Below are positions 1-64,000 of a DNA stretch of 64,000 nucleotides, in pieces. The notes under the pieces were generated by a model. The model had not been told where the DNA came from. It did not search any database and saw only the letters and a program-made list of their open reading frames with translations. The stretch is from a virus, in the IMG/VR virus record IMGVR_UViG_3300005663_000033, positions 49,444 through 113,443 of that record; one strand, given 5' to 3'. The stretch's first letter is position 1; each line of letters starts with the position of its first letter. A program made the translations under genes and the position numbers.

Positions 1-60
1 AGACTGAAGGGGGATCGTGTTAACAATCTCGGTCCATTAGTTCCATCTACCATTGAGTAA
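1..60 (+). CDS. 3' end of an upstream gene (partial)
   Basis: Frame 1 is open from the first base to a TAA at the end of this stretch, while the other two forward frames stop early. It probably encodes the last 19 residues of a protein that begins outside the window. The fragment is too short to identify. The next gene starts 23 bases later. Confidence 0.45.
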   Translation, partial: RLKGDRVNNLGPLVPSTIE

Positions 61-83
61 AAGTTCTTTATTGCGGGGATAAA

Positions 84-305
84 ATGGAGCGTCAAAAAAA
101 ATTCTGTCCGGAATTGCACCGGAAGTTGAACTCATTGGTTAATCGTTGTGGTGGCGACGAGAATTTTGTAGCTCTAATGGATGAGTGGCCTAGAACAATC
201 AAAGAATTGATCTATGGCTCTGAAGAACTAATGATCCGGTTCAGACTTTTAGAACTTATCCCAGACCAACCCTATGATTATGAATCATCTGTGGGGATGG
301 ACTAG
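84..305 (+). CDS. hypothetical protein, 73 aa
   Basis: Short soluble protein, mixed charge, no motif I recognise. The ATG follows a GCGGGGAT ribosome site at a usable distance. It sits just before the structured stretch and terminator that precede tRNA-Glu, so it probably closes the transcription unit entering the window from the left. Confidence 0.6.
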   Translation: MERQKKFCPELHRKLNSLVNRCGGDENFVALMDEWPRTIKELIYGSEELMIRFRLLELIPDQPYDYESSVGMD

Positions 306-323
306 TAAAACAAGGGACGACAA

Positions 324-395
324 ATGTCTGTGGGACCGGACACAATCTTAGAGGCAACTCTCAAAGATATAAGAGAAGTAGCCGCATCCTTTTAA
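324..395 (+). CDS. possible 23-aa peptide
   Basis: A small reading frame preceded by a weak AAGGGACG site. It fills part of an otherwise gene-free 225-base interval. Nothing in the peptide is recognisable and it may be chance. Confidence 0.2.
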   Translation: MSVGPDTILEATLKDIREVAASF

Positions 396-433
396 TTGCA
401 TCTCTTTTTGTGTCATCGAATGGACACTAACCT

Positions 434-472
434 GGAGCTTTAGGGTTAACGACCTAGGAACAGTTTAGCTCC
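434..472 (+). ncRNA. possible structured RNA ahead of a terminator
   Basis: GGAGCT pairs with AGCTCC 27 bases later, with a short inner TAGG/CCTA stem, and a rho-independent terminator follows at once. This could be the body of a small RNA or the folded 3' end of the upstream transcript. There is no T-loop sequence, so it is not a tRNA. Confidence 0.25.
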
Positions 473-476
473 TCAT

Positions 477-505
477 ATCTCGTGGGTGAAGCGAGATTTT
501 TCTTT
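477..505 (+). terminator. rho-independent terminator
   Basis: A perfect 6-bp stem (ATCTCG/CGAGAT) with a 9-base loop is followed directly by TTTTTCTTTT. It would end the left-hand transcript just before tRNA-Glu. Confidence 0.65.
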
Positions 506-530
506 TCAGAAAAATCAGTTAGCCACAAAA

Positions 531-603
531 GCCCCTGTCGTCTAGTGGACTAGGATAGCTGTTTTTCAGGCAGCGGACCGGAGTTCGAATCTCCGCAGGG
601 GTA
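531..603 (+). tRNA. tRNA-Glu (anticodon TTC)
   Basis: Full cloverleaf: the 7-bp acceptor GCCCCTG pairs with CAGGGGT (one G-T pair). The 5-bp anticodon stem GCTGT/GCAGC holds the loop TTTTCAG, giving anticodon TTC. The T arm carries GTTCGAATC. CCA is not encoded. It would read GAA/GAG and supplement the host pool. Confidence 0.93.
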
Positions 604-607
604 TTAA

Positions 608-624
608 GAGGTCGAGACGACCTC
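608..624 (+). other. short perfect hairpin after tRNA-Glu
   Basis: GAGGTCG-AGA-CGACCTC gives a 7-bp stem with a 3-base loop five bases after the tRNA. There is no T-run, so it is not a terminator. It could guide tRNA 3' trimming or protect the downstream messenger. Confidence 0.4.
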
Positions 625-655
625 ATGGGATGGTACCAGGAAAGTGGGGTAATCA

Positions 656-982
656 ATGATTCCTTCATCAGAGATAGAGAATGTAAGAACAATTGGGTCA
701 ACACTCTTCTTCGAGTATCATTGCGAAGAATCACATTTATCATCTGATGCTGATCTTTGGTACCGATCTCATCAAGAAGTCGAAGTAATAGAATTTTCCC
801 CTAATGACGGATTTGACGTACCAACTCTGGAAGAGAGATGTGAGATTGGATGTCCGATTATGTATCAAGTAAAATTCAACGACGGATTTGTTGGAGGCGT
901 ATTTGAGGACGAACTGTTGGATAGCGAAGACGAATACTTCCGCCCCGACCCACTGAAACCACCAAAAGAGGGTGTCAAATAA
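656..982 (+). CDS. hypothetical protein, 108 aa
   Basis: Acidic soluble protein, not recognised. The stretch MYQVKFNDGFVGGVF followed by Glu/Asp-rich segments suggests a small beta-rich domain. The ATG follows GTGGGG. The stop lies 16 bases before the next start. Confidence 0.7.
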   Translation: MIPSSEIENVRTIGSTLFFEYHCEESHLSSDADLWYRSHQEVEVIEFSPNDGFDVPTLEERCEIGCPIMYQVKFNDGFVGGVFEDELLDSEDEYFRPDPLKPPKEGVK

Positions 983-998
983 AAAAGGAACTTACACA

Positions 999-1289
999 AT
1001 GACAACTAGGCTGACGGCGGAAGAGCGGATACATAACACAACCAGCTTCCGTGTTGATGGCACGCACGTTGGTCGCTGCGTGATAGCGTGCGATGATGCA
1101 TTAGTCGCCATCCGCGACGCCGAGCGGAATGTGTATGAGGAGTGCAAGCCCTGTTTAAGGCATGACGCCGAGTGTCTTGTTTACTTGCCGGAAGACGATA
1201 TGGCTCGTCATTGCGACTGCGGCCTCGACGACATTCGCCGCCGCTGGGAGGCCGAGCAGGAGAAACCTGCGGAAGAGGAGACGCGATGA
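999..1289 (+). CDS. hypothetical protein, 96 aa, GC-rich
   Basis: The ATG at 999 follows AAAAAAGGAA. An in-frame start at 972 would overlap the previous gene and lacks a ribosome site. Four Cys residues (ECKPC, CDC) suggest metal binding. The C-terminus is Glu-rich. Codon use is clearly more GC-rich at third positions than the neighbours, a sign of recent acquisition. Function unknown. Confidence 0.65.
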   Translation: MTTRLTAEERIHNTTSFRVDGTHVGRCVIACDDALVAIRDAERNVYEECKPCLRHDAECLVYLPEDDMARHCDCGLDDIRRRWEAEQEKPAEEETR

Positions 1290-1534
1290 GTGAGGTAGAA
1301 TGTCTTCGGTGCAAAAAGATGACCAACCCGGACCGTGATTGTGTTGCATATGGTCACACATGCAAAGGATGTGGCTTAGTGACGAAACAATGCCCAAAAT
1401 GCAAGAATTGGGTACTTAGCAATGAATTCTACTGGCCACCATACGGCAGTCCCTATTGCGGCAAATACTGCCAGTCCTGCCGTGCTCCCATGGAGAAAGA
1501 GCGAAGCCGAGTAGGGACTAAAGCTAAGGATTGA
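1286..1534 (+). CDS. small zinc-ribbon protein, 82 aa
   Basis: Starts at the ATGA overlap with the preceding gene. It has several CxxC knuckles (CLRC, CKGC, CPKC, CQSC) that could hold two zinc ions. Phage zinc ribbons of this size often act as nucleic-acid or RNA-polymerase binding modules, but nothing here fixes the role. Confidence 0.7.
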   Translation: MSEVECLRCKKMTNPDRDCVAYGHTCKGCGLVTKQCPKCKNWVLSNEFYWPPYGSPYCGKYCQSCRAPMEKERSRVGTKAKD

Positions 1535-1566
1535 ATGCAACAGAACCATTCACTCAGGAATGAATA

Positions 1567-1639
1567 GGGTTGGTAGCTCAGTTGGTAGAGCAACGGCCTT
1601 TTAAGCCGTAGGCCGTGGGTTCGAGTCCCACCCGACCCA
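1567..1639 (+). tRNA. tRNA-Lys (anticodon TTT)
   Basis: The acceptor GGGTTGG pairs with CCGACCC. The D arm carries AGCTCAGTTGGTAGAGCA. The anticodon stem ACGGC/GCCGT holds CTTTTAA, giving TTT. The T arm is GTGGG-TTCGAGT-CCCAC. CCA is not encoded. AAA is a frequent codon in these A-rich genes, which would explain its retention. Confidence 0.95.
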
Positions 1640-1694
1640 ATAAATTCGTAATGATTCCCATTGATGCCTGCGCGAATAATGAAGGAGACTAGTG

Positions 1695-2003
1695 GTGGAT
1701 TCATTACCCAAAAGAATAAGGGACCTAGTATTAGAATATGGTATGCATCCATATGACATAAATTGTGGATGGTGTGAAGATTTTGCAAATACCGTCGCGG
1801 ATGAATTCGAAGGAGCCCGTGCGGAATGGGGGAATAAAGCTGAATCCCTATTCGAACAAGGGCATAAACCCTATCTTCACTGCTATATTGTCTACGAAGG
1901 TGCGTATTACGACTCCGAAGAGCCCGAAGGCGTGGATAGCCCCGTGAAATTGCCATTATACTATCGTCAAAAATGGCGGGCTACCAACTGCAATGTGATC
2001 TAG
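1695..2003 (+). CDS. hypothetical protein with a Cys...His papain-like pattern, 102 aa
   Basis: Two GTG codons lie in tandem. The second (1695) is spaced better from AAGGAG. CGWCEDFA near residue 27 and a later HCYIVYEG segment followed by YYDSEEPEGV resemble the Cys and His blocks of papain/transglutaminase-like folds seen in phage proteins. That link is by pattern only. No signal peptide is seen. Confidence 0.6.
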   Translation: MDSLPKRIRDLVLEYGMHPYDINCGWCEDFANTVADEFEGARAEWGNKAESLFEQGHKPYLHCYIVYEGAYYDSEEPEGVDSPVKLPLYYRQKWRATNCNVI

Positions 2004-2039
2004 TAACCCAAACCAATTTTACCTGTATGGAGAAAAAAC

Positions 2040-2285
2040 ATGGAAAAGCATACGAATGAACCAGAAGTAACAGTGGGCGAAACTGTTTTTGTCTTGACAA
2101 AAGATGAAGTTACTGAGGCCGTATTTGTCTTCGCAGTCGGCAGAGAACCAACGGGTGGTGAGATGAAGCGACTTAATTTCTACGTATGCGAACGTCGTGG
2201 ACAAAGTGAACAACCTTGGAGACTCGAACTCTGTTTCAAAGATCACCCTCCTACTATCGTTCCCAATAAGGGGGTGCAACCGTGA
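2040..2285 (+). CDS. hypothetical protein, 81 aa
   Basis: Small soluble protein with no known motif, preceded by GGAGAA. First of four genes linked by 4-base overlaps, which implies translational coupling through to the isochorismatase-like gene. Confidence 0.65.
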   Translation: MEKHTNEPEVTVGETVFVLTKDEVTEAVFVFAVGREPTGGEMKRLNFYVCERRGQSEQPWRLELCFKDHPPTIVPNKGVQP

Positions 2286-2521
2286 GAATAACAGAGGAAG
2301 AAGCTAGACATGCTGGCGAGTTAACACGTAAAATCGACCGCTGGACAGACGAAGACCTTGCTCTTATCATCAAAACGGATAAGCTGGTAATAGCTTATTT
2401 AGAAGGCAAAGGACAAGGGTGGCAATTGGCGTTATCGCCCTTGTGGAAAGAATTGAACGTTTTTAAAAGTTTTGTCGTCGCCAGAAAACGAGATCGCGAG
2501 GAAAATGCGAGAAAATCATGA
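2282..2521 (+). CDS. hypothetical protein, 79 aa
   Basis: Starts at GTGA, overlapping the previous stop. Mostly helical and charged, with a basic C-terminus. Not recognised. Translationally coupled to both neighbours. Confidence 0.65.
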   Translation: MRITEEEARHAGELTRKIDRWTDEDLALIIKTDKLVIAYLEGKGQGWQLALSPLWKELNVFKSFVVARKRDREENARKS

Positions 2522-2754
2522 TAGTCTATCAAATAATAGCTAAAGGCCATTCGGCAAACTTCGGAGGTAGACTCCAGGCAATCGTATCGAAAGAACTCTA
2601 CACATCTCCTCCCGGAGACGAAGAAAAGGAAAGATTCCTAAAGAAGTGCATCAAATGCGAGGGAGCAGCAGACCTAAAGAGTCTTGATCCGGATAACGTA
2701 ATAACAATTATCGTAGTGCCTTACGAACTAATAGATAACGGAGGATTACTGTGA
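2518..2754 (+). CDS. hypothetical protein, 78 aa
   Basis: ATGA overlap with the gene before it. Contains two Cys residues (KKCIKCEG) in a CxxC pair and a hydrophobic C-terminal strand. Function unknown. The four-gene coupling suggests a shared role with the hydrolase that follows. Confidence 0.65.
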   Translation: MIVYQIIAKGHSANFGGRLQAIVSKELYTSPPGDEEKERFLKKCIKCEGAADLKSLDPDNVITIIVVPYELIDNGGLL

Positions 2755-3317
2755 ACGCAGCCGAGAGATCAAGACATCTGGCGCACAGGAGGCTCGAAGA
2801 GTATGTGTCCGGTGGACATCGTCCAGAACGGACACTTGTAATTATTGATATGCAGACTGATTTTTACGATAAAGATGAGATAATTCCCAACATTTGTTCA
2901 CTAATCCAGTACGCCAGACAGAAAATATGGGCGATTATCGTTGTTGAATATGAAGGGCGCGGTAACACAGACGACGCGATTATTCAAGCTCTCGATGAAT
3001 ATCCACACAAGGAAACTGTATATAAACAGGGAATGGATGGAGGCAAAAAGGTATTGGATTGTATTAATAGTCACCCATCATGGCCGTTAGATCTTTTAGT
3101 TTGCGGTATTTATGGCCACGCATGTGTACCCGAAACCGTATCTGGGTTATTCAAATCGAGTGATTTAGTGGAAATTAGCGTGGTAACCGATGCGGTATTC
3201 AAATACTACTATCCACAGACTAAAATGGACGAACACGATCGACATCCAGAATGGATGATAACCATGAAGAATGTTCTAATTGACGAGGAGAGTGAAGTTG
3301 CGTCCCACACAGAATAG
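2751..3317 (+). CDS. isochorismatase-like cysteine hydrolase, 188 aa
   Basis: Resembles the isochorismatase/nicotinamidase superfamily, which hydrolyses amides or vinyl ethers through a Cys nucleophile. The expected triad is visible: Asp in VIIDMQTDF, Lys in the VYKQG segment and Cys in IYGHACVPETV. Length fits the family. The start is GTG, overlapping the previous stop. If it is a nicotinamidase it would feed NAD salvage, but the substrate cannot be read from sequence. Confidence 0.8.
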   Translation: MNAAERSRHLAHRRLEEYVSGGHRPERTLVIIDMQTDFYDKDEIIPNICSLIQYARQKIWAIIVVEYEGRGNTDDAIIQALDEYPHKETVYKQGMDGGKKVLDCINSHPSWPLDLLVCGIYGHACVPETVSGLFKSSDLVEISVVTDAVFKYYYPQTKMDEHDRHPEWMITMKNVLIDEESEVASHTE

Positions 3318-3334
3318 ATATTGGAGAAACTATA

Positions 3335-3691
3335 ATGGCCTTAATAAACCTATTAGGTATTCGCCCAACAGCGTGGTCTGTTTTATATGGGCTTCAAGCC
3401 TACAATGACTGGAAAGGATATGAATTTTCCGCCTGGTATAACGGGCGCGAATGCAGCATTTGTATGCACAAAACCCTGGGTAAAAATAAAACTCTGTGTA
3501 TAGTGTTTGGTGAACCAAGACGTACGGATGGTGTTTTTGTGGATTCGTGGATATGTGTGTTGAATAATTTTATGAATCCACCAACACTAAAAGACTACAC
3601 AGAACAAGCCTACGAAGACAGACATTGGTTTACAACAATAGACGGGGCCATAACCTATATTCTTGGTCTTGCGAAACAAAATAGTGAGTAA
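3335..3691 (+). CDS. hypothetical protein, 118 aa
   Basis: Preceded by TTGGAGAAA. Tryptophan- and Tyr-rich, soluble, no recognised motif. A short GTG frame overlaps its end and is not called. Confidence 0.65.
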   Translation: MALINLLGIRPTAWSVLYGLQAYNDWKGYEFSAWYNGRECSICMHKTLGKNKTLCIVFGEPRRTDGVFVDSWICVLNNFMNPPTLKDYTEQAYEDRHWFTTIDGAITYILGLAKQNSE

Positions 3692-3753
3692 ATATCCAAC
3701 CAAGGAGAATACTGATCCGAATAAAACGTGGAAAATCAAAAGGAGTTTGAACG

Positions 3754-3933
3754 ATGAACGACACGGACAGAAGCCAGTGGGTTGATAATGACGAAGGTCT
3801 TTATAATTTATGGAAGTCCTCCGGGATGAATAAGAGGGCGTGGATCAAAGCTAATAGGGCAATGATTGACGAAGTGACTAACAATGTGACAAGTTCTCGG
3901 AAACCGGCTCACTACCTAGAATATGGTGAATAA
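3754..3933 (+). CDS. small conserved-type phage protein, 59 aa
   Basis: An AAAAGGAG site stands well spaced before the ATG. The protein begins with the SQWVDNDEGLYNLW pattern and continues with a helical KANRAMIDEVTNNV segment. This layout occurs in short early proteins of many phages. Function unknown. Confidence 0.7.
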   Translation: MNDTDRSQWVDNDEGLYNLWKSSGMNKRAWIKANRAMIDEVTNNVTSSRKPAHYLEYGE

Positions 3934-3955
3934 GGTATAAAGAAGGAGATTGATA

Positions 3956-4165
3956 ATGTACCAAGGCCAACCAAGTCCTGAGCATAAGTTGTTCGCAGCG
4001 TACCACCATCACGAGTATGGCTCAACGCAGTGGGTATTTTGGTCAAATGTGTTCCCGACAGAATCACAAGTGGTCACGGCGCTCGGCATCATGTTTGAAC
4101 CAGAACTTGATGAATTTATCGATATTGAAGAAATAGATCAAATTCACACGGTAGAGCTTTCGTAA
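3956..4165 (+). CDS. hypothetical protein, 69 aa
   Basis: The ATG at 3956 is 7 bases after AAGGAG. The TTG two codons upstream is less likely. Acidic C-terminus. Not recognised. Confidence 0.6.
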   Translation: MYQGQPSPEHKLFAAYHHHEYGSTQWVFWSNVFPTESQVVTALGIMFEPELDEFIDIEEIDQIHTVELS

Positions 4166-4171
4166 CTTTTA

Positions 4172-4270
4172 ATGAAAAAGAAAGGGGCTAACGTGAATAG
4201 TGAAATCCAGTCTAAAGGAACAATCATTAGTGCAAAGATGCTGATTTCAGATGGGCAGATGAGGATATGA
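4172..4270 (+). CDS. possible 32-aa peptide
   Basis: Begins with MKKKGANV. An in-frame GTG seven codons on has a better AAAGGGG site and would give 25 residues. It fills the gap before the ubiquitin-like gene and might be a leader peptide. Weak support. Confidence 0.25.
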   Translation: MKKKGANVNSEIQSKGTIISAKMLISDGQMRI

Positions 4271-4334
4271 AAGAGTAAGCGGTGTGTAGCCGCTATAAGA
4301 AGGGCAATTAAGCCCCATTTTAAGGAGATCAAAG

Positions 4335-4565
4335 ATGATCAATGTTACGTTGGGAACGAATAGTGGAGCTGGACTCCCATGCCGCATTCCTATCGTCGAG
4401 GGCACGACGCTTGAAAAGTTCCTCGAAGTGTCGTTTGATGGTGATGTTAATGATTTTACCATCCGAGTCCGTTGTAATGGTACGAGCGTTGAAGCGCACA
4501 GCGACTACGTTCTCCAGGATGGAGATAGAATCTCATTAGCACCCATTAAAGTAGATGGGTCGTGA
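4335..4565 (+). CDS. ubiquitin-like beta-grasp protein, 76 aa
   Basis: Likely the modifier of the conjugation cassette that follows. The pattern fits ThiS/MoaD/ubiquitin-like folds: strand VTLGT, the loop VEGTTLEKFLE leading into the helix, a strand FTIRVRCNG, then the DYVLQDGDRISLAPIKV hairpin that ends such proteins. Size matches ubiquitin. The C-terminus is Asp-Gly-Ser rather than Gly-Gly, so the JAMM peptidase encoded downstream may have to trim it. The ATG follows TAAGGAG. A strong terminator separates it from the E2 gene, so it may be made in excess, as modifiers usually are. The fold is inferred by eye. Confidence 0.72.
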   Translation: MINVTLGTNSGAGLPCRIPIVEGTTLEKFLEVSFDGDVNDFTIRVRCNGTSVEAHSDYVLQDGDRISLAPIKVDGS

Positions 4566-4584
4566 TGCTGTAGCCGTACGATCT

Positions 4585-4615
4585 GGGGTGGGGGTGTGTC
4601 CCCCACCCCTTTTTA
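4585..4615 (+). terminator. strong rho-independent terminator
   Basis: A perfect 10-bp GC stem (GGGGTGGGGG/CCCCCACCCC), 5-base loop, then TTTTTA. It lies between the modifier gene and the E2-like gene and would lower expression of the enzymes relative to the modifier. Confidence 0.9.
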
Positions 4616-4631
4616 TTTCTGGGAATTCACT

Positions 4632-5594
4632 ATGAACGAAAAACTCATAAGGCGCGCCGCTAAAAAGTATAGAGATTGGATAGTCGAAAAGTCACAAGAA
4701 ATAAACTCCGTATCAGAAGTAACGATTCGATCATATCTAGAAACCCTATATCAAAAGTCTGAAGAGATGCAGAAGTGGTCCGGTCGTATCCTAAAAGGCA
4801 TAAGACAACGTGTCCAAAAAGACACATGGAAGCCAAACGCACTCCACATGGGTCTTCCAAATAAAAGCATATATAGGGGAATCGCCAATGGAATGGTTCC
4901 AGACCTGGGTAGGGACATCATATCCTATACAAAAAACGTAGTCTCCATGTTAAAGGATATGACCGCAGGGAACGACACTATCTTTCTCTCACCAAAAGAA
5001 GCGATTGAAGAAATCAGAATCATCAGTCAGACGTGGGATAAGGTTGAATTCAGACGAAATATGCTTTCTGTACGAATCAACAAAGTAACACTCTCTGACG
5101 ACAAAGAAGAGGTAGAACTCGGTGACTTCTGGATAAATTTACATCTTGACAACCTACCAGAAGGACTAACAATTCAATCCATAAATAAGGTTATGTCTTC
5201 TAGGAAATTTTTCCATCCCCATGTAAAACATGATAAATTATGTACTGGAGATGGCACAAATATGAACAACGGAAATCCAATGGGAGAAGCCCTTTCTGAA
5301 GGAAGGTTGGAGGATTATTTTAGGATAGTCGAAGCAATTCTGAGAACATACAACAAAGAGTCCCCCCATGAAGAACTAGTCGCATGGTATGATCCTGGCT
5401 CGGAAGATAATCACGAAAATGAGTTCCATTGTGTGGGGTGTGATGAGTGGTGTCATTGCGACGATGGTCTGTGGTGCGAAGGATGTAGTACTATTTATTG
5501 TAACGATTGCGCAGATGGTGTTATTTGCATTGATTGTGAAAATTGGCGTTGCGGAGAATGTAATACAACGTGTATTGGATGTAGCGAATCCTAA
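4632..5594 (+). CDS. E2-like (UBC fold) conjugating protein with N-terminal part of a Cys-rich zinc array
   Basis: Predicted thioester-carrying E2. Residues 1-130 are helical and charged. Residues about 140-260 carry the E2 signature: a strand/turn stretch ending in FFHPHV (H195-P-H197), then KLCTGDG with candidate catalytic Cys204, then a GEALSEGRLEDYF helix and a YNKESPHEEL segment like the YNP-SPY element of prokaryotic E2s. From Cys267 the chain becomes a dense series of CxxC knuckles, as in RING or zinc-ribbon domains. The frame stops at TAA after CIGCSES, yet the same Cys pattern continues without pause in the +1 frame, so the intact product is probably about 444 residues. The ATG at 4632 is preferred because a 4596 start lies inside the terminator. 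The Cys array could serve as an E3-like or substrate-binding module, which is inference. Confidence 0.75.
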   Translation: MNEKLIRRAAKKYRDWIVEKSQEINSVSEVTIRSYLETLYQKSEEMQKWSGRILKGIRQRVQKDTWKPNALHMGLPNKSIYRGIANGMVPDLGRDIISYTKNVVSMLKDMTAGNDTIFLSPKEAIEEIRIISQTWDKVEFRRNMLSVRINKVTLSDDKEEVELGDFWINLHLDNLPEGLTIQSINKVMSSRKFFHPHVKHDKLCTGDGTNMNNGNPMGEALSEGRLEDYFRIVEAILRTYNKESPHEELVAWYDPGSEDNHENEFHCVGCDEWCHCDDGLWCEGCSTIYCNDCADGVICIDCENWRCGECNTTCIGCSES

Positions 5595-5967
5595 TGTATG
5601 CCACGACACGTATTGCAAATCTTGCCTAGAGCACACTTGTGTGTCCTGCAATGAAAAATGTTGTGACTCATGCGTACAGTCCTGCGCTGGTTGCGGTGAT
5701 ACCATGTGCGATGACTGCAATACTTCGTGTGAGTGTTGCGGTGACGGTTGCTGCGGAGATTGTATTGAAGATCAAACTTGTAGCAAATGCGAAGGTTATA
5801 TCTGCAAGAGTTGTAAGATTACTTGCGGCGTATGCGATAAAATATTCTGCAAATCTTGTGGAGATAACGAATGCACAGATTGTGGAGTTCCCATGTGCGA
5901 TTCTTGTGTTGCTGAACACGAGTGTTTGCTTACAGGAATCAAGCCCTCGACTCAAAGCTCGCAGTAA
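5593..5967 (+). CDS. continuation of the Cys-rich zinc array in the +1 frame
   Basis: About 124 residues packed with CxxC pairs (CKSC, CVSC, CDSC, CAGC, CDDC, CGDC, CSKC, CTDC). The spacing is the same as at the C-terminus of the E2-like gene just before it. There is no ATG, GTG or ribosome site at the junction, so it is unlikely to be a separate gene. A one-base forward shift at the TCC TAA T stop would join the two. The alternatives are a natural indel or an assembly error. Confidence 0.6.
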   Translation, partial: NVCHDTYCKSCLEHTCVSCNEKCCDSCVQSCAGCGDTMCDDCNTSCECCGDGCCGDCIEDQTCSKCEGYICKSCKITCGVCDKIFCKSCGDNECTDCGVPMCDSCVAEHECLLTGIKPSTQSSQ

Positions 5968-5981
5968 TAAGGAGAAGAAAA

Positions 5982-6908
5982 ATGGCGAAAACAGAAGAAT
6001 TTCTAAAACCTAAAGTAACGTTTGGTGATACATTACGAATATCTCCCCTAGCATTCGCAAAGATGATATTCTGGAGAGACTGCGGAGACACTGAAGTAGC
6101 GGCATACGCAACTACCCACACAGACGACCCCTTGTTTATTACAGACTTTCGATTAATCAAACAAGAATGCACAAACATAACGTTTGATATCGACAAAAAC
6201 GATTTAGCTGAAGATGTAGAACACACACTAGATGATGGGCTATGCCCGTGGATGACACACAATATATTGTGTCACACTCATCCCGGATGTTCACCCTTAC
6301 CGAGCCACAACGACGAAGAAAACTTCAAGAAAGCATTCTCTCATCCGAATTGGGCAATCATGCTAATCATAGCAGAAAATGGAGAAACTTACTGCCGCCT
6401 CAAAATTAATACGGCTCCAGGCGTAGAGAAGCTATTGAAAGTCAGTGTTGACTTTAGCCAGGAATTCGAGGCCTCAAACCACCAATCATGGGACACAGAA
6501 TACAAATCCAAAGTAACCGAGAAGAAATTCCGCATGACAGGAAAAGAGGGGGTGGCGGCGAATAATGCCTTACCCTTTCAGGGAACAGAGGGCTTCCCGT
6601 GTTGGGACTACGAAAAAGAAGATTGGGTCGAGTTTGATAGACAAGGCGAAGGCGGGAATGAAGAAGCTTATGACATAGCTAGTGATTGTTTTTGGGATAG
6701 AGACGGTAACGCTGTGTATTGGTGTGAAGATCACTATGGGTGGTATTTCTTCGATCCAGTAAATGATAAATGGTCTTTCGACGACGCGGACGACGATGAA
6801 AACAGTATCGTAGAGATCGAACGGCCAGACGAGAAATGGGCTGAGCAAGTAGTTGCGTGGGCTGAGAAATTTGCTGATGAGCAAAACATCTGCGTAGGAG
6901 AACAGTAG
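5982..6908 (+). CDS. JAMM/JAB-type metallopeptidase, 308 aa
   Basis: Predicted deubiquitinase-like zinc peptidase that would process the modifier or remove it from targets. The complete JAMM signature is present: Glu38 (GDTEVA), then H98-T-H100-P with Ser108 and Asp111, exactly H-x-H-x10-D. Residues 1-160 form the JAB domain. The C-terminal 100 residues are Trp/Asp-rich (FWDRDG, GWYFFD) and not recognised. ATG at 5982 follows TAAGGAGAAG. It lies between the E2-like and E1-like genes, the grouping typical of prokaryotic ubiquitin-like operons. Confidence 0.85.
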   Translation: MAKTEEFLKPKVTFGDTLRISPLAFAKMIFWRDCGDTEVAAYATTHTDDPLFITDFRLIKQECTNITFDIDKNDLAEDVEHTLDDGLCPWMTHNILCHTHPGCSPLPSHNDEENFKKAFSHPNWAIMLIIAENGETYCRLKINTAPGVEKLLKVSVDFSQEFEASNHQSWDTEYKSKVTEKKFRMTGKEGVAANNALPFQGTEGFPCWDYEKEDWVEFDRQGEGGNEEAYDIASDCFWDRDGNAVYWCEDHYGWYFFDPVNDKWSFDDADDDENSIVEIERPDEKWAEQVVAWAEKFADEQNICVGEQ

Positions 6909-7217
6909 ATGGAGAAATTAAATGACTATATGGGGATAACCTATCCTAGCTTCTTATATTGGAGGATTTGGCGGCGTACCGTCTGGTATCTCTGGAAGAA
7001 GTTTCTGTGTCCAAAAAATGTTCACTTATTCGATGAGGTGTTGTCTAGCGAACACACCCTTGTTTGTGATGTCTGTGGACTGTGTGTTCATATCTCGATA
7101 ATAGAGACTGAAGAAAAAAGTTGGGACAGAGCAGGCAGTGGTTTGTATATTGAAACATCGGCAGTTGAAAAGAGTTACGACAACGACACCCATTGTATTC
7201 AGATATCACAGGAGTAA
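6909..7217 (+). CDS. hypothetical protein with a Cys knuckle, 102 aa
   Basis: Starts immediately after the JAMM gene stop, using AGGAG inside it. An N-terminal aromatic/basic region (WRIWRRTVWYLWKKF) is followed by VCDVCGLCV, half a zinc ribbon. Sits between the peptidase and the E1-like gene, so it may be an accessory of the conjugation cassette. Function unknown. Confidence 0.65.
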   Translation: MEKLNDYMGITYPSFLYWRIWRRTVWYLWKKFLCPKNVHLFDEVLSSEHTLVCDVCGLCVHISIIETEEKSWDRAGSGLYIETSAVEKSYDNDTHCIQISQE

Positions 7218-7222
7218 AAATC

Positions 7223-7882
7223 ATGCAGAGTCTAATAGAAAATCGTGACATTCGCCAACGGGAACTGATACCTCCAGAAAAATTGGCAGAGATCAGGGTC
7301 ACAATCGTTGGCGTTGGAAGCATAGGAAGGCAGGTAGCACTCCAATTAGCAGCTATTGGAGTATCAAGGCTCCATTTGGTAGACTTTGACACAGTCTGTC
7401 CAGAAAATCTGGCGGCGCAAGGTTTTTATGAAAGCGATCTCGGACGACCCAAGGTGGACGCCGTCGCGGATATCTGTAGGGCAATCAATTCGGAGATTGT
7501 GACAACCACTGCAAACAGAAAATTCAGGGGATTTGAGTTTACCGGGGGTGTGTTTTTCTGTTGTGCTGACGGAATCGACACCAAAAGGAAGATGTTCGAC
7601 TCTGTCAATAAGCGGGCAGACCTGTTCCTAGATGCTCGTATGAGTGCAGAGTATATAAGGGTGTTCTCTGTCTACGATGATGCGTCCAGGGAATATTATC
7701 CCACAACCTGTTTCCCAGCAGCCGAAGCATTCCAAGGAAGTTGCACGGCGAAAACAACCATATATTGTGCTAACGTCGCAGCGGGTATGCTAGTGGCGCA
7801 ATTCGCTAAGTGGTTGCGAGGATGTGAACTTGACAAAGATGTCGATCTCAATCTGTTAATGAATGAGATGGGGGCAAAATAA
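7223..7882 (+). CDS. E1/ThiF-like adenylyltransferase, 219 aa
   Basis: Predicted to adenylate the C-terminus of the beta-grasp modifier. A Rossmann fold begins at VTIVGVGSIG (G30-x-G32-x-x-G35), then LHLVDFDTV (Asp54, Asp56), ENL (Asn62), GRPK (Lys77) and CCADG (Asp116), the usual ThiF/MoeB/E1 order. The usual Arg after the Asn (NxxRQ) is Ala here (NLAAQ), so ATP handling may differ. Cys163 (PTTCFP) resembles the E1 catalytic Cys position, with Cys174 and Cys182 as alternatives. No CxxC zinc pair. Short and single-domain, so closer to ThiF-type than to eukaryotic E1. The ATG at 7223 follows AGGAG. Confidence 0.85.
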   Translation: MQSLIENRDIRQRELIPPEKLAEIRVTIVGVGSIGRQVALQLAAIGVSRLHLVDFDTVCPENLAAQGFYESDLGRPKVDAVADICRAINSEIVTTTANRKFRGFEFTGGVFFCCADGIDTKRKMFDSVNKRADLFLDARMSAEYIRVFSVYDDASREYYPTTCFPAAEAFQGSCTAKTTIYCANVAAGMLVAQFAKWLRGCELDKDVDLNLLMNEMGAK

Positions 7883-8496
7883 TGGACACTATCCAATTCA
7901 AAGATGGATGCAAGCTGGAAATAATCCAGGATGATGATGCATGGTCTCCTAGAGAATGGGACAATCTTGGTCGAATGGTATGTTTCCATAAGAATTACAA
8001 CCTTGGAGACAAACACGAATATCGTTCTGGTGATTTCAATTCGTGGGAAGAATTGCAAACCAAAATAGAGGAGGACCACGATGTTGTTTGTATAATGCCA
8101 TTGTACCTTATGGACCACTCGGGGATATCAATTAGTACGTCATCATTCGGTTGCCCGTGGGATAGCGGACAAATTGGTTTTATCCTATGCACTGCGGAAG
8201 ACGCTAAACGAGATTTTGGTGACTACGGAACAACTGGCGATCATGTAAAACAAGAGGTAATGAAAAAAGTCCACAATTGTTTAGCTGGTGAAGTAGAAAC
8301 ATACGATCAATATCTCCGTGGAGATATATACGGATTTATCATGCGCGGGCCACCGTGCGAACAATGCGGCGAAAAAGGAGAGAATCTTGACTCATGCTGG
8401 GGATTTTATGGTTCTAACCCACTCGAAAATGGAATGATGGATCATCTGGATGAGAAATACCAAGACGAACTAAAGGAAAAAAGTCATGGCGAATAA
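7882..8496 (+). CDS. conserved phage/plasmid-type protein, 204 aa
   Basis: Contains the ETYDQYLRGDIYGF segment and, later, DSCWGFYGSNPLENGM, a combination I associate with a widespread unnamed family on phages and plasmids. Here the two segments are separated by a CEQCGEKG knuckle. Overlaps the E1 stop by one base. Function unknown. Confidence 0.7.
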   Translation: MDTIQFKDGCKLEIIQDDDAWSPREWDNLGRMVCFHKNYNLGDKHEYRSGDFNSWEELQTKIEEDHDVVCIMPLYLMDHSGISISTSSFGCPWDSGQIGFILCTAEDAKRDFGDYGTTGDHVKQEVMKKVHNCLAGEVETYDQYLRGDIYGFIMRGPPCEQCGEKGENLDSCWGFYGSNPLENGMMDHLDEKYQDELKEKSHGE

Positions 8497-8920
8497 TTAT
8501 ATGGAATTCTCAGAAGCCATAGAAAACTTGACACCAAAAGAACTTGAATGGTGGACTAATGAGTGGGATCGTGTCATAGACGCCTACGATGACAATCCAG
8601 AAAATGCTGATGATGATTCTCTTTGTCAAGATTTTTCTGTACAAAAAGACGAGAAACTCGTGTGGTTTCACGACGACGAAAGCGGAAATCCAGATAAAAT
8701 TGGAAATGTCGTCCAGCGATTCTTAAAACAGTTCCGCCCAAACGAATGTTTTTGGTTAACATGGGCCTCTTGGTGTTCTAAACCTCGCATTGGCGAATTT
8801 GGCGGTGGCGCAATTTTTGTTACAGCGGATGAAATTAAATGGCACAACGCCCATACCTGGACAGAACAAATGCGAGAAGAATGGCGAAAGAATCAGGAGC
8901 CTAGTAATGGCTCATCCTGA
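8486..8920 (+). CDS. conserved phage/plasmid-type protein, 144 aa
   Basis: The second half, WASWCSKPRIGEFGGGAIFV, matches an unnamed family I recall from mobile elements. Acidic N-terminus. Overlaps both neighbours, so it is coupled to the gene before and to the radical SAM gene after it. Function unknown. Confidence 0.7.
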   Translation: MANNYMEFSEAIENLTPKELEWWTNEWDRVIDAYDDNPENADDDSLCQDFSVQKDEKLVWFHDDESGNPDKIGNVVQRFLKQFRPNECFWLTWASWCSKPRIGEFGGGAIFVTADEIKWHNAHTWTEQMREEWRKNQEPSNGSS

Positions 8921-9716
8921 CTATTGGTATGACAAATGGATGGCTAGTACTCAATCCAATGCTTGTGTCGTCAGGGTAACTAATCAATGCAATCAAAAGT
9001 GCAGACACTGCTGTTTTAGGTCTGGCCCCGAACACGTTGGTCAAATGTCTGTAAAAATGTGCGAAAAAATCAACGCCTGGGTTCCGGTTAGGGTGGCCCT
9101 CAACATCATGGGTGGTGAATTCAGTGTCTTGGACAATTATCCGGAAATGCTTGCGGCATTGTCTCGCGACAAAAACATAGTTCATCTAGTCACAAACGGA
9201 TTTTGGACAAACGACAAAGAAGGTATTTACAAATTCTTTTCAGCCATAAGGGGTATAAAAAGAACGTCTGAATGTGTCAGTGTAACCGTATCCAATGATC
9301 ACTGGCACAAAAAGTCGACAGATGATCTGATAAAAATATTGAAAAATAACGGATTGGATGTGACAATAGAAACCGCTAGAAACTTAGGACCCAAGGGGGA
9401 CAGAATTTCACCAATTGGTCGCGCATGGGACAATAAACTCGTTCCTTGTAATAGTATCCATTGTTCTTGTGAAGTAATGTCCAGTATGATCATCACAGAA
9501 GATGGAATGGTGAATAGATGTCCATATGGGTATTTCCCGTGGAAACACTTCAGCGAAACCACTTGGAATGAAGCCCAAGAATATATCTGGGGATGGCGTT
9601 CAGAGAAACTCTCAGAAGGAATGAACTGTCATTTATGCATGGAAGTAGATAATGCAAATCGTTGTAGATTTGTTAGCAACAAAACATCTCTAGCGGGAGA
9701 ACTAAGTAATGTCTAG
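8907..9716 (+). CDS. radical SAM protein, 269 aa
   Basis: CNQKCRHCC at residues 28-36 is the CxxxCxxC motif that binds the 4Fe-4S cluster for S-adenosylmethionine cleavage. Upstream VVRVTNQ and downstream NIMGGEF (GGE) fit the TIM-barrel core. C-terminal Cys groups (PCNSIHCSC, CPYG, CHLC, CRF) look like a SPASM/twitch auxiliary cluster, typical of enzymes that modify peptides or proteins. The ATG at 8907 follows CAGGAG inside the preceding gene. Being coupled to the ubiquitin-like cassette raises the idea that it modifies a cassette protein, which is inference. Queuosine or nitrogenase-type roles are not supported. Confidence 0.85.
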   Translation: MAHPDYWYDKWMASTQSNACVVRVTNQCNQKCRHCCFRSGPEHVGQMSVKMCEKINAWVPVRVALNIMGGEFSVLDNYPEMLAALSRDKNIVHLVTNGFWTNDKEGIYKFFSAIRGIKRTSECVSVTVSNDHWHKKSTDDLIKILKNNGLDVTIETARNLGPKGDRISPIGRAWDNKLVPCNSIHCSCEVMSSMIITEDGMVNRCPYGYFPWKHFSETTWNEAQEYIWGWRSEKLSEGMNCHLCMEVDNANRCRFVSNKTSLAGELSNV

Positions 9717-9957
9717 TGATCAAAAAATTATTTTTAAACAAGAAGGTATTGGATTTTGTGGCATCCTGTTTATCGTCCTGCTTTTGCTTAAGGTGGGCGT
9801 CGTGGAGACGGTAGTTATGGGATGGTCTTGGTGGTGGATTACAGCGCCTTTGTGGGGTCCACTGAGCTTGGCGGTCAGCTTTATTGTTATTTGCCTTTTG
9901 TTAGTTTGTTTTTTAACTCTGGTTGGTTTTCTTATAGACTTGATATGTAAACGATAG
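9709..9957 (+). CDS. small inner-membrane protein, two transmembrane helices, 82 aa
   Basis: Two hydrophobic stretches, about residues 15-34 and 48-78, separated by a GWSWWW turn, with a KR end. Overlaps the radical SAM stop by 8 bases. No homology recognised. A holin-like role cannot be excluded but there are no lysis genes nearby. Confidence 0.65.
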   Translation: MSSDQKIIFKQEGIGFCGILFIVLLLLKVGVVETVVMGWSWWWITAPLWGPLSLAVSFIVICLLLVCFLTLVGFLIDLICKR

Positions 9958-10002
9958 ACACCATTAAAAAAGTACGCGCAAAGCAGGTGTCGGGAGAAAA
10001 AA

Positions 10003-10257
10003 ATGACTGAAGATGAATTTTCTGAAATAATAGATAAACTCACAAAAAATATGAGAGACGCTATTGGCAATAGTGACAATATCCTAAAAAGTATATCAGA
10101 TGATCCAGAAAGGTTTTCAAAATTGATGGAAACTGTTGGCAACATAGGAAAATCTCTGGAACTTTTTAGTCTCGCCACAAAATACCTGTTATTTGATTTA
10201 GAAGCCACGCGTCGTGAGAGGGATAAATTGCGTATGTTGCTGGAGGATCAACAGTGA
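10003..10257 (+). CDS. hypothetical helical protein, 84 aa
   Basis: Charged, mostly helical, with a coiled-coil-like C-terminus (EATRRERDKLRMLLED). Preceded by GGGAGAAAA. Coupled to the next gene by a GTGA overlap. Function unknown. Confidence 0.65.
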   Translation: MTEDEFSEIIDKLTKNMRDAIGNSDNILKSISDDPERFSKLMETVGNIGKSLELFSLATKYLLFDLEATRRERDKLRMLLEDQQ

Positions 10258-10472
10258 CATCTTACTTAATAAAGTACCAGACTCGCAGGAAGCATAGATG
10301 TGCGAGCATTCCACAAGGGGAGTGGCAGGACAAAGAAATTAGGGTTGTTGCCGGTGAGGATGCTAGAGAGGCTCTTGATGAAATATTGGGCACTTTCAAA
10401 GGGTTTGATTTTCGTCTAAGGGGAATCGAAGTGTGTGGGCAAATAGATGTGATAGCGCAAAAGTTGCGCTAG
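10254..10472 (+). CDS. hypothetical protein, 72 aa
   Basis: GTG start overlapping the previous stop. Basic N-terminus, no motif recognised. It converges on the minus-strand lipoprotein gene 70 bases away; no clear terminator is seen between them. Confidence 0.6.
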   Translation: MTSYLIKYQTRRKHRCASIPQGEWQDKEIRVVAGEDAREALDEILGTFKGFDFRLRGIEVCGQIDVIAQKLR

Positions 10473-10543
10473 AATAAATCAAATAGGCCAGGGATGTCAA
10501 AATAACACTTGGTAGTCCACCAGAGTATTCTGACCAACGCCTT

Positions 10544-10762
10544 TCATTCTTCTTCTGAAACTTCGCCATCTGTAAGCGAGTCGACAATTTTGTCAACAAC
10601 GCTTGATTGGATAGTCACCTTAGCTGGTATGTCGCTATGCTGTCTTGTACGAAAACCACCGTACATTTCCCAACTAGCCTCTCCTGCGGTTGTGATAGTA
10701 CAACCCATGATCCCAATCATCATAAATGCGCCCAACGTTAACGTTACAAATTTCTTGGTCAT
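10544..10762 (-). CDS. small lipoprotein on the minus strand, 72 aa
   Basis: The only minus-strand gene I can support. An N-terminal signal peptide (KK, then a hydrophobic core) ends in a lipobox IMGC, so the mature protein would be a lipid-anchored peptide of about 50 residues with an acidic end. AGGAGG stands at ideal distance before the ATG, and a TATAAA promoter lies further upstream. Such phage lipoproteins often act in superinfection exclusion or spanin-like roles; neither is shown here. Confidence 0.8.
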   Translation of the reverse strand: MTKKFVTLTLGAFMMIGIMGCTITTAGEASWEMYGGFRTRQHSDIPAKVTIQSSVVDKIVDSLTDGEVSEEE

Positions 10763-10774
10763 AACAACCTCCTT

Positions 10775-10815
10775 TTCTCCTATTTATACACCAACAGGAA
10801 ACAGTAATGTGGTAC
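10775..10815 (-). promoter_or_regulatory. candidate promoter of the minus-strand lipoprotein
   Basis: Read on the minus strand, GTTGGTG-TATAAA-TAGG resembles the -10 half of the six strong promoters in this window. The upstream TTGTGNAACA box is not conserved. It lies about 20 bases before the lipoprotein ribosome site. Confidence 0.5.
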
Positions 10816-10888
10816 TAAAACGACGCCGCGTTATTGAAGAGGAACTTGAATTTTTGCTGTTCAACGACAAGTTAGAAAAACAAAAATT

Positions 10889-10926
10889 TTGTCGAACAAA
10901 CAGCGGAGTTTGACGTATAATAAGGT
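10889..10926 (+). promoter_or_regulatory. conserved phage promoter, copy 1
   Basis: TTGTCGAACA begins 27 bases before TATAAT (10916-10921), with TTTGACG directly before and AAGG after. The same layout recurs at five other places. It drives the 96-aa gene starting at 10988. Confidence 0.85.
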
Positions 10927-10946
10927 GTCAGCGTGTCGCTGCCACC
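10924..10946 (+). promoter_or_regulatory. hairpin at the predicted 5' end of the transcript
   Basis: GGTG-T-CAGCG-TGT-CGCTG-C-CACC forms nine pairs with one mismatch and lies at the expected transcription start. A 5' stem of this kind can protect the messenger from decay. Confidence 0.55.
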
Positions 10947-10987
10947 GTGGGCTACACACAGACAAACGACTTTTAAGGGAGAAGGCG

Positions 10988-11278
10988 ATGAGAGTTAGAG
11001 TTGGTGATTTAGCGATTGCTAAATTTGATCCAGGCGATGGTGATATCAAGGCTGGTCGGAAATGGGATGAAATGGTATGTCTCGTGACAGGAACAAATAG
11101 TCATGGACCCAGTAAGTATCGTTATTATGAGTTTATTTACTGGGACGGTTGTGGATCAAGTTTCAGTATTACTAAAAATGGTCTTCCTACTTCTCGTCTT
11201 GTTCGTGTTCGACCAAAAAAGAAATGGGATGGTGCATTGTCCAGTCTGAAGATAAATGATGTTGAAACAGTCGCCTAA
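10988..11278 (+). CDS. hypothetical protein, 96 aa, first gene of promoter copy 1
   Basis: The ATG at 10988 follows AAGGGAGAAGG. The longer frame to 10889 would start inside the promoter. Beta-rich and basic at the C-terminus (RPKKKW), possibly SH3-like. The strong promoter suggests abundant early expression. Function unknown. Confidence 0.7.
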   Translation: MRVRVGDLAIAKFDPGDGDIKAGRKWDEMVCLVTGTNSHGPSKYRYYEFIYWDGCGSSFSITKNGLPTSRLVRVRPKKKWDGALSSLKINDVETVA

Positions 11279-11342
11279 ATTTCCATGTAGTACAGATCAG
11301 TTATGTACGACTGATCAAAATATTAATTTACGAAAAGGAGTG

Positions 11343-11666
11343 ATGAAAATGCAACAGACAGAACAGACAGAGCAGGTTGAACAGAGTGAGGGCGAAGTCC
11401 GGAACGACCCGGCATTTGAGGTAGTCGAAATTAATCTCGCGACTGGAGAAACAACGATCATAATCAAAAAGGGGATCGTTGGCGCAATGGCCAACCAGTT
11501 GAAAAACACCAGCAATCGTAGAAAGGGCTCAAGTATTCTCCGTAAGCTCGGTTACGTGTTATCTGATTGTGGCGATATCCAGTATGGTGGAGAAGTCAAT
11601 AAGACGGATATTGATCCTGATCTTGTAACTAACGAGGATGAAGTGTCAAACCCTGCTTTGGAGTAG
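11343..11666 (+). CDS. hypothetical protein, 107 aa
   Basis: AAAAGGAG stands just before this ATG; upstream in-frame ATGs lack a site. An N-terminal Gln/Glu/Thr repeat (QTEQTEQVEQ) is followed by a compact VVEINLATGETTIIIKKG segment. Last gene before a strong terminator. Function unknown. Confidence 0.65.
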   Translation: MKMQQTEQTEQVEQSEGEVRNDPAFEVVEINLATGETTIIIKKGIVGAMANQLKNTSNRRKGSSILRKLGYVLSDCGDIQYGGEVNKTDIDPDLVTNEDEVSNPALE

Positions 11667-11689
11667 GATCATAAATTGAGGAAACCAAC

Positions 11690-11719
11690 GGGGTCGGGTC
11701 GAAAGACCCGGCCCCTTTT
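11690..11719 (+). terminator. strong rho-independent terminator
   Basis: An 11-bp stem GGGGTCGGGTC/GACCCGGCCCC closes on a GAAA tetraloop and is followed by TTTTC. It ends the transcript from promoter copy 1. Confidence 0.9.
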
Positions 11720-11734
11720 CTGTGGGGAATGGAA

Positions 11735-12136
11735 ATGAGTGAGTATCTTTGGGAAGATGTTGGTAAGGGTGTTTGGATGTGGCATATTCACCATACGAGG
11801 TTACTTGAGTTGAGTAGCGAGCCCTTGTTGGTTCGGGCTAAATATATCCGAGAAAATAAACCTGAAGAGGAAATCAACCTACGGCTCCGAATGATGCGAC
11901 CAGTTAAAAACCCGGATCGGATACCTGAAAAGGTTAAAGAAGCCGGGAAGGCACACGACGAGGTCAGGAAGGCATACAAAGAAGCCGGGAAGGCATACGA
12001 CGCGGCCGGGAAGGTATACGACGAGGCCTTGAAGGCACACAATAAGGCCTTGAGCCAACACTCTAAGGAAATCGAAGAATTGCATCGTGAAGAGTGTGAC
12101 TCAGGCTGTCCATGGAACGGCACTTCAATTTGTTAG
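11735..12136 (+). CDS. heptad-repeat coiled-coil protein, 133 aa
   Basis: Residues about 69-108 repeat a seven-residue unit of the type EAGKAYD five to six times, matched by near-repeats in the DNA (GAAGCCGGGAAGGCATAC). It should form a long alanine-rich coiled coil. A CDSGC pair lies at the end. The ATG at 11735 is better spaced from GGGGA than the one at 11729. The repeat makes it prone to expansion or contraction. Function unknown. Confidence 0.7.
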   Translation: MSEYLWEDVGKGVWMWHIHHTRLLELSSEPLLVRAKYIRENKPEEEINLRLRMMRPVKNPDRIPEKVKEAGKAHDEVRKAYKEAGKAYDAAGKVYDEALKAHNKALSQHSKEIEELHREECDSGCPWNGTSIC

Positions 12137-12172
12137 GGAACCCATAATGAACTCTGTAAGGAGGGGATGGAA

Positions 12173-12535
12173 ATGAGCCTAGCTTCGTGGAAGAAAGAGT
12201 TTTATCGAACACCAGCCAATAGGGTGTCCAAGGGATGGGCGATGAGGCATTCTATCGACAAGTGGACGGGGTTGTTGTGTCGAAACAGAAGAAAACACAA
12301 GGTCAATCTAGACGAAGGAGTTTTGTATGATAACAATAACGACAGTCAACAATTAGGTATTGATCGTCATTCGTGTGCTCTGTGCCATCATCACCAAAAG
12401 AATGGTTGCACAACATGCCCCGTAAAAAGAACTGGTAAGACATGTCATACCACATATTGGGATATGGTCAACGACAAAAAAGTGGCTCCGATGATCCGTT
12501 TGTTGAAAAAGGCTTCGGATAAACCAAAGAGTTGA
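12173..12535 (+). CDS. conserved phage-type zinc protein, 120 aa
   Basis: Opens with SLASWKKEFY, a start I associate with short proteins in several phages. The second half carries SCALC, CTTCP and CHTTYW, a four-Cys zinc site. AAGGAGGGG lies 8 bases before the ATG at 12173; the ATG at 12167 abuts it. Function unknown. Confidence 0.7.
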   Translation: MSLASWKKEFYRTPANRVSKGWAMRHSIDKWTGLLCRNRRKHKVNLDEGVLYDNNNDSQQLGIDRHSCALCHHHQKNGCTTCPVKRTGKTCHTTYWDMVNDKKVAPMIRLLKKASDKPKS

Positions 12536-12578
12536 TTACGGAACCGTAGTGCTGGGTTGATAATATCATGGAGAAATT

Positions 12579-13151
12579 ATGAAAACGTTGACCACAGAAG
12601 AACAGCGTAAAATTAAGGACCGCTTTGAGAAACATGTTGATCGGCGATCTAGAAAAGATATGATCGATTTTCTCACTAGTCACTTCAGATATCACACGAT
12701 GAGTAGTTGGAATAGAAGTACTAGTTACGCACACTGCATCAAACTTCATCATCTCAGTATTCCAGATGATATTTGCGATACGATGTACGATATGGTATTC
12801 AACGACGAATGGGGAAATCACTTCAGTGAGATCATTGATCTATTCAGTATGTCGCACGACGATAACTGGGTGGTAGGAACAAACGGTCGTTCTGGTGGTT
12901 ATCTCGTCCTCTACAAAGGGACTGTCAAAAATGGACGCAGAGGTTGTCTCCTCGGGTCAATAGATCAAGAAGAGGACTTCCATGAATGGGATAGGGATGA
13001 ACTCAGGGCACGAGTAAACTCAGTGTGTAGCTTTGATATGTTAGTTTCGAATGTAGCCATGGAATTCGTAGCATTCTGTCGAACATATAACATAATAGAT
13101 GAGACTATCATGGTTCAAAAGACTGTCCAAGTTCTTAGGGAGAAACAATGA
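12579..13151 (+). CDS. conserved phage-type protein, 190 aa
   Basis: Contains FLTSHFRYHTMSSWN near residue 31, a segment I have seen in unnamed phage proteins. The centre (SGGYLVLYKG) looks beta-rich. Coupled to the next gene by an ATGA overlap, and the pair probably acts together. Function unknown. Confidence 0.7.
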   Translation: MKTLTTEEQRKIKDRFEKHVDRRSRKDMIDFLTSHFRYHTMSSWNRSTSYAHCIKLHHLSIPDDICDTMYDMVFNDEWGNHFSEIIDLFSMSHDDNWVVGTNGRSGGYLVLYKGTVKNGRRGCLLGSIDQEEDFHEWDRDELRARVNSVCSFDMLVSNVAMEFVAFCRTYNIIDETIMVQKTVQVLREKQ

Positions 13152-13888
13152 TAACTCACGATGAAGCAAAATCGAAATTCAAAAAGTGTAGGAACAAAGA
13201 ACGCGGTTACAAGTTAGCAAACAACACCAGAATTCAGGAGCGTGGACATGCTTTTGCCGTCCGACTCCACAAGACTGATGTGGTGATGATTCGTCCTGAC
13301 GGAACATATCGTCTCAATACTGGTGGGTGGCGCACTGTTACAACTAAAAACCGAATGAATATGGTACTGCCCGACTCCTGTTGTGTCTCGCAAATAAATG
13401 GCCTTTGGTTTGTAGGACCTGAGAATACACCCTATTCCGACAGAATGTTGATAGGATCAGACGGGAAGGCTATCGGAGCTAAACATCTTGGAGATTTGCC
13501 GAAAATCAAACGAATAGTAGATCGTCGCATAAGCCAGTTTATAAAACTGCTAACAAAATTCTGTCAAGGAAGAGATATGGGGACATGGGATAGCTACGGA
13601 AAGCGCACCGTTCCACATAACAGCAATAAGACTCATTTGAGAAAATTATGGATTACAGCAAGACAAACTGTGTCGATTGACATTGATGACGGATTCAGAT
13701 TAGTCCATCTCGCTACTCTAGCTCGTGGTCATTGTAATCCAAAGTTTGTTTGGGACAACATGATTCAAATAGCATGTTCCAATGATAGAGAGTCTCACTT
13801 TATTGTCGACAACCTCAGATCATTTATGAGGACACGAAAGCCGTTTATTGCGGAAATGATCTCTAAAAAGGAACTCGAACTATGTTAG
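13148..13888 (+). CDS. conserved phage-type protein, 246 aa
   Basis: An N-terminal beta-rich part (FAVRLHKTDVVMIRPDGTYR) is followed by a helical, basic second half. The DGTYRLNTGGW turn recurs in unnamed phage proteins that pair with the preceding gene. Coupled on both sides. Function unknown. Confidence 0.7.
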   Translation: MITHDEAKSKFKKCRNKERGYKLANNTRIQERGHAFAVRLHKTDVVMIRPDGTYRLNTGGWRTVTTKNRMNMVLPDSCCVSQINGLWFVGPENTPYSDRMLIGSDGKAIGAKHLGDLPKIKRIVDRRISQFIKLLTKFCQGRDMGTWDSYGKRTVPHNSNKTHLRKLWITARQTVSIDIDDGFRLVHLATLARGHCNPKFVWDNMIQIACSNDRESHFIVDNLRSFMRTRKPFIAEMISKKELELC

Positions 13889-14109
13889 AAGAACCTATGG
13901 ATAGAAACTTCGCTATTTTCAATATCAAAGATGAAGATAGACAGAGAGCGGATGCTGGTTTTCTTAGACGATTTGGCCAGGAAGTCTTCGATAGAGAAAT
14001 TTCTCCAATCCATAAAGCTGGAATTATGTCTGTTTTCCATAATCCACCAAATAAGTGGACCACATGGTATGTGGAAACAGTTGCGTTTTTAGTCAACGAG
14101 AGACGGTAG
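13882..14109 (+). CDS. hypothetical protein, 75 aa
   Basis: Overlaps the previous stop by 7 bases. Charged and helical, with FHNPPNKWTTWYVE near the end. Not recognised. Confidence 0.6.
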   Translation: MLEEPMDRNFAIFNIKDEDRQRADAGFLRRFGQEVFDREISPIHKAGIMSVFHNPPNKWTTWYVETVAFLVNERR

Positions 14110-14118
14110 GGCACAAAT

Positions 14119-14319
14119 ATGGAACAGTGTGCTTTTCCACGGTGCAAAAATCTATCTGATTATGAGTATATCGGACGAGATATTTGCGAAATTCACTGGG
14201 GACTGCTTTGTGAGGCGGATAGCAAGACAGAAAAAGGATTATTGAAAAAGATCGGCCTAGTCAGAAATTCTAAAGGGTCTGTAGTTCCGATAAAAAGGAA
14301 AGGCGATGAAAAAGATTGA
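14119..14319 (+). CDS. small zinc-finger protein, 66 aa
   Basis: CAFPRC and a later CEIHW form a C-x4-C...C-x2-H site near the N-terminus, as in short treble-clef fingers. Basic C-terminus. Overlaps the next small gene. Function unknown. Confidence 0.6.
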   Translation: MEQCAFPRCKNLSDYEYIGRDICEIHWGLLCEADSKTEKGLLKKIGLVRNSKGSVVPIKRKGDEKD

Positions 14320-14464
14320 TTGGAAAAGTATTTGGGAAGATTTTGATACATGGATGATTAATCATCATCCTGGACGAATGACCCCATCTCTGGTAAAACA
14401 ACAGTGTAAAATACAAAGACTTATCAACGCCCAGGTCCGAGAAATCGTACAAAAGAAAATCTAG
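14306..14464 (+). CDS. hypothetical protein, 52 aa
   Basis: An AAAGGAAAGG site precedes the ATG. Begins MKKIDWKSIWEDFDTW, helical and basic at the end. Its stop overlaps the upstream edge of promoter copy 2, so it closes this cassette. Confidence 0.6.
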   Translation: MKKIDWKSIWEDFDTWMINHHPGRMTPSLVKQQCKIQRLINAQVREIVQKKI

Positions 14465-14468
14465 ATTT

Positions 14469-14506
14469 TTGTGGAACAAATTGCTTAGTTGGACGTATAA
14501 TAAGGT
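14469..14506 (+). promoter_or_regulatory. conserved phage promoter, copy 2
   Basis: TTGTGGAACA begins 27 bases before TATAAT (14496-14501), with AGTTGGACG before and AAGG after. It drives the coiled-coil gene and the AAA+ cassette downstream. Confidence 0.87.
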
Positions 14507-14547
14507 AGGAGATTCTAGCGACAGTGCGTAGGGGGTGAGAATACAAC

Positions 14548-14760
14548 ATGAACAAACAACAAATTGCAGCCAAGTTGAGAGCAATTTTGTGTCAAGCCGA
14601 TAGTATGTCTGGACTACTCAGCCGTAAAAGATCATCTAAACACGCAGATGATATTGAAGTTTTGCTGGAGCACATATCTCTTCTTGTAGCTGATCTGCGG
14701 TTTGACAACGCAGCTACGCGCAATGAACTCTGGCAAGTACGAGATATTCTTGAAGAATAG
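14548..14760 (+). CDS. small coiled-coil protein, 70 aa
   Basis: First gene after promoter copy 2, with AGGGGGTGAG as ribosome site. Almost wholly helical. Function unknown. Leads the AAA+ cassette. Confidence 0.65.
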   Translation: MNKQQIAAKLRAILCQADSMSGLLSRKRSSKHADDIEVLLEHISLLVADLRFDNAATRNELWQVRDILEE

Positions 14761-14802
14761 ACCGTTCATTTCTTTAGTCACTTAGTTTAAGGGGACAATA
14801 AT

Positions 14803-16362
14803 ATGAAGGACTTCGCCACGGATTTTGCCGATTATTGTTGTTCAGGTCACGCCCTATTACATGTAGAAACCTTCGAAAAAGATCGGGTAATAAGCGAGAT
14901 TGCGAAGGTGGCTGACGCTATGAATCGTAAGGTCTATATTTGGTCTATCGCTCGTGGATGGATAGACAAGAATGGTGGTTCTGTATGTGGTGTCAAACCC
15001 TCTGCTCAGATCGAAGAACACTTGCAGGCAATCGTTGAATTCCCGAATAGCGTTATCTGCATACTGCGCGACTTTGGCATATATATGCAACACGAAACCT
15101 ATTCCTATGATGATGTTGTTGTTGGATGGTTGGATGAGCTTCGCAAAATCGTAGGATCAGTCAACCAAAATATCGTTTTCGTTGGTCCAGATTTTAAGGT
15201 CCCCAAACCATTGCTGCATGATATTACGAAGATTGATTTTGATCTACCAGATAATGATCAAATCAGTGAACGAATCGATTTTGTTTGTAGTGATGTGGTC
15301 AAAGCCAATGGGGAAAAGTTCGAACCAAATAAAGATATAATTCCACATATCATTGATTCTTGTCGTGGTATGACTTCACAACAGACGGTCGATCGTGTTG
15401 CTCTAGCCCTTCGAAAACACAAGGACTTGAATGAGGATGCCGTGCGCACCATCGTCAGAGAAAAGGCCAGCATTATTCGTGCATCTGGACTCCTCACATA
15501 CATAGAACCGCCAAAAGGAGGACTAGCTAATGTCGGTGGATATGACGCACTAAAACAACACGTCCTCCTAGATCAACCATGTTTTACTCAAGAGGCGAGG
15601 AAGTTTGGAATAGAATTCCCCAGAGGACTTATGCTTGTTGGAATACCGGGCTGTGGAAAAACGCTGCTGTCTCTAGCCATCGCATCGGAACTTGGTTTGC
15701 CGCTCATCTCCATGGACGTTGGCAATCTAATGGATAAATATGTTGGTGAGTCCGAGGGCAATATGAGGGAAGCAATTAAGATGTTAGAAAGTATCGCCCC
15801 GTGTGTTTTACAGTTGGACGAAATAGAGAAAGGTTTTGGTGGCACGTCTGACATGGATGGTGGTTCGTCTCGTCGAGTATTCGGCACCTTCATCAAGTGG
15901 CTAAACGACAGAGAATCCCCCGTATACGTTGTTGCCACAGCCAACCAAGTCCAATCTCTCCCACCTGAGTTTTGTCGTAAGGGTCGTTTCGATGAGATAT
16001 ACGGACTCGATCTACCAAACTTCGAAGAACGTAAAGAAATCTTCTGTATTCATCTCTCGAAGAGGGAAAGAAAACCAAGTGATTTTGAAGTTGAAAAGTT
16101 ATCTGAAATCAGCCAAGGGTATACAGGAAGTGACGTTGAACAAACTATCAAACTTGGTCTAAAGATGGCTTTCTCAGAAAACAGCGAGCTTACAACAACC
16201 CATCTCATGAAAGCTATTTCTAATATAGTTCCACTTTCCAAAACAGAAGAGAGCCGAATTAAGGAAATCAGACAGTGGTGTAAGATGCATGCGCGGGCTG
16301 CAAATCCAAGTAAGAAAAATAGTCCACGTGGGGACAACGCCAGGACAGTCTCACTAAACTAA
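14803..16362 (+). CDS. Ycf46-like AAA+ ATPase, 519 aa
   Basis: ATP-driven remodelling enzyme. Residues 1-250 match the N-terminal region of Ycf46-type proteins (ALLHVETFEKDRVI, then VYIWSIARGW). The AAA+ core has Walker A GIPGCGKT (280-287), Walker B LQLDEIEKG (Asp339, Glu340), sensor-1 VVATANQ and the arginine-finger stretch CRKGRFDE. The pore-loop segment MDKYVGESEGNM fits the FtsH/Cdc48-like clade. Such ATPases unfold or reshape protein partners. The neighbours (DUF3150-, DUF1257- and DUF2997-like) probably form a shared complex. No protease domain is fused. Confidence 0.85.
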   Translation: MKDFATDFADYCCSGHALLHVETFEKDRVISEIAKVADAMNRKVYIWSIARGWIDKNGGSVCGVKPSAQIEEHLQAIVEFPNSVICILRDFGIYMQHETYSYDDVVVGWLDELRKIVGSVNQNIVFVGPDFKVPKPLLHDITKIDFDLPDNDQISERIDFVCSDVVKANGEKFEPNKDIIPHIIDSCRGMTSQQTVDRVALALRKHKDLNEDAVRTIVREKASIIRASGLLTYIEPPKGGLANVGGYDALKQHVLLDQPCFTQEARKFGIEFPRGLMLVGIPGCGKTLLSLAIASELGLPLISMDVGNLMDKYVGESEGNMREAIKMLESIAPCVLQLDEIEKGFGGTSDMDGGSSRRVFGTFIKWLNDRESPVYVVATANQVQSLPPEFCRKGRFDEIYGLDLPNFEERKEIFCIHLSKRERKPSDFEVEKLSEISQGYTGSDVEQTIKLGLKMAFSENSELTTTHLMKAISNIVPLSKTEESRIKEIRQWCKMHARAANPSKKNSPRGDNARTVSLN

Positions 16363-16371
16363 GGAGATATT

Positions 16372-17382
16372 ATGAGTACCGCAACGGTGCAGAAATCAAA
16401 GTCTAACCAGGACACCATTAATCTTTTCGAAGTCGGGTGCCTGGTCAATCTAAGAATTAGCATGTGGTCTGGGAGAAAAATGTTGACCCGTGCTGATCTT
16501 GTTCATGTTGGTTACGACCCCGACAAACTTCCTGAAGATATAGTAAATCTCGGAAGAAAGCTTATGGTTCCCAAGTCGGAACTGCAAACTCTAAATCAAA
16601 TCGAACAGCGCGCCCGTAAGGCGTTGGAACGTTGGTCCGTACCATTTGGTATTGCCAATGCTCACTTTGTCCCATCGACAATGATTATGACGGTCGAACA
16701 ACAGGTCAAAGAATTGAAAAAAGAGTTTTTCGTTAGAGTTGACAGCTTCATTAGGCGTTTCGACGATCTTATCAAGGCAGTAAAGGACGCTCATCCAGAA
16801 TTCTGGGATAAGTGTTTAAAGGGGCACTATCCGTCCAATCCAAAATCGTTGAGACAATTGTTCCAGTTTGACTGGTATACCTTCAAGATATCTGGAGTAT
16901 CCGCGATCGAAGAGGTCAGTGCGGAGGAAGTGGTTGCTAAACAAAAGGTGCAAAACGAACGAGAAGTAGAATTGCGTCAACAAATGCAAACCGCTGTAGG
17001 TGAGTTTGTAGGAGAGTATGTAACCACCATGAGGGACGAAACTGTTAGATTTTGTAACCTAATGACGGCTCGTATCAATGGTACGCCCTTTGAGGATGAA
17101 GAAGATGTCAAAGGTCTGACTCCAAAATCTATCTCATGCTTCCGCAATTATATCGATCGCTTCCGGTCAATGAATGTCTTCGGGGATGGAAGTATTGAAA
17201 AGATGTTATCAGAATTCCGAGACACGTTCTTGGATTCTGGTGTTACTCCACAGGATTTTGAGTCGGCAACAGTTGCTAGTAGCATAACAAAGGCGCTCGA
17301 AGCCATTCGGAACAAGGCTGCCGCTGAAGGTGAAAGTGGTAGTCAGTTTATTGGGGAACTAAAAAGGAGGATTGTGATATGA
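16372..17382 (+). CDS. DUF3150-like protein, 336 aa
   Basis: Begins after AAGGAG. The pattern WSGRKMLTRADL, KLPEDIV...GRKLMVPKSEL and the long helical region fit DUF3150, a family usually encoded beside AAA+ ATPases and VWA proteins in phages. It is likely a partner of the preceding ATPase. Coupled by ATGA to the next gene. Biochemical role unknown. Confidence 0.65.
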   Translation: MSTATVQKSKSNQDTINLFEVGCLVNLRISMWSGRKMLTRADLVHVGYDPDKLPEDIVNLGRKLMVPKSELQTLNQIEQRARKALERWSVPFGIANAHFVPSTMIMTVEQQVKELKKEFFVRVDSFIRRFDDLIKAVKDAHPEFWDKCLKGHYPSNPKSLRQLFQFDWYTFKISGVSAIEEVSAEEVVAKQKVQNEREVELRQQMQTAVGEFVGEYVTTMRDETVRFCNLMTARINGTPFEDEEDVKGLTPKSISCFRNYIDRFRSMNVFGDGSIEKMLSEFRDTFLDSGVTPQDFESATVASSITKALEAIRNKAAAEGESGSQFIGELKRRIVI

Positions 17383-18098
17383 CAAAAGCGATTGACATTT
17401 TGCGTCGTTGTAAAGAACTCTTCGAGAAGGGACTTGTCGGAATTCCTATAGGCCAGAGTATTGGTTCCGACTGGGTTGATGATGTAGAAATAGATATCAA
17501 CAACTTCTTAACGGGATACAATGAAATCACCCTAGGTAGTTGTTATCATACTGGCCTTGCATACTCTCTAGCTTACGATGCACATGGAATGGTGGAACTG
17601 TCTGGTAAAACATTCACCAATCTAGACACTGGTGTCGATGGTGGAGCAATGGCTGCTCTAAAAGAATACCAACGAAATTTAAATCCTGATCGAGATGTCC
17701 CTTTCTTCATTGTCGCACTTAAGCCAGTCAAAATCTATAGGCCTCCAGACTTGGATGTTTGTGACGATTGTTTTAAATGGAAGAAAGATTGCGCCTGTGA
17801 CGAAAATGATACCACCAACTCCGGGTGTAATTGCCTTGATGGTAATTGTGATGACGATTGTTGCGAAAACTGTGGTGAGCTATACGAACATTGTCAGGGT
17901 CTTTGCCTCGATAATTACGACCCATGCGACGAATGCGGTAGCTCGGATTGCGATTGTTGGGTTTATCAAGAGTCTTATTGCCAAAATTGTGGCCTGGTTG
18001 ATTATAAGTGTTTTTGCCCCGACGGATGTCGGTGCAACAATGAGGTGGTCGCTCCACCTCTGAATGCGTTTGATAGGGCAAGGTTCCTGAAGGCATAA
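17379..18098 (+). CDS. protein with Cys-rich C-terminal half, 239 aa
   Basis: Residues 1-125 are a folded-looking domain of no known family. From CDDCF onward there are more than twenty Cys residues in CxxC and CxC pairs (CENC, CDECG, CQNCG), a multi-zinc array reminiscent of the one beside the E2-like gene but with different spacing. Coupled to the DUF3150-like gene. Possibly a zinc scaffold for the ATPase complex. Confidence 0.65.
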   Translation: MTKAIDILRRCKELFEKGLVGIPIGQSIGSDWVDDVEIDINNFLTGYNEITLGSCYHTGLAYSLAYDAHGMVELSGKTFTNLDTGVDGGAMAALKEYQRNLNPDRDVPFFIVALKPVKIYRPPDLDVCDDCFKWKKDCACDENDTTNSGCNCLDGNCDDDCCENCGELYEHCQGLCLDNYDPCDECGSSDCDCWVYQESYCQNCGLVDYKCFCPDGCRCNNEVVAPPLNAFDRARFLKA

Positions 18099-18109
18099 GG
18101 GAAACTATA

Positions 18110-18523
18110 ATGAGCAGATATTGTACAGTACGAACTGAATTCATGGATGGCAGGGCTCTAATAGAAGCTCTCGTGGAGACTGGCCATTGGACAGCAGAAC
18201 AAATCGAAATTCACCATGAACCACAACATCTTCTTGGATATAAAGGCGACAGGCGCAAAGAAACAGCCAATATTATTATTCGTAGTAAACATGTAGGTAG
18301 ATTATCAAACGATATCGGTTTCGCCAAAGGGGAAGACGGTAATTATGTAGCAATAATTTCCGAATACGACTCTGGTAGGTATGGAAAAAAGTGGATCGGC
18401 CAATTGACGGGCAATTACGCTTATCACAGAGTCCGTAGAGAGCAAGAATCTCGCGGTCGCAATGTGTCTAGGGAACGTGGACGGGATGGTCGCCAAAGAG
18501 TGACTATCACAGGTTATAGGTAG
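18110..18523 (+). CDS. Ycf35/DUF1257-like protein, 137 aa
   Basis: Resembles Ycf35/DUF1257: RYCTVRTEFMDGRALIEAL, a GYKGDRRKETANIIIR stretch, then DIGFAKGEDGNYV. In cyanobacteria and plastids this family occurs with a DUF2997 protein; here a DUF2997-like gene lies 5.5 kb downstream and a Ycf46-like ATPase upstream. The C-terminus is Arg-rich. Function of the family is unknown. Confidence 0.7.
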   Translation: MSRYCTVRTEFMDGRALIEALVETGHWTAEQIEIHHEPQHLLGYKGDRRKETANIIIRSKHVGRLSNDIGFAKGEDGNYVAIISEYDSGRYGKKWIGQLTGNYAYHRVRREQESRGRNVSRERGRDGRQRVTITGYR

Positions 18524-18528
18524 AAACT

Positions 18529-18870
18529 ATGGCATTGCAATTCTTAAGCGAAAACACCGGAAAAATGAAAGATGCTGTGTTTTGTTTTACTGGCAAATCC
18601 CCAAAGACTCGTCCCGAGATGCAAGCGATTGCAATCGGTGCTGGCGCAACAGTCACCAAATCCGTCACCAACAGCACAACCATCTTGGTAATTGCAGACG
18701 CAAATAGTACATCATCCAAAGTAATAAAAGCTCACTGGAGGGGAATTGATTTAATAAGCCCAGAACAGTTCTTCGAAATATGTGGCAAAACCAAAACGTC
18801 AAAGAAATTTGTAATAACCAAACCATCTGAAAAGAAAAGACATTCGTCTGTGAGACGGATACAACTTTAA
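18529..18870 (+). CDS. BRCT-domain protein, 113 aa
   Basis: A single BRCT domain similar to the C-terminus of NAD-dependent DNA ligase: FCFTGKSPKTRPEMQ, GATVTKSVTNSTTILV, then KAHWRGIDLISPEQFFE. Residues 86-113 form a basic tail. No ligase domain is encoded next to it. It may bind DNA ends or a repair partner. Confidence 0.85.
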   Translation: MALQFLSENTGKMKDAVFCFTGKSPKTRPEMQAIAIGAGATVTKSVTNSTTILVIADANSTSSKVIKAHWRGIDLISPEQFFEICGKTKTSKKFVITKPSEKKRHSSVRRIQL

Positions 18871-18881
18871 GGAAAAAAACC

Positions 18882-19394
18882 ATGAAACTTATAGACATTC
18901 CACAAATGAGTAGACCTGGATATGCTACTGACCATTTTCTATATATGTTACCAAAAACTATCAAACAATATCAAGAAGAACGACTTTGTCCTCTTAATCT
19001 GGAACCTGATTTCCAAAGGGTTCACGTTTGGACTCCCGAACAGCAAACTCGATATATGGAATTCATTTTACGAGGAGGAAACTCATCGAAGGATTTCTAC
19101 TTCAATTGTCCTGGTTGGCAGGGTTCCTATGATGGACCATTTGAACTCGTTGACGGCAAACAACGACTTGCTGCCTGTTTGGGTTTTATGAACGGAACAG
19201 TTCCCATTTTTGACGGATTCTATATTGGAGACTTTACTGACAAACCATTCAATGTTCTCCTGCGTTTCCATATCAACAATCTAAAAACTCGTAAAGAAGT
19301 TCTCCAATGGTATCTGGATATTAATTCTGGTGGAGTTGTTCACACCGCCGATGAACTAGACAAAGTAAGAGAATTACTAGAAAAGGAAATTTAA
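18882..19394 (+). CDS. DUF262-like (ParB/Srx fold) protein, 170 aa
   Basis: LEPDFQRVHVWTPEQQTRY and ELVDGKQRLAA are the two signature blocks of the DUF262 domain found in GmrSD-type restriction proteins and in phage stand-alone forms. The DGKQR block binds NTP in relatives. The HNH nuclease half of GmrSD is missing, so it is not a complete restriction enzyme. Preceded by AAGGAAAA. Confidence 0.75.
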   Translation: MKLIDIPQMSRPGYATDHFLYMLPKTIKQYQEERLCPLNLEPDFQRVHVWTPEQQTRYMEFILRGGNSSKDFYFNCPGWQGSYDGPFELVDGKQRLAACLGFMNGTVPIFDGFYIGDFTDKPFNVLLRFHINNLKTRKEVLQWYLDINSGGVVHTADELDKVRELLEKEI

Positions 19395-19397
19395 TCT

Positions 19398-19685
19398 ATG
19401 CAAAAACTACAACTAGAGATTAGTCACATAACTATCCCGAAGGGGATCGGAGCAGATCAAATATCCTTTTGTGTTCCAAATGATCGGGTATTAGATGATG
19501 TACTAGGAGACACAGAAGCCCGTGAATGTTTCCCAGAACTATATTTCGACCTTAAAATTACCAAAGGTAAAGGCGAAAAACTATTGTCAGCCCTTGGATT
19601 AGTAGCGGATAGGATCATATCCAGGTCAACCGGATATAGTTTTGGACGATCAAGAAAAAATCATGATAAACAAAGTAAACCATGA
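19398..19685 (+). CDS. hypothetical protein, 95 aa
   Basis: AAAAGGAAA precedes the ATG. Not recognised. The last 23 bases overlap the next gene. Basic C-terminus (SFGRSRKNHDKQSK). Confidence 0.6.
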   Translation: MQKLQLEISHITIPKGIGADQISFCVPNDRVLDDVLGDTEARECFPELYFDLKITKGKGEKLLSALGLVADRIISRSTGYSFGRSRKNHDKQSKP

Positions 19686-19935
19686 TTTGGCCTATGCCCT
19701 AGCTGAGTTCGCCACCCATGTCATAGATAGATATGACTCCGATGACCCATCAGCAAGAACTCAAATATTAGTCAAAGGCGTTTTCGCTGGGGCTAGTTGT
19801 GGAAGTTTAGTGGAATACGCTAAGGAAAAACTACTGTTGGCCCACACATATATTTCACCAAAAGAGATTGAGGATATAAAAAGGAGAAATATGGATGGCA
19901 AAAATTGCAATCTTCCTCCGAGGAGAACCAAATGA
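19663..19935 (+). CDS. hypothetical protein, 90 aa
   Basis: The ATG at 19663 lies inside the preceding gene with only a weak A-rich ribosome site. An upstream in-frame TTG is possible. Helical, with VKGVFAGASCGSLVEY in the middle. Coupled by ATGA to the GMP reductase-like gene. Confidence 0.55.
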   Translation: MINKVNHDLAYALAEFATHVIDRYDSDDPSARTQILVKGVFAGASCGSLVEYAKEKLLLAHTYISPKEIEDIKRRNMDGKNCNLPPRRTK

Positions 19936-20942
19936 CACAAGATCGTAAACTTTGTTTCAACGATATCTTGTTAGTCCCACAATATTCAACGCTGGATTCC
20001 AGAACAACCCCTGATATAACAACCCATTTGGGTCATCTAGAACTGAGAGCCCCGATTATCTCTGCTCCTATGGATTCAGTCACTGGAAAATATATGCTTG
20101 TCATCATGGATAAGTTGGGCGGTTTGGGGATATTGACTCGTCATATCAATTTGCCAGACGACGAAGAGTTGGCGATGCAAGTTCGAGAGATTCAATGGGC
20201 TCGCGATCAAGGTGCTATTAATGTAGGATGTGCTGTTGGAATCAAAGGAGACATTGACAGGAAGGCTCAATCTCTATTGAACGCCGGGTGCAATGTGATC
20301 TGTCTAGACGTAGCCCATGGCGACCACAAAAAGATGTACGAGGCAATAAAGATTATAGTTCTTCTTCAAGACAACTACCACTTTATCGTCATGGCAGGCA
20401 ACGTATGCACCGAAGAGGCGGTAATAAAATTCGCAAAGCACGGTGTAGATGCTATTAAAGTAGGTATAGGACCTGGCGCAGCTTGTACGACCAGGATTAT
20501 AACCGGATTTGGTTATCCTCAAATGTCTGCGATCATTGAATGTAGCAATAGTATCAAAAAATATCCACAAACAACAATTATTGCAGACGGAGGAATCAGG
20601 AATTCGGGAGATATGGTAAAAAGCCTTTGGGGTGGAGCAAGTGCGTGTATGATCGGATATATGCTGGCAGGGACCAATGCGACCCCAAGAATCGATGGCA
20701 AGAAAGTCTACAGAGGGATGAGTAGTCGCGCTGTTTCTGGTAGATCAGACATAGCCCCAGAGGGAGTCGAAATAGAGATGGGAGATAAAGGGGAAACAGA
20801 AGAAGTCGTAAAAGGATGTATCAAGGGAATTCGCTCAGGTTTAGCGATGGGTGGAGCGAAAAATCTCACCGAACTGCGTGAGAATATTAAACACGTAATT
20901 GTCAGTCCACTATCTATGGAAGAAACAATGCCTAAATCGTAG
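19932..20942 (+). CDS. guaC: GMP reductase / IMP dehydrogenase family protein, 336 aa
   Basis: TIM-barrel purine oxidoreductase. CFNDILLVPQYST, APMDSVT, the catalytic loop GIGPGAACTTR (Cys185) and ADGGIRNSGD are all present. The CBS pair of typical IMP dehydrogenase is absent, and GFGYPQMSAIIEC after the loop fits GMP reductase better. It would turn GMP to IMP with NADPH, or IMP to XMP if IMPDH-like. The start overlaps the previous stop and uses GAGGAG. It adjusts purine pools alongside the nucleotide genes further right. The gene symbol is a best guess between guaC and guaB. Confidence 0.85.
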   Translation: MTQDRKLCFNDILLVPQYSTLDSRTTPDITTHLGHLELRAPIISAPMDSVTGKYMLVIMDKLGGLGILTRHINLPDDEELAMQVREIQWARDQGAINVGCAVGIKGDIDRKAQSLLNAGCNVICLDVAHGDHKKMYEAIKIIVLLQDNYHFIVMAGNVCTEEAVIKFAKHGVDAIKVGIGPGAACTTRIITGFGYPQMSAIIECSNSIKKYPQTTIIADGGIRNSGDMVKSLWGGASACMIGYMLAGTNATPRIDGKKVYRGMSSRAVSGRSDIAPEGVEIEMGDKGETEEVVKGCIKGIRSGLAMGGAKNLTELRENIKHVIVSPLSMEETMPKS

Positions 20943-20951
20943 AAAGGTGAT

Positions 20952-21137
20952 ATGATGGGTTTGTTAAAAAACATAGTCAGGGGTATTTTGTCAATAAATC
21001 TATTCCCACCACCTAAACCACCTTACAAAGCTCCTGAAATAAAGTCTGACGAAGAAGCTATTCGTGAAAATTGGGAAATCGTTGGAAAAGACTTACAAAG
21101 GGCTATGGACAAAATTGATAAAATAGAAAGAGAATAA
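20952..21137 (+). CDS. hypothetical protein, 61 aa
   Basis: GAAAGGTG precedes two adjacent ATGs. An amphipathic N-terminus is followed by a Pro-rich stretch (LFPPPKPPYK) and an acidic/basic helix. Function unknown. Confidence 0.55.
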   Translation: MMGLLKNIVRGILSINLFPPPKPPYKAPEIKSDEEAIRENWEIVGKDLQRAMDKIDKIERE

Positions 21138-21138
21138 A

Positions 21139-21339
21139 ATGAAAAAGAAACTCAAAGACATCGCAGAATTCATTTTGCTGTTCTGGTGTTGTGGCGGTGG
21201 CGGCGTTATTGGCCTAGTATGTTTCGCTTTTGCATGGAAACTAGGGGTGGTCATCTTAGGCTTATGGGGGTGCTCGGTTATCATGGCGATCCTTATCTTA
21301 ATCAACAAACAAACATCAAAAAAAAGAGATAAGAAATGA
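21139..21339 (+). CDS. small membrane protein, two transmembrane helices, 66 aa
   Basis: Two hydrophobic helices (about 10-33 and 36-56), a CCGGGG turn in the first, basic ends (MKKK, KKRDKK). Coupled by ATGA to the next gene. Function unknown. Confidence 0.6.
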   Translation: MKKKLKDIAEFILLFWCCGGGGVIGLVCFAFAWKLGVVILGLWGCSVIMAILILINKQTSKKRDKK

Positions 21340-21593
21340 AAATTGTTCTAGACATCGATCCTGCTGGAGATGTCCATTGTCTATATACTGACGAAATCGA
21401 CTTATTCGCCATAGGAAGAGTTGTTGGGGTGCGTAAGGCGTCAAACGTAGAATTCAACGAAAAAAAACAAGTCTGGGAAGTCTTATCTCTCGAAGGGAAA
21501 GTCCTACACGAAAGTTGCAGCCGCGTGGCTGCTATAGATTGGGAAATAAAGGCGTTTTCGCCAGGGGGAATGTGTTATGATCCTATGGATTGA
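21336..21593 (+). CDS. conserved phage-type protein, 85 aa
   Basis: Starts IVLDIDPAGDVHCLYTDEIDL and continues with VGVRKASNVEFNEKKQVWEV, a pattern I recall in unnamed small phage proteins. Compact alpha/beta. Its 3' end overlaps the next small gene by 17 bases. Function unknown. Confidence 0.65.
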   Translation: MKIVLDIDPAGDVHCLYTDEIDLFAIGRVVGVRKASNVEFNEKKQVWEVLSLEGKVLHESCSRVAAIDWEIKAFSPGGMCYDPMD

Positions 21594-21747
21594 TGAGTTT
21601 GGAGAGGCACACGTCGCAAATGACTTAGATGACGGTATGATTGACGCTATTAATAATAGTGAGGCGGTGTTCTATCGCTTTGATACTGATACCAAAAAAT
21701 ACCAGTATCACAATGGTACTAATTGGATAACCATTAAAGAAGGGTAG
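21577..21747 (+). CDS. hypothetical protein, 56 aa
   Basis: CAGGGGG lies at good distance from the ATG. Opens MILWIDEFGEAH, likely a small beta/alpha domain. Fits the tight overlap style of the cassette. Confidence 0.6.
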   Translation: MILWIDEFGEAHVANDLDDGMIDAINNSEAVFYRFDTDTKKYQYHNGTNWITIKEG

Positions 21748-21756
21748 GGGGATGAT

Positions 21757-21933
21757 ATGCGAAAAGTGTATTATAAGGTAGTGTTGAATGTGTTTATTCT
21801 TGAGGATGATGAAGCAAATGTCGCAGACAGATTGAGAGAATCAACATTTGCTTTAGACTATAACGCCCTCGATGAAGTTGCTGATGTCCACGATATCTCC
21901 GTAGAAAGTGTAGAAGTAACCGACTCTAGATAA
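21757..21933 (+). CDS. hypothetical protein, 58 aa
   Basis: AGGGGGATGAT serves as ribosome site. The pattern VYYKVVLNVFILEDDEAN is typical of a small beta-alpha-beta unit. Function unknown. Confidence 0.6.
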   Translation: MRKVYYKVVLNVFILEDDEANVADRLRESTFALDYNALDEVADVHDISVESVEVTDSR

Positions 21934-21948
21934 AAGGAGATTTAAGTT

Positions 21949-22203
21949 ATGCTACCCGAAGACGCTAAAAAAAACAAATGCGATCGATGCGGAGTGATAG
22001 TTAGCCTTTATCGTCATGCAAATGGTTGGCGATGCCCATCGTGCATCTGGAACGAACGAGAAAACTTGATTAAATGGTCTAAACCACTGCTTAATCTAAC
22101 CCATTACACAGCGGCTAAATATAAAGACAATCCGGTAGTAATTGTGTCTCGCAGAAACCTTGACGCTCTGGCAGAAGTCGTCAAAGAGGTCACCTCTATT
22201 TAA
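21949..22203 (+). CDS. zinc-ribbon protein, 84 aa
   Basis: CDRCG and CPSC, 18 residues apart, form a classic four-Cys zinc ribbon near the N-terminus. The remainder is helical. AAAAGGAG precedes the ATG. Confidence 0.65.
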   Translation: MLPEDAKKNKCDRCGVIVSLYRHANGWRCPSCIWNERENLIKWSKPLLNLTHYTAAKYKDNPVVIVSRRNLDALAEVVKEVTSI

Positions 22204-22214
22204 CGAATGAGAAA

Positions 22215-22415
22215 ATGACCTTATCGTCTTTAAAAATGAACGAAACAGCAACCATTATTGGTTGTTCAAATAAGAGACTGTGCGACTTAGGTCTAATATG
22301 TGGGGTAAAAATACGTATAGTCAAGCAAGGTAATACTTGTATTATACGATTCAATAACACGAGTCTATGTATGGGTTATAAGTATCAAAAAATAATAGAA
22401 ATAGAGAGGAAATAA
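22215..22415 (+). CDS. FeoA-like SH3-type protein, 66 aa
   Basis: LSSLKMNETATIIG, then RLCDLGLICGVKIRIVKQG and a closing strand pair, is the FeoA pattern, a small SH3-like domain that in bacteria regulates the FeoB ferrous-iron transporter or is fused to DtxR repressors. Finding it alone on a phage-like element is uncommon. Confidence 0.65.
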   Translation: MTLSSLKMNETATIIGCSNKRLCDLGLICGVKIRIVKQGNTCIIRFNNTSLCMGYKYQKIIEIERK

Positions 22416-22416
22416 T

Positions 22417-23025
22417 GTGGCTATGGAAGTGTTTAGAGGATGGTATCGTAAGTCTCTGTCTAGAAAAGGCACCGTGTGGCACCGTGTCCATAAGGTCGAT
22501 TCTGTTTTCGCTAGCAAGCAGATGGCATACACAGTATGCGATAGACGTATAGCAACGACCAAGTGTGACTTCGATATGAAACCAGATCACAGATATATGC
22601 AGTGTGAAAAGTCACCTGGAGTAATAGTAGAAACGGGTCGTGGTTTTGTCCCCATAGGCGCAACAGCAATCAACACCAAAGCTGATGCCATTTACGAATT
22701 GAAACGTCTATTGAAACCACGAACCTATTATCTTAGGATTTGGGGTATCTATGGTGTTCAAATCACAGCCAAATGGGAATCAGATATTAGTATAGATATT
22801 TACACAGAAACCGAAATCATTACCAAACGGCACAAGAAAAAGCTTATGGCTTTGCTGCAAGTGCAAGCAGACTTGGGTCGTTTCAAGTCTGCGATTGATT
22901 GTCTTTGTGACGCAACAACCGTCCTGGCCAAAAAGGCTAAGGAGAAGAAGAAGTTAAAGGGTCGTCTAACCGAAGCAGAAGATCAGGCGTACTTCGAAGA
23001 ACTCTTATATGAAGCGGAGAAATAA
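22417..23025 (+). CDS. hypothetical protein, 202 aa
   Basis: GTG at 22417 lies about 7 bases after AGAGAGGA; an ATG two codons on is the alternative. The central YYLRIWGIYGVQITAKWES looks beta-rich and the C-terminus is a Lys-rich coiled coil. Not recognised. Confidence 0.6.
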   Translation: MAMEVFRGWYRKSLSRKGTVWHRVHKVDSVFASKQMAYTVCDRRIATTKCDFDMKPDHRYMQCEKSPGVIVETGRGFVPIGATAINTKADAIYELKRLLKPRTYYLRIWGIYGVQITAKWESDISIDIYTETEIITKRHKKKLMALLQVQADLGRFKSAIDCLCDATTVLAKKAKEKKKLKGRLTEAEDQAYFEELLYEAEK

Positions 23026-23027
23026 AA

Positions 23028-23285
23028 ATGTCGTGGTCATTAAAAAATATGATTGATAAAATGAGTGATGACAGAAGAGAGGCTCAGCTACAATGGAACA
23101 GAGAATTTCCACCAGATATAGAGGTGGATGTGGTTGAAGATGCTGGTATAACAATTACGTATGGAATATGGAAAGTTCCTAATGGCGACATCTTCTTTAT
23201 ACCTAAATCAAAAAGTGGTTATCAACCAGAGCGCAGAATTAATATTGACAAAAAAATTGTCGAGGCAATAAGGGGTAAAACATGA
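23028..23285 (+). CDS. hypothetical protein, 85 aa
   Basis: Helical N-terminus, then a beta hairpin (ITITYGIWKVPNGDIFFIP). Coupled by ATGA to the coiled-coil gene. Function unknown. Confidence 0.6.
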   Translation: MSWSLKNMIDKMSDDRREAQLQWNREFPPDIEVDVVEDAGITITYGIWKVPNGDIFFIPKSKSGYQPERRINIDKKIVEAIRGKT

Positions 23286-23494
23286 CTCAGGTAATGATAG
23301 ATGTTAATGATAAAAGAATAGACGAAGCGGTAAGAAAAGAACTCAAGCGACTAGAAGGACAGGTTAAGCGTTTGAAGTTGAGCAATGCAAAACTCAAGTC
23401 TCAGATAAGAGACCAACAGGAACTTGAGACAAGAGCGCGTAAGATTGTCAACGCAGCGGAAGCTATAGTCCGTGAATACAATGATGAGGAATAA
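23282..23494 (+). CDS. coiled-coil protein, 70 aa
   Basis: Residues about 15-50 show heptads (LKRLEGQVKRLKLSNAKLK), so it probably forms a dimer. Overlaps the previous stop. Function unknown. Confidence 0.6.
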   Translation: MTQVMIDVNDKRIDEAVRKELKRLEGQVKRLKLSNAKLKSQIRDQQELETRARKIVNAAEAIVREYNDEE

Positions 23495-23495
23495 G

Positions 23496-23792
23496 ATGAT
23501 AGAAAGAGACAAGATTTACATCATAAACACCAATGATCTCACTCAGGTCAAATGTTTTTCTGTTGGTGAAACAGTCTCCTACAAGATAGCAATGTACCTT
23601 CTTGGAAAAAGGATTCCTTTGTTTCTCCTTTGTCGCCCAGGTTACAGTTCTATCTTTTTGGAATCTCATCTCCATTGTGAGATGGTGGAAGAAATCAAAA
23701 AATGGTTGACAGCGACAATCAAGGTTCGTTATAGGGGTGTAGGAAAAATGAAATCTATACCATTCCCTTTTAGGGATAAGGAGAAAGAATAA
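23496..23792 (+). CDS. hypothetical protein, 98 aa
   Basis: The ATG at 23496 follows GAGGAATAAG. Upstream in-frame ATGs sit inside the coiled-coil gene. Basic, with hydrophobic LFLLCRPGYSSIFLE in the middle. Not recognised. Confidence 0.55.
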   Translation: MIERDKIYIINTNDLTQVKCFSVGETVSYKIAMYLLGKRIPLFLLCRPGYSSIFLESHLHCEMVEEIKKWLTATIKVRYRGVGKMKSIPFPFRDKEKE

Positions 23793-23986
23793 TGAAAACA
23801 ATATATGTCGTCCTTAGAGGGGAAAACCGTGAGTTCAGAAGATTATTCTCTTCTCGCGGTGGGGCGGAAGGCTACATATCCACAGGACAAAAGGCTGGGA
23901 TAGATGGCTCTGAATCAGAATTTGTTGAAGTCCACCAAGTAAGAGAAGAAGCAAGTTGCGACTCTTGTATCTCTAATGAGGAGTAA
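23792..23986 (+). CDS. hypothetical protein, 64 aa
   Basis: The stop and start share a base (TAATG). Opens with a strand (IYVVLRGENREF); ends with a CDSC pair. Function unknown. Confidence 0.6.
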   Translation: MKTIYVVLRGENREFRRLFSSRGGAEGYISTGQKAGIDGSESEFVEVHQVREEASCDSCISNEE

Positions 23987-23988
23987 TC

Positions 23989-24195
23989 ATGCGAGAACAA
24001 AAGAAAGTCATCATAGATATTGACCCAGACGGAAATTGTTCGATAGGGGGTGAGGGGTTCGTTGGTCCTGAATGTGGTCATTTCCTTAGTGAAATTGAAG
24101 AATCACTTGGAACACAAATATCTCAAAAAGATAAACCGGAATATAGACAAAGACACACAACCAGTAATAGAAACCGTCAGTGTGAAGGTAGGTAA
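23989..24195 (+). CDS. DUF2997-like protein, 68 aa
   Basis: VIIDIDPDGNCSIGGEGF, then GPEC and a helix ending EESLGTQ with KPEYRQ, is the DUF2997 pattern. In cyanobacteria DUF2997 genes sit beside Ycf35/DUF1257, also present here, so the two may interact. GAGGAG stands before the ATG. Confidence 0.65.
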   Translation: MREQKKVIIDIDPDGNCSIGGEGFVGPECGHFLSEIEESLGTQISQKDKPEYRQRHTTSNRNRQCEGR

Positions 24196-24196
24196 T

Positions 24197-24289
24197 ATGA
24201 ATATCAGACAACTTGGATTGTGGACAATAACATTGTTGGTACTCAAAAAAATATGGTGGCTTGCAGTTATTCTGTTTGTCGTGTTTTAG
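24197..24289 (+). CDS. single-helix membrane peptide, 30 aa
   Basis: GAAGGTAGG before the ATG, then a peptide that is almost entirely one hydrophobic helix interrupted by KK (LLVLKKIWWLAVILFVVF). Its place between two tightly spaced genes supports a real gene. Function unknown. Confidence 0.45.
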   Translation: MNIRQLGLWTITLLVLKKIWWLAVILFVVF

Positions 24290-24298
24290 GAGATCAAT

Positions 24299-24487
24299 AT
24301 GCAAAGTATTCTTAATCAGGCAGCAACGAAAAAATTCATTATAGCCAAATTCAGAAATCTTCGGCCGGGAATGCCGATAAGTCGTGTGTCAAAAGATTCT
24401 CTAGAAAAAATCGAAGCAAGGCTTCGTGCGTGGATAATAGAAGAGGTGCAGCGACACCCCTCTATTGGTGTAACTTTCAAATTGTAA
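24299..24487 (+). CDS. small basic DNA-binding-type protein, 62 aa
   Basis: Basic and helical. SRVSKDSLEKIEARLRAWI followed by HPSIGVTF recalls short histone-fold-like proteins of phages. It may bind DNA, but the likeness is only by eye. Confidence 0.55.
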   Translation: MQSILNQAATKKFIIAKFRNLRPGMPISRVSKDSLEKIEARLRAWIIEEVQRHPSIGVTFKL

Positions 24488-24500
24488 AAAGGAGAGTAAT

Positions 24501-24779
24501 ATGAGTTATCCATTGATAAAAATAGTATCTGATGTCAAAAGCATCAAATGGTTTTCCCATATCCAAAAGAAAATATCAAAGGTTGGGCTGTTTTTAAATG
24601 TTTTCGAAGATAAGTTTGCTGTTGGCAAAAAGAAATACGCTTCTAAAATCGAGGACGTTATTGATGAGGCCGTACGCACATCTACAGAGGGTTCAATCTC
24701 ATTGTTTAACACTCTAGAAGAAGTAGAAGCGTTCGTCCAAGGCTTTTGTCTTTCTACGGGTAAGAAGCTTCCCTTCTGA
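24501..24779 (+). CDS. hypothetical protein, 92 aa
   Basis: AAAAGGAGAG before the ATG. Lys-rich, with an acidic helix EDVIDEAVRT. Not recognised. Confidence 0.6.
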   Translation: MSYPLIKIVSDVKSIKWFSHIQKKISKVGLFLNVFEDKFAVGKKKYASKIEDVIDEAVRTSTEGSISLFNTLEEVEAFVQGFCLSTGKKLPF

Positions 24780-24788
24780 CCGAGCGCC

Positions 24789-25127
24789 TTGAGCGGTGGC
24801 AATAAAAGTCCACCACCAGTTTATTGTATACGTGTTATCTGGAAAGGATATGGAATTAAGATTGTAATAAACAAATGTTTTGGTGGATTCGGCTTCAGCA
24901 AAGAAGGAATCGAATCCATGGGTTTAGACTGGGATGATCATGGGAAATGTGATGACTTGTCTCGAAGCGACCCCAGGCTTGTCAAATGTGTCGAAGAACT
25001 CGGCGACAAGGCGAATGGGATATTCGCTAGTTTGAAGGTAGTGGAAATTCCGAACGATATAAAATACACGATAGAAGATTACGACGGAATAGAACATATT
25101 GTAGAGGAACATCAAACTTGGGAGTAA
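24789..25127 (+). CDS. conserved phage-type protein, about 112 aa
   Basis: The block IKIVINKCFGGFGFSKEGIE is characteristic of an unnamed phage family. The start is unclear: only a TTG with a weak site is seen, so the first 10 residues are uncertain. Function unknown. Confidence 0.55.
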   Translation: MSGGNKSPPPVYCIRVIWKGYGIKIVINKCFGGFGFSKEGIESMGLDWDDHGKCDDLSRSDPRLVKCVEELGDKANGIFASLKVVEIPNDIKYTIEDYDGIEHIVEEHQTWE

Positions 25128-25150
25128 TGCCTTTTGAACGGAGTCGGTGA

Positions 25151-25330
25151 ATGAGTAAAAAGAAAACAGAGAGACAAAAAGTAAGTAAGATGATCGTAGG
25201 AGGATTGAGGGAGACAATACGCGCCCATGGTCCTATAACGAAACGATTAATAGGAAGTGCGGCAAAACGAATTATTGGCACGCTACTTGCCAAAAGGAAA
25301 ATAGATGATCAAGAAGAAGAAACAGGATGA
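25151..25330 (+). CDS. small basic protein, 59 aa
   Basis: CGGAG lies close to the ATG. Very Lys/Arg-rich (SKKKTERQKVSK) with a hydrophobic middle (RIIGTLLAK). Could bind nucleic acid or membrane. Overlaps the next gene by 26 bases. Confidence 0.5.
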   Translation: MSKKKTERQKVSKMIVGGLRETIRAHGPITKRLIGSAAKRIIGTLLAKRKIDDQEEETG

Positions 25331-25475
25331 TTTTTGGGAGCCATGTCTACGAGCTAATGGACGAATGGAATGGATATGTCCGTGTGGTGTAGGTCATGGA
25401 AATCATGTTCATGGATGTTGTGGAAAAGAATGTTGTAATCGGGATGATTTTCCAGGCAAGACAGAAAATAAATAG
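25305..25475 (+). CDS. small Cys/His-rich protein, 56 aa
   Basis: Has AAAAGGAAA as ribosome site. CPCGVGHGNHVHGCCGKECC gives six Cys and three His within 20 residues, probably a compact zinc or metal site. Lies directly before peptide deformylase. Confidence 0.55.
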   Translation: MIKKKKQDDFWEPCLRANGRMEWICPCGVGHGNHVHGCCGKECCNRDDFPGKTENK

Positions 25476-25483
25476 AGGTGCTG

Positions 25484-25996
25484 ATGCAATTAATTCGTTA
25501 CCCATCACAAATATTGTTGAAAATATGTAAGTCGGTGCTTGACTCAGGGAAGGGTCAGAGACGTAAAGATAGACTTATACTTGCCAACAAGATGTGGAAA
25601 ATAATGAATGATAATCATGGCATTGGATTAGCTGCACCTCAAGTTGGACTTGATATCCGTATGTTCGTCTGGAATTACTATGGCAGTCAGGTGCATAATC
25701 AGGCTATTTGGAATCCAGTCTTGATTCATATATGTGGTTTTATAGAATCAACAGAAGGATGTCTTTCGTTGCCTGGAGTAAACGTAACCCTACAAAGAGC
25801 AACATCATCTGTTTTGTCTGGCACTGGAATAAACGGGAAACCAATAGGACTCATCGGAAATTCAATCACAACACGAATTTGGCAGCACGAAATTAATCAC
25901 CTAGACGGCAAGCTGATCATAGATAATATGAGTTTGAGTGACAAAAATTCCAACAAAGGTGCTCTTCGTGAATTATTGAAGAATCATGGACAATAA
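25484..25996 (+). CDS. def: peptide deformylase, 170 aa
   Basis: Metalloenzyme that removes the formyl group from nascent proteins. All three motifs are visible: GIGLAAPQ (46-53), EGCLS (91-95, metal Cys93) and QHEINHLDG (His135, Glu136, His139). The usual HExxH carries Asn where Asp is common. Somewhat shorter at the C-terminus than host forms, as in other phage deformylases. The ATG at 25484 is preferred over the GTG two codons earlier. Confidence 0.93.
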   Translation: MQLIRYPSQILLKICKSVLDSGKGQRRKDRLILANKMWKIMNDNHGIGLAAPQVGLDIRMFVWNYYGSQVHNQAIWNPVLIHICGFIESTEGCLSLPGVNVTLQRATSSVLSGTGINGKPIGLIGNSITTRIWQHEINHLDGKLIIDNMSLSDKNSNKGALRELLKNHGQ

Positions 25997-26255
25997 AATA
26001 ATGATAGAAGAAAAACCTCCAAAGACATTAGAGGGATGGACCGTAACCACATTATGGTTCAAGCGAGGAATTGATGATCCGAAACCTCTAAAATACAAGG
26101 TGTGGTCACCTCCAGGGTGCTCCAATAACGATCGTATCAAACTACTAGAAAAGGCCGCAAATCAAATAGTCGGTCTTGTATGGGAACTTGTTGGCGCAGA
26201 CCCAATAGTAATACAGGGACAATTCAAAAGTGAAATAAGCGAGGGTGTCGAGTAA
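25986..26255 (+). CDS. hypothetical protein, 89 aa
   Basis: Overlaps the deformylase stop by 11 bases. A central Pro-rich turn (KVWSPPGCSNNDR) precedes a helix. Not recognised. Confidence 0.6.
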   Translation: MDNKIMIEEKPPKTLEGWTVTTLWFKRGIDDPKPLKYKVWSPPGCSNNDRIKLLEKAANQIVGLVWELVGADPIVIQGQFKSEISEGVE

Positions 26256-26259
26256 AAAA

Positions 26260-26481
26260 ATGAAACATAAAAAAACAATTAAGGCTTATGTTTATTGTTA
26301 CAGTCAAAATCCCATTCGTTGGATATGGTTTTGTTCTCCTTTCCTTGGAGTCGATATGAAAGGAAAAACAAAAACACCAGTTGGAGCCAAACGCGCAGCA
26401 AAAAGAACTATCGAACGTATGGGATATATCGCTGAAGTTGAGATTTTGGGACCACGAACACCAAAAGTAAAGACGAGATGA
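26260..26481 (+). CDS. hypothetical basic protein, 73 aa
   Basis: The ATG at 26260 is chosen over a GTG five codons upstream that overlaps the previous gene; the ribosome site is weak. Lys-rich with GAKRAAKRTIERMGY. Coupled by ATGA to the next gene. Confidence 0.55.
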   Translation: MKHKKTIKAYVYCYSQNPIRWIWFCSPFLGVDMKGKTKTPVGAKRAAKRTIERMGYIAEVEILGPRTPKVKTR

Positions 26482-26780
26482 CAAAAGTAAAATTTTCTGA
26501 CTTTTTCAGATTTTTTATGGAACGTTTTGACGATTTTGTCCTCCCTATACTTACAGAGTCTTGTACTTTTCTTTCACATTCATGTCTCCTCTTTCTAAGC
26601 TATAAAATCGAAGCGATGATTTGTTATAATCGCAGTGAAGTCATACTCAACTATTGTAACAAAACATTATATTCTTTGTCTTGCTCTGATATTTTAAGTG
26701 ATTTATTCACTGATAAGTATGATAAAGATGAGTTTAATCGCAGAGATTCAATACATCGTTCCGAATTGGAGATTCAGTAG
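26478..26780 (+). CDS. hypothetical protein, 100 aa
   Basis: Phe- and Cys-rich, very AT-rich coding sequence. No recognised motif. The start overlaps the previous stop. Confidence 0.55.
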   Translation: MTKVKFSDFFRFFMERFDDFVLPILTESCTFLSHSCLLFLSYKIEAMICYNRSEVILNYCNKTLYSLSCSDILSDLFTDKYDKDEFNRRDSIHRSELEIQ

Positions 26781-26833
26781 ATAGGATGAAAAGTTACAAA
26801 AAGAATCCGGGCAGTGCGCGCGGAGGTTGATCG

Positions 26834-27100
26834 ATGGAATGTTTAGTCTGTAGGCAAAAAATCAAGCTTCACGAACAAATCTTCTGGGGAAATCAGATGG
26901 AGTGTTGTGGCCCCGGAGATAGCGATTGTAGCTACTCAGGTGATTCTGGGGGACTTATGGGTGCCATACACCTATCTTGTCTAGAAAGTCCAACAGCAGC
27001 CACTAGAACTCCAAATACGACAGTTTCCGAGCCCCTGGAGAAGAAGTCGAAGTCCGAATCGGTTGTGGAAAGATCAGATGCATTGGCATTATTTAATTAG
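26834..27100 (+). CDS. zinc-binding protein, 88 aa
   Basis: CLVC at residues 3-6 and CCGPGDSDC later, with IHLSC, resemble a small LIM/ribbon-like site. The C-terminus is a Ser/Glu-rich linker. GCGGAGG precedes the ATG. Confidence 0.6.
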   Translation: MECLVCRQKIKLHEQIFWGNQMECCGPGDSDCSYSGDSGGLMGAIHLSCLESPTAATRTPNTTVSEPLEKKSKSESVVERSDALALFN

Positions 27101-27109
27101 GAGATAAAA

Positions 27110-27364
27110 ATGAGTGAACAAACAGTTACATGTACATGTCCAATATGCGGTGAACCATATGTGTTTTATAGTCATTACGCTGGAAATCAATCTGTGTGTC
27201 CCGATTGTCGCTATAAATATGGCGGGAGCAGCGGTGGTCAAATTATTCAATGCCCAATATGTCATGAACCATATAAGTTTTATTCGCACTATGTGGGAGA
27301 TCAATCAGCATGTCCCTCTTGTCGAGAAAAGGCTCGCAGTAAATTACCTAGATGGAATAACTAG
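27110..27364 (+). CDS. tandem zinc-ribbon protein, 84 aa
   Basis: Two near-identical halves: CPICGEPYVFYSHYAG...CPDC and CPICHEPYKFYSHYVG...CPSC. Each should bind one zinc. The duplication is also visible in the DNA, so it is recent. AGGAG precedes the ATG. Confidence 0.75.
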   Translation: MSEQTVTCTCPICGEPYVFYSHYAGNQSVCPDCRYKYGGSSGGQIIQCPICHEPYKFYSHYVGDQSACPSCREKARSKLPRWNN

Positions 27365-27403
27365 ACATACTAATTATCGTTTGAAGTTGGAGTTGATTTG
27401 TAA

Positions 27404-28054
27404 ATGCCGAAATTGATTGATCTTACTGGGAAAAGATTTGGTAGGCTTGTTGTTATCTGTCGCGACAAGAAAAATCGATTTGGAACACTCTGTTGGTTGT
27501 GTTTGTGTGACTGTGGTAAAGAAAAAATTATTCTTTGTGGCAGTCTTAAAAGTGGCAAGACGAAAAGTTGTGGATGTTTACGAAAAGAAATTATTTCAAA
27601 AATAATGACAAAACATGGCCATACGAAGAATAGGAAACAATCTCAAGTCTACAGGTCGTGGTATCACATAATACAGCGATGTACTAATTCTAACACAAAA
27701 GACTACCGTTGGTATGGTAGTCGAGGAATAACTGTTTGCGAACGATGGTTAAAATTCGAAAATTTTCTTGAGGATATGGGAGAGGCACCAATTGGATATC
27801 AAATTGATAGATTGGATAATAATAAAGGGTATTATTTAGAAAATTGTCGGTGGGTTACCCCAAAACAAAATGGTCGCAATAAACGAAACAATCATCTGAT
27901 TACACATAATGGCGAAATACAATGTATATCTGCTTGGGCAGAAGAAACCGGAATAAGTAAAAATACTATATTGTGGAGAATAACTCACGGTTGGTCACCG
28001 GAGAAAACTTTAACTACACCAGGTAAAATGGAGAAAACGAGTGACTGTAACTGA
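27404..28054 (+). CDS. HNH-type homing endonuclease, copy A, 216 aa
   Basis: Free-standing DNA endonuclease. The N-terminal KRFGRLVVICR strand and zinc knuckle (CDCG, SCGCL) are followed by WYGSRGITVCERW, MGEAPIGYQIDRLDN and ENCRWVTPKQN, the core of this HNH family. The C-terminus is an HTH-like SAWAEETGISKNTI with a WSPEKTLTTP end. Two paralogues lie at 39667 and 46628. Its 3' end overlaps the start of the BrxL-like gene, as if inserted at a gene junction. Confidence 0.85.
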   Translation: MPKLIDLTGKRFGRLVVICRDKKNRFGTLCWLCLCDCGKEKIILCGSLKSGKTKSCGCLRKEIISKIMTKHGHTKNRKQSQVYRSWYHIIQRCTNSNTKDYRWYGSRGITVCERWLKFENFLEDMGEAPIGYQIDRLDNNKGYYLENCRWVTPKQNGRNKRNNHLITHNGEIQCISAWAEETGISKNTILWRITHGWSPEKTLTTPGKMEKTSDCN

Positions 28055-29492
28055 AATAAAGCCAAAAGTTATCACAATTTTTCCAGAGCGCGGGATTATC
28101 GTGGATAAGAATTTAGTAAATTTGAACGAACAATTCCGAAAATTGCCATCTTTTGTGGCTGATTTTTTGGTCGCAGAAATGGTAGATAGTGATAACCCCG
28201 CTCCAGGTTTGGAACGCATTAATCAACTTCTAAGTGATCATTATATGGAATCCGACCAAAGGGAGCTTGTGAAGAGTAAAATTCGTGAAAAAGGAGAGTA
28301 TACTCTTCTAGGGAATATCCGTTGTAGATATGATGATGGCAAGGATGAATATTGGGCTGATGTTGTGGCACTCGGGAATCAGTACATCCGCATAGACCCA
28401 TACCTTATCGCCGAACACGGAGAAACTCTATTAACCACCGGCGCTTGGGGGATATTTCAAATCACATATGATGATTCATACGTCATGAGAAATAAACTAT
28501 ATCCATTTTTAATAACCAAGTTCCGTCCTATACAGATTACGAGAATTGATGTTGATACCTGGATCAAACGTAGATCCCAGTTCACAAATGAAGAATGGCT
28601 AGATTTAATGATTACGAGTGTCGGCTTTGATCCCACCCATCTTTCTGAAGAAGAAAAATGGTTGTATATGGTAAGGATGGTTCCATTTATTGAACCAAAT
28701 GTCAATATGGTAGAACTCGGCCCCACCATGACCGGAAAAACATTTGCGTGCCAATCTCTCAGTGCTCATGGATTTGTGATTTCTGGCTCCCAAACAACAG
28801 TGGCGTCTTTATTTTATGATAAACTGCGAAGACAATTGGGGTTAATAGGCTATAGAGACGTCGTTGCGTTTGACGAATTCACCAATAGTCGCGGTGGGAA
28901 CAAATGGTCTGGACACAGCGGTTTAGTAGACATCCTCAAAGATTTCATGAATTCTGGAAGATTCGGTCGTGGTACTGCTGAATTTGCTTCGGATTGTTCT
29001 TTGATGTTCATGGGAAATATTGATTGCGATAGAGACAAGAGGGCTGTTTCGGTAAGATATCGGAGTCTTTTCTCACCATTTCCACAAATAGTTAGTCAAG
29101 ATAGGGCATTTATTGATCGTATCCATGGATTCATTCCAGGTTGGCGAATAGGGCCGATTAGAGAATCCAACCTTGCCAAAGGTTTAGGGTTTATGGCTGA
29201 CTATATGTCTGAAATAATGCACAGAATGAGAGATCGTAATTATGCTAATGTCATATTACAAAATGTGGATTTCGGGAAAATGGGACAAAGAGATCAGAGA
29301 TCGCTTGTTCGTATAGGGTCTGGTTTACTGAAATTGGTGTTCCCCCACAGAATAGTCGAAACTGTAGAACCTAATGAACTGAAAACCGTTTTGGATATGG
29401 CGGTCGATCTGCGACAGAGAGTGTTGGACCAGCTAGCAATAATTTCTCCTGGTGAATTCAAGGGTGTTAAATTGGAGTATAAAGTTAAATGA
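28041..29492 (+). CDS. BrxL-like AAA+ protein lacking the Lon protease domain, 483 aa
   Basis: Resembles BrxL of BREX defence systems: the N-terminal region with FVADFLVAEM and TTGAWGIFQ, MVELGPTMTGKT (Walker A 227-234), GFVISGSQTTVASLFYD, VVAFDEF (Walker B Asp278, Glu279), ILKDFMNSGRFGRG, FMGNID and DRIHGFIPGWRIG. The family is usually about 650-700 residues with a C-terminal Lon-type peptidase. This chain stops soon after the ATPase core, so it has no protease. BrxL is known to be a hexameric DNA-binding AAA+ related to MCM. A phage copy could serve in replication, or interfere with host BREX; both are inference. GTG start, overlapping the HNH gene. Confidence 0.82.
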   Translation: MTVTEIKPKVITIFPERGIIVDKNLVNLNEQFRKLPSFVADFLVAEMVDSDNPAPGLERINQLLSDHYMESDQRELVKSKIREKGEYTLLGNIRCRYDDGKDEYWADVVALGNQYIRIDPYLIAEHGETLLTTGAWGIFQITYDDSYVMRNKLYPFLITKFRPIQITRIDVDTWIKRRSQFTNEEWLDLMITSVGFDPTHLSEEEKWLYMVRMVPFIEPNVNMVELGPTMTGKTFACQSLSAHGFVISGSQTTVASLFYDKLRRQLGLIGYRDVVAFDEFTNSRGGNKWSGHSGLVDILKDFMNSGRFGRGTAEFASDCSLMFMGNIDCDRDKRAVSVRYRSLFSPFPQIVSQDRAFIDRIHGFIPGWRIGPIRESNLAKGLGFMADYMSEIMHRMRDRNYANVILQNVDFGKMGQRDQRSLVRIGSGLLKLVFPHRIVETVEPNELKTVLDMAVDLRQRVLDQLAIISPGEFKGVKLEYKVK

Positions 29493-29770
29493 AAACTAGA
29501 GACGGATATAAAATAAAAAAACGTCACGTCTATTTTTATGTTCCCAGAAGTAATACTTGTGGTACAAATAAATATAAAATATACAAAACAAGGTGTAGTT
29601 GTTTTTTTGAAGGCGATCAAATTGGCATGACCAATAATATTTTCTTGAGAGGTATAGATACAAAACACACTCTTTTTAGAGACCTAAAAAAAGCGAAACA
29701 ATTGTGTTTAAGAAGATTGTACAGAGAAAGAGGAAAAATCAACAAGACTATTCGGGAGTTTTCAGAATGA
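29489..29770 (+). CDS. hypothetical basic protein, 93 aa
   Basis: Overlaps the BrxL-like stop (ATGA). Very basic with CSCF and a Lys/Arg-rich helix at the end. Possibly DNA-binding. Not recognised. Confidence 0.6.
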   Translation: MKTRDGYKIKKRHVYFYVPRSNTCGTNKYKIYKTRCSCFFEGDQIGMTNNIFLRGIDTKHTLFRDLKKAKQLCLRRLYRERGKINKTIREFSE

Positions 29771-30048
29771 AAAATAAATACCCAGAATGTGAAAAGATGG
29801 CGGCAGTCAAAGATAAGTCCCAGACGATTGGTGAGTTTATTCATTGGTTATTTAATGAAAAGGAATGTGTAATAGCACATTACGATCCATATGAAGATGA
29901 CAGGGGTGGAGATACCCTTGTTCTGGTTCAAAAAAACATTGAAACATGGTTGGCAGAGTTTTTCAAAATAAACCTCGACAAAGTTGAAAAAGAGAAGCGT
30001 CAAATGCTCAAGGAGATAAGGGGTCGTGATGCAGCTAAAAACAAATGA
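29767..30048 (+). CDS. conserved phage-type protein, 93 aa
   Basis: Starts at an ATGA overlap. KYPECEKMAAVKDKSQTIGEF is a start I associate with an unnamed phage family. Helical. Function unknown. Confidence 0.65.
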   Translation: MKNKYPECEKMAAVKDKSQTIGEFIHWLFNEKECVIAHYDPYEDDRGGDTLVLVQKNIETWLAEFFKINLDKVEKEKRQMLKEIRGRDAAKNK

Positions 30049-30283
30049 AGAAATAGATGTGTCATGTACGTGGGGAGATGGTCCGGATGTATGTGTCAAC
30101 ATATATTATGATCACAAGAAACTTGACCGTTGGACTAAAGGATTTTTCCCTATGGACTTTACTGGGGACGAAGCAATTGAAATTGGTCACAAGTTGATAC
30201 AGGCGGGCGAGCAAGCGAAGGAATTGGATCGTTGTTATGAGGATTATATGAAAAGTGAGAGAAAAAATGAAAATTCAGAATAG
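30029..30283 (+). CDS. hypothetical protein, 84 aa
   Basis: The ATG at 30029 is inside the previous gene, with GGGG and AAGGAG upstream. Compact N-terminal beta region (DVCVNIYYDHKKL), acidic helix at the end. Not recognised. Confidence 0.6.
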   Translation: MQLKTNEEIDVSCTWGDGPDVCVNIYYDHKKLDRWTKGFFPMDFTGDEAIEIGHKLIQAGEQAKELDRCYEDYMKSERKNENSE

Positions 30284-30343
30284 TGAGACAGTGATAATTG
30301 TCACTGGATTAAGCTGGAAACATGTGAAATAAGGAGAATACAA

Positions 30344-31171
30344 ATGAGTAGTTTTGTGACTGAGCCAAGAGTCGAATTGATAGGAAAACCAATAATCGAA
30401 ATCGATGGGGTAATGAGATTCCTCAACGAACACGATTATGATTGGTCAGAATTTACCGATAAGCTTGAGTCAATGATTAGTCTTGGTGACGACGATGGTG
30501 AATGGCTTGTTGAATTCGCAGGTCGTATGTGTTATCAAAGTTGGCCCAAATGTGGTGAAAAATCAAAAGGTAGAAAACACGAAGATCACGTCAAACATTT
30601 GATTGAAGTTGGACATGGAGCGGCAATTGAACATTCCACGTATACTTTTGCTATTTGGGATGTTTCTCGCAGTTTAACTCATGAATTGGTCCGTCATCGA
30701 ATTGCATCGTATTCACAGTTGAGTCAACGATATGTTGATTCATCCAGTGTCAGATTTATTGTCCCACCAGCTATGCAGGAATTGGAAAAAATCGATCCCG
30801 ATGCTTACAGAGCATGGATTGAACATTGTGAACGATCAAGGCAATTATACGAGGAATTGACGGCTAAGCTGTCTGATATGTACGGGGATACTGAGAGTAA
30901 ACTTGAACGTAGGAAGAAGGCTCGTCAAGCTGCACGTTCTGTGTTGCCAAATGCTACCGAAACTAAGATTATCGTAACAATGAATGCTAGAGCGGTGCGA
31001 CATCTAATTGAGTTACGAGCCAATCCCGCAGCGGATGTTGAAATCAGAAAGTTGGCCGTCAAGATATGCCGTATTCTACAAGATAAAGCTCCGCTGTTTG
31101 CGCATGGTCTTGGTATTGTAAAATTGCAAGACGGAACAGAGGGGGTTGAGTCTAAATACAAAAGAGTGTAG
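30344..31171 (+). CDS. thyX: FAD-dependent thymidylate synthase ThyX, 275 aa
   Basis: Makes dTMP from dUMP using FAD, NADPH and methylene-tetrahydrofolate. The signature RHR-x7-S is present as RHRIASYSQLS (Arg117 to Ser127), with AAIEHSTYTF before it and the NARAVRHLIELR block near residue 208. Length is normal. AAGGAG precedes the ATG. It works with the class II reductase and dCMP deaminase encoded further right. Confidence 0.95.
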   Translation: MSSFVTEPRVELIGKPIIEIDGVMRFLNEHDYDWSEFTDKLESMISLGDDDGEWLVEFAGRMCYQSWPKCGEKSKGRKHEDHVKHLIEVGHGAAIEHSTYTFAIWDVSRSLTHELVRHRIASYSQLSQRYVDSSSVRFIVPPAMQELEKIDPDAYRAWIEHCERSRQLYEELTAKLSDMYGDTESKLERRKKARQAARSVLPNATETKIIVTMNARAVRHLIELRANPAADVEIRKLAVKICRILQDKAPLFAHGLGIVKLQDGTEGVESKYKRV

Positions 31172-31172
31172 T

Positions 31173-31445
31173 ATGACGACATTTTGCGCCAACAATCTAG
31201 GAAAGATTAAACAGCAGCCCTTTCAATGTTCTGTGTGTGAGCAGACATTTACTGTTGAAGCCAACCTTGATTTTGGTGCTGAAGAATGTCCAAAGTGTGA
31301 AAAGAATCTTCGCACCCTTGTTTGTAGATTTATCAGGCTGGTTATAACTGGAAATCCTGATGGAATGTCTTTGAATGATATTTTGTGTATTCTTGGGAGG
31401 GATGAAGTTAAACGGAGAATTATGTCATATAAGATTTACAATTAG
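31173..31445 (+). CDS. zinc-ribbon protein, 90 aa
   Basis: CSVCEQTF and CPKC give a four-Cys ribbon; the rest is helical (MSLNDILCILGRDEV). Starts one base after the thyX stop. Last gene before promoter copy 3. Confidence 0.6.
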   Translation: MTTFCANNLGKIKQQPFQCSVCEQTFTVEANLDFGAEECPKCEKNLRTLVCRFIRLVITGNPDGMSLNDILCILGRDEVKRRIMSYKIYN

Positions 31446-31470
31446 AAAATTACAAAGTAAAATCAAAGAT

Positions 31471-31508
31471 TTGTGAAACAAAAATTGGAGTTGGACGTAT
31501 AATGAGGT
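31471..31508 (+). promoter_or_regulatory. conserved phage promoter, copy 3
   Basis: TTGTGAAACA begins 27 bases before TATAAT (31498-31503), with GTTGGACG before and GAGG after. The recombinase ATG is only 11 bases after the -10 box, so the leader is 4-6 bases or absent. Confidence 0.87.
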
Positions 31509-31514
31509 GGAAAG

Positions 31515-32405
31515 ATGCCTATGCTTGAACTGGCCTTAGATGAATTCGAAACATATATCCGCACGGAGCTTGGTTTATCCAAGGAGACGCTTTCGGCGTA
31601 TCTCAGAGATGCAAGAGAATTTCTTGATTTTATCGGGATACAAAAATTGACCGCCAAGTTAATAGAAGAATTCGTTAGTCATCTGCGCGGGCGGGGACTT
31701 AAGCAAACGACAATCCGGCGAAAATACATGTCTGTTAGATGTTTGTGCCATCACCTCATCAGCCGTGGTGGTCTAGATCCGAATATTCTCGGTATGGTTG
31801 ATTCAGTTCGTATAAACAGGAGAACGCCAGATGCATTGGAACATGAAGCTGTGGATGCCCTTGTGGCTGCTGTGGAAAAACGTGCACCCGTATACAGAGC
31901 AACTAACGTTCGCAGGGATGTCGCTATTGTATTGACGCTATATCACAGCGGACTTCGAGTGTCCGAATTATGTAATATGAATTTGACTGATGTGAACCCA
32001 ACCCGAAGAGAAATAAGGGTGAGAGGAAAAGGTAGTCGCGATCGAATAGTCCCAACCACACATAGGTGTATAAAAGTAATTAGCGATTATTTGGACTTAG
32101 ATCGTAATTCTGATACGGATGCGGTATTTGTTAAGTCTGATGGTCAACGAATAACTCGCCGTGCTATTAGTGATATGTTGATGTCCCTTTCTCGTCGAGC
32201 AGGTGTAAAACACACCACAGCCCATATGTTACGAAGAACTTGTGCCACATCCCTCATGAATAGTGGTGTAGATTTGGAACTTGTACAGACAATGCTCGGC
32301 CATAGACACTTATCAACAACGCAAGCATATTTGGCTGTTAGCTATAATCGACTTGTGGATGTTCATAGGCGATGTCATCCTTTTGGAGAAGAGTATGAAG
32401 TCTAG
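31515..32405 (+). CDS. tyrosine recombinase, XerC/D-like, 296 aa
   Basis: Site-specific recombinase. SAM-like N-terminal domain (SKETLSAYLRDAREF), then the full catalytic set: Arg148 (SGLRVSEL), Lys172 (GKGSR), His237 and Arg240 (AHMLRR), His263 (LGHRH) and Tyr272. Length matches XerC/XerD rather than larger phage integrases. It may resolve genome dimers or act at host dif sites. No att site is seen beside it. Driven by promoter copy 3. Confidence 0.9.
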   Translation: MPMLELALDEFETYIRTELGLSKETLSAYLRDAREFLDFIGIQKLTAKLIEEFVSHLRGRGLKQTTIRRKYMSVRCLCHHLISRGGLDPNILGMVDSVRINRRTPDALEHEAVDALVAAVEKRAPVYRATNVRRDVAIVLTLYHSGLRVSELCNMNLTDVNPTRREIRVRGKGSRDRIVPTTHRCIKVISDYLDLDRNSDTDAVFVKSDGQRITRRAISDMLMSLSRRAGVKHTTAHMLRRTCATSLMNSGVDLELVQTMLGHRHLSTTQAYLAVSYNRLVDVHRRCHPFGEEYEV

Positions 32406-33048
32406 TCGGAAGAAACGCAAAAATCACTGTGAACACGATGACGATTGTGAAGTTGTGACAGGACCTAATGCTCCACTTCAATTCGACGAAATAGTAGAAG
32501 ATTTTCTTACTAAAACACGTCGTCTGTTATTGGTGGGAGAAATAGATGAAATAGCATCAGCACATATCTGTAGTTATTTACAAGTTTTTTCTCTTAAAAA
32601 AGACCCTGTCTATATGTACATAAATAGTCCTGGGGGATGTTTAGCTTCTGGATATGCTATTGTCGATCAAATGTTGGCCTGTGATTGTCCTATTTACACA
32701 ATTATTCGTGGACAAGCACATTCTATGGGCGCTATAATAGCTGCGTTTGGCCAAAGTGGACATAGGTATTCAACGCCAAATTCATCTATCATGTTGCATT
32801 CAATTGTTGTTCAGAATGCATCCGGTCATATAGAAAAACATGCCGTAATGCTGGATTATATTCGAAAAAATTATTCCGAAAAGATTGTAGACCTTGCTAG
32901 AAGAATGAAATTGACCACGAAACAATTAGCCGATACAATGAATGATACTATATGGATGTCACCTAAACAAGCAGTGAAAATAGGTTTAATAGATGGGATT
33001 TGGACTCCACGTATGGAACGATCAATTAATAAGGGATTCAGCCAATGA
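32395..33048 (+). CDS. clpP: ClpP-like serine protease, 217 aa
   Basis: Barrel-forming protease subunit. YINSPGG, then QAHSMGAI with Ser110, MLHSIVV with His135, and an Asp in the ADTMND segment complete the triad. The N-terminus has an extra Lys/His/Asp-rich stretch of about 25 residues compared with bacterial ClpP. No ClpX/ClpA partner is encoded here, so it would use host unfoldases or the phage AAA+ proteins. The ATG at 32395 lies after GGAGAAG within the recombinase gene. Confidence 0.9.
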   Translation: MKSSRKKRKNHCEHDDDCEVVTGPNAPLQFDEIVEDFLTKTRRLLLVGEIDEIASAHICSYLQVFSLKKDPVYMYINSPGGCLASGYAIVDQMLACDCPIYTIIRGQAHSMGAIIAAFGQSGHRYSTPNSSIMLHSIVVQNASGHIEKHAVMLDYIRKNYSEKIVDLARRMKLTTKQLADTMNDTIWMSPKQAVKIGLIDGIWTPRMERSINKGFSQ

Positions 33049-33548
33049 TGAAGAAGAAGCGCCGTATTACTAAAACATATTTTGATTTTGCGTGTTGCCA
33101 ATATGCACCATTAATACATAAGTTATCGTTTACGATTGGAATCGATGCGACACAAGCTGAAGAACTCAGGGTTCGCGCGAAAGAAGAATTGTTGAAATGT
33201 ATGATTTGTTATGATCGAAGAGGGTCTTTCATGACCTTTTTATATTGTCGATTAGTTGGAATTTTCAAACACATAAGAGACGCAGAATACAGGGCCAGAC
33301 GAGTTAAAACTATATCCGTGGATTCTATAATCAACATAGCTCAACCTGATTGCGATATGGATTTTAACATGATGGTACAAGAGTGTCTAGAATGTCTAAA
33401 TGACGAAGAGCGTGACGTTATCATGGAATTATTTTTTAGCGAAAAAACTATAAGAGAAATATCCGATGATTGTGGGTCGGTCGTTTCAACTATTTATCGA
33501 ATAAAAACAGATGCAATAAATAAAATGAGGCAAAAATGTGGAGCATAA
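33045..33548 (+). CDS. sigma-70-family-like factor, 167 aa
   Basis: An N-terminal helical region resembling sigma region 2 (YCRLVGIFKHIRDAEYRARR) and a C-terminal HTH of region-4 type: LNDEERDVIMELFFSEKTI followed by VSTIYRIKTDAINKMR. It probably redirects host RNA polymerase to phage promoters, perhaps middle or late ones. Starts at the ClpP stop (ATGA). Sequence is divergent. Confidence 0.7.
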   Translation: MMKKKRRITKTYFDFACCQYAPLIHKLSFTIGIDATQAEELRVRAKEELLKCMICYDRRGSFMTFLYCRLVGIFKHIRDAEYRARRVKTISVDSIINIAQPDCDMDFNMMVQECLECLNDEERDVIMELFFSEKTIREISDDCGSVVSTIYRIKTDAINKMRQKCGA

Positions 33549-33560
33549 AAGGAATAAACT

Positions 33561-33887
33561 ATGGCAAATGAAAAGGGCCGCAATAAAAGTAAACGAGAAC
33601 GAAAGAAAATTGAACGACTGAAACTTTTGCTTGGTATAGACCTTTGTGCATGTGGTGGTGGACATCGGTTACGGTGCCATGGTCCGTGTAGAAAATGTCA
33701 CACAAATTCCGATACCGGCAATGTCGAGTGTGGAGAAATGTATCAAATTGATCACTCGGTTGTAAAGCAGGGCGGTACACGCCGTCCTAAACGAGACTGG
33801 AAATATGGTCATCAAAAGGAGGGAAAAGAAAACATACTAGTCAAAAGCCAACGTCGTAATAAAATTGAAAGAGATAGGTCTGAGTAG
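33561..33887 (+). CDS. basic zinc-finger protein, 108 aa
   Basis: Arg/Lys-rich at both ends. A Cys/His core with CACGGGHRLRCHGPCRKCH should bind one or two zincs. Likely nucleic-acid binding. Follows the sigma-like gene by 12 bases. Confidence 0.6.
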   Translation: MANEKGRNKSKRERKKIERLKLLLGIDLCACGGGHRLRCHGPCRKCHTNSDTGNVECGEMYQIDHSVVKQGGTRRPKRDWKYGHQKEGKENILVKSQRRNKIERDRSE

Positions 33888-33910
33888 TTGATCTTGGGTG
33901 TATAAACATC
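33874..33910 (+). promoter_or_regulatory. weak candidate promoter
   Basis: CTTGGGTG-TATAAA resembles the -10 half of the strong promoters and matches the minus-strand lipoprotein promoter. The upstream box is not conserved. It would drive the lipoprotein gene. Confidence 0.35.
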
Positions 33911-33948
33911 TACTGATCAATTGATTTGAAAAACAGAAAGGTAAAAAA

Positions 33949-34398
33949 ATGAAGAATCGATGTATTATTTTTATTCTGTTGGCATTTATGGTTATGCCAA
34001 TTACTGGTTGTACTACTTTTGGAGATAATGGGGGTTGGCAGGATAATGTCGTACAATTGAAGGATGACATCTTCATGTTTTCCAAGTTGGCCACACGGAT
34101 TGCTCTAACGGAAGCTCAGATGCCATCAGAGGATGTGGAACTAATTGAGGGATATTTAGTAGCTCTAGGAGACCTGCTTTCCGTACCTGGTCAGCCAAAC
34201 TTTACAGGCGCTAGGGCACTTGTTAGTATAAAGCTTCCGCAGAAATATCAAGTCTATGGTTTAACCATCATTGATGTACTGGAAAGATATTTACAAACTG
34301 CAAATCTAAATATTACTGATGATCAGGAGGATATTATTGCGATTATCTCATCCGGCATCGATGGCGCACTCGTAGCTGTGCGAGAATTTATGGAATAA
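33949..34398 (+). CDS. lipoprotein, 149 aa
   Basis: The signal peptide ends in a lipobox ITGC, so it is exported and lipid-anchored. The mature part is helical with no known domain. AGAAAGG precedes the ATG. A terminator follows. Like the minus-strand lipoprotein it may have its own promoter. Function unknown. Confidence 0.75.
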   Translation: MKNRCIIFILLAFMVMPITGCTTFGDNGGWQDNVVQLKDDIFMFSKLATRIALTEAQMPSEDVELIEGYLVALGDLLSVPGQPNFTGARALVSIKLPQKYQVYGLTIIDVLERYLQTANLNITDDQEDIIAIISSGIDGALVAVREFME

Positions 34399-34412
34399 AT
34401 GTTATTTTGTAT

Positions 34413-34445
34413 GGGGCGGCTCAATTTGAGCCGTCCCATTCCTTG
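34413..34445 (+). terminator. rho-independent terminator
   Basis: GGGGCGGCTC pairs with GAGCCGTCCC (one G-T pair) around AATTT, followed by a weak ATTCCTT tail. Ends the lipoprotein transcript. Confidence 0.7.
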
Positions 34446-34462
34446 TATTTGTGGGGTTGGAT

Positions 34463-35296
34463 ATGACTCAGTCGATAATAGGAATATGCACTATATTGCT
34501 TTGTTTACTATCTGCGGGTACTGACTGTATAATCAGTGAAGAAAAGTCTAATGTCGTATCACCAGTAATTGATAAACCAGTAATTGATAAAATTGAACTT
34601 AAACAGAAAGAGATGCGAGACACAATAGTGCTCGTAAAGACACGTCGTGGAAGTGGTTCTGGAACCATTATAGATCGCATAGATATCGACATTGAAAACA
34701 TATTCGAATATCGTATACTAACTAATGCACATGTAGTTCATTCAAGATTCTTTAGATATTTACGAGGTGTTAATTCTTTAACAGGAAAAATAAAAACCGA
34801 AGTTGTTGACACTGGTTGTGAAATTATTACATTTGATCATAAAAACCAAAAATGGAACAGCTATGTTGTAGATATTGTCTCAGAAGATGTAGCACTTGAC
34901 TTGGCAATTTTATCTTTTGTGTCAAATAAGGAATTAAACGTAGCAAAAATAGCTAACGATGACATGTTAAAACAAATTCGTGTTTTTGATGAAGTTTTTG
35001 CTATTGGTTGTCAGCTTGGACAGGCTCCAAGTCCAACAACTGGTATTGTATCACGAATTCTGACGGGAACTCACAATAAACAGAAATGGATAGTTTATGG
35101 AAGTACTACACAAATTGTTCCAGGTTCTAGCGGTGGTGGACTATTTAAGGAATATGATGATCATTATTATTTGATAGGTATTCCATATCTCGCTGCCATA
35201 ACTAATAGTGGTCAATTTGTATCGCATTTATCATCAGCCATTTCTGTTGTAACAGCAAAAAACTTTATTGATGAAAACTCGGTGTGCAATGACTAA
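34463..35296 (+). CDS. exported trypsin-like serine protease, 277 aa
   Basis: An N-terminal hydrophobic signal (IIGICTILLCLL) is followed by a chymotrypsin-fold protease. GSGSGTII leads to NAHVV (His90), DLAIL (Asp146) and PGSSGGG (Ser223). No PDZ domain, unlike DegP/HtrA. The ATG at 34463 is after GTGGGG. An exported protease is unusual on a phage; it might act on envelope proteins during infection or exclusion. Confidence 0.85.
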   Translation: MTQSIIGICTILLCLLSAGTDCIISEEKSNVVSPVIDKPVIDKIELKQKEMRDTIVLVKTRRGSGSGTIIDRIDIDIENIFEYRILTNAHVVHSRFFRYLRGVNSLTGKIKTEVVDTGCEIITFDHKNQKWNSYVVDIVSEDVALDLAILSFVSNKELNVAKIANDDMLKQIRVFDEVFAIGCQLGQAPSPTTGIVSRILTGTHNKQKWIVYGSTTQIVPGSSGGGLFKEYDDHYYLIGIPYLAAITNSGQFVSHLSSAISVVTAKNFIDENSVCND

Positions 35297-35969
35297 GCCG
35301 TCATTACTGGAGACAATTTTGCGACATATGCGACCTTCCAAAATTGTTATGCCAAGTTTTTACTGGAGATACACATTCCTTGAATTTCCCGAATTACAAA
35401 CTGCGAAAGGTATTTATCAAAGAAACGGTCAATCAGTATGGGAACATACCATGAATGTAATAGATCGTTTATCCGACAAAACAGATATAGCATTGCTTGC
35501 CGGATTATTTCACGATCTTGGAAAATGTAAGATACCTCCAATGGATGATCCATCTTTACCTAGATTCCCTGGCCACCCAATAGCGTCTGCGAATATTGCG
35601 GAAAATACTTTGGCTTTATGGGGAGGGCGTGATTATCTAATAGATAGGGTTTCTAGAATAGTTTCAACCCACATGTATGACATAAGCAACGCGACAAGAG
35701 AAAAGACTATCCGTAAGTTCGTTGCAGATGTGGGGCAGGACAATATAGAGAATTGGTTCGATGTACGAATTGCAGATTCTTCATCATATTCGTTTTATTC
35801 GAACCAAAAACAACGAAAACACCGTTCCGCAAAAGAAAGTTACTATAGTAGATACATAGAACCATTTCATAAAGTTGTTATGTCTTATTTGGAAAAACAA
35901 CCAAAAACCGATCAGCCTAAATTTACTTGCCCGGTTACGGGAATGCAGATAGAAGGGGGAGATGATTAG
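35289..35969 (+). CDS. HD-domain phosphohydrolase, 226 aa
   Basis: EHTMNVIDRL then FHDLGKCK give the H...HD metal motif, and HPIASANIAE and STHMYD extend it. The arrangement resembles the HD half of CCA-adding tRNA nucleotidyltransferases, without the polymerase half. May act on nucleotides or tRNA ends. The C-terminal Cys (TCPVTGMQ) is unexplained. Overlaps both neighbours. Confidence 0.75.
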   Translation: MTKPSLLETILRHMRPSKIVMPSFYWRYTFLEFPELQTAKGIYQRNGQSVWEHTMNVIDRLSDKTDIALLAGLFHDLGKCKIPPMDDPSLPRFPGHPIASANIAENTLALWGGRDYLIDRVSRIVSTHMYDISNATREKTIRKFVADVGQDNIENWFDVRIADSSSYSFYSNQKQRKHRSAKESYYSRYIEPFHKVVMSYLEKQPKTDQPKFTCPVTGMQIEGGDD

Positions 35970-37753
35970 TGAGTGTTGATAAGTACTCACCACAGGGATT
36001 TGCTCTCAAGATTTTTCAGGATAGATACGCTATCCACGCAAAAGAAACATTTGAACAGGCTTGCGAACGAGTTTCCAGGACGATTGCAGATGCTGAAATG
36101 GGAACCAAACGAGATGAGTATTTTACCAGGTTCCTAGATGTTTTGCAGACGAATCGTTTTTCTCCCGGCGGAAGAATCTGGAGAGGTGCAGGACGCCCAA
36201 GAGGGCAATTACTTAACTGTTTTTGTATACCAGCAGAGGATTCCAGAGAAGGTTGGGGGGATGTCCTCCGTAATGTTACTATTATATCAGGGACAGGTGG
36301 TGGAGTTGGAATTAATTTTTCCAAAATTAGACCACGAGGAACCAAAATCAGAGGTACTGGTGGTGAAGCAACTGGCTCCGTAAGTCTTATGCGAGCCGTT
36401 AATGCGGTCTGTAATGAATTGCGTGAGGGTGGAGGTCGTCGCAGCGCTTTATTATACTGCCTAGATTGGAGACATCCTGATTTACTTGAGTTTCTTGAGG
36501 CTAAGTTAGACAAAAAAGAATTAACCAATGCTAATATTTCTGTGTTGGTTGACGATGAGTTTTTTAAATTATTAGACAATAAAGGCGATATAGTCTTTAA
36601 GTGGCAGGGGGAAGAACGAGGAAAGATATCTTCTCAGGAATTGTGGGATAAAATTATTCAAAATGCGTGGAATGGTGGTGATCCCGGCTTGCTTAACATT
36701 GGTCTTATGAGTGAACAGAATACTATATCATATGTTAATGGAGGAGAAATTTCATCTCCTAACCCATGCGCAGAAGCCACCCTAGAAGAATATGGATGTT
36801 GTTGCCTAGGCGCTATCAATCTCCACACACATATCGTAGATGGAAAAATGGATTGGGATTTATTAGAAGAAACTGTTGCTATTGGAGTTCGATTTTTAGA
36901 TGATGTATTGGAGCAAAATAATTATCCACTTCCAATTATCCAACAAACATCACAGAGACATCGTCGCATTGGTCTCGGGATTATGGGTTTACATGATATG
37001 TTAATAGAACTCAATCTTAAGTATTCAACCCAGATAGCAAGAGACACCGTTGACAAAATTATGAACTTTATTAAAAAGCAGGCTTATCATGCCAGTATTA
37101 CTCTAGCAATAGAAAAAGGTCCATTCCAAGCCTTTGATGCATCTAAACACACAAGAACTGGATTTGCTAAGAAACATCTTACTCGCAGGCATCACCGTCT
37201 TATCAAAGAATATGGTATTCGCAATTGTGCATTGTTGGCGGCAGCACCAACTGGAACAATTTCATTAGTTGCTGGATGTTCGTCTGGCATAGAACCGCTA
37301 TTTCAAGCTGTCTACAAAAGACACTTTAACAAACACAAGGATACGCATAATGATAAGAAAAAAAATGGAGCAATGGAAATAATAATTCATCCATTATTGG
37401 CGAAGTTTCTTAAGGCCAACAGGTCTACAAAATGTTTTCAAAATGCTCACGATATTTCTCCAGAAGAACATCTGGCAATGCAAGTAGTGTGTCAAAATCA
37501 TATAGACAATGCAATATCTAAAACGATAAATGTGCCAACAGACTTTGCTGTAGAGCAACTATCTCGTGCTGTTAGAAAATATATCGACAGATTGAAGGGT
37601 GTAACTATATATCGGGATGGAAGCAGAAGTAAATCTCCATTAATTCCAATTCCCACCTCAGAGGCTAAACAATATCTGGACAAAATGAAAGAAGAAGCGG
37701 CAATTGATGATTGTCCAAGTGGTAAATGTAACATTCCGAAAGGTGGTAAATAG
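35969..37753 (+). CDS. nrdJ: class II (B12-dependent) ribonucleotide reductase, 594 aa
   Basis: Reduces ribonucleotides for DNA synthesis using adenosylcobalamin. LLNCFCIP, SGTGGGVGINFS, NPCAEA (usually NPCGE), LLAAAPTGTIS and the C-terminal CPSGKC redox pair fit class II enzymes. Length is on the short side for NrdJ, as in phage forms. No NrdB-type radical subunit is needed or seen. GTG start overlapping the HD gene. It depends on host B12. Confidence 0.92.
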   Translation: MSVDKYSPQGFALKIFQDRYAIHAKETFEQACERVSRTIADAEMGTKRDEYFTRFLDVLQTNRFSPGGRIWRGAGRPRGQLLNCFCIPAEDSREGWGDVLRNVTIISGTGGGVGINFSKIRPRGTKIRGTGGEATGSVSLMRAVNAVCNELREGGGRRSALLYCLDWRHPDLLEFLEAKLDKKELTNANISVLVDDEFFKLLDNKGDIVFKWQGEERGKISSQELWDKIIQNAWNGGDPGLLNIGLMSEQNTISYVNGGEISSPNPCAEATLEEYGCCCLGAINLHTHIVDGKMDWDLLEETVAIGVRFLDDVLEQNNYPLPIIQQTSQRHRRIGLGIMGLHDMLIELNLKYSTQIARDTVDKIMNFIKKQAYHASITLAIEKGPFQAFDASKHTRTGFAKKHLTRRHHRLIKEYGIRNCALLAAAPTGTISLVAGCSSGIEPLFQAVYKRHFNKHKDTHNDKKKNGAMEIIIHPLLAKFLKANRSTKCFQNAHDISPEEHLAMQVVCQNHIDNAISKTINVPTDFAVEQLSRAVRKYIDRLKGVTIYRDGSRSKSPLIPIPTSEAKQYLDKMKEEAAIDDCPSGKCNIPKGGK

Positions 37754-39664
37754 ATGGCTAAAGAAAAACCCCAATTAAGCGAACAAATGCAGGAAGTCAT
37801 TAGATTGATTAGATTACACAATCGTAATGGAAGCTCAGGAGTTCTCAGGGAAGAAGTGGCAGAAGGCCTTGATATTTCTGTTTGGAAAGCCAGAAAACTC
37901 ATCACCCAAGCGGAAACTATTTTAGCAGGTACTCCAAAAGTTGGCATTGACCCAAGTGATCCACTTTTTCGATCAGAAGTTGCACGACGCATAAAAAAAC
38001 AAACTACAATAGTGAAGATTGCTGGAGCAATGCATTCGACTGAAGAAGAGGTAAGTGCCGTTATTGACGATATGGAAGAACGCGGATATATAATCCTAAG
38101 ACGAGGAAATACGGTTCAATTAGGTAAATCGGTAGAACATTCACCTACGGGTATTGTTTTTGAAAATCATTTTCACGACAAACCAATTTCATTCGGTGTT
38201 GTTGCTGACATGCATTTGTGTAGCAAAGCGGAACGATTAGATGTGCTTAATGCGGCGTATGACGAATTTGCCCGAAGAGGGATTAATACAGTTCTATGCC
38301 CTGGAAATTATATAGATGGAGAATGTAGATTCAACACACATGAACTTCTAGCGCATGGCATAGCTGATCAATGTCAGTATGCTATTGACCATTGGCCGTC
38401 AAGACCTGGTATTAAAACCTATTTCGTGGATGGCGATGACCATGAAGGTTGGTTCCAGCAAAGAGAAGGTATTGAGTTCGGTCGCTATCTAATGCTCGAA
38501 GCCCAGGCTCAGGGTCGAGATGATCTTGTATACATGGGTTATATGGAAGCGGATTTTGAATTAAAAGCACCTAATGGAAGTGCCGTAATCAAAGTTATTC
38601 ACGCTGGTGGGGGTTCGTCCTATGCATATAGTTATGCTTCGCAAAAATTAGCAGAGAGTTTTCAAGGAGGTGAGAAGCCAGCCGTTTGCATTATTGGTCA
38701 TTATCACAAAATGGAATATTGTGTAAGTTTAGATTCTGAAATCCTTACTAAGAATGGATGGAAAAAACACAATGAACTTACCCTGAAAGAAGAAATATTA
38801 GGATATAATTTAGAGACCGGGTTGTCAGAATGGACTACGCTGGATAGTATAAATGTCTTTCCTGAAAAACAATTAAACTATTATAGCAATGCAAAATTTG
38901 CGGTTAATTGTACGCCAGATCATAAGTGGGTCTGGGAACAAGATGGGGAAAGATTTCTAGCTTCTATGTCTGAAGTACATCCCAAATGGGACAATAATCG
39001 TCCTATGCTGATTCAAACAGCCAGGGCTCCTGATGGACCGGGTTTGCCTCAATTAAAATATCAAGATTTACTAGAGAAAGAAACATTGGTTCAGCAAGTT
39101 ATAAAAATGACTTCTGCCGAAAGACAAGCATTCCTGGTTGGCCTCATGGTAGGAGAAGGATCAAGAGCAAACAGTACAATATCTTTTGCTCAAAATGGCG
39201 GACCAGTGAATGACGCTTTTACTTTAGCTGCTTTTCTAGAAGGATGGGCTATGGGGAAGCCATATATAATACAAGATTCACAAACATTACGTACAGGTAT
39301 TTTTCAAAAGCCGCATAGAGATCATCGTATTAGAGATGCTTTGGTAAAAACTACTACTGAGACAGTTTGGTGCCCAACTACTGGTTTGGGTACGTGGGTT
39401 ATGAGACAAAATGGCCAAATAACTATTACAGGTAATTGTTTCCCAAGGAACGTTCACTGTTTACAAGCCGGGACAATGCAGGATCAAACTAGATTTATGA
39501 GGAAAAGAAAACTTGCTGCTCACGTTGGTTTTTGCATAGTTACATTACAACAGGATATAGGAGGAAGTGTTACCAGATTCTCTCCAGAATTTTTTCCATT
39601 CTGGGATCGAGGATACTATTTGAAGAGAGATGGAATTACTGAAAGACTCCAGAACGGAGAATAG
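37754..39664 (+). CDS. metallophosphoesterase interrupted by an intein, 636 aa
   Basis: The host protein (exteins) has a winged-helix-like N-terminus (residues 1-125), then a calcineurin-like phosphoesterase: VADMHLC, GDDHEG, IHAGGG and GHYHKME. At Cys323, right after GHYHKMEY, an intein begins. The extein resumes at Cys562 (CFPRNVHCLQAG). Without the intein the protein would be 397 residues. The insertion sits at the conserved metal-binding GHxH block, the usual kind of place. Substrate unknown; it follows nrdJ with no gap. Confidence 0.85.
   Translation: MAKEKPQLSEQMQEVIRLIRLHNRNGSSGVLREEVAEGLDISVWKARKLITQAETILAGTPKVGIDPSDPLFRSEVARRIKKQTTIVKIAGAMHSTEEEVSAVIDDMEERGYIILRRGNTVQLGKSVEHSPTGIVFENHFHDKPISFGVVADMHLCSKAERLDVLNAAYDEFARRGINTVLCPGNYIDGECRFNTHELLAHGIADQCQYAIDHWPSRPGIKTYFVDGDDHEGWFQQREGIEFGRYLMLEAQAQGRDDLVYMGYMEADFELKAPNGSAVIKVIHAGGGSSYAYSYASQKLAESFQGGEKPAVCIIGHYHKMEYCVSLDSEILTKNGWKKHNELTLKEEILGYNLETGLSEWTTLDSINVFPEKQLNYYSNAKFAVNCTPDHKWVWEQDGERFLASMSEVHPKWDNNRPMLIQTARAPDGPGLPQLKYQDLLEKETLVQQVIKMTSAERQAFLVGLMVGEGSRANSTISFAQNGGPVNDAFTLAAFLEGWAMGKPYIIQDSQTLRTGIFQKPHRDHRIRDALVKTTTETVWCPTTGLGTWVMRQNGQITITGNCFPRNVHCLQAGTMQDQTRFMRKRKLAAHVGFCIVTLQQDIGGSVTRFSPEFFPFWDRGYYLKRDGITERLQNGE
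38720..39436 (+). mobile_element. intein with degenerate homing-endonuclease region, 239 aa
   Basis: Block A is CVSLDSEILTKNGWK, block B is NCTPDHKW (Thr and His), block F is VWCPTTGLGTWVM and the end is ITITGN before Cys+1. The penultimate residue is Gly, not the usual His. The middle holds FLVGLMVGEGS, one LAGLIDADG-like motif, with no clear second copy, so the nuclease is probably reduced. Splicing should still be possible since Gly-Asn ends occur. Confidence 0.82.
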
Positions 39665-39666
39665 GT

Positions 39667-40302
39667 TTGGGTACATTTATTAATATTGCTGGACAACGGT
39701 TTGGTAGATTAACTGTTTCATGTATAGCTGACCGAGATAAATGGAAAAATATCAGATGGTCATGTATTTGTGATTGTGGTCATAAAACTATTGTTTTAGG
39801 AGGCGCTCTTCGGCAAGGAAGAATCAATAATTGCGGTTGTTCAAAAATACGACATGGACATAGCAAGCAAGGTAATATGACACAAATATATATCGCGTGG
39901 ATGGCTATGAAACAAAGATGTGTTAATCTAAACAACCCAGAATACAAAAACTATGGAGCAAGAAATATAACTATATGTTTTCGCTGGAAAGTATTTGAAA
40001 ATTTCCTTGCAGATATGGGGGAACCTCCGACAGAAAATCATTCTTTAGATAGAATAAACAATGATGGTAATTATTGTCCAGAAAACTGCCGTTGGGCAAC
40101 TAAAACAGAACAAGCAAGAAACATGAGAGTCAATCATCTGATAACCTATCGAGGCAAAACACAATGTCTGCCAATTTGGGCTGAACAATTTGGCATAAGT
40201 GAAAATGCTTTGCGGACCAGACTCCGTGTATTAGGTTGGTCCATAGAAAAAGCTTTGACGACACCAATAAAAAGATACAAGAAAAGGAAAATCAATGGCT
40301 AA
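39667..40302 (+). CDS. HNH-type homing endonuclease, copy B, 211 aa
   Basis: Same family as the genes at 27404 and 46628: GQRFGRLTVSC, CDCG, NCGC, YGARNITICFRW, DRINNDG, ENCRWAT and the terminal WSIEKALTTP. A TTG start one codon after the phosphoesterase stop uses GGAG. The 3' end overlaps the nuclease gene by 8 bases. In copy B the usual GGRGIT box reads GARNIT, so activity may be changed. Confidence 0.82.
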   Translation: MGTFINIAGQRFGRLTVSCIADRDKWKNIRWSCICDCGHKTIVLGGALRQGRINNCGCSKIRHGHSKQGNMTQIYIAWMAMKQRCVNLNNPEYKNYGARNITICFRWKVFENFLADMGEPPTENHSLDRINNDGNYCPENCRWATKTEQARNMRVNHLITYRGKTQCLPIWAEQFGISENALRTRLRVLGWSIEKALTTPIKRYKKRKING

Positions 40303-41248
40303 ACTTGAAATGACATATGCCTGGAGTAATTCCAGAGTTAAGACACTGCGTGAATGTTCATGGAAATATTATTTGACTTATATACAGTCTTGGGAAGGAT
40401 GGCTTACCTCTGCGCCTCAGGAGAAGAGACAAGCTTATATGCTTAAACAAATGACCAATCTCCCCATATGGATCGGTTCTATTGTTCACGATGTAATAGA
40501 AGAAATTATTACCATAGGTCGTACAACTGAAGAATGGAGAACGTTAGAACAAGCCCAACACGACGGTATCCAGGCGCTGAGAAAGGGCTGGAAACAATCC
40601 AAAGATAAAAGATGGCAAGGTAGTCCAAAGAGAAACATAAATCTCGCAGAACATTTTTATCAGAAAGAGATAGAACCTGATAAATTAGCTTCATATAAAC
40701 AAAAGGTTCTCAGATCACTGAAAGCATTCTATGATATGCCCTTATTCAAAATATTACAGGGTCTCAAAAAAGAGGACTGGCTTACTCTCGAAGATTTCCA
40801 GAAGTTCCAAATGGATACGGGGGAAGAAGTTACGGTAAAGATTGACTGTGGCTTCCGGTATCGGGGAAAGGTGTATCTTCTGGACTGGAAGACTGGAATG
40901 GTTAATGACAGTGTGATAGACCAACTAGTAACCTATTCTATGTATGCATTGAAGCAAGGATGGGTAAAGAAGCCCGAAGATATTATCATCATCCCAGTAT
41001 ATTTAGCGGCGTATGCAGAACTTGGAGAACAAGCTACTCCACATCTCAATGTTACCATGCAACACATGAAAAGACAAGCGGGTATAATTCGCAGTGAATA
41101 CCCTCTGCTGAAGGAAGCTTTTGACAATAAAGATGATCCATCTAAATTTGAGCGGACAGATAACGAAAGAGCTTGTGTAAAATGTCATTTTAGAGATATG
41201 TGTTCCGGTGCGAAAATGGAGATATCAGATGGAGCAACACCTTTCTAA
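40295..41248 (+). CDS. PD-(D/E)XK nuclease, Cas4/RecB-like, 317 aa
   Basis: SRVKTLRECSWKYYL gives an N-terminal Cys. IDCGFRYRGKVYLLDWKTG holds the catalytic Asp...Asp-x-Lys. CVKCHFRDMC near the end completes a probable 4Fe-4S cluster, as in Cas4/AddB. Likely a DNA exonuclease in recombination or genome processing. A second, divergent copy lies at 51565. Confidence 0.85.
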   Translation: MAKLEMTYAWSNSRVKTLRECSWKYYLTYIQSWEGWLTSAPQEKRQAYMLKQMTNLPIWIGSIVHDVIEEIITIGRTTEEWRTLEQAQHDGIQALRKGWKQSKDKRWQGSPKRNINLAEHFYQKEIEPDKLASYKQKVLRSLKAFYDMPLFKILQGLKKEDWLTLEDFQKFQMDTGEEVTVKIDCGFRYRGKVYLLDWKTGMVNDSVIDQLVTYSMYALKQGWVKKPEDIIIIPVYLAAYAELGEQATPHLNVTMQHMKRQAGIIRSEYPLLKEAFDNKDDPSKFERTDNERACVKCHFRDMCSGAKMEISDGATPF

Positions 41249-41801
41249 AAAATATGAAATATTAATGATTGATCCACCTTGGCCTAAGAAAAAGGGTGGT
41301 ATAAGAAAAATAGCCCCTAATCAAACACGAATGTTGGATTATCCTACTTTATCTATTAAAAAAATTGCAATTTTATTGGATGATCATATATTACCGTTGG
41401 CTTCTGAACAACATACTGTCTTTCTTTGGACTATTGATCAATTTTTACACGAATCTGAACAAATTATGGAGCAACGTGGTTACAAAAGACATGCTCGAAT
41501 TATTTGGGATAAAGGAAATGGTGTAGCTCCTGCGTTTACAATTCGTTATACACATGAATACTTATTGTGGTATTACAAACCAAAAATGTTGCGCATATGT
41601 AGAGATGCTAGGGGGAAATTAACTACAGTTATACAATCACCAAATCGACAGCATTCTCGTAAACCAGACAAAGCGTATGATTATATTAATTTCCTTTATC
41701 CAGATGCCAGTAAAATAGATATTTTTAGTAGAGAAAAAAGAACTGGATGGGATCAATGGGGAAGTGAATGTGGTAAGTTTGATAGACCAACATTATGTTA
41801 G
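41229..41801 (+). CDS. MT-A70-type N6-adenine methyltransferase, 190 aa
   Basis: ILMIDPPWP is the DPPW catalytic motif, and the FLWTIDQFLHESEQI and EYLLWYYKP segments follow in the MT-A70 order. It would methylate adenine in DNA, often to evade host restriction. The ATG at 41229 follows GGAGA inside the nuclease gene. Overlaps RNase H by 7 bases. Much more AT-rich than the gene before it. Confidence 0.85.
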   Translation: MEQHLSKKYEILMIDPPWPKKKGGIRKIAPNQTRMLDYPTLSIKKIAILLDDHILPLASEQHTVFLWTIDQFLHESEQIMEQRGYKRHARIIWDKGNGVAPAFTIRYTHEYLLWYYKPKMLRICRDARGKLTTVIQSPNRQHSRKPDKAYDYINFLYPDASKIDIFSREKRTGWDQWGSECGKFDRPTLC

Positions 41802-42286
41802 AAGCAACCCTGTATTTTGATGGTGGAATCCGCCAAGATATTATGGCTTATGGTTGGCTGTTAGTAGACAAAACCATAGTTGACTTGCGAAATTGTCTTT
41901 CGAATGACAACAAGGATGTAATCGCATCTGGCAATAAAACATGTGGGGAAGGAACATCAAACATAGCAGAATATCGTGCATTAATCGCCGGACTAAGAGG
42001 AAGTCTTAAGTGTGGAGTAGATGTTATCCACATCATAGGAGATAGTCAGCTTATCATTAAACAGGTGACTGGAGTATTCAAAGTAAAGAAACCGGAACTA
42101 AAGACCCATCGTGATTACGTTCTTGAACTTTTAAATCATTTTGAAGATTTCACAATCAAGTGGGTGCCACGGGTAGAGAACAAAAGAGCAGATGCTCTAG
42201 TTAACGCAGTATTCGAAAGGAAAAATGAAAAATGTTCTCCAAAAAAGAAAAATCAAGGCCGCAAAGATTTGCGAAAACGATCCTAG
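41795..42286 (+). CDS. rnhA: ribonuclease H type I, 163 aa
   Basis: YFDGGI, NIAEYRALI, IGDSQLIIKQV and VPRVENKRADAL supply Asp, Glu, Asp, Asp. It cuts RNA in RNA-DNA hybrids, so it would remove primers. The basic C-terminal tail (KKKNQGRKDLRKR) overlaps the next gene by 55 bases. Confidence 0.88.
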   Translation: MLEATLYFDGGIRQDIMAYGWLLVDKTIVDLRNCLSNDNKDVIASGNKTCGEGTSNIAEYRALIAGLRGSLKCGVDVIHIIGDSQLIIKQVTGVFKVKKPELKTHRDYVLELLNHFEDFTIKWVPRVENKRADALVNAVFERKNEKCSPKKKNQGRKDLRKRS

Positions 42287-42798
42287 CTCTACTATTTTGT
42301 GTCTTGCCGGGATGCGTAGCACCAGATGCCGTCAAAACTGAGATTCAGGGTATCCGCAACGACATGGGTAGTCTTGAAAAAATTGTTGATCAGAAAGCTG
42401 ACAGCACCGTGGTTGCTGAGCAAGTAGGTGAAATCAATAACAAGATAGAGCAGACAGCACAGATTGCTGAAGAATTGTCTCTGTGGAGAAAAGACGTACA
42501 AGCCGAAACCATAAATTACAGTGGAGCTGGATGGGTAGTGGTTGGCACTGGCATTATGGCTTTAATTTTCGTTGGTGCGGGTTTGTTGCTTATTCGAGCA
42601 TTTATGAAAAGAGGTAGTCTACTGACTCTTATAACTTGTGCGATTCAGAAGGTTGGTAAGCATTCACCGGATACTGTAAAAGCTATTAAGAAACAATTAA
42701 AAATTGAAACTTTAAATGGAGGCCCATTTACAGAACAGGATCGAAAAAATCTCGGTAATTTTGCCAAGAAAAAAGGAACTTTTTCGGAACAAGAATAG
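42232..42798 (+). CDS. lipoprotein with coiled coil and transmembrane helix, 188 aa
   Basis: A signal peptide ends at lipobox VLPGC. Residues about 34-90 are a coiled coil (EIQGIRNDMGSLEKIVDQ) and a hydrophobic helix spans about 98-120. The tail is basic. A lipid anchor plus a membrane helix hints at bridging two membranes (spanin-like), but no lysis genes are near. It is nested 55 bases into RNase H. Confidence 0.72.
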   Translation: MFSKKEKSRPQRFAKTILALLFCVLPGCVAPDAVKTEIQGIRNDMGSLEKIVDQKADSTVVAEQVGEINNKIEQTAQIAEELSLWRKDVQAETINYSGAGWVVVGTGIMALIFVGAGLLLIRAFMKRGSLLTLITCAIQKVGKHSPDTVKAIKKQLKIETLNGGPFTEQDRKNLGNFAKKKGTFSEQE

Positions 42799-42819
42799 GG
42801 TTTTGAGGTATAATAGGAT
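42782..42819 (+). promoter_or_regulatory. conserved phage promoter, copy 4 (divergent)
   Basis: TTTCGGAACA begins 27 bases before TATAAT (42809-42814), with TTTTGAGG before and AGG after. The -10 box is perfect and the upstream box has three changes from consensus. It lies over the end of the lipoprotein gene and drives the FmdB-like gene. Confidence 0.75.
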
Positions 42820-42830
42820 GGGAGTAAGTA

Positions 42831-43172
42831 GTGCCTACGTACGAATATGAATGCGAAGCTTGTGGTTATGAATTCGAAGCGTTTCACAGTATGTCAGCGA
42901 AGCCGCTTGTAGATTGTCCTGAGTGCTGTGAGCCTAAGTTGGTTAAACTGATCAGTCCAGGAGCAGCAATAATCATAAGGGGTACCGAAACGCCATGCCA
43001 TGGCGGCAGGGGACGCAAGACACAAAAGAAACAGCAGAAGAAACCTTGCGACAATGATCGATTGGGCGAAGGTAAAAACAAAAGTAAAAAACCATTCTGG
43101 AGAGAAGGCCCACTAAACAAAGATGTACTAAAAAATCCAACGAAGTACATTGAGGAAGGGAAGATAGATTGA
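42831..43172 (+). CDS. FmdB-type zinc-ribbon protein, 113 aa
   Basis: PTYEYECEACGYEFEAFHS is the FmdB start. CPEC completes the zinc site. The second half is a Lys/Arg-rich tail. GTG start after GGAG. Probably a small regulator or nucleic-acid binder. Confidence 0.75.
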   Translation: MPTYEYECEACGYEFEAFHSMSAKPLVDCPECCEPKLVKLISPGAAIIIRGTETPCHGGRGRKTQKKQQKKPCDNDRLGEGKNKSKKPFWREGPLNKDVLKNPTKYIEEGKID

Positions 43173-43504
43173 TGGACAAATCAGAAATTAGAACTAATCG
43201 AGTAAACGCCGACGATAAACCCCTCAAAGGCTTGGTGAATAAAGGCTATAAAACGTTTAAGTGTACTGGTTGTAATAAACCTTTGTTAGCACTTCAACTG
43301 ACGGCTATAGAAGGGGAGAGTGTAGTCGAAGTTTTAACACGAATAGCCGTCTTATGTTGTGCATGTAAAAGTTTTTCATGTGTACAACAGATTTCTGGAC
43401 AATTTCATCCAGGCGCACCAAATGACCAAATGGCATTCGACGTTTTAGATGATGATACCGGTGCTCCAGAAGCTGATGTTCTTTTTAAGGCGTGGAGTAA
43501 ATGA
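43172..43504 (+). CDS. zinc-binding protein, 110 aa
   Basis: CTGC and CCAC pairs about 40 residues apart can hold a zinc. The rest is unrecognised. The start overlaps the FmdB-like stop; the next gene starts at its stop. Confidence 0.6.
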   Translation: MDKSEIRTNRVNADDKPLKGLVNKGYKTFKCTGCNKPLLALQLTAIEGESVVEVLTRIAVLCCACKSFSCVQQISGQFHPGAPNDQMAFDVLDDDTGAPEADVLFKAWSK

Positions 43505-43812
43505 AAGTAGTTGTTGTAGATATTCATGGGACACCTCGTGAAATAGATGGAAATGCCAAGGTAGATTTCGATATTTTGGCGAGATGGTCTGGCAATAGAT
43601 ATCTCGTTCTTGCTTCTGTTGAAGGAGATTTATTTGATCCGCTTGACACAAAAGCAGGCATAAACAAGCTAGATCGAGAACGTGGTGGAAAAGTTTGGGA
43701 ACTAAGGACATGTAGCCAGGAGTGTTATGAACAGTATACTGTTTTCTTGCGAAGCAAAAACAGAACACCATACCTCGTGGCACAACGGAGATTTAGAAAT
43801 GACTTTCGATGA
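43501..43812 (+). CDS. hypothetical protein, 103 aa
   Basis: Opens MKVVVVDIHGTPREIDG. Alpha/beta, with a basic C-terminus. ATGA overlap. Not recognised. Confidence 0.6.
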   Translation: MKVVVVDIHGTPREIDGNAKVDFDILARWSGNRYLVLASVEGDLFDPLDTKAGINKLDRERGGKVWELRTCSQECYEQYTVFLRSKNRTPYLVAQRRFRNDFR

Positions 43813-44155
43813 ATTCAAATTAGATTTTCTTAATTTTTTGGATGGTTCGAATGTGAATCTTGGTCGTAGAGGGACAAAGACGAGGAGCGCATTTCTCGAC
43901 AAGGTATTAGAAAAGTTTGAGACTTTTAGCGAATCTTGTAATAATGTCAATGTTGATAAGAATAAGACAAAGAAAAAAGATAAGAATCCCATGAGTGGTA
44001 GCGTTAAGTGTATTAAACCGGAAGACCCAAGAAAAGCACTTGATATAGGTAAAGGTGTTCATGCTATGACATCTAGTGAATCAATGCGGGCCGATGAACA
44101 ACTAGATCGCTCTCCTTTTAGTGGTAAAAACGATGAGGATAAAGAAAATGAGTAA
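43799..44155 (+). CDS. hypothetical protein, 118 aa
   Basis: CGGAG is well placed for the ATG at 43799. The second half is charged and low in complexity (KNKTKKKDKN, then Asp/Glu at the end). Probably flexible. Function unknown. Confidence 0.55.
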   Translation: MTFDEFKLDFLNFLDGSNVNLGRRGTKTRSAFLDKVLEKFETFSESCNNVNVDKNKTKKKDKNPMSGSVKCIKPEDPRKALDIGKGVHAMTSSESMRADEQLDRSPFSGKNDEDKENE

Positions 44156-44573
44156 AGATGGAAATGACTCAAATTTAGCATTCGGAGTTACATCGACAAC
44201 ACCAGAAGTAAGATTTATCGCTTCATTATCTGATGGTAGAACTGTTATTCAGGATGATCGTCCAGGTAAAGAACATGCTTGGATTAGATTGTCTAAATGG
44301 ATAAAAGCTAATTCAAATATATCAATTTCAAACTTACGGCTTCAAGGTTTAAAAGGTAAGGATATCAAGATGCCACCCAATCAAAAGGGATACTTTTTAG
44401 GGAAAAAACAAAATGCAACCTGGGGTGGTTCTCAGAGTAATTATCTAGGTATTGGATATTATGATGGACAAATAGTTAATGTTGTTTGGCATCGTCAGCC
44501 TAAATTCGATCATTCTTTTACTGAGAATAGAACTGTGGCTAATGCTGGTTTCTTTTTGATTAAAAATTCCTGA
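44148..44573 (+). CDS. hypothetical protein, 141 aa
   Basis: ATG at 44148 inside the previous gene after GAGG. Beta-rich, Gly-rich end (GIGYYDGQIVNVVWH). Not recognised. Coupled to the next gene. Confidence 0.6.
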   Translation: MSKDGNDSNLAFGVTSTTPEVRFIASLSDGRTVIQDDRPGKEHAWIRLSKWIKANSNISISNLRLQGLKGKDIKMPPNQKGYFLGKKQNATWGGSQSNYLGIGYYDGQIVNVVWHRQPKFDHSFTENRTVANAGFFLIKNS

Positions 44574-45064
44574 TGGCAATAAGACACCAATTACAAAATG
44601 AAAAGCATCCTTATCTATCCCCAACTACGCCGGGATTATATATTACATTCCGCGCTTATATTATCGAACTCATTTGTTTGAATGTCAATAAAAAAATCGG
44701 TCCGCGATTTTGGTCTGATAAAAAATATTGGGGGCCAAAATTTCGAAGAGAAGTTAAAGGTGTAGACAATGTTCTCAAACAATTATTTCATTTTGTATCT
44801 AAAGTCGAAACCATAGATGCTTTCACCCAAACAGCTTTTGTGCAAATCATAAGAGAACACAATATCAAATCTCTGACATATAAGACTACTGTGAAAAGAG
44901 CGGTTAATAGTATTCGTCAAAGAAAAGTTGATCTAGAAAAACAAAGAGTTGAATTTCGAGCAAAATCACCTCAGAAAGAAATAGATGCCAAGAAAAACTC
45001 GACTTTTATTGATACTGGAGAAAAGGGTGTATTAGCAAAGATAAGAGAGACAGAGAATGGCTAA
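44573..45064 (+). CDS. hypothetical protein, 163 aa
   Basis: Overlaps its neighbours on both sides. N-terminus HPYLSPTTPGLYITFR, then a basic helical C-terminus. Its place before recA suggests a recombination accessory, but no motif supports it. Confidence 0.6.
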   Translation: MAIRHQLQNEKHPYLSPTTPGLYITFRAYIIELICLNVNKKIGPRFWSDKKYWGPKFRREVKGVDNVLKQLFHFVSKVETIDAFTQTAFVQIIREHNIKSLTYKTTVKRAVNSIRQRKVDLEKQRVEFRAKSPQKEIDAKKNSTFIDTGEKGVLAKIRETENG

Positions 45065-46112
45065 GAAAAAATCAAAGATTGAAAATGAATCACTGGATGT
45101 ATTTCTTACGCGGATACACGGTGAAGGTATTATTGCCACAGCAGATAAAGCTTTACCTCCTAGAAAGAGAGATGTTCTTAATACCCCACTATCTTTAGAC
45201 ATTGCTTTGAGTGGCGGTATTCCAGATGGTACGATTTGTTTAATCACAGGAAAACCAAAGTCGGGGAAAACCACGCTGTGTCTAGAATTACTGAGAAATG
45301 CACAGATTCTTAATCGTCCGACATTCTATATTAATATTGAAAAAAGATGTACTCCATCCTTATTATCAACGATTCAAGGGCTTGATCCGTCAAAACTTCA
45401 AGTCATCCCACACCAAATAGATAAACCACTAACGGCTGAGGATTATCTCAACATTATAGAACGTATTGCTAAGACACAGAAAAAAGCCGTTGTTGTAATA
45501 GATAGTATTGCCGCACTATCTACCATGACAGAGCAAGAAGAACAAATTGGATCAAACAAAGATATGGCTGGACCTGCAAAGTTGTTGTCAGCGTTTTTTA
45601 GAAGAGCACAACAAGTCGTAGATTCAAATGATGTTATTCTCATTTTCATTTCACAAATGATGACAAGCAGAGAACCTCGTGGTCCAAAATGGATGGAAAA
45701 GGGTGGAATAGCTATTCAATATGCATGTTCTGTTTGGCTTAAAGTTACCTGGATACAGCAATGGGAAAGAAATGCAGAAACCAATGCTCCAGATGGTCAC
45801 GATATGCACATAACAGTACAGTCATCCGCCCTAGGACGGCCACTTTTGCCTTGTATTCTACCTCTTCGATATGGTGTTGGAATTGATGTTGTAAAAGATA
45901 TTGTAATGACAGCAGAGAACCTTGGATTGATCGAAAAAGCTGGCGCCTGGTATTCAATTCCCATGTTTGCTGGCGATGGTGATCCTCCTAAGTTTCAAGG
46001 ACTTGCAAGATTATCCAACTTTCTAAAGGATAATCCAGATAAGTTAAAACGACTGGAGACTGAAGTAAGAGATATTGTATTACCAAAGGAGACAGATAAT
46101 GCTAAGGACTAG
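45057..46112 (+). CDS. recA: RecA/UvsX-like recombinase, 351 aa
   Basis: ATP-dependent strand-exchange protein. SLDIALSGGIPDGTICLITGKPKSGKTT carries Walker A (given here in one piece only as GKPKSGKT), VVVIDSIAAL is Walker B, and ISQMMTSREPRGPKW resembles loop L1. The usual RecA Glu after Walker A lies in NIEKR. Length fits. Works with SSB, helicase and the nucleases around it. Confidence 0.88.
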   Translation: MAKKKSKIENESLDVFLTRIHGEGIIATADKALPPRKRDVLNTPLSLDIALSGGIPDGTICLITGKPKSGKTTLCLELLRNAQILNRPTFYINIEKRCTPSLLSTIQGLDPSKLQVIPHQIDKPLTAEDYLNIIERIAKTQKKAVVVIDSIAALSTMTEQEEQIGSNKDMAGPAKLLSAFFRRAQQVVDSNDVILIFISQMMTSREPRGPKWMEKGGIAIQYACSVWLKVTWIQQWERNAETNAPDGHDMHITVQSSALGRPLLPCILPLRYGVGIDVVKDIVMTAENLGLIEKAGAWYSIPMFAGDGDPPKFQGLARLSNFLKDNPDKLKRLETEVRDIVLPKETDNAKD

Positions 46113-46644
46113 AATCAACTGGGATGATTATTTTATGGTACAAGCCCTTTGGGCTAAAGTACGTAGTCCAGATAGTAGTACGCAATGTGGCTGCGTTTTG
46201 GTAGATAAACGTGGTAGGCCGATTGGTCAGGGTTATAATGGATACCCGAGAAACATCGACGACAGTAAAATGCCTCAAACACGGCCAGAAAAATATCCTT
46301 CCATTTTACATTCGGAAGAAAACGCTATATCCAATTCTGTTGGAGACCTGGAAGGAGCTACTGTTTACGTTACAGGACCACCATGTATTCATTGTTGGGC
46401 TCATATTATTCAAAAGGGAATCAAACGAGTTGTGTATGGACCAATTACAACATCATCTAAGGGATTGTATTCTGATGCGCAATTAGATAATCCAAACCAG
46501 GTTGTCGCAGACATGCTGGAGAATCAAGACATAGAAGTGGTTAGATGGATACCCAATAATTATGAACTGATCAAAGAAGAACTCGAACTGATTCGACGAT
46601 TGGTAATGGGGGCATTGGGCGAAATAGATGTCGGTATTAATTAA
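46099..46644 (+). CDS. dCMP deaminase, 181 aa
   Basis: Zinc enzyme giving dUMP for thymidylate synthesis. LHSEENAI is the HAEE-type site (His, catalytic Glu) and GPPCIHC supplies two Cys. RSPDSSTQCGCVLVDKRGRPIGQGYNG is reduced here to the typical dCMP deaminase opening around QCGCVLV. AAAGGAG precedes the ATG at 46099. Feeds ThyX. Confidence 0.9.
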   Translation: MLRTRINWDDYFMVQALWAKVRSPDSSTQCGCVLVDKRGRPIGQGYNGYPRNIDDSKMPQTRPEKYPSILHSEENAISNSVGDLEGATVYVTGPPCIHCWAHIIQKGIKRVVYGPITTSSKGLYSDAQLDNPNQVVADMLENQDIEVVRWIPNNYELIKEELELIRRLVMGALGEIDVGIN

Positions 46645-47254
46645 TTTGATTGGTAAAAGATTTGGACGACTTGTTGTAATTAAACGTATTATTAACAACA
46701 ATGGGAAAAATGCCAAATGGTTATGTATTTGTGATTGTGGCAATGAGACATCTGTTTTGAGTAGTCATCTTATAAGGAATAATATTAAAAGTTGTGGGTG
46801 CCTACAAAGAGAAATGACATCTGTTAAAAATACTAAACATGGTCATCTTAAAAATGGAAGAGTATCTACAATTTATAGATCATGGACAAATATGAAAACA
46901 AGATGTGTAAATAGAAAATATAATGAATATGAGAGTTATGGCGGTAGAGGGATTACCGTCTGTAAACGATGGTTAAAGTTCAAAAATTTTAACTACGATA
47001 TGGGTAAGAGATGGAAACCTGGATTACAAATAGATAGAATCAATAATGATAAAGGATACTGCAAAGAAAATTGCCGTTGGGTTACTTCCAAAATAAATAA
47101 TAGGAATAAGCGCAAGAATCTTTATAAAACACACAGAGGGAAAACCAAGCTTGTAATAGAATGGGCAAAAGAACATGATATTCCTTATAAGACTTTATGG
47201 GCGAGATTGTATCGATATGGTTGGTCAACAGAAAAAGCACTAACTACTCCTTGA
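46628..47254 (+). CDS. HNH-type homing endonuclease, copy C, 208 aa
   Basis: KRFGRLVVIKR, CDCG, SCGCL, YGGRGITVCKRW, DRINNDKG, ENCRWVT and WSTEKALTTP match copies A and B. It keeps the canonical GGRGIT box. Starts within the last 17 bases of the deaminase gene. Notably AT-rich. Confidence 0.85.
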   Translation: MSVLINLIGKRFGRLVVIKRIINNNGKNAKWLCICDCGNETSVLSSHLIRNNIKSCGCLQREMTSVKNTKHGHLKNGRVSTIYRSWTNMKTRCVNRKYNEYESYGGRGITVCKRWLKFKNFNYDMGKRWKPGLQIDRINNDKGYCKENCRWVTSKINNRNKRKNLYKTHRGKTKLVIEWAKEHDIPYKTLWARLYRYGWSTEKALTTP

Positions 47255-47273
47255 AAAAGAATAAATAGATAAT

Positions 47274-47634
47274 ATGGAAATTAAATTGCTTAAAGGTGGG
47301 ATAGCTAAACTACGACTAAAAAATAAACGGCTTAGAAGTAGAGAAAAATCAAAATCACAATTTCAATATGATATAGGACAACAATTGACTGGTCAATATC
47401 CACACGATATTATTTTTGAAGAAGTAATAATACCTGGAGATGGATTTATTATTGATTTTTTTATACCATCTATCAATTTAGTGATAGAGTGCCATGGTCT
47501 TCAGCATCGACAACATATAAAACATTTTCATAAAACAAAACGAGAATTTCATTGTCAGCAAGATACTGATCAAAAAAAAAAGGGATTGGTGTGAATTGAA
47601 TGGATTTCGTTTGATCGAGATTTACTATGAGTAA
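47274..47634 (+). pseudogene. DUF559/Vsr-like endonuclease with a frameshift at an A10 run
   Basis: PD-(D/E)XK-type small nuclease: LTGQYPHDIIFEEV, IIDFFIPSINLVIECHG (Asp, Glu-x-His) and QHRQHIKHFHKTKREF. The open frame stops early after DQKKKGLV. Removing one A from the run at 47572-47581 restores the family ending DWCELNGFRLIEIYYE, stopping at 47634. Either a homopolymer sequencing error, a slippage-expressed gene or a fresh mutation. It follows an HNH gene, so both may be mobile. Confidence 0.75.
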
Positions 47635-48040
47635 CCTAAATCAAGAAGTAATAGAATACAAGAAACAACTTGATCAATGGATTACAGCATTAGGATTACT
47701 ACAACACCAACCATCTAACATAGAAGTTGAAACTATTATCAAATTAACGCGAGAAAAATTGAGAGAAAGGTCATCCACACAACTATCTGAAGATGCGATT
47801 ATGTTAGCTCAATACGCTTTGTTTCTACAACAGAAAACCAATGAGTGTAAAACTTTTCTCAAATGGTCTGGTCAAATAGTAAATCGTTTGCTTGGAGATG
47901 ATCGCCCAAAACTAAATCAGTGGACAAGACAGGCAGAACTTAGGATAGAACTAATAGCCTATCTAACTCGTAGAATCGAATTGATAGGACAGAGTATCAG
48001 CGGTCTTGTGAGAGCCCGATATAACGAAGGGAGAAATTAA
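47627..48040 (+). CDS. hypothetical helical protein, 137 aa
   Basis: All-helical, with Gln/Arg-rich stretches (TRQAELRIELIAYLTRRIEL). Not recognised. The ATG overlaps the frame-restored end of the nuclease. Placed among replication genes, it may be a loader or accessory. Confidence 0.6.
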   Translation: MSNLNQEVIEYKKQLDQWITALGLLQHQPSNIEVETIIKLTREKLRERSSTQLSEDAIMLAQYALFLQQKTNECKTFLKWSGQIVNRLLGDDRPKLNQWTRQAELRIELIAYLTRRIELIGQSISGLVRARYNEGRN

Positions 48041-48582
48041 TGAGTCCAATCGAACATATTGCAGAAGGAATAAAAGAAGGTAATTGGGAAACTGTTTGCG
48101 AAGGATATGAACGACTTACGGGGGAATCTTTGCCATGTCCAACTACATCTGCGACGAATGAAGCTAAAGAAGCATTGGGCAAAATTGCGAATATAGTATC
48201 AAATGTTCTTTGTGAACCAATCCTAAAACAGATATTGTCAAAAAATAAGAAAAAATCTGGTCGACCCAAAGGAAGTGGGAAAAAGACAAAGAAAACACCT
48301 GACAAAGATAATTCTTCCATCAATTTAGACGACAAGAAAAAAACAATAGTTAAGAAAGAAATCGGTGGGACCAGATTGATTACCAATAATCCTGATCCAG
48401 AAGAGGTTATCAAGAATAAGGAAAAATCCATAAGAGCAAACATAAATAAGGTTAAACTTGAGCGACAACCTACAAAAACCTTTCAAGCTGAATGTAACGA
48501 ATGTGAGCAATCTTTTGAATCAAACAGACCGGATGGGGAATTAGGACAAAAATGTCCTAAGTGTCTTAAGAAAAGAAGATAG
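48040..48582 (+). CDS. AT-hook and zinc-ribbon protein, 180 aa
   Basis: An N-terminal helical domain (residues 1-65), then a Lys-rich linker with SGRPKGSGKK (AT-hook-like), then a C-terminal ribbon CNECEQSF...CPKC. Likely binds DNA. The one-base overlap with the gene before suggests coupling. A transcription or replication accessory is plausible. Confidence 0.6.
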   Translation: MSPIEHIAEGIKEGNWETVCEGYERLTGESLPCPTTSATNEAKEALGKIANIVSNVLCEPILKQILSKNKKKSGRPKGSGKKTKKTPDKDNSSINLDDKKKTIVKKEIGGTRLITNNPDPEEVIKNKEKSIRANINKVKLERQPTKTFQAECNECEQSFESNRPDGELGQKCPKCLKKRR

Positions 48583-48591
48583 GTTTATCTA

Positions 48592-50034
48592 ATGGGCAAT
48601 AAACCCAATGCATTACTTCAAGATTCAGGTATGGAACGGGCAATTCTTGCCGGGATTACCACCTATGGTACCGATTGTTTCTTTGAAGTTGAAGATATAA
48701 TTGGTGTTGCAGATTTTTATTGGACATACAATCAAGAATTATTCAAAATTCTCTCCCACCTAGTTCATAAAGAAGATGTCAAAACTTTTGATACACCTAG
48801 TATTCAAGCAACAGCGAAGATTCTTGGACATAATGATTTCACAAGTGGAGGCAAGCATTCGGAATATCTTGATGCAATTATGGACGAAACTGGTTCATCA
48901 AAAGATAACGTTCGATCATTAGTCGTTGCAGTGTATAAACTCTCATTAGCTCGACGTGGATATCTAGCCGCAACTAGAATCCAGAATAATCTCAAAAAGA
49001 TTACTGGTGCAGAAGAAGTGGACAATATTATAGGACAAATAGAGGAACCGATTTTTGAGTTCACCGGACAAATTATGGATCAGGGTGCGAGCATCGTATC
49101 TCTTGGACAAAGATTCGGTGATGTAATGACAACCCTTTCCGAAACACCGCAAGATATAGTTGGTTTGCCAACAGGATTTCCTGCGTGGGACGAAGCTATA
49201 GGGGGAGGATTACGACCAGCTACGGTTAACATAATAGGCGCAAGACCCAAGATTGGCAAGAGCTTCATTTGTATCAACATAGCAAGAAATATGGCTGAGA
49301 ATGGAATACCCGTGTTGTATCTCGACACAGAACTTACGAGTGATATCCAGTTGCACCGGCTATCATCTTTGGTGTCTGGCGTAGACCTGAATCATGTTGA
49401 GACTGGCCAATTTAAGCATAATCAGCAAGAATCAGAAGCTCTATGGGGTTGTCAAAAACATATTGAAGGTCTACCTATTGATCATTTTTCAGTAGCAGGT
49501 TTAGCACCGCATTCTATCATGTCGATTGCAAGACGATGGCTATCAAAGACAGTCGGATTTACAAATAGCGGCGCAGCAAAGCCATGTCTAATTATCTATG
49601 ATTATTTGAAACTGATGGACGATGGTGGATTCAAAAATAATCTACAAGAATTCCAATTACTTGGTTTTCTGATTACGGCATTACACAATTTTGCTGTCAA
49701 GTTCAAACTACCAGTACTGGCAACTGTTCAATTGAATAGAGATGGCGTTGATAAAGAAGGGGCAGAAGTAATTTCTGGATCAGATAGGATTGTGTGGTTG
49801 TGTAGCAGCTTTACTATTCTCAAGAAAAAGATTCAGACCGAACTCAACGAAGATAAGCCATCAAACGGTACCAAGAAATTGGTAGTGACAGACACACGAT
49901 TTGGCGCTGGTATGGAAAGTGGCGAATATATTAACGTGATAAGTAACCTAGAGGTAGGCAAATTCACAGAAGGCAAACCGTTTTCTGTGGCGGCACAATC
50001 TGCTCTGGAGAATCAAGCCAATGAGAAGGTTTAG
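48592..50034 (+). CDS. dnaB: DnaB-like replicative helicase, 480 aa
   Basis: An N-terminal helical domain (residues 1-170) is followed by the RecA-like motor: GLPTGFPAWDEAIGGG, Walker A GARPKIGKS (216-224), YLDTELTSD with the Glu, CLIIYDYLKLM (Walker B) and LATVQLNRDG (sensor). It unwinds DNA at the fork and partners with the primase that overlaps its 3' end. Confidence 0.9.
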   Translation: MGNKPNALLQDSGMERAILAGITTYGTDCFFEVEDIIGVADFYWTYNQELFKILSHLVHKEDVKTFDTPSIQATAKILGHNDFTSGGKHSEYLDAIMDETGSSKDNVRSLVVAVYKLSLARRGYLAATRIQNNLKKITGAEEVDNIIGQIEEPIFEFTGQIMDQGASIVSLGQRFGDVMTTLSETPQDIVGLPTGFPAWDEAIGGGLRPATVNIIGARPKIGKSFICINIARNMAENGIPVLYLDTELTSDIQLHRLSSLVSGVDLNHVETGQFKHNQQESEALWGCQKHIEGLPIDHFSVAGLAPHSIMSIARRWLSKTVGFTNSGAAKPCLIIYDYLKLMDDGGFKNNLQEFQLLGFLITALHNFAVKFKLPVLATVQLNRDGVDKEGAEVISGSDRIVWLCSSFTILKKKIQTELNEDKPSNGTKKLVVTDTRFGAGMESGEYINVISNLEVGKFTEGKPFSVAAQSALENQANEKV

Positions 50035-51196
50035 TTCTCAGGATATCACCTTTATTCAGGATCGTGCTTGCGAGCGTATTGCTGAAGTGTTCGATGCTAT
50101 TGGTTGCGATTACACCGAGAGACATGATTATATACAAGCAGCCTGTCCTGTTCACGAAGGGGATAATCAGAGAGCTATGTTTTGGGCTATCCGCTCTAAT
50201 CACTGGCAGTGTAAAACGAGAGGGTGTCATCGTGATACTATCACTGGTCCATCCAACAGTGTATTTGGTCTGGTTCGCGGAACCATGAGTCGCAAGACAG
50301 AAAAAGAATGGAGCTTTCAACAAGCTGTTAATTTCGTAGCTCAAGCATTGGGATTAGAAAAATGTAACGTCGGTGATACTACGGCTCAGGACGTTGAAAT
50401 AGCCAAGATTATTAAACAACACAGAAAGAAACAATCTGCCACACAGAGACAAGGAATACCATTATATGAAACAGTTTCAAATCTAAAATCAGATCAAGTT
50501 TATTATCCCAACCGAGGTATTTCGCCAGAAATTATTGCTAAGTATCATATATCATTTTGCAACACTAAAGGTAAACAAATGTACAAGCGTGCATTTTTTC
50601 CCATTTTGGATATAACGGGAAGATATATTGTTGGATGGTCTGGTAGAAGTATTTATGACAAATGTTCTAAATGCGGCATGCATCATCATCCAGAACGACC
50701 ATCATGTCCTGATCCCGAATATGGTGGAGTATATACAAAATGGAAACATTCCAAAGACTTTCGTGGAGAATTATGTCTTTATAATATTTGGTACGCCAAG
50801 CCTTTTATTAGCAAAACTGGTACAGTTATTTTGTGTGAAGGGCCTGGTGATGCATGGGCATATGAAGCAGCGGGGATACGTAATAGCGTAGCCCTGTTGG
50901 GATTGAATCTGTCTCGTCAGCAACGGTTGATGTTACAAAATGCTGGAGCATTAACGGTTATATGTACATTCGATAACGATGAATCTGGTAAGAAAGCCAT
51001 GCAAAGACTAGAGCGAGATTTGACCCATTACTTTAGAGTATTTTGCGTAACACCCGATACTGTGAAAGATATCGGAGATATGCTTCCAGGTGATATCGCA
51101 GAGAAAATTGGTCCTGTTTTGGAACGAGCATCTAGAGCGAAAATGCTTTCGGATGACTATGTGACGGAGAATGTAGATGAAAAATCCAAATTTTGA
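50021..51196 (+). CDS. dnaG: DnaG-like primase, 391 aa
   Basis: Zinc-binding start CPVHEGDN...CKTRGCH, then the primase core and a Toprim domain (ILCEGPGDAWA, TFDNDESGKKA). A second Cys cluster CSKCGMHHH...CPD interrupts the core and is unusual for DnaG. Shorter than host DnaG and without its helicase-binding C-terminus. The start lies inside the helicase gene. Confidence 0.88.
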   Translation: MRRFSSQDITFIQDRACERIAEVFDAIGCDYTERHDYIQAACPVHEGDNQRAMFWAIRSNHWQCKTRGCHRDTITGPSNSVFGLVRGTMSRKTEKEWSFQQAVNFVAQALGLEKCNVGDTTAQDVEIAKIIKQHRKKQSATQRQGIPLYETVSNLKSDQVYYPNRGISPEIIAKYHISFCNTKGKQMYKRAFFPILDITGRYIVGWSGRSIYDKCSKCGMHHHPERPSCPDPEYGGVYTKWKHSKDFRGELCLYNIWYAKPFISKTGTVILCEGPGDAWAYEAAGIRNSVALLGLNLSRQQRLMLQNAGALTVICTFDNDESGKKAMQRLERDLTHYFRVFCVTPDTVKDIGDMLPGDIAEKIGPVLERASRAKMLSDDYVTENVDEKSKF

Positions 51197-51578
51197 AATT
51201 AAAGATTCTGGCAATAGAGAAGAATTTGCGGGTGGTGCAGTCCGCGACACCGATGATGGAAAACCTAGGTTTGATCTTATTCCACCACTAGCGGAGAAGC
51301 GAGTAGCCTTACATTATGGTAGTGGCGCTAAGAAGTATGATGAATGGAATTGGGCTAAGGGAATGCCCTATAGTCGTTTCGTGGCAAGTATGAAAAGACA
51401 TATTGCAGCATTTGAACGAGGAGAAATAGACGAGGATCATTTAGCAGCAGTAGTATTTAATGCTAATTCTATCATGCATTTTCAAGAATGTGGAAGGAAC
51501 GAATTAGACGATATAACTCCTCGCATAAAAGAGTGGTATGCCTATAGAGATAGGATGAGCAAAAATGAGGGTGGTTAA
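51177..51578 (+). CDS. DUF5664 / dATP-dGTP diphosphohydrolase-like protein, 133 aa
   Basis: GKPRFDLIPPLAEKRVALHYGSGAKKY followed by KGMPYSRFVASMKRHI (each quoted in part) is the DUF5664 pattern, a MazG-like family. Relatives in phages with 2-aminoadenine genomes (MazZ) hydrolyse dGTP or dATP. The matching PurZ gene is not in this window, so a plain nucleotide-pool role is safer. Confidence 0.72.
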   Translation: MKNPNFEIKDSGNREEFAGGAVRDTDDGKPRFDLIPPLAEKRVALHYGSGAKKYDEWNWAKGMPYSRFVASMKRHIAAFERGEIDEDHLAAVVFNANSIMHFQECGRNELDDITPRIKEWYAYRDRMSKNEGG

Positions 51579-52518
51579 ATGTAGTGCCAGCGCAATCGGA
51601 CGATATAATCATTGTTCATTTTCATATTTTCTACACTACATCTTGGGCATGGAATCTAAAGCTGGAAAAGCTGCTCTTCAGGGGAGTATCGTTCACCAAG
51701 CCTTTGATTGGATGGCAAAATTGCGGAAACGCGGTAAGACAAACGTAGACCCGATGTGGTTGTTGGATCGTGCTTGGGATGAATTTACTATCAAATCTCC
51801 CGAGTTCGGACTTCGTCGCGTGACCACTCGCATAGACAAGGAAACTGGTGGATTCAAAGAAGCAGCAGACTTCAAAAAATGCCGAATTGCCATGGAAGTA
51901 GTATTAGCTGATTCTTACGCCAATCCATATAACAATAAGGTCGTCGATTCTGAACGATGGTTTGCTTTGGAAATTCCGGGGGATGAGTGGAAGTGTCTTG
52001 ACAAAGATGGCAACGAACATCAATTCGCCGTACGTGGTTTCATCGACTTAGTGAATGAAATAGATGACGGAACAATTGAGATCATTGATTGGAAAACAGG
52101 AAGTCGCAAAGACTACTACACACAACAGCCCATAGATGAGGCCGCATTGATGAGAGAAATACAACCAAGGCTTTATCATTTGGCAGCATATTTTTTATAC
52201 CCCGAATATAAAAACATACTTATTACGTTTTACTATACAAATGAGGGTGGTCCAATTACAATAGCTTTATCTCAAGATGATTTAGCAATGACTATAGCTG
52301 CTTTATATCGTTTTTTCATAACGATTAGTCATGATACATTGATTCTTAGAAATCGTCAATGGCAATGTCGCATGTGCAATTTTAATAAGAACGACGTGTG
52401 TTGCAGAGTATGGAGTGATTTACATACAATGGGTGGTCAATATGTTATAGATCAATACGCCAAACTTAGTTGTAAGGATCAATTGGCGATAGGAAAATCG
52501 GAGAAGCAAGATGAGTAA
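51565..52518 (+). CDS. PD-(D/E)XK nuclease, Cas4/RecB-like, second copy, 317 aa
   Basis: SAIGRYNHCSFSYFLHY (Cys), GSIVHQAFDW, GFIDLV...IEIIDWKTGS (Asp, Asp-x-Lys) and CRMCNFNKNDVC make the same Fe-S nuclease plan as the gene at 40295, in a diverged sequence. Placed between primase-side genes and polymerase, it may trim ends in replication or recombination. Confidence 0.85.
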   Translation: MRVVKCSASAIGRYNHCSFSYFLHYILGMESKAGKAALQGSIVHQAFDWMAKLRKRGKTNVDPMWLLDRAWDEFTIKSPEFGLRRVTTRIDKETGGFKEAADFKKCRIAMEVVLADSYANPYNNKVVDSERWFALEIPGDEWKCLDKDGNEHQFAVRGFIDLVNEIDDGTIEIIDWKTGSRKDYYTQQPIDEAALMREIQPRLYHLAAYFLYPEYKNILITFYYTNEGGPITIALSQDDLAMTIAALYRFFITISHDTLILRNRQWQCRMCNFNKNDVCCRVWSDLHTMGGQYVIDQYAKLSCKDQLAIGKSEKQDE

Positions 52519-54853
52519 AAAAACGTATATTCCGTTGCACGCGCATAGTTTCTATAGCCTTCTTGACGGGCTTTGTTCGCCCAAGGATATCATAGATAGA
52601 TGCGTAGAGTTGGGATTACCAGCCTGCGCAATTACAGACCACGGTTCGATTGCCGGTATGAAGGTGTTCTATGACGCAGCCAAGAAGAAAAAGATTAAGC
52701 CGATTATAGGATGTGAGATGTACATATGTGAACAAGATCCAACTATTAAAAATAATGACAACAATCGACGGCATCACCTCATAGTGTTGGCAAAAAATGA
52801 TCAAGGCATCAAGGACTTAATGGCTTTGGTTAGCGAATCTAATCAACCTCACCATTTTTATCGTAAGCCTCGCATTCATCTGGCGGGTATTGCACCATTC
52901 GCAAAACGTGGCAATCTTATATTTTTAACCGCTTGTATTGGTGGCGAACTACCAATGTCTTTATTTACTGATTTTAAGGAAGCGGCTATAGCGAGTCAGC
53001 ATGGAACTCATGTGAAAGCTGTGAGGCAGCATCTGAAGCCAAATTGGAAAGATGTTGGCAAAGCAATTATTCATAAGCATGTGGCAACATTCGGGAAAGG
53101 TAACTATTATCTAGAATTGCAAGATGAAGGAATGGATATCCAGACTGTTGTTGTGGAATGCTTGAGGGAACTAAGTAAAGATACCGGAATTCCAACTGTA
53201 GCCACCATTGATTCTCATTATGCGAGAAAAGAAGATGCAGAAGATCAGCGACTATTGCTTTATGCCCAACTGCACACAACTAAAGAAGCCCAGGAATACA
53301 GAATTGCTAGTGGCCAGGATGTTATGGACTTTTTTGTCTCGGACAATTATCACATTCCTTCTTATGAAGAAATGCGTCAAAAATTCACAGAAGCAGAACT
53401 TCAAACAACATTAGACATCGCAAACCAAATACAATATTCATCGTTAGGTCATGATCCATATCTTCCTGTTTTTACCAATGACGAATCAAAGAAACTCGGA
53501 CTCGATTCAGATGGTTATCTAAGTTATCTATGTATAGAAGGTGCCAAAAAGAAATTAATTCACCTCGACCCATCCCGAAAGAAAATCTACTGGAAGAGAT
53601 TGCAGAGAGAACTTGTTGTTATCCGCGAAGCTAAATTAGCGGATTATTTTCTGATCGTTTGGGATGCATGTAAATTCGTTGATAAAAACAACGGACCGAG
53701 GGGCAAGGGGCGCGGTTCTGGTGCTGGATCACTGATAAACTATCTCACCGGAATTACTGGTATAGACCCCATCGAATATGGTCTATACTTTGAGAGATTC
53801 TATAACATGAGTCGTAACATCCCTCCCCACTTTGATGTCGGGCAAATTGACTTTATGTCATGGATGTCTGACAACTTTGAACTGCTACACACAAGAGATG
53901 TTGATGAAGAACGTAAGATGGTGGCACAACAATTAGCAAGACGAATAAAGCAATACAACGTTGAATTCACATCGAGCATGAGAACCGAAGTGGAATGGAT
54001 TGACGAGAAGAATCCTAGAATGTGGATGTATCTGTGGGATATGATTAAGCTTAAACCAGCGAATAATCCATCCAATTCTCATTTGGCGTTTGGGCTAGGC
54101 ATTACTATAGTATCCCCTGAATTCGACGAAGAGAAGCGTGTCAAGATACACAATGGTCATATTAGTTTGCCAGATATCGACACGGATATTGGTGTAGTTT
54201 TTCGTAGCCAAGTAATTGTATACTTAAAGGAGCGATGGGGCGAAGAATACGTTGCTCAAATGATTACCTTTGGTAGACTTCAGGGTAAAGCAGCACTCAA
54301 AGAAGTGTTTCGTGCTCACCCAGATACTGTTAAGCATTTGATGAAGGTGAAAGCTCTTAAAGAAGGTAAGGACGCGAATGATATTTGCATGAGTCCACAT
54401 GATCTATGTAATGATATCACAAAACATATTCCAGATGAAGCAACAATAGCCGACGAATTGAGGCAGGCTAGAGAAGAACAAGGTGATGATTATGGGATTC
54501 TACAATGGGCGATACATCATGTAGAACAGGTTCAAACTGCTTATGAATGGTACAAACCATTATTCGACCAAGCCATGAGAATCGAAGGAACCAAAAAATC
54601 CCAATCAAAACACGCTGCTGGTGTAGTAATTGCAGATAGACCAATTGAAGAACTTGTGCCATTGGTTTATGATGCCAAGAATAAAGATCGTGTTGTTGGC
54701 CTGGAGATGTATAACGCTGAAGACATGGGTGCTGTCAAGTTTGATTTTCTTGGAGTTGTAGCATTAGATAAAATGTGGAAAGCTCAGGATTTAATAAATG
54801 GTTGTGACGAGGAAGAAGTATTAGAAGAAGGATTGATCAATGTCATAGATTAA
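52511..54853 (+). CDS. dnaE: DNA polymerase III alpha, N-terminal half, 780 aa
   Basis: PHP domain at 1-250 (HAHSFYSLLDG with His10 and His12, ITDHGSIAG). Then polymerase thumb and palm: PRGKGRGSGAGSLINYL, PDIDTD with Asp555 and Asp557, SKHAAGVV and VKFDFLG with Asp745. So all three catalytic Asp are in this half. About 100 extra residues separate FERFYN from SLPDID. The chain ends in an acidic tail after DKMWKAQDL. The other half (fingers onward) begins 5 kb downstream. The two must assemble to work. Confidence 0.9.
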   Translation: MSKKTYIPLHAHSFYSLLDGLCSPKDIIDRCVELGLPACAITDHGSIAGMKVFYDAAKKKKIKPIIGCEMYICEQDPTIKNNDNNRRHHLIVLAKNDQGIKDLMALVSESNQPHHFYRKPRIHLAGIAPFAKRGNLIFLTACIGGELPMSLFTDFKEAAIASQHGTHVKAVRQHLKPNWKDVGKAIIHKHVATFGKGNYYLELQDEGMDIQTVVVECLRELSKDTGIPTVATIDSHYARKEDAEDQRLLLYAQLHTTKEAQEYRIASGQDVMDFFVSDNYHIPSYEEMRQKFTEAELQTTLDIANQIQYSSLGHDPYLPVFTNDESKKLGLDSDGYLSYLCIEGAKKKLIHLDPSRKKIYWKRLQRELVVIREAKLADYFLIVWDACKFVDKNNGPRGKGRGSGAGSLINYLTGITGIDPIEYGLYFERFYNMSRNIPPHFDVGQIDFMSWMSDNFELLHTRDVDEERKMVAQQLARRIKQYNVEFTSSMRTEVEWIDEKNPRMWMYLWDMIKLKPANNPSNSHLAFGLGITIVSPEFDEEKRVKIHNGHISLPDIDTDIGVVFRSQVIVYLKERWGEEYVAQMITFGRLQGKAALKEVFRAHPDTVKHLMKVKALKEGKDANDICMSPHDLCNDITKHIPDEATIADELRQAREEQGDDYGILQWAIHHVEQVQTAYEWYKPLFDQAMRIEGTKKSQSKHAAGVVIADRPIEELVPLVYDAKNKDRVVGLEMYNAEDMGAVKFDFLGVVALDKMWKAQDLINGCDEEEVLEEGLINVID

Positions 54854-54924
54854 TCACGCAATACATAATTTTCATAATGATTGTTTATTAGCACGTTTTG
54901 TATATTGTGATTGGAGGAAATAAG

Positions 54925-55500
54925 ATGAGTCGTATATTTTTGGATGTTGGAAGCAACACCGGACAAACAATAGAGTTGTTATTACAGTCACGTTTTAGAA
55001 TCGATCATATTGTAGGTTTCGAACCTTCTCCGATATGTTGTGATATTCTCAATAGTAAATTTGAATCTAATCACAAAGTAGAAATAGTAGAGGCTGGATT
55101 GTGGTTCGAGACATGTGAAATGGATTTACATAATGAAGGATCAGTTGGCGGGACAGTACATGCTGATTATCAAACAACTTGTGACCCAGAGAAACGTATT
55201 ACCAGATGTAGGTTTATCAAGGCGTCGGATTGGTTCAGAGATTATGTTTCTGAAGATGATGAAGTTTTTTTGAAACTCAATTGCGAGGGTAGTGAGTGTC
55301 GTATTGTTACAGACCTTCTTGATTCGGGAGAATATGACAAAGTGAAAGCTACGTTGATAGATTTTGATGTCAGGAAATCTCCTATGGCAAAACCACAAGA
55401 AAATGAATTGCGAGAACGATTGAAAATTGCAGGTATTAATAATCTACATATTTATGCTGGCGATTATCGACACATGTTGCTTCCTTCGGTGTTGAGATAA
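54925..55500 (+). CDS. FkbM-family methyltransferase, 191 aa
   Basis: IFLDVGSNTGQT is the SAM-binding motif I, then GFEPSP and LKLNCEGSE, in the FkbM order. Usually O-methylates sugars or glycopeptides. The ATG at 54925 follows GGAGGA. First gene of the block lodged between the polymerase halves. Confidence 0.8.
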   Translation: MSRIFLDVGSNTGQTIELLLQSRFRIDHIVGFEPSPICCDILNSKFESNHKVEIVEAGLWFETCEMDLHNEGSVGGTVHADYQTTCDPEKRITRCRFIKASDWFRDYVSEDDEVFLKLNCEGSECRIVTDLLDSGEYDKVKATLIDFDVRKSPMAKPQENELRERLKIAGINNLHIYAGDYRHMLLPSVLR

Positions 55501-55548
55501 ATGGCTAGATTGATCGACTTAACAAATAGTTGGAAAAATCAAGAATAA
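55501..55548 (+). pseudogene. possible remnant of an HNH gene start
   Basis: A 15-residue frame opening MARLIDLTNSWK resembles the MPKLIDLTGKRFG start of HNH copy A, directly after the FkbM stop, then breaks off. It may mark a deleted homing endonuclease. It could equally be chance. Confidence 0.25.
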
Positions 55549-55562
55549 AAAGGAGACATGTA

Positions 55563-56306
55563 ATGAAACCTAATATATTTATGTATTGGGATAATCCACC
55601 TGGAAAAACAGAGCCACCAGCTTATATACAGTTATGTCATGAGACAATTCGTAAACATTGCGAAAATGATTTCGACATACATTTGGTGACAACTAAAAAT
55701 GTAAAACAATTTCTACCAAATATCTCTTCAAGTTTTTTCCAGATTGCTCAAATCAACAACAAATCCAATTTTTTAAGATACACACTTCTCAAAGAACATG
55801 GTGGCATTTGGTTGGATAGTGATCTGATTTTATTCCAAAGTCTACAACCAATGCTCGACTTACTAGAAGATGGAATCGACCTTGTAGCAACTGCCTCTCC
55901 TACTCTTCGCTATGGAGAACCCGAATGCGGTTTCTTGCTTTCGGCGAAGCGCGGTGTGGTGATTTCCAAAGCCGTTTCGGTAATTGAGTATGCCATTGAT
56001 TTGCACCCACCAGGCCATATATTCAAATGGGGTTCACTTGGACCTGGAACAATAAGAGAGGCGGTAAAGGGAAAAAGATATCATCATCTTGATTGTCGTT
56101 TGATTAGTCCCATTCCGTCTTGGGAAGCCTTCAGGTTCGGTGGAAAAGAGTCAATCAGCGGATGTTGTATCGAAAACTTATACGGAGTAATGCTTTTTCA
56201 CGAGATGTTTAAGCAAGACAACAGTCCATTTCTTAAAATGACTCGTCAACAATTGTTAGATAGCCCAACTCTTTTGGGCCAAATGTTCAGAAAGGCGATA
56301 GTTTAA
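55563..56306 (+). CDS. GT32-like glycosyltransferase, 247 aa
   Basis: IFMYWDNPPG at the start and KEHGGIWLDSDLILF (DxD metal site) are typical of GT32/capsular sugar transferases using nucleotide sugars. AAAAGGAG lies before the ATG at 55563. Soluble, no membrane helix. Acceptor unknown: phage DNA bases, proteins or surface sugars. Confidence 0.82.
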   Translation: MKPNIFMYWDNPPGKTEPPAYIQLCHETIRKHCENDFDIHLVTTKNVKQFLPNISSSFFQIAQINNKSNFLRYTLLKEHGGIWLDSDLILFQSLQPMLDLLEDGIDLVATASPTLRYGEPECGFLLSAKRGVVISKAVSVIEYAIDLHPPGHIFKWGSLGPGTIREAVKGKRYHHLDCRLISPIPSWEAFRFGGKESISGCCIENLYGVMLFHEMFKQDNSPFLKMTRQQLLDSPTLLGQMFRKAIV

Positions 56307-56307
56307 G

Positions 56308-57141
56308 ATGTCAGATGAAAGTAAAATGTGTTTCATGACCGTGGCAAATAAGCCGTATCAGAAATATGTACCATGGTTTCTGTATTTTTTGAATCGGGCA
56401 TATCCAGAAGCCCACAAGTTGATTCTTTTAGATGAAGAAATAACAGATGGTATTAAACCAATGATCTCTTTGTTGTCTGGCAACTTTGAAATCCGTGAAT
56501 GTGCTTTTCCTGAATACTCAACAACTGACGCTAATACGATCAAATGTCTTAGATGGCTTATATTTGAGCCCGCATTTTTACAATATGATTGTATGTCTAT
56601 AGGGGATGTGGATATGGCAATTCTTTTTGAATCGCCTTCGTATATGGACCAGCATTTAACTCATTGTAACCAACTTAAAATTCCATACAGTAATTGTATT
56701 CGTCCAAAAGGAAGTGGACCACGACGAATGTCTGGTATACATGTGATTAAACCAAAGGAATGGTTTGAAGTAATGAAACCAATAATTGAGAAATACAGAC
56801 CAATGCTTCTTGCTAGACAAATTCATCTTCTAAAACACGGATTTAACGAACAACTTTTACTTAAGATGATCATAGAATCTGATCTTGGTAAACCACCATT
56901 AAATCTGTCAAAGGCTTATTGGTCTTCGCTGGTAACATCTCATCACCATGGTGTACATATCCCATTAGCAGAGTGCCGGGGAATGAAAGGATTACAAATG
57001 TCTAAAGGTTATCGTTGTCGTAAAGAAGGAGTGTTAGCAGCTATTGACACACCACTTTTTAGACAATTATCATCACTATCTCCGCATATTGGCGGAATAT
57101 TTCAGGCGATAGCCAAAGAATACAGAAAAAATTCTTTTTAA
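56308..57141 (+). CDS. glycosyltransferase-like protein (GT-A fold), 277 aa
   Basis: CFMTVANKPYQKYVPWFLYFL and later CMSIGDVDMAIL (DxD) suggest a GT-A enzyme. SGIHVIKPKEWFEV resembles the middle of GT8-like proteins. Starts one base after the previous stop. Weaker match than its neighbours. Confidence 0.65.
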   Translation: MSDESKMCFMTVANKPYQKYVPWFLYFLNRAYPEAHKLILLDEEITDGIKPMISLLSGNFEIRECAFPEYSTTDANTIKCLRWLIFEPAFLQYDCMSIGDVDMAILFESPSYMDQHLTHCNQLKIPYSNCIRPKGSGPRRMSGIHVIKPKEWFEVMKPIIEKYRPMLLARQIHLLKHGFNEQLLLKMIIESDLGKPPLNLSKAYWSSLVTSHHHGVHIPLAECRGMKGLQMSKGYRCRKEGVLAAIDTPLFRQLSSLSPHIGGIFQAIAKEYRKNSF

Positions 57142-57159
57142 AACAAAAGGATAATTAAA

Positions 57160-57891
57160 ATGACTAATGAAACAATCGGATTGTATTATGTTGCACTTGG
57201 TACTCAATATGATTACCAATGTGCTCATTCGGTAGCTTTGGTAAGAAGGTATAGTAAAATTCAGGTTAGAGTTATTACCGACTTGACGCAAGACCAAAGA
57301 TGTGATAAATGGGATGATCTGACGAATGTGTCATTTACAAATGTAGAAGTCAATCGTAATAAAAATCGATATTACAAAATTCGACCAGATTTATTCTCTC
57401 CATTTGATATTACATTATTCTGCGACACAGATACTGCTGTTCAATCAGCGGAATTTTTAGGTGGGTTTATAACAGCACAGAACTATGATGTAATGTTCTC
57501 AGTCTATGAGCGAATCGAAAGGGATAGACATAGATTACCTATGCCATGGTTATACGGCAAGTTTATGAAGCCTGAAGATTATCCAGCAACGATTTACAAA
57601 GAAGGTGTTTTCTTTTTTCGTAAAACAAAAAATACCATAAAGCTATTCAAAACATGGGAGCATTACTGGAGATTACTTGGTTGTGGACGAGATATGCCAG
57701 CACTGTTTCCTGCAACAACAATGGCCAAGAACTTAAATCTTGGTATCTTGCCTCCAGGGTGGGATAATAGAAATGGGCACATCATCGTGCACGCATTTGG
57801 TAATTACAAGGTAGATGGTTTGCCGATAATTACCAAGTATAAACCAGATGATATGAATCAAGGGAAATGGTCCGAACAAAAGAAGGGGTAA
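57160..57891 (+). CDS. glycosyltransferase-like protein with DTDT motif, 243 aa
   Basis: LYYVALGTQYDYQCAHSV at the N-terminus and LFCDTDTAV, an Asp-x-Asp metal site, mark a nucleotide-sugar transferase of GT-A type. AAAAGG precedes the ATG. Third sugar transferase of the block. Confidence 0.7.
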   Translation: MTNETIGLYYVALGTQYDYQCAHSVALVRRYSKIQVRVITDLTQDQRCDKWDDLTNVSFTNVEVNRNKNRYYKIRPDLFSPFDITLFCDTDTAVQSAEFLGGFITAQNYDVMFSVYERIERDRHRLPMPWLYGKFMKPEDYPATIYKEGVFFFRKTKNTIKLFKTWEHYWRLLGCGRDMPALFPATTMAKNLNLGILPPGWDNRNGHIIVHAFGNYKVDGLPIITKYKPDDMNQGKWSEQKKG

Positions 57892-57898
57892 CTGAGCT

Positions 57899-58498
57899 AT
57901 GGTAAAGTCGCGGTACATCGTAAAAAATGACAAAACAGTTAGTTCTGTTGGGAAACATAGTCTACCAATAAAATCTAGGTGGAGTCGTCCGTATGAGTAT
58001 GAGTTTGCTATGAGGTGGGCTAAGCCTGGACTTCGTATGGTAGATGCGGCCTCTGGTGGTGGAACACACCCACTCTGTCATCATCTAGCAGATGTAGCAC
58101 CTGGATTGGTTACTGCTGTCGATCAAGCTGAGTGGTCAACTGGGGAAGTAACGAGTGGGCTTACATATCATCAAGTTTCAATGACAAACATGCCAATAGT
58201 AGATGGTTCAATAGATATAGTATTCAGCATTTCAGTCATAGAACATTGCACCAGCGAAGTAATCAGAAGTTTTTTTGCTGAGGCAGCAAGAATTCTAAAA
58301 ACAGGAGGGTTGTTCATTCTGACACAGAACACTGGTATAATATACCCAGGAAAAACACCGTCTTGGTCAGCACGAGAACTCAATAGGGCTGGATTTGCTT
58401 ACAACCAATTAACAACAAGTGACGACGTTCCAGACGGCGCAATTACAGAATTCCAACCACCAAGATGGTGTTACCGCTGGGCGTGTGAGAAACTTTAG
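57899..58498 (+). CDS. class I SAM-dependent methyltransferase, 199 aa
   Basis: MVDAASGGGTHPL stands at motif I, VTAVDQAE at motif II and IVFSISVIEHC at motif IV, then ARILKTGGLFILTQ. Small-molecule or sugar methyltransferase type. Starts 7 bases after the previous stop. Confidence 0.75.
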   Translation: MVKSRYIVKNDKTVSSVGKHSLPIKSRWSRPYEYEFAMRWAKPGLRMVDAASGGGTHPLCHHLADVAPGLVTAVDQAEWSTGEVTSGLTYHQVSMTNMPIVDGSIDIVFSISVIEHCTSEVIRSFFAEAARILKTGGLFILTQNTGIIYPGKTPSWSARELNRAGFAYNQLTTSDDVPDGAITEFQPPRWCYRWACEKL

Positions 58499-58506
58499 AA
58501 ATATAG

Positions 58507-59073
58507 ATGATGGCCAAAAGAAACGACAATACACTAGACTGGTGGAACAAAAGATATTCCATTGCCGATGTTCATAAAATATGGTCTTCCAAGAAGCGCC
58601 TACAATTTTACGATATGATCGCTACTGCGATACCGAGAATATCGGCAACAATTCTAGATGTTGGTAGTGGATTCGGCTTTGGACCAGCACATCTAATGAA
58701 TATTTATAGCGGTTGGGATATTGAAGGTTTAGATTTTAGCACAAAAGCATGTGCCGAAGCTGTAATACAAACATATTGTGTCAATATAATTACGGATAAT
58801 ATTCCTGATAAATATGATTATATTATCTCAGCAGAGACAATGGAACATTTTAGCGATCCAATGACTGTTTTGGCTAAGATGTACAAAGCGGCTACGAAAG
58901 CTGTAATACTGACCGTTCCTTATATGGGAGGGATTAGTGAAATACATATCACCTCTTTTGATATACACACTTTTAATAAATATTCGAATGTACAGGTTAC
59001 ACTATCTGATAATAAGCACTTTATGCTTGTAGTAATTCCAAAACTTTTCGAAACAAGCGATAGTGAAACATGA
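58507..59073 (+). CDS. class I SAM-dependent methyltransferase, 188 aa
   Basis: ILDVGSGFGFGPAHL (motif I), GLDFSTKA, YIISAETMEHFSDP and a VILTVPY strand. Belongs with the UbiE/methyltransf_11 group. Coupled by ATGA to the FkbM gene after it. Confidence 0.78.
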   Translation: MMAKRNDNTLDWWNKRYSIADVHKIWSSKKRLQFYDMIATAIPRISATILDVGSGFGFGPAHLMNIYSGWDIEGLDFSTKACAEAVIQTYCVNIITDNIPDKYDYIISAETMEHFSDPMTVLAKMYKAATKAVILTVPYMGGISEIHITSFDIHTFNKYSNVQVTLSDNKHFMLVVIPKLFETSDSET

Positions 59074-59768
59074 GCAATCGGCAAAAAGATACCGAAATGA
59101 ATGAACATACTAAAATACAACTTCAACTAGACAGATGTAATCGTTATTTGTTTTTTTCGAAAGGAATTTTACCACCAGAACCAATTTTTGTTGATATTGG
59201 ATCAAGAACTGGTATTCACGCAATAGCTCTTTATAAAAAGTTCAATAGTAAAATTATTGTTTATGAGGCGAATGAAGAAAATTATCATCTTCTAAATCAA
59301 GCAGTATCTGGATTAAAAATTATTACTCATCAGTTAGCAGTAACGGGTCGGGATGGTGAAATTGATTTTTTTGAATTCCCAGGAGGATGTTCTAATAGTA
59401 TTTACCCAAGACACATACAAGATATAGGATCATCCAGGGCGAATATGAGATTGATACAAAGAGTTAAAGTTAAATCAACCAGCATAGAATCTATCATAAA
59501 GGCGAACAACATTCCTCGCATAGATGTGCTTTTTTGTAACTGTGAAGGTGCGGAACTTGGCATAATAGATGAGATTGTGAATAAGCTCAGTTTACGAAAC
59601 AAAATAAAGCAACTTTGTATTTCTTTTCATGGAGGAAAAATTTATCCACAAAAACAAACAACCGATGCTATAAAAAGAATGTCTGAGTTTTTTTTAATGA
59701 CTACAGAAACAGGCGATTTTTCCTGTCATCTTTTTATTAACAGAAATTCGGTATCTTTCACCCATTAG
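59070..59768 (+). CDS. FkbM-family methyltransferase, second copy, 232 aa
   Basis: IFVDIGSRTGIHAIALY, IVYEANEENYHLL and LFCNCEGAELGIIDE follow the FkbM order, and a C-terminal region follows. Diverged from the copy at 54925. Last gene of the block before the promoter of the second polymerase half. Confidence 0.78.
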   Translation: MSNRQKDTEMNEHTKIQLQLDRCNRYLFFSKGILPPEPIFVDIGSRTGIHAIALYKKFNSKIIVYEANEENYHLLNQAVSGLKIITHQLAVTGRDGEIDFFEFPGGCSNSIYPRHIQDIGSSRANMRLIQRVKVKSTSIESIIKANNIPRIDVLFCNCEGAELGIIDEIVNKLSLRNKIKQLCISFHGGKIYPQKQTTDAIKRMSEFFLMTTETGDFSCHLFINRNSVSFTH

Positions 59769-59793
59769 TTTTTGTATATAAAAATTTCTGATT

Positions 59794-59831
59794 TTGTGAA
59801 ACAATAAATAGACTTGAAGGTATAATAAGAT
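59794..59831 (+). promoter_or_regulatory. conserved phage promoter, copy 5
   Basis: TTGTGAAACA begins 27 bases before TATAAT (59821-59826), with CTTGAAGG before and AAG after. The next ATG is 5 bases past the -10 box, so the messenger would start at or next to the start codon. Confidence 0.82.
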
Positions 59832-61781
59832 ATGATCACATTCGCAAAATGCAAGTGCAAGGTCGAAAAGGGTAGATTTAGTATTAATGATATCCATCTA
59901 GATTGTCCTGCTGTATGGCAGCTAATTGCTAGTGGCCATACGGTTGGTGTCTTTCAGCTTGAGAAGAATCTTGGCCAAGATTGGTCCAAAAGGGTTAGAC
60001 CAGATAGCCTAGAAGAGCTTGCTGCGCTTACTGCTTTACTTCGTCCAGGACCACTTGAATCAAATATGACGCAAGATTATGTGGACATCAAATTCGGACG
60101 CAAAAAACAATCATATCTACATCCGGCTTTGAAACCAATTCTTGAACCTACATTCGGATGCCTTGTCTACCAAGAACAGGCTATTCGTATTGCTACTGAC
60201 ATTGCTGGACTCAGTCCTGAAAGTGCAGACGAACTCAGAAAAGCGATTGGTAAGAAAAAGCCGGAACTCATGGCCAAAGTTAAGAGCAAATTTGTCAAAG
60301 GCGCTATAGAATATGGTAAGATCGGCCAGGATGTGGCTGAAGAAATATTCGGATGGATTGAAAAATGTCAGAGATACTCATTTAACAAAAGCCACGCAGT
60401 AAGTTATGGTATGATTGCATATCAAACTGCATGGTTAAAGTGCCACTTTCCACACGAGTTCTTTGCAAGTTATCTGACCTATTCCCAATATAAAGGCGAT
60501 CCAAAGGAAGAAATTTACAAACTGGTACAGGATTCTAGATTGTTTGGGGTTGATATTCTGCCTCCAGACATTCGACGTGGCAATATTCATTTTCGGATGA
60601 CTCAAAAACCACAAAAAAGTATAGCGTTTGGTCTGGCGCACGTTAGGGGTGTTGGAGCATCAGCCATCCAGAAAATCGTCGCAGCGGGCCTTAAAACATC
60701 AGGAATGGACCCCCTAGATGAGGCCGTGATGAATCACGGCGGCAGTGCATCTTGTGCCGCAAAAACATCGACTGTTGAATCTATTTCAGATGAAGCAACA
60801 GCAACACCATCCTGTCTCAAAACTTGGGCAGATTTTTTAGCAGCGGTTCCAAGCTTTCACAGAAATGTCGGCATTGCCCTAATTAAATCCGGCGCTTGTG
60901 ATTGCTATAATATGGGACGCAGCGAAATGGTACGAGAACTTGAAGTAGTACTTGGAACTGCGGTTCGTGATTCGACTGGCAAAAAGGTCGAAATCAAAGG
61001 ATTAACAAGTAAAGAGAGGATCTATTTTTTCGATCATCTACAACAGAGTGAGATGACTACTCAGGAAATTTTAAGACAGATGGCTCAACCTCCGGGGGAT
61101 AAGACAAAAACTATTGGACAAATGACCAAAGGGGAGTTGGTGTTCGCAGCAAAGGCATATCTAGATCAAGCTGATGCAGCTTTCGACGGCATAATCGATG
61201 GGGATGGAAAATTTGTTTACACATCCACAGAAGAGAAAGAAGCTTGGCTTGAAAACATAGGTAGTCGCACTAAGAAAAAAATAGAAGAACTAATGTTGCA
61301 GAATGGTTATAAGGATGTAGTGGTCAAACCTCCGTGTTCTAGTGACGCCAGACGCAGAATAATTGCAGCCAAAGCGGAGATGCTTGAAGGATCGCTTAGT
61401 GACACGAATACGGCTAAAGCTACCGCAGAGAAACATTTTTTGGGTATCGCGTTATCTTGTTCTCAGGCTGATGATGCAGATGATACTCTTGCTACTCATA
61501 CGTGTTTGGACGTAGCCAAAGCACCTAATAAAGAAGATATTGTAGTTTGTGCAATTATAGATAGCGTCAAACACACAAAAACCAAGAGAGGAAAAAATCC
61601 AGGTCAGCCAATGTGTTTTTTAACTATATCAGATTCTACATATTCGATAGATCACGCCGTTGTGTTTCCAGATGCGTTTGGTAAATTAAAAGCATTTTGT
61701 AAAGATGATCTGATTTGTTTGGTTTATGGACAAAAGCAAAAGGGTAGCTTTATAATAAAAGATATTCAAAAATTGATGTGA
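59832..61781 (+). CDS. dnaE: DNA polymerase III alpha, C-terminal half, 649 aa
   Basis: Continues where the first half stops: VGVFQLEKN, LAALTALLRPGPLESNM, FGCLVYQEQ, AIGKKKPELM and SFNKSHAVSYG are the finger-domain blocks of DnaE. The HhH/tau-binding part follows, with a long unusual insert (about 290-560), then an OB-fold near the end (VVCAIIDSVKHTKTKRG). It lacks the catalytic Asp, so alone it cannot polymerise. No ribosome site precedes the ATG; the promoter puts the transcript start at about the ATG, implying leaderless translation or a later start. No intein blocks at the junction. Confidence 0.88.
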   Translation: MITFAKCKCKVEKGRFSINDIHLDCPAVWQLIASGHTVGVFQLEKNLGQDWSKRVRPDSLEELAALTALLRPGPLESNMTQDYVDIKFGRKKQSYLHPALKPILEPTFGCLVYQEQAIRIATDIAGLSPESADELRKAIGKKKPELMAKVKSKFVKGAIEYGKIGQDVAEEIFGWIEKCQRYSFNKSHAVSYGMIAYQTAWLKCHFPHEFFASYLTYSQYKGDPKEEIYKLVQDSRLFGVDILPPDIRRGNIHFRMTQKPQKSIAFGLAHVRGVGASAIQKIVAAGLKTSGMDPLDEAVMNHGGSASCAAKTSTVESISDEATATPSCLKTWADFLAAVPSFHRNVGIALIKSGACDCYNMGRSEMVRELEVVLGTAVRDSTGKKVEIKGLTSKERIYFFDHLQQSEMTTQEILRQMAQPPGDKTKTIGQMTKGELVFAAKAYLDQADAAFDGIIDGDGKFVYTSTEEKEAWLENIGSRTKKKIEELMLQNGYKDVVVKPPCSSDARRRIIAAKAEMLEGSLSDTNTAKATAEKHFLGIALSCSQADDADDTLATHTCLDVAKAPNKEDIVVCAIIDSVKHTKTKRGKNPGQPMCFLTISDSTYSIDHAVVFPDAFGKLKAFCKDDLICLVYGQKQKGSFIIKDIQKLM

Positions 61782-61784
61782 TTT

Positions 61785-61822
61785 TTGTGAAACAAAAATT
61801 CGAGTTGGACGTATAATAAGGT
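61785..61822 (+). promoter_or_regulatory. conserved phage promoter, copy 6
   Basis: TTGTGAAACA begins 27 bases before TATAAT (61812-61817), with GTTGGACG before and AAGG after. Essentially the consensus of the family. Drives SSB. Confidence 0.88.
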
Positions 61823-61839
61823 AACCACATCGTGTGGTT
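61823..61839 (+). promoter_or_regulatory. hairpin at the 5' end of the SSB transcript
   Basis: AACCACA-TCG-TGTGGTT, a perfect 7-bp stem with a 3-base loop, sits where transcription should begin. May stabilise the messenger or serve as an autoregulatory site. Confidence 0.55.
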
Positions 61840-61870
61840 TCCGTGGGAACAAAGGGAAAGGTGAATTGAA

Positions 61871-62287
61871 ATGGCAGAACTAGGTGTATTCGGTGTTGGT
61901 GTGGCTACGGCAGATTCGGAGCTTAGAACAGTTGGCGAAGATCAGAAGGTGTGTACCGTTAATCTAGCCTTCAATCGAAGTTACAGAAAAAGAGGCGAGG
62001 ATAAGTGGCAACAAGAGCCATGTTTTGTAAGGGTTACTGTTTGGGGTAATCGTGCCGAACGGATGGTTGAACTGGTAAAGAAGGGACAGCCCGTTTATGT
62101 CGTTGGTTACTTAAAGCAGGAAACATGGGAAAAGGATGGCCAAAAGAGAGTTGCATATTCAATTAATGCCCGTGATTTTCAATTATGTGAAAAGCTCGGT
62201 AAAAAGAATAGCGAGCCACAAGCGGTGGGTGCAACAACTGCTCCAGCGGAATCACCAGTTAATGACGACAGTGACATTCCATTTTGA
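61871..62287 (+). CDS. ssb: single-stranded DNA-binding protein, 138 aa
   Basis: OB-fold SSB: VGVATADSELR, CTVNLAFNR, PCFVRVTVWGNRAERM and GQPVYVVGYL, then an acidic linker and the DDSDIPF tip that binds partner proteins. Length close to small bacterial SSBs. GGGAAAGG before the ATG. Confidence 0.93.
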   Translation: MAELGVFGVGVATADSELRTVGEDQKVCTVNLAFNRSYRKRGEDKWQQEPCFVRVTVWGNRAERMVELVKKGQPVYVVGYLKQETWEKDGQKRVAYSINARDFQLCEKLGKKNSEPQAVGATTAPAESPVNDDSDIPF

Positions 62288-62304
62288 GGGAGGGGATGTT
62301 ATGA

Positions 62305-62901
62305 ATGAAACGTAAGCTGTCTTTAGATGAGTTCATTGTTCTTTTAGCACGGAAAATAGATATTCTTTATTCGAATAATTGCGCAGATGAAGAAGATTAT
62401 ATCCAGGCTGGACATCTAAAATTGGCCGAGATTAGCGGTAACAGACGTAAACAACGAGATTTTAGGGGATATGCCATTATTGCGATTGCTCGTGCGATGA
62501 GAAAAGCAGCCTTAGATGCGACTGGTGCAGCGTCTGCGACAGGAAGAGTTAAAAGAAAAGCTCATAGCACAGAATTACTCTTAGCGGCTAGCAAGACAGA
62601 AAATGAAATATGTCGTGAGTTGAAGATAAGCGCAATGGCACTAGCTGATTTAAAATCGTTGATCAATACTGAATCTTGGCATAGGTTATTTGACGAACCA
62701 GCGAATCCAACCGAACCGTTTTCGTTAATGGATGACCTTTTGTCGTCTAGCCACCTAACAGAAGAAGATAAAACTCTTTTGCAAGCACAATTCGATAGTG
62801 ATATAGATAGCCTAAGATTAACTCGGAGACAAAGATGGCTACAATTCAAAAATATCCGACACAAATTGACTAGGAGTGGTTATGGTCCAGAAACCAGTTA
62901 A
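62305..62901 (+). CDS. sigma-factor-like protein, 198 aa
   Basis: EEDYIQAGHLKLAEI and FRGYAIIAIARAMRKAALD look like sigma region 2. A C-terminal HTH-like segment (LTRRQRWLQFKNIRHKL) could be region 4. Divergent, so the call is tentative. A GGGAGGGG site precedes it. Second such protein in the window, after the one at 33045. Confidence 0.55.
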   Translation: MKRKLSLDEFIVLLARKIDILYSNNCADEEDYIQAGHLKLAEISGNRRKQRDFRGYAIIAIARAMRKAALDATGAASATGRVKRKAHSTELLLAASKTENEICRELKISAMALADLKSLINTESWHRLFDEPANPTEPFSLMDDLLSSSHLTEEDKTLLQAQFDSDIDSLRLTRRQRWLQFKNIRHKLTRSGYGPETS

Positions 62902-63424
62902 GGGAGAATCTTGGAGAGATGTTGTGGGGTATGAAGGACTGTATCTGGTGTCTAATTATGGTAGGATCAAGAGCTTGCCAAGGAAAACCACGAGTGGTAA
63001 AGTATTGAAGCAAATGAAACAAAAAAGTGGACATATATTTTTTGGTCTATCTATGAATGGTAACGAAAAACATCACAATATAGCGAAATTGATGATGCAA
63101 GCTTTTGTTGGACCATGTCCCGCAGATATGGAATGTTGTCATAACGATGGTAATCCTGGAAACAACAACATATCCAATTTGAGATATGATACCCACAAAA
63201 ACAACATGGCAGACAGAAAAAAACACGGAACATTTGTTCCACCTCCAATCAATTTTGGTTCTAATAATGGTAATTCTAAATTAAGTTCAATAGACATTAA
63301 AAAAATCAAAGAATTACTTATAGATAACGTTAAAATAAGAATAGTAGCAGCATTGTTTAAAGTCCATATTACCACAATTTACAAAATTCGTAATAAAAAA
63401 ACATGGAGACATGTTTGTGGATAA
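62882..63424 (+). CDS. NUMOD4/HNH homing endonuclease, 180 aa
   Basis: ESWRDVVGYEGLYLVSNYGRIKSL is the NUMOD4 domain (shown whole only in short form as GYEGLYLVSNYG). ECCHNDGNPGNNNISNL supplies the HNH core and HKNNMADRKKHG follows. The C-terminus is an HTH (ALFKVHITTIYKI). A different family from HNH copies A-C. The ATG at 62882 follows AGGAG and lies inside the sigma-like gene. Confidence 0.88.
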   Translation: MVQKPVKGESWRDVVGYEGLYLVSNYGRIKSLPRKTTSGKVLKQMKQKSGHIFFGLSMNGNEKHHNIAKLMMQAFVGPCPADMECCHNDGNPGNNNISNLRYDTHKNNMADRKKHGTFVPPPINFGSNNGNSKLSSIDIKKIKELLIDNVKIRIVAALFKVHITTIYKIRNKKTWRHVCG

Positions 63425-64000
63425 AAGAAGAATATTGTTTATCGGAGAAGCGTCTTTTCTGGCGACCGGGTTTAGCACGTACTGGCACGAAGTTCTAAAA
63501 AGACTGCATAAGACCGGTGAGTTCGAGATTGCAGAACTTGGTTCTTATGGCCACGATGATGATCCGCGATGTAAACAAGTACCGTGGAAATTCTATCCAG
63601 TTGCTCCTGCTAAAAGCAATGCTGCCGCAATGGCCATTTATGATCCACGCGTAAATCCAACTCATCAATTTGGAGAAGGGAGATTTAACGATGTATGTTT
63701 AGACTTCAAACCAGATATTGTTTGTGGAATCCGCGATTGGTGGATGGATGAATTTGTGTTGCGATCTCCATTGCGCCATAATTTCAAGTTCATATGGATG
63801 CCGACTATCGATGGTGAACCGCAAAGAGAATTGTGGTTGGATTCATATCGTCAGGCCGACCGTATCCTTACCTATTCCGAATATGGATTTAATTTACTCA
63901 AGAAAACAGGAAGACGTGGCACTGACCTTGTTACCGTAGCATCTCCCGGTGCTGATTTGGAAATATTCAAACCTCCAGAAAGCAAGAGGGACCATAAAGC
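63411..64000 (+). CDS. glycosyltransferase, GT-B/GT4-like (partial, runs off the window)
   Basis: Open from the ATG at 63411 (after TGGAGAC, overlapping the HNH stop) to the window edge. ILFIGEASFLATGFSTYWHEVL, PDIVCGIRDWW, RILTYSEYG and VASPGADLEIFKP are the first Rossmann domain and hinge of GT4-type enzymes, each quoted in part. About 196 residues are visible; the C-terminal sugar-nucleotide domain is outside. Confidence 0.75.
   Translation, partial: MFVDKRRILFIGEASFLATGFSTYWHEVLKRLHKTGEFEIAELGSYGHDDDPRCKQVPWKFYPVAPAKSNAAAMAIYDPRVNPTHQFGEGRFNDVCLDFKPDIVCGIRDWWMDEFVLRSPLRHNFKFIWMPTIDGEPQRELWLDSYRQADRILTYSEYGFNLLKKTGRRGTDLVTVASPGADLEIFKPPESKRDHK

What the first reader, a model, noticed from the sequence alone, without database searches (positions are those of the whole stretch)
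4335..7882. Phage-type ubiquitin-like conjugation cassette: modifier, E2 with zinc array, JAMM peptidase, E1
Within 3.6 kb lie a ThiS/ubiquitin-like 76-aa protein, a protein with an E2 signature (HPHV then KLCTGDG, Cys204), a JAMM protease with a perfect E...HxH-x10-D set, and a ThiF/E1-like enzyme. Comparative work on prokaryotic ubiquitin relatives, and Bil defence operons, establish that E1, E2, JAB and Ubl genes travel together. New here are the phage-like genomic setting, a long RING-like Cys array fused to the E2, and a radical SAM gene just downstream. A phage could use it to tag host defence proteins, polymerase or its own virion proteins. All seen by motif reading.
Basis: partly seen in the sequence, partly recalled or inferred. 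Interest (0 to 1): 0.93.

Follow-up and report, generated by a model that had tools for sequence, protein, structure and literature searches.

The report
Phage-borne ubiquitin-like protein tagging cassette
A group of large bacterial viruses known only from environmental DNA carries all four parts of a ubiquitin-style protein-tagging machine (tag, activating enzyme, transfer enzyme, tag-trimming protease), a kind of machine reported so far mostly in cells and in bacterial anti-virus defences.

Summary
Observation confirmed, with corrections. The window lies in a 113 kb Caudoviricetes-type phage record. Ubl, E2, JAMM peptidase and ThiF/E1 lie in that order at 4335-7882. Starting from the E1 alone I found 13-14 related IMG/VR contigs (up to 180 kb). 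Wherever sequence reaches, all four genes recur in the same order, with catalytic residues invariant: E2 HP(H/N)+Cys204, JAMM E38/H98/H100/S108/D111, E1 Asp/Asn/Lys and Cys174, Ubl penultimate Gly75. The Ubl model is a beta-grasp fold. The E2 has UBC topology and aligns collinearly with eukaryotic E2s (P=0.001; shuffles >=0.098). A new clue is that every Ubl (13/13) carries 1-81 residues after a single conserved Gly, so the JAMM probably matures it. Corrections: the E1 catalytic Cys is C174, not C163. In this genome the E2's Cys array is broken by a +1 frameshift, although relatives are intact. The radical SAM gene is not a constant partner. Steigviridae crAss-like phages and Flavobacterium phage FpV4 carry a distant version (E1, JAB, E2-like, longer Ubl-like), so a tractable phage exists. 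Best reading: a phage-encoded Ubl conjugation/deconjugation pathway, target unknown. It is a new variant of a known kind.

The parts
4335..4565 (+). Ubiquitin-like modifier (Ubl), 76 aa, ends ...P70-x-K72-V-D-G75-S76; Gly75 codon 4557-4559
   Evidence: AlphaFold2 beta-grasp, PDB fold hits archaeal Ub/MoaD/SUMO, 13-member alignment with invariant P70, K72, G75
4632..5594 (+). E2-like conjugating enzyme: N-terminal long helices (1-111), UBC domain (about 119-256) with HPH195-197 (5214-5222) and Cys204 (5241-5243), then the first part of a CxxC zinc-type array; stop TAA 5592-5594
   Evidence: model topology, profile alignment to eukaryotic E2s with controls, invariant residues in 13 phages
5589..5595 (+). 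Reading-frame break: TCC TAA T; the array continues in the +1 frame. Relative to closest relatives most simply a net loss of about 26 nt inside the array; +1 programmed frameshifting at UCC UAA U not excluded
   Evidence: uninterrupted in 12 of 12 relatives; same in the near-identical contig 3300005253_000980
5593..5967 (+). Out-of-frame remainder of the CxxC array (19 CxxC in all when joined; alternating 4- and 3-residue spacers), ending CxxxHxCLL
   Evidence: blastp to the arrays of 10 relatives
5982..6908 (+). JAMM/JAB metallopeptidase, 308 aa: E38 (6093-6095), H98 (6273-6275), H100 (6279-6281), S108, D111 (6312-6314); conserved C-terminal extension
   Evidence: Pfam Prok-JAB 4.8e-5; all five residues invariant in 11 phages
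6909..7217 (+). Small ORF (102 aa) between JAMM and E1, no family, no homologue near the cassette in relatives; not a core part
7223..7882 (+). E1/ThiF-type adenylating enzyme, 219 aa, one domain; catalytic Cys candidate C174 (7742-7744) in the motif CTAKTTIYCAN
   Evidence: Pfam ThiF 6.9e-23; 63-71% identical in the closest phages, D/N/K/D and Cys invariant in 11
2751..3317 (+). Isochorismatase-family protein upstream, neighbour in several relatives; not a core part
   Evidence: PF00857 1.1e-11, synteny
8928..9716 (+). Radical SAM protein with extra C-terminal Cys; homologue near the cassette in 4 relatives; optional neighbour
   Evidence: PF04055 5.3e-9

Best explanation
The four genes encode a self-contained ubiquitin-like conjugation and deconjugation pathway of a large phage. 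Inferred steps: the JAMM peptidase trims the Ubl precursor after its single conserved Gly75; the E1 adenylates that Gly with ATP and takes it onto C174; it passes to Cys204 of the E2 (HP[H/N] motif); the E2, whose C-terminal CxxC array acts as a built-in zinc-binding substrate or E3-like module, puts the Ubl on target proteins during infection; the JAMM can also remove it. Shown here: folds, invariant catalytic residues, gene order, and the uniform presence of a tail after the Gly. Inferred: all chemistry, and the role of the array. Guess: the targets (host or phage replication/defence proteins favoured, because in crAss-like phages the distant version lies among primase, uracil-DNA glycosylase and exonuclease genes). 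In this particular genome the array is frameshifted, so the E2 is made with a short array unless ribosomes shift.
For: Ubl-E2-JAMM-E1 in the same order and strand in distant phage contigs (E1 down to about 40% identity) found from E1 alone. Invariant E2 HP+Cys+Gly in 13/13, with the canonical HPN in L036 and constant His-to-Cys spacing of 9. JAMM E/H/H/S/D 11/11; E1 R10, D53, N61, K76, D115, C-T-x-K 11/11 (positions as, +1 from the ATG). Ubl beta-grasp model and Ub/MoaD/SUMO fold hits. E2 model with UBC order alpha-4beta-(HPH, Cys)-alpha and P=0.0011 alignment to eukaryotic E2s placing HPH on HPN, Cys204 on the catalytic Cys and N-x-x-S-P on PNPDDP. 13/13 Ubls have K-x-x-G plus 1 to 81 more residues. 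E1 profile hits both ThiF/MoeB and UBA7/UBA5/UBA6.
Against: No biochemistry. The E2 is not recognised by Pfam or by sequence search of the PDB, and a fold search with the whole model, dominated by its long helices, gave no UBC hit. The E2 gene of this genome is frameshifted. No target known.
Confidence: 0.78

Rival explanations
1. A sulfur-carrier system: the Ubl becomes a thiocarboxylate (as ThiS, CysO or TtuB do) for tRNA or cofactor modification, with JAMM trimming the precursor and the Cys-rich protein acting as an acceptor or scaffold.
For: E1 best named hits are ThiF/MoeB; JAMM genes do occur with sulfur-transfer operons (PMC1779556); a radical SAM gene is nearby in some relatives.
Against: A UBC-like protein with invariant HP[H/N] and Cys204 is always present; no rhodanese or sulfurtransferase gene seen in the cassette or its immediate neighbours; all ThiF/MoeB matches far below their curated cut-offs; the Ubl has one Gly, not GG.
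Confidence: 0.12
2. The cassette is a phage-carried weapon or defence against competing phages, in the manner of Bil, rather than a tool against the host: it tags rival virion proteins.
For: Bil conjugates Ubl onto phage tails (cited in PMC12135933); JAMM, E1 and Ubl parts correspond.
Against: PADLOC gives only generic CBASS E1-E2/JAB matches; found in the shared backbone of many related phages, not in a variable defence island; component architectures differ from Bil.
Confidence: 0.15
3. In this genome the system is decaying: the E2 frameshift marks a pseudogene.
For: Array split by a stop and a frame change; intact in 12/12 relatives; same in a near-identical contig.
Against: UBC domain, Cys204, Ubl, JAMM and E1 are intact; the out-of-frame part keeps its Cys pattern to the conserved CxxxHxCLL end, so the break is recent, an assembly error in a repetitive stretch, or a programmed +1 shift (UCC UAA U).
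Confidence: 0.35

Closest known systems
Crassvirales (Steigviridae: cr111_1, cr128_1, cr106_1), Dulem virus 41 and Flavobacterium phage FpV4: unnamed gene run annotated hypothetical / hypothetical / metalloprotease domain / thiamine biosynthesis protein ThiF
   Same: E1 homologous over its whole length (hhalign 1.5e-31) with C-[ST]-x-K; JAB adjacent (P 5e-4) with HSH...SGTD; an E2-size protein with HSH...C-x-G before it; in four of the five a longer protein before that with a K-[KQ]-[IV]-x-S-G joint followed by a further domain
   Different: E1 only 25-30% identical; E2-like match is a local motif only (P 0.02); no CxxC array; the Ubl-like protein is not alignable with the window's Ubl; no published mention as a ubiquitin-like system in the library searched
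Bacterial Bil (BilA-D)
   Same: Ubl, E2, JAMM and E1 as separate neighbouring genes
   Different: Bil has a double-Ubl modifier, CEHH E2 motif and two-domain E1 (PMC11354881); here single Ubl, HP[H/N]+Cys E2 with CxxC array, one-domain E1
Type 6d operon of Iyer et al. 2006 (PMC1779556)
   Same: Ub-like protein, JAB, E1-like and E2-like genes together
   Different: 6d E2 lacks the upstream His and has one after the Cys; also an alpha-helical fifth gene
Bub (BubCD) and CBASS Cap2/Cap3
   Same: E1, E2 and JAMM chemistry in prokaryotes
   Different: CBASS E1 and E2 fused and the modifier is the cGAS enzyme (PMC10097602); Bub described as putative immune operons (PMC13373217)
Eukaryotic UFM1/UBA5
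   Same: One-domain E1 (UBA5 among the best PDB hits) and, from general knowledge, a single-Gly modifier trimmed of a short tail
   Different: UFM1 is trimmed by cysteine proteases; similarity of logic, not membership
Caldiarchaeum subterraneum ubiquitin/Rpn11
   Same: Best fold match of the Ubl and weak best match of the JAMM profile (E 0.08)
   Different: Archaeal chromosomal system with separate E3

Membership tests
E2 / UBC fold conjugating enzymes | UBC topology with HPN-type motif and catalytic Cys about 8-10 residues downstream | tested here: met
   topology; collinear alignment, P 0.0011 vs shuffles; HP and Cys 13/13 with HPN in L036
E2 / UBC fold conjugating enzymes | Match to a curated E2 family or solved E2 by sequence or whole-model fold search (supporting evidence rather than a defining feature) | tested here: inconclusive
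   no E2 family or structure hit; the fold search was dominated by the long helices, so the member claim rests on the topology and profile alignment
Ubiquitin-like beta-grasp modifiers | Beta-grasp fold with C-terminal Gly available after processing | tested here: met
   fold; Gly75 invariant in 13/13, followed by 1-81 residues
JAMM/JAB peptidases | E...HxH-x7-S-x2-D metal and catalytic set | tested here: met
   11/11 invariant; Pfam 4.8e-5
E1-like (ThiF/MoeB/UBA superfamily) | ThiF fold with ATP-site Asp/Asn/Lys/Asp and a catalytic Cys | tested here: met
   Pfam ThiF 6.9e-23; residues invariant
ThiF-ThiS / MoeB-MoaD sulfur carriers | Curated ThiF/MoeB equivalog score and GG-ending carrier | tested here: not met
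   best 72.9 bits vs cut-off 159; Ubl ends G-S
Bil | Tandem-Ubl BilA, CEHH E2, two-domain E1 | tested here: not met
   single Ubl, no Cys-Glu-His-His pattern, 219-aa one-domain E1 against PMC11354881
CBASS Cap2/Cap3 | E1-E2 fusion plus cGAS-like enzyme as modifier | tested here: not met
   E1 and E2 are separate genes; no nucleotidyltransferase among the family matches of the cassette and its immediate neighbours
PRTRC cassette | PRTRC ThiF family score | tested here: not met
   21.5 bits vs cut-off 144.75 for the window E1
Bub | Bub operon architecture and E1-E2 relation | not tested
   only a weak shared E1 match to Citrobacter BubCD (1.6e-9); the defining papers are not held
Ubl conjugation system (functional sense) | E1 and E2 thioesters and Ubl-target isopeptide adducts | not testable with these tools
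   needs protein work
RING-type E3 | Cross-brace C3HC4-like spacing | tested here: not met
   array is CxxC modules with alternating 4- and 3-residue spacers and few His; Pfam RING hit in 1 of 10 members, E 0.03

The most novel reading that the evidence does not exclude
The phage carries a whole tag-unfold-degrade route: the Ubl marks proteins, the Cdc48/p97-like AAA ATPase (window 14803-16359, within the same syntenic block and present in all 9 large relatives) unfolds them, and the phage's own ClpP (window about 32506-33000) degrades them, i.e. a viral counterpart of the ubiquitin-Cdc48-proteasome pathway used for host takeover.
Probability: 0.1. Interest if true: 0.95.

Novelty: new variant of a known kind. 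Interest (0 to 1): 0.8.

Why it matters
Ubiquitin-like tagging in prokaryotes has so far been described largely as a weapon against phages (Bil, CBASS; Bub is still putative). A phage lineage that keeps its own complete cassette in its core genome would turn the picture round, and would show that viruses carried E1-E2-JAMM relays in the prokaryotic world. The link to crAss-like phages and Flavobacterium phage FpV4, some with cultured hosts, makes the question testable: knock out one phage gene and look for the tagged proteins.

Tried and rejected
Whole-model fold search of the E2: dominated by the long N-terminal helices, no UBC hit; not used as evidence either way. Sequence search of PDB with the UBC and Ubl profiles: nothing meaningful (actin-type chance hits for the Ubl). 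Bacterial genome contigs: only a weak 33% ThiF match (L021), so no bacterial home found for this E1 family at that sensitivity. Plasmid E1 hits: a YcaO/MoaD operon, CBASS and other ThiF genes, none with this arrangement. Considered tail-assembly TAPI/TAPK (the known phage Ubl/JAB pair): rejected, since E1 and E2 are present and no tail gene was seen beside the cassette. Considered a programmed +1 frameshift as a feature of the family: rejected for the family (12/12 relatives unbroken), left open for this genome; DNA pattern scans for other copies of the site found only the near-identical contig. HHalign of the crAss Ubl-like protein against the window Ubl gave nothing.
Full report
What the window is. 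The window is bases 49444-113443 of a 113,443-base virus record. The record has portal and terminase homologues, a ClpP-type head protease next to them, DNA polymerase III alpha, DnaB helicase, an integrase, HNH endonucleases and inteins. It is a phage fragment; relatives with the same cassette are 160-180 kb contigs.

Checking the four genes. E1: Pfam ThiF 6.9e-23; JAMM: Prok-JAB 4.8e-5, slightly below the curated cut-off; Ubl: ThiS 0.02; E2: nothing. The weak ones were therefore tested further. The Ubl gave an AlphaFold2 model of beta-beta-alpha-beta-beta-beta order (pLDDT 83) whose best PDB matches are archaeal ubiquitin, MoaD, SUMO and ubiquitin. The E2 model has, after two long helices, helix 121-134, four strands (138-183), then the HPH and Cys204 loop, then helices, which is the UBC order. 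A profile of 13 phage E2 domains aligned with five eukaryotic E2s end to end (P=0.0011). It placed HPH on HPN, Cys204 on the catalytic Cys and N-x-x-S-P on PNPDDP; fifteen column shuffles gave P of 0.098 or worse and the reversed profile 0.5. A fold search with the whole E2 model failed, probably because the long helices dominate.

Relatives. Searches started from the E1 alone and returned 13-14 distinct IMG/VR contigs besides a near-identical one. Profiles of the other three proteins then found the JAMM and E2 next to the E1 wherever the contig reaches (13 of 13 for both), and the Ubl in all 12 contigs that reach that far, always Ubl-E2-JAMM-E1 on one strand, with E1 identity falling to about 40%. 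Homing-endonuclease-like genes sit inside the cassette in some. Catalytic residues are invariant: E2 H195, P196, C204, G206 in 13/13 with H197 replaced by the canonical N in L036; JAMM E38, H98, H100, S108, D111 in 11/11; E1 R10, D53, N61, K76, D115, C173-T-x-K in 11/11 counted from the second residue, so the active Cys is C174 from the ATG.

The processing clue. All 13 Ubls share P-x-K-[VI]-x-G and none ends there. They carry S, E, A, P, AVC, ATL, ALN, a 10-residue tail, or, in L008, an 81-residue domain. In L013 a homologue of that domain is a separate ORF. A single invariant Gly with a variable tail, next to an invariant JAMM, predicts that the JAMM exposes the Gly. This is inference, but it is directly testable.

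The Cys array. The E2s carry 4 to 21 CxxC motifs, mostly with alternating 4- and 3-residue spacers. This is not a RING spacing. In the window the array is interrupted after 5591 by TAA and continues in the +1 frame to 5967. All 12 relatives with a complete E2 are uninterrupted. Measured against the closest ones the window lacks about 26 nt there, so a deletion (real or from assembly) is the simplest cause. The near-identical contig 3300005253_000980 has the same break but may share its source. UCC UAA U could in principle allow +1 slippage.

Neighbours. Conserved neighbours in the close relatives include an isochorismatase-family protein upstream and, about 7 kb downstream, a Cdc48/p97-like AAA ATPase (PDB p97, 8e-55). 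Radical SAM homologues lie near the cassette in only four relatives. Each of the nine large contigs also has a ClpP, and six have two. AAA homologues also occur in Rhizobium and mycobacterial phages, and in the one inspected (RHph_I4) beside DUF1257/DUF2997 genes with no annotated cassette, so an unfoldase link is only a lead.

Known systems. Steigviridae crAss-like phages, Dulem virus 41 and Flavobacterium phage FpV4 have, in the same order, an E2-size protein with HSH...C-x-G, a JAB protein and a full-length homologous E1 (1.5e-31) annotated as ThiF, in four of five after a longer protein with a K-[KQ]-[IV]-x-S-G joint. I found no paper in the held library that describes a phage-encoded E1-E2-JAB-Ubl set; the library is incomplete, so this is not proof of novelty. 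The 2006 survey (PMC1779556) lists bacterial operon types 6a-6e and, in phages, only the tail-assembly Ubl/JAB pair. Bil, CBASS and type 6d differ in the defining details listed in the membership table; Bub was compared only by published description.

Verdict. This is a real, conserved, phage-borne Ubl conjugation-type cassette. Conjugation chemistry is likely but unproved, and the targets are unknown.

Noticed in passing
window 14803-16359: Cdc48/p97-like AAA ATPase (PDB p97 8e-55), 53-76% identical in all 8 other large cassette contigs, 7 kb from the E1; related AAA genes also in Rhizobium and mycobacterial phages without an annotated cassette in the one neighbourhood read.
   Followed up: partly
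window about 32506-33000 and G000:16981-17454: Two ClpP-family proteases; the first keeps the GQAxSMG serine motif and resembles true ClpP (4e-21), the second lies in the same end of the record as portal and terminase.
   Followed up: partly
L003:3575-6940 (-) (record 3575-6940): 1122-aa terminase-like ORF with an HNH/intein-type insertion; a 1074-aa neighbour resembles a nucleotide-sugar epimerase with a similar insertion.
   Followed up: no
L008:6870-7343 and L013:7329-7706: An 81-aa helical domain is fused to the Ubl in L008 but encoded by a separate ORF in L013.
   Followed up: partly
window 11256-11663: 136-aa protein of unknown family, 52-73% identical in 9 relatives, one of the best conserved neighbours of the cassette.
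   Followed up: no
L037-L041 (crAss-like phages, FpV4): Genes annotated as thiamine biosynthesis ThiF and metalloprotease are probably E1 and JAB of a Ubl system, not thiamine genes.
   Followed up: partly
window 531-603 and 1567-1639: tRNA-Glu and tRNA-Lys genes just upstream of the cassette region.
   Followed up: no
window 27404-28051, 39667-40299, 46628-47251: Family of related HNH-type homing endonuclease genes scattered through the genome, also inside the cassette of relatives (L032).
   Followed up: no
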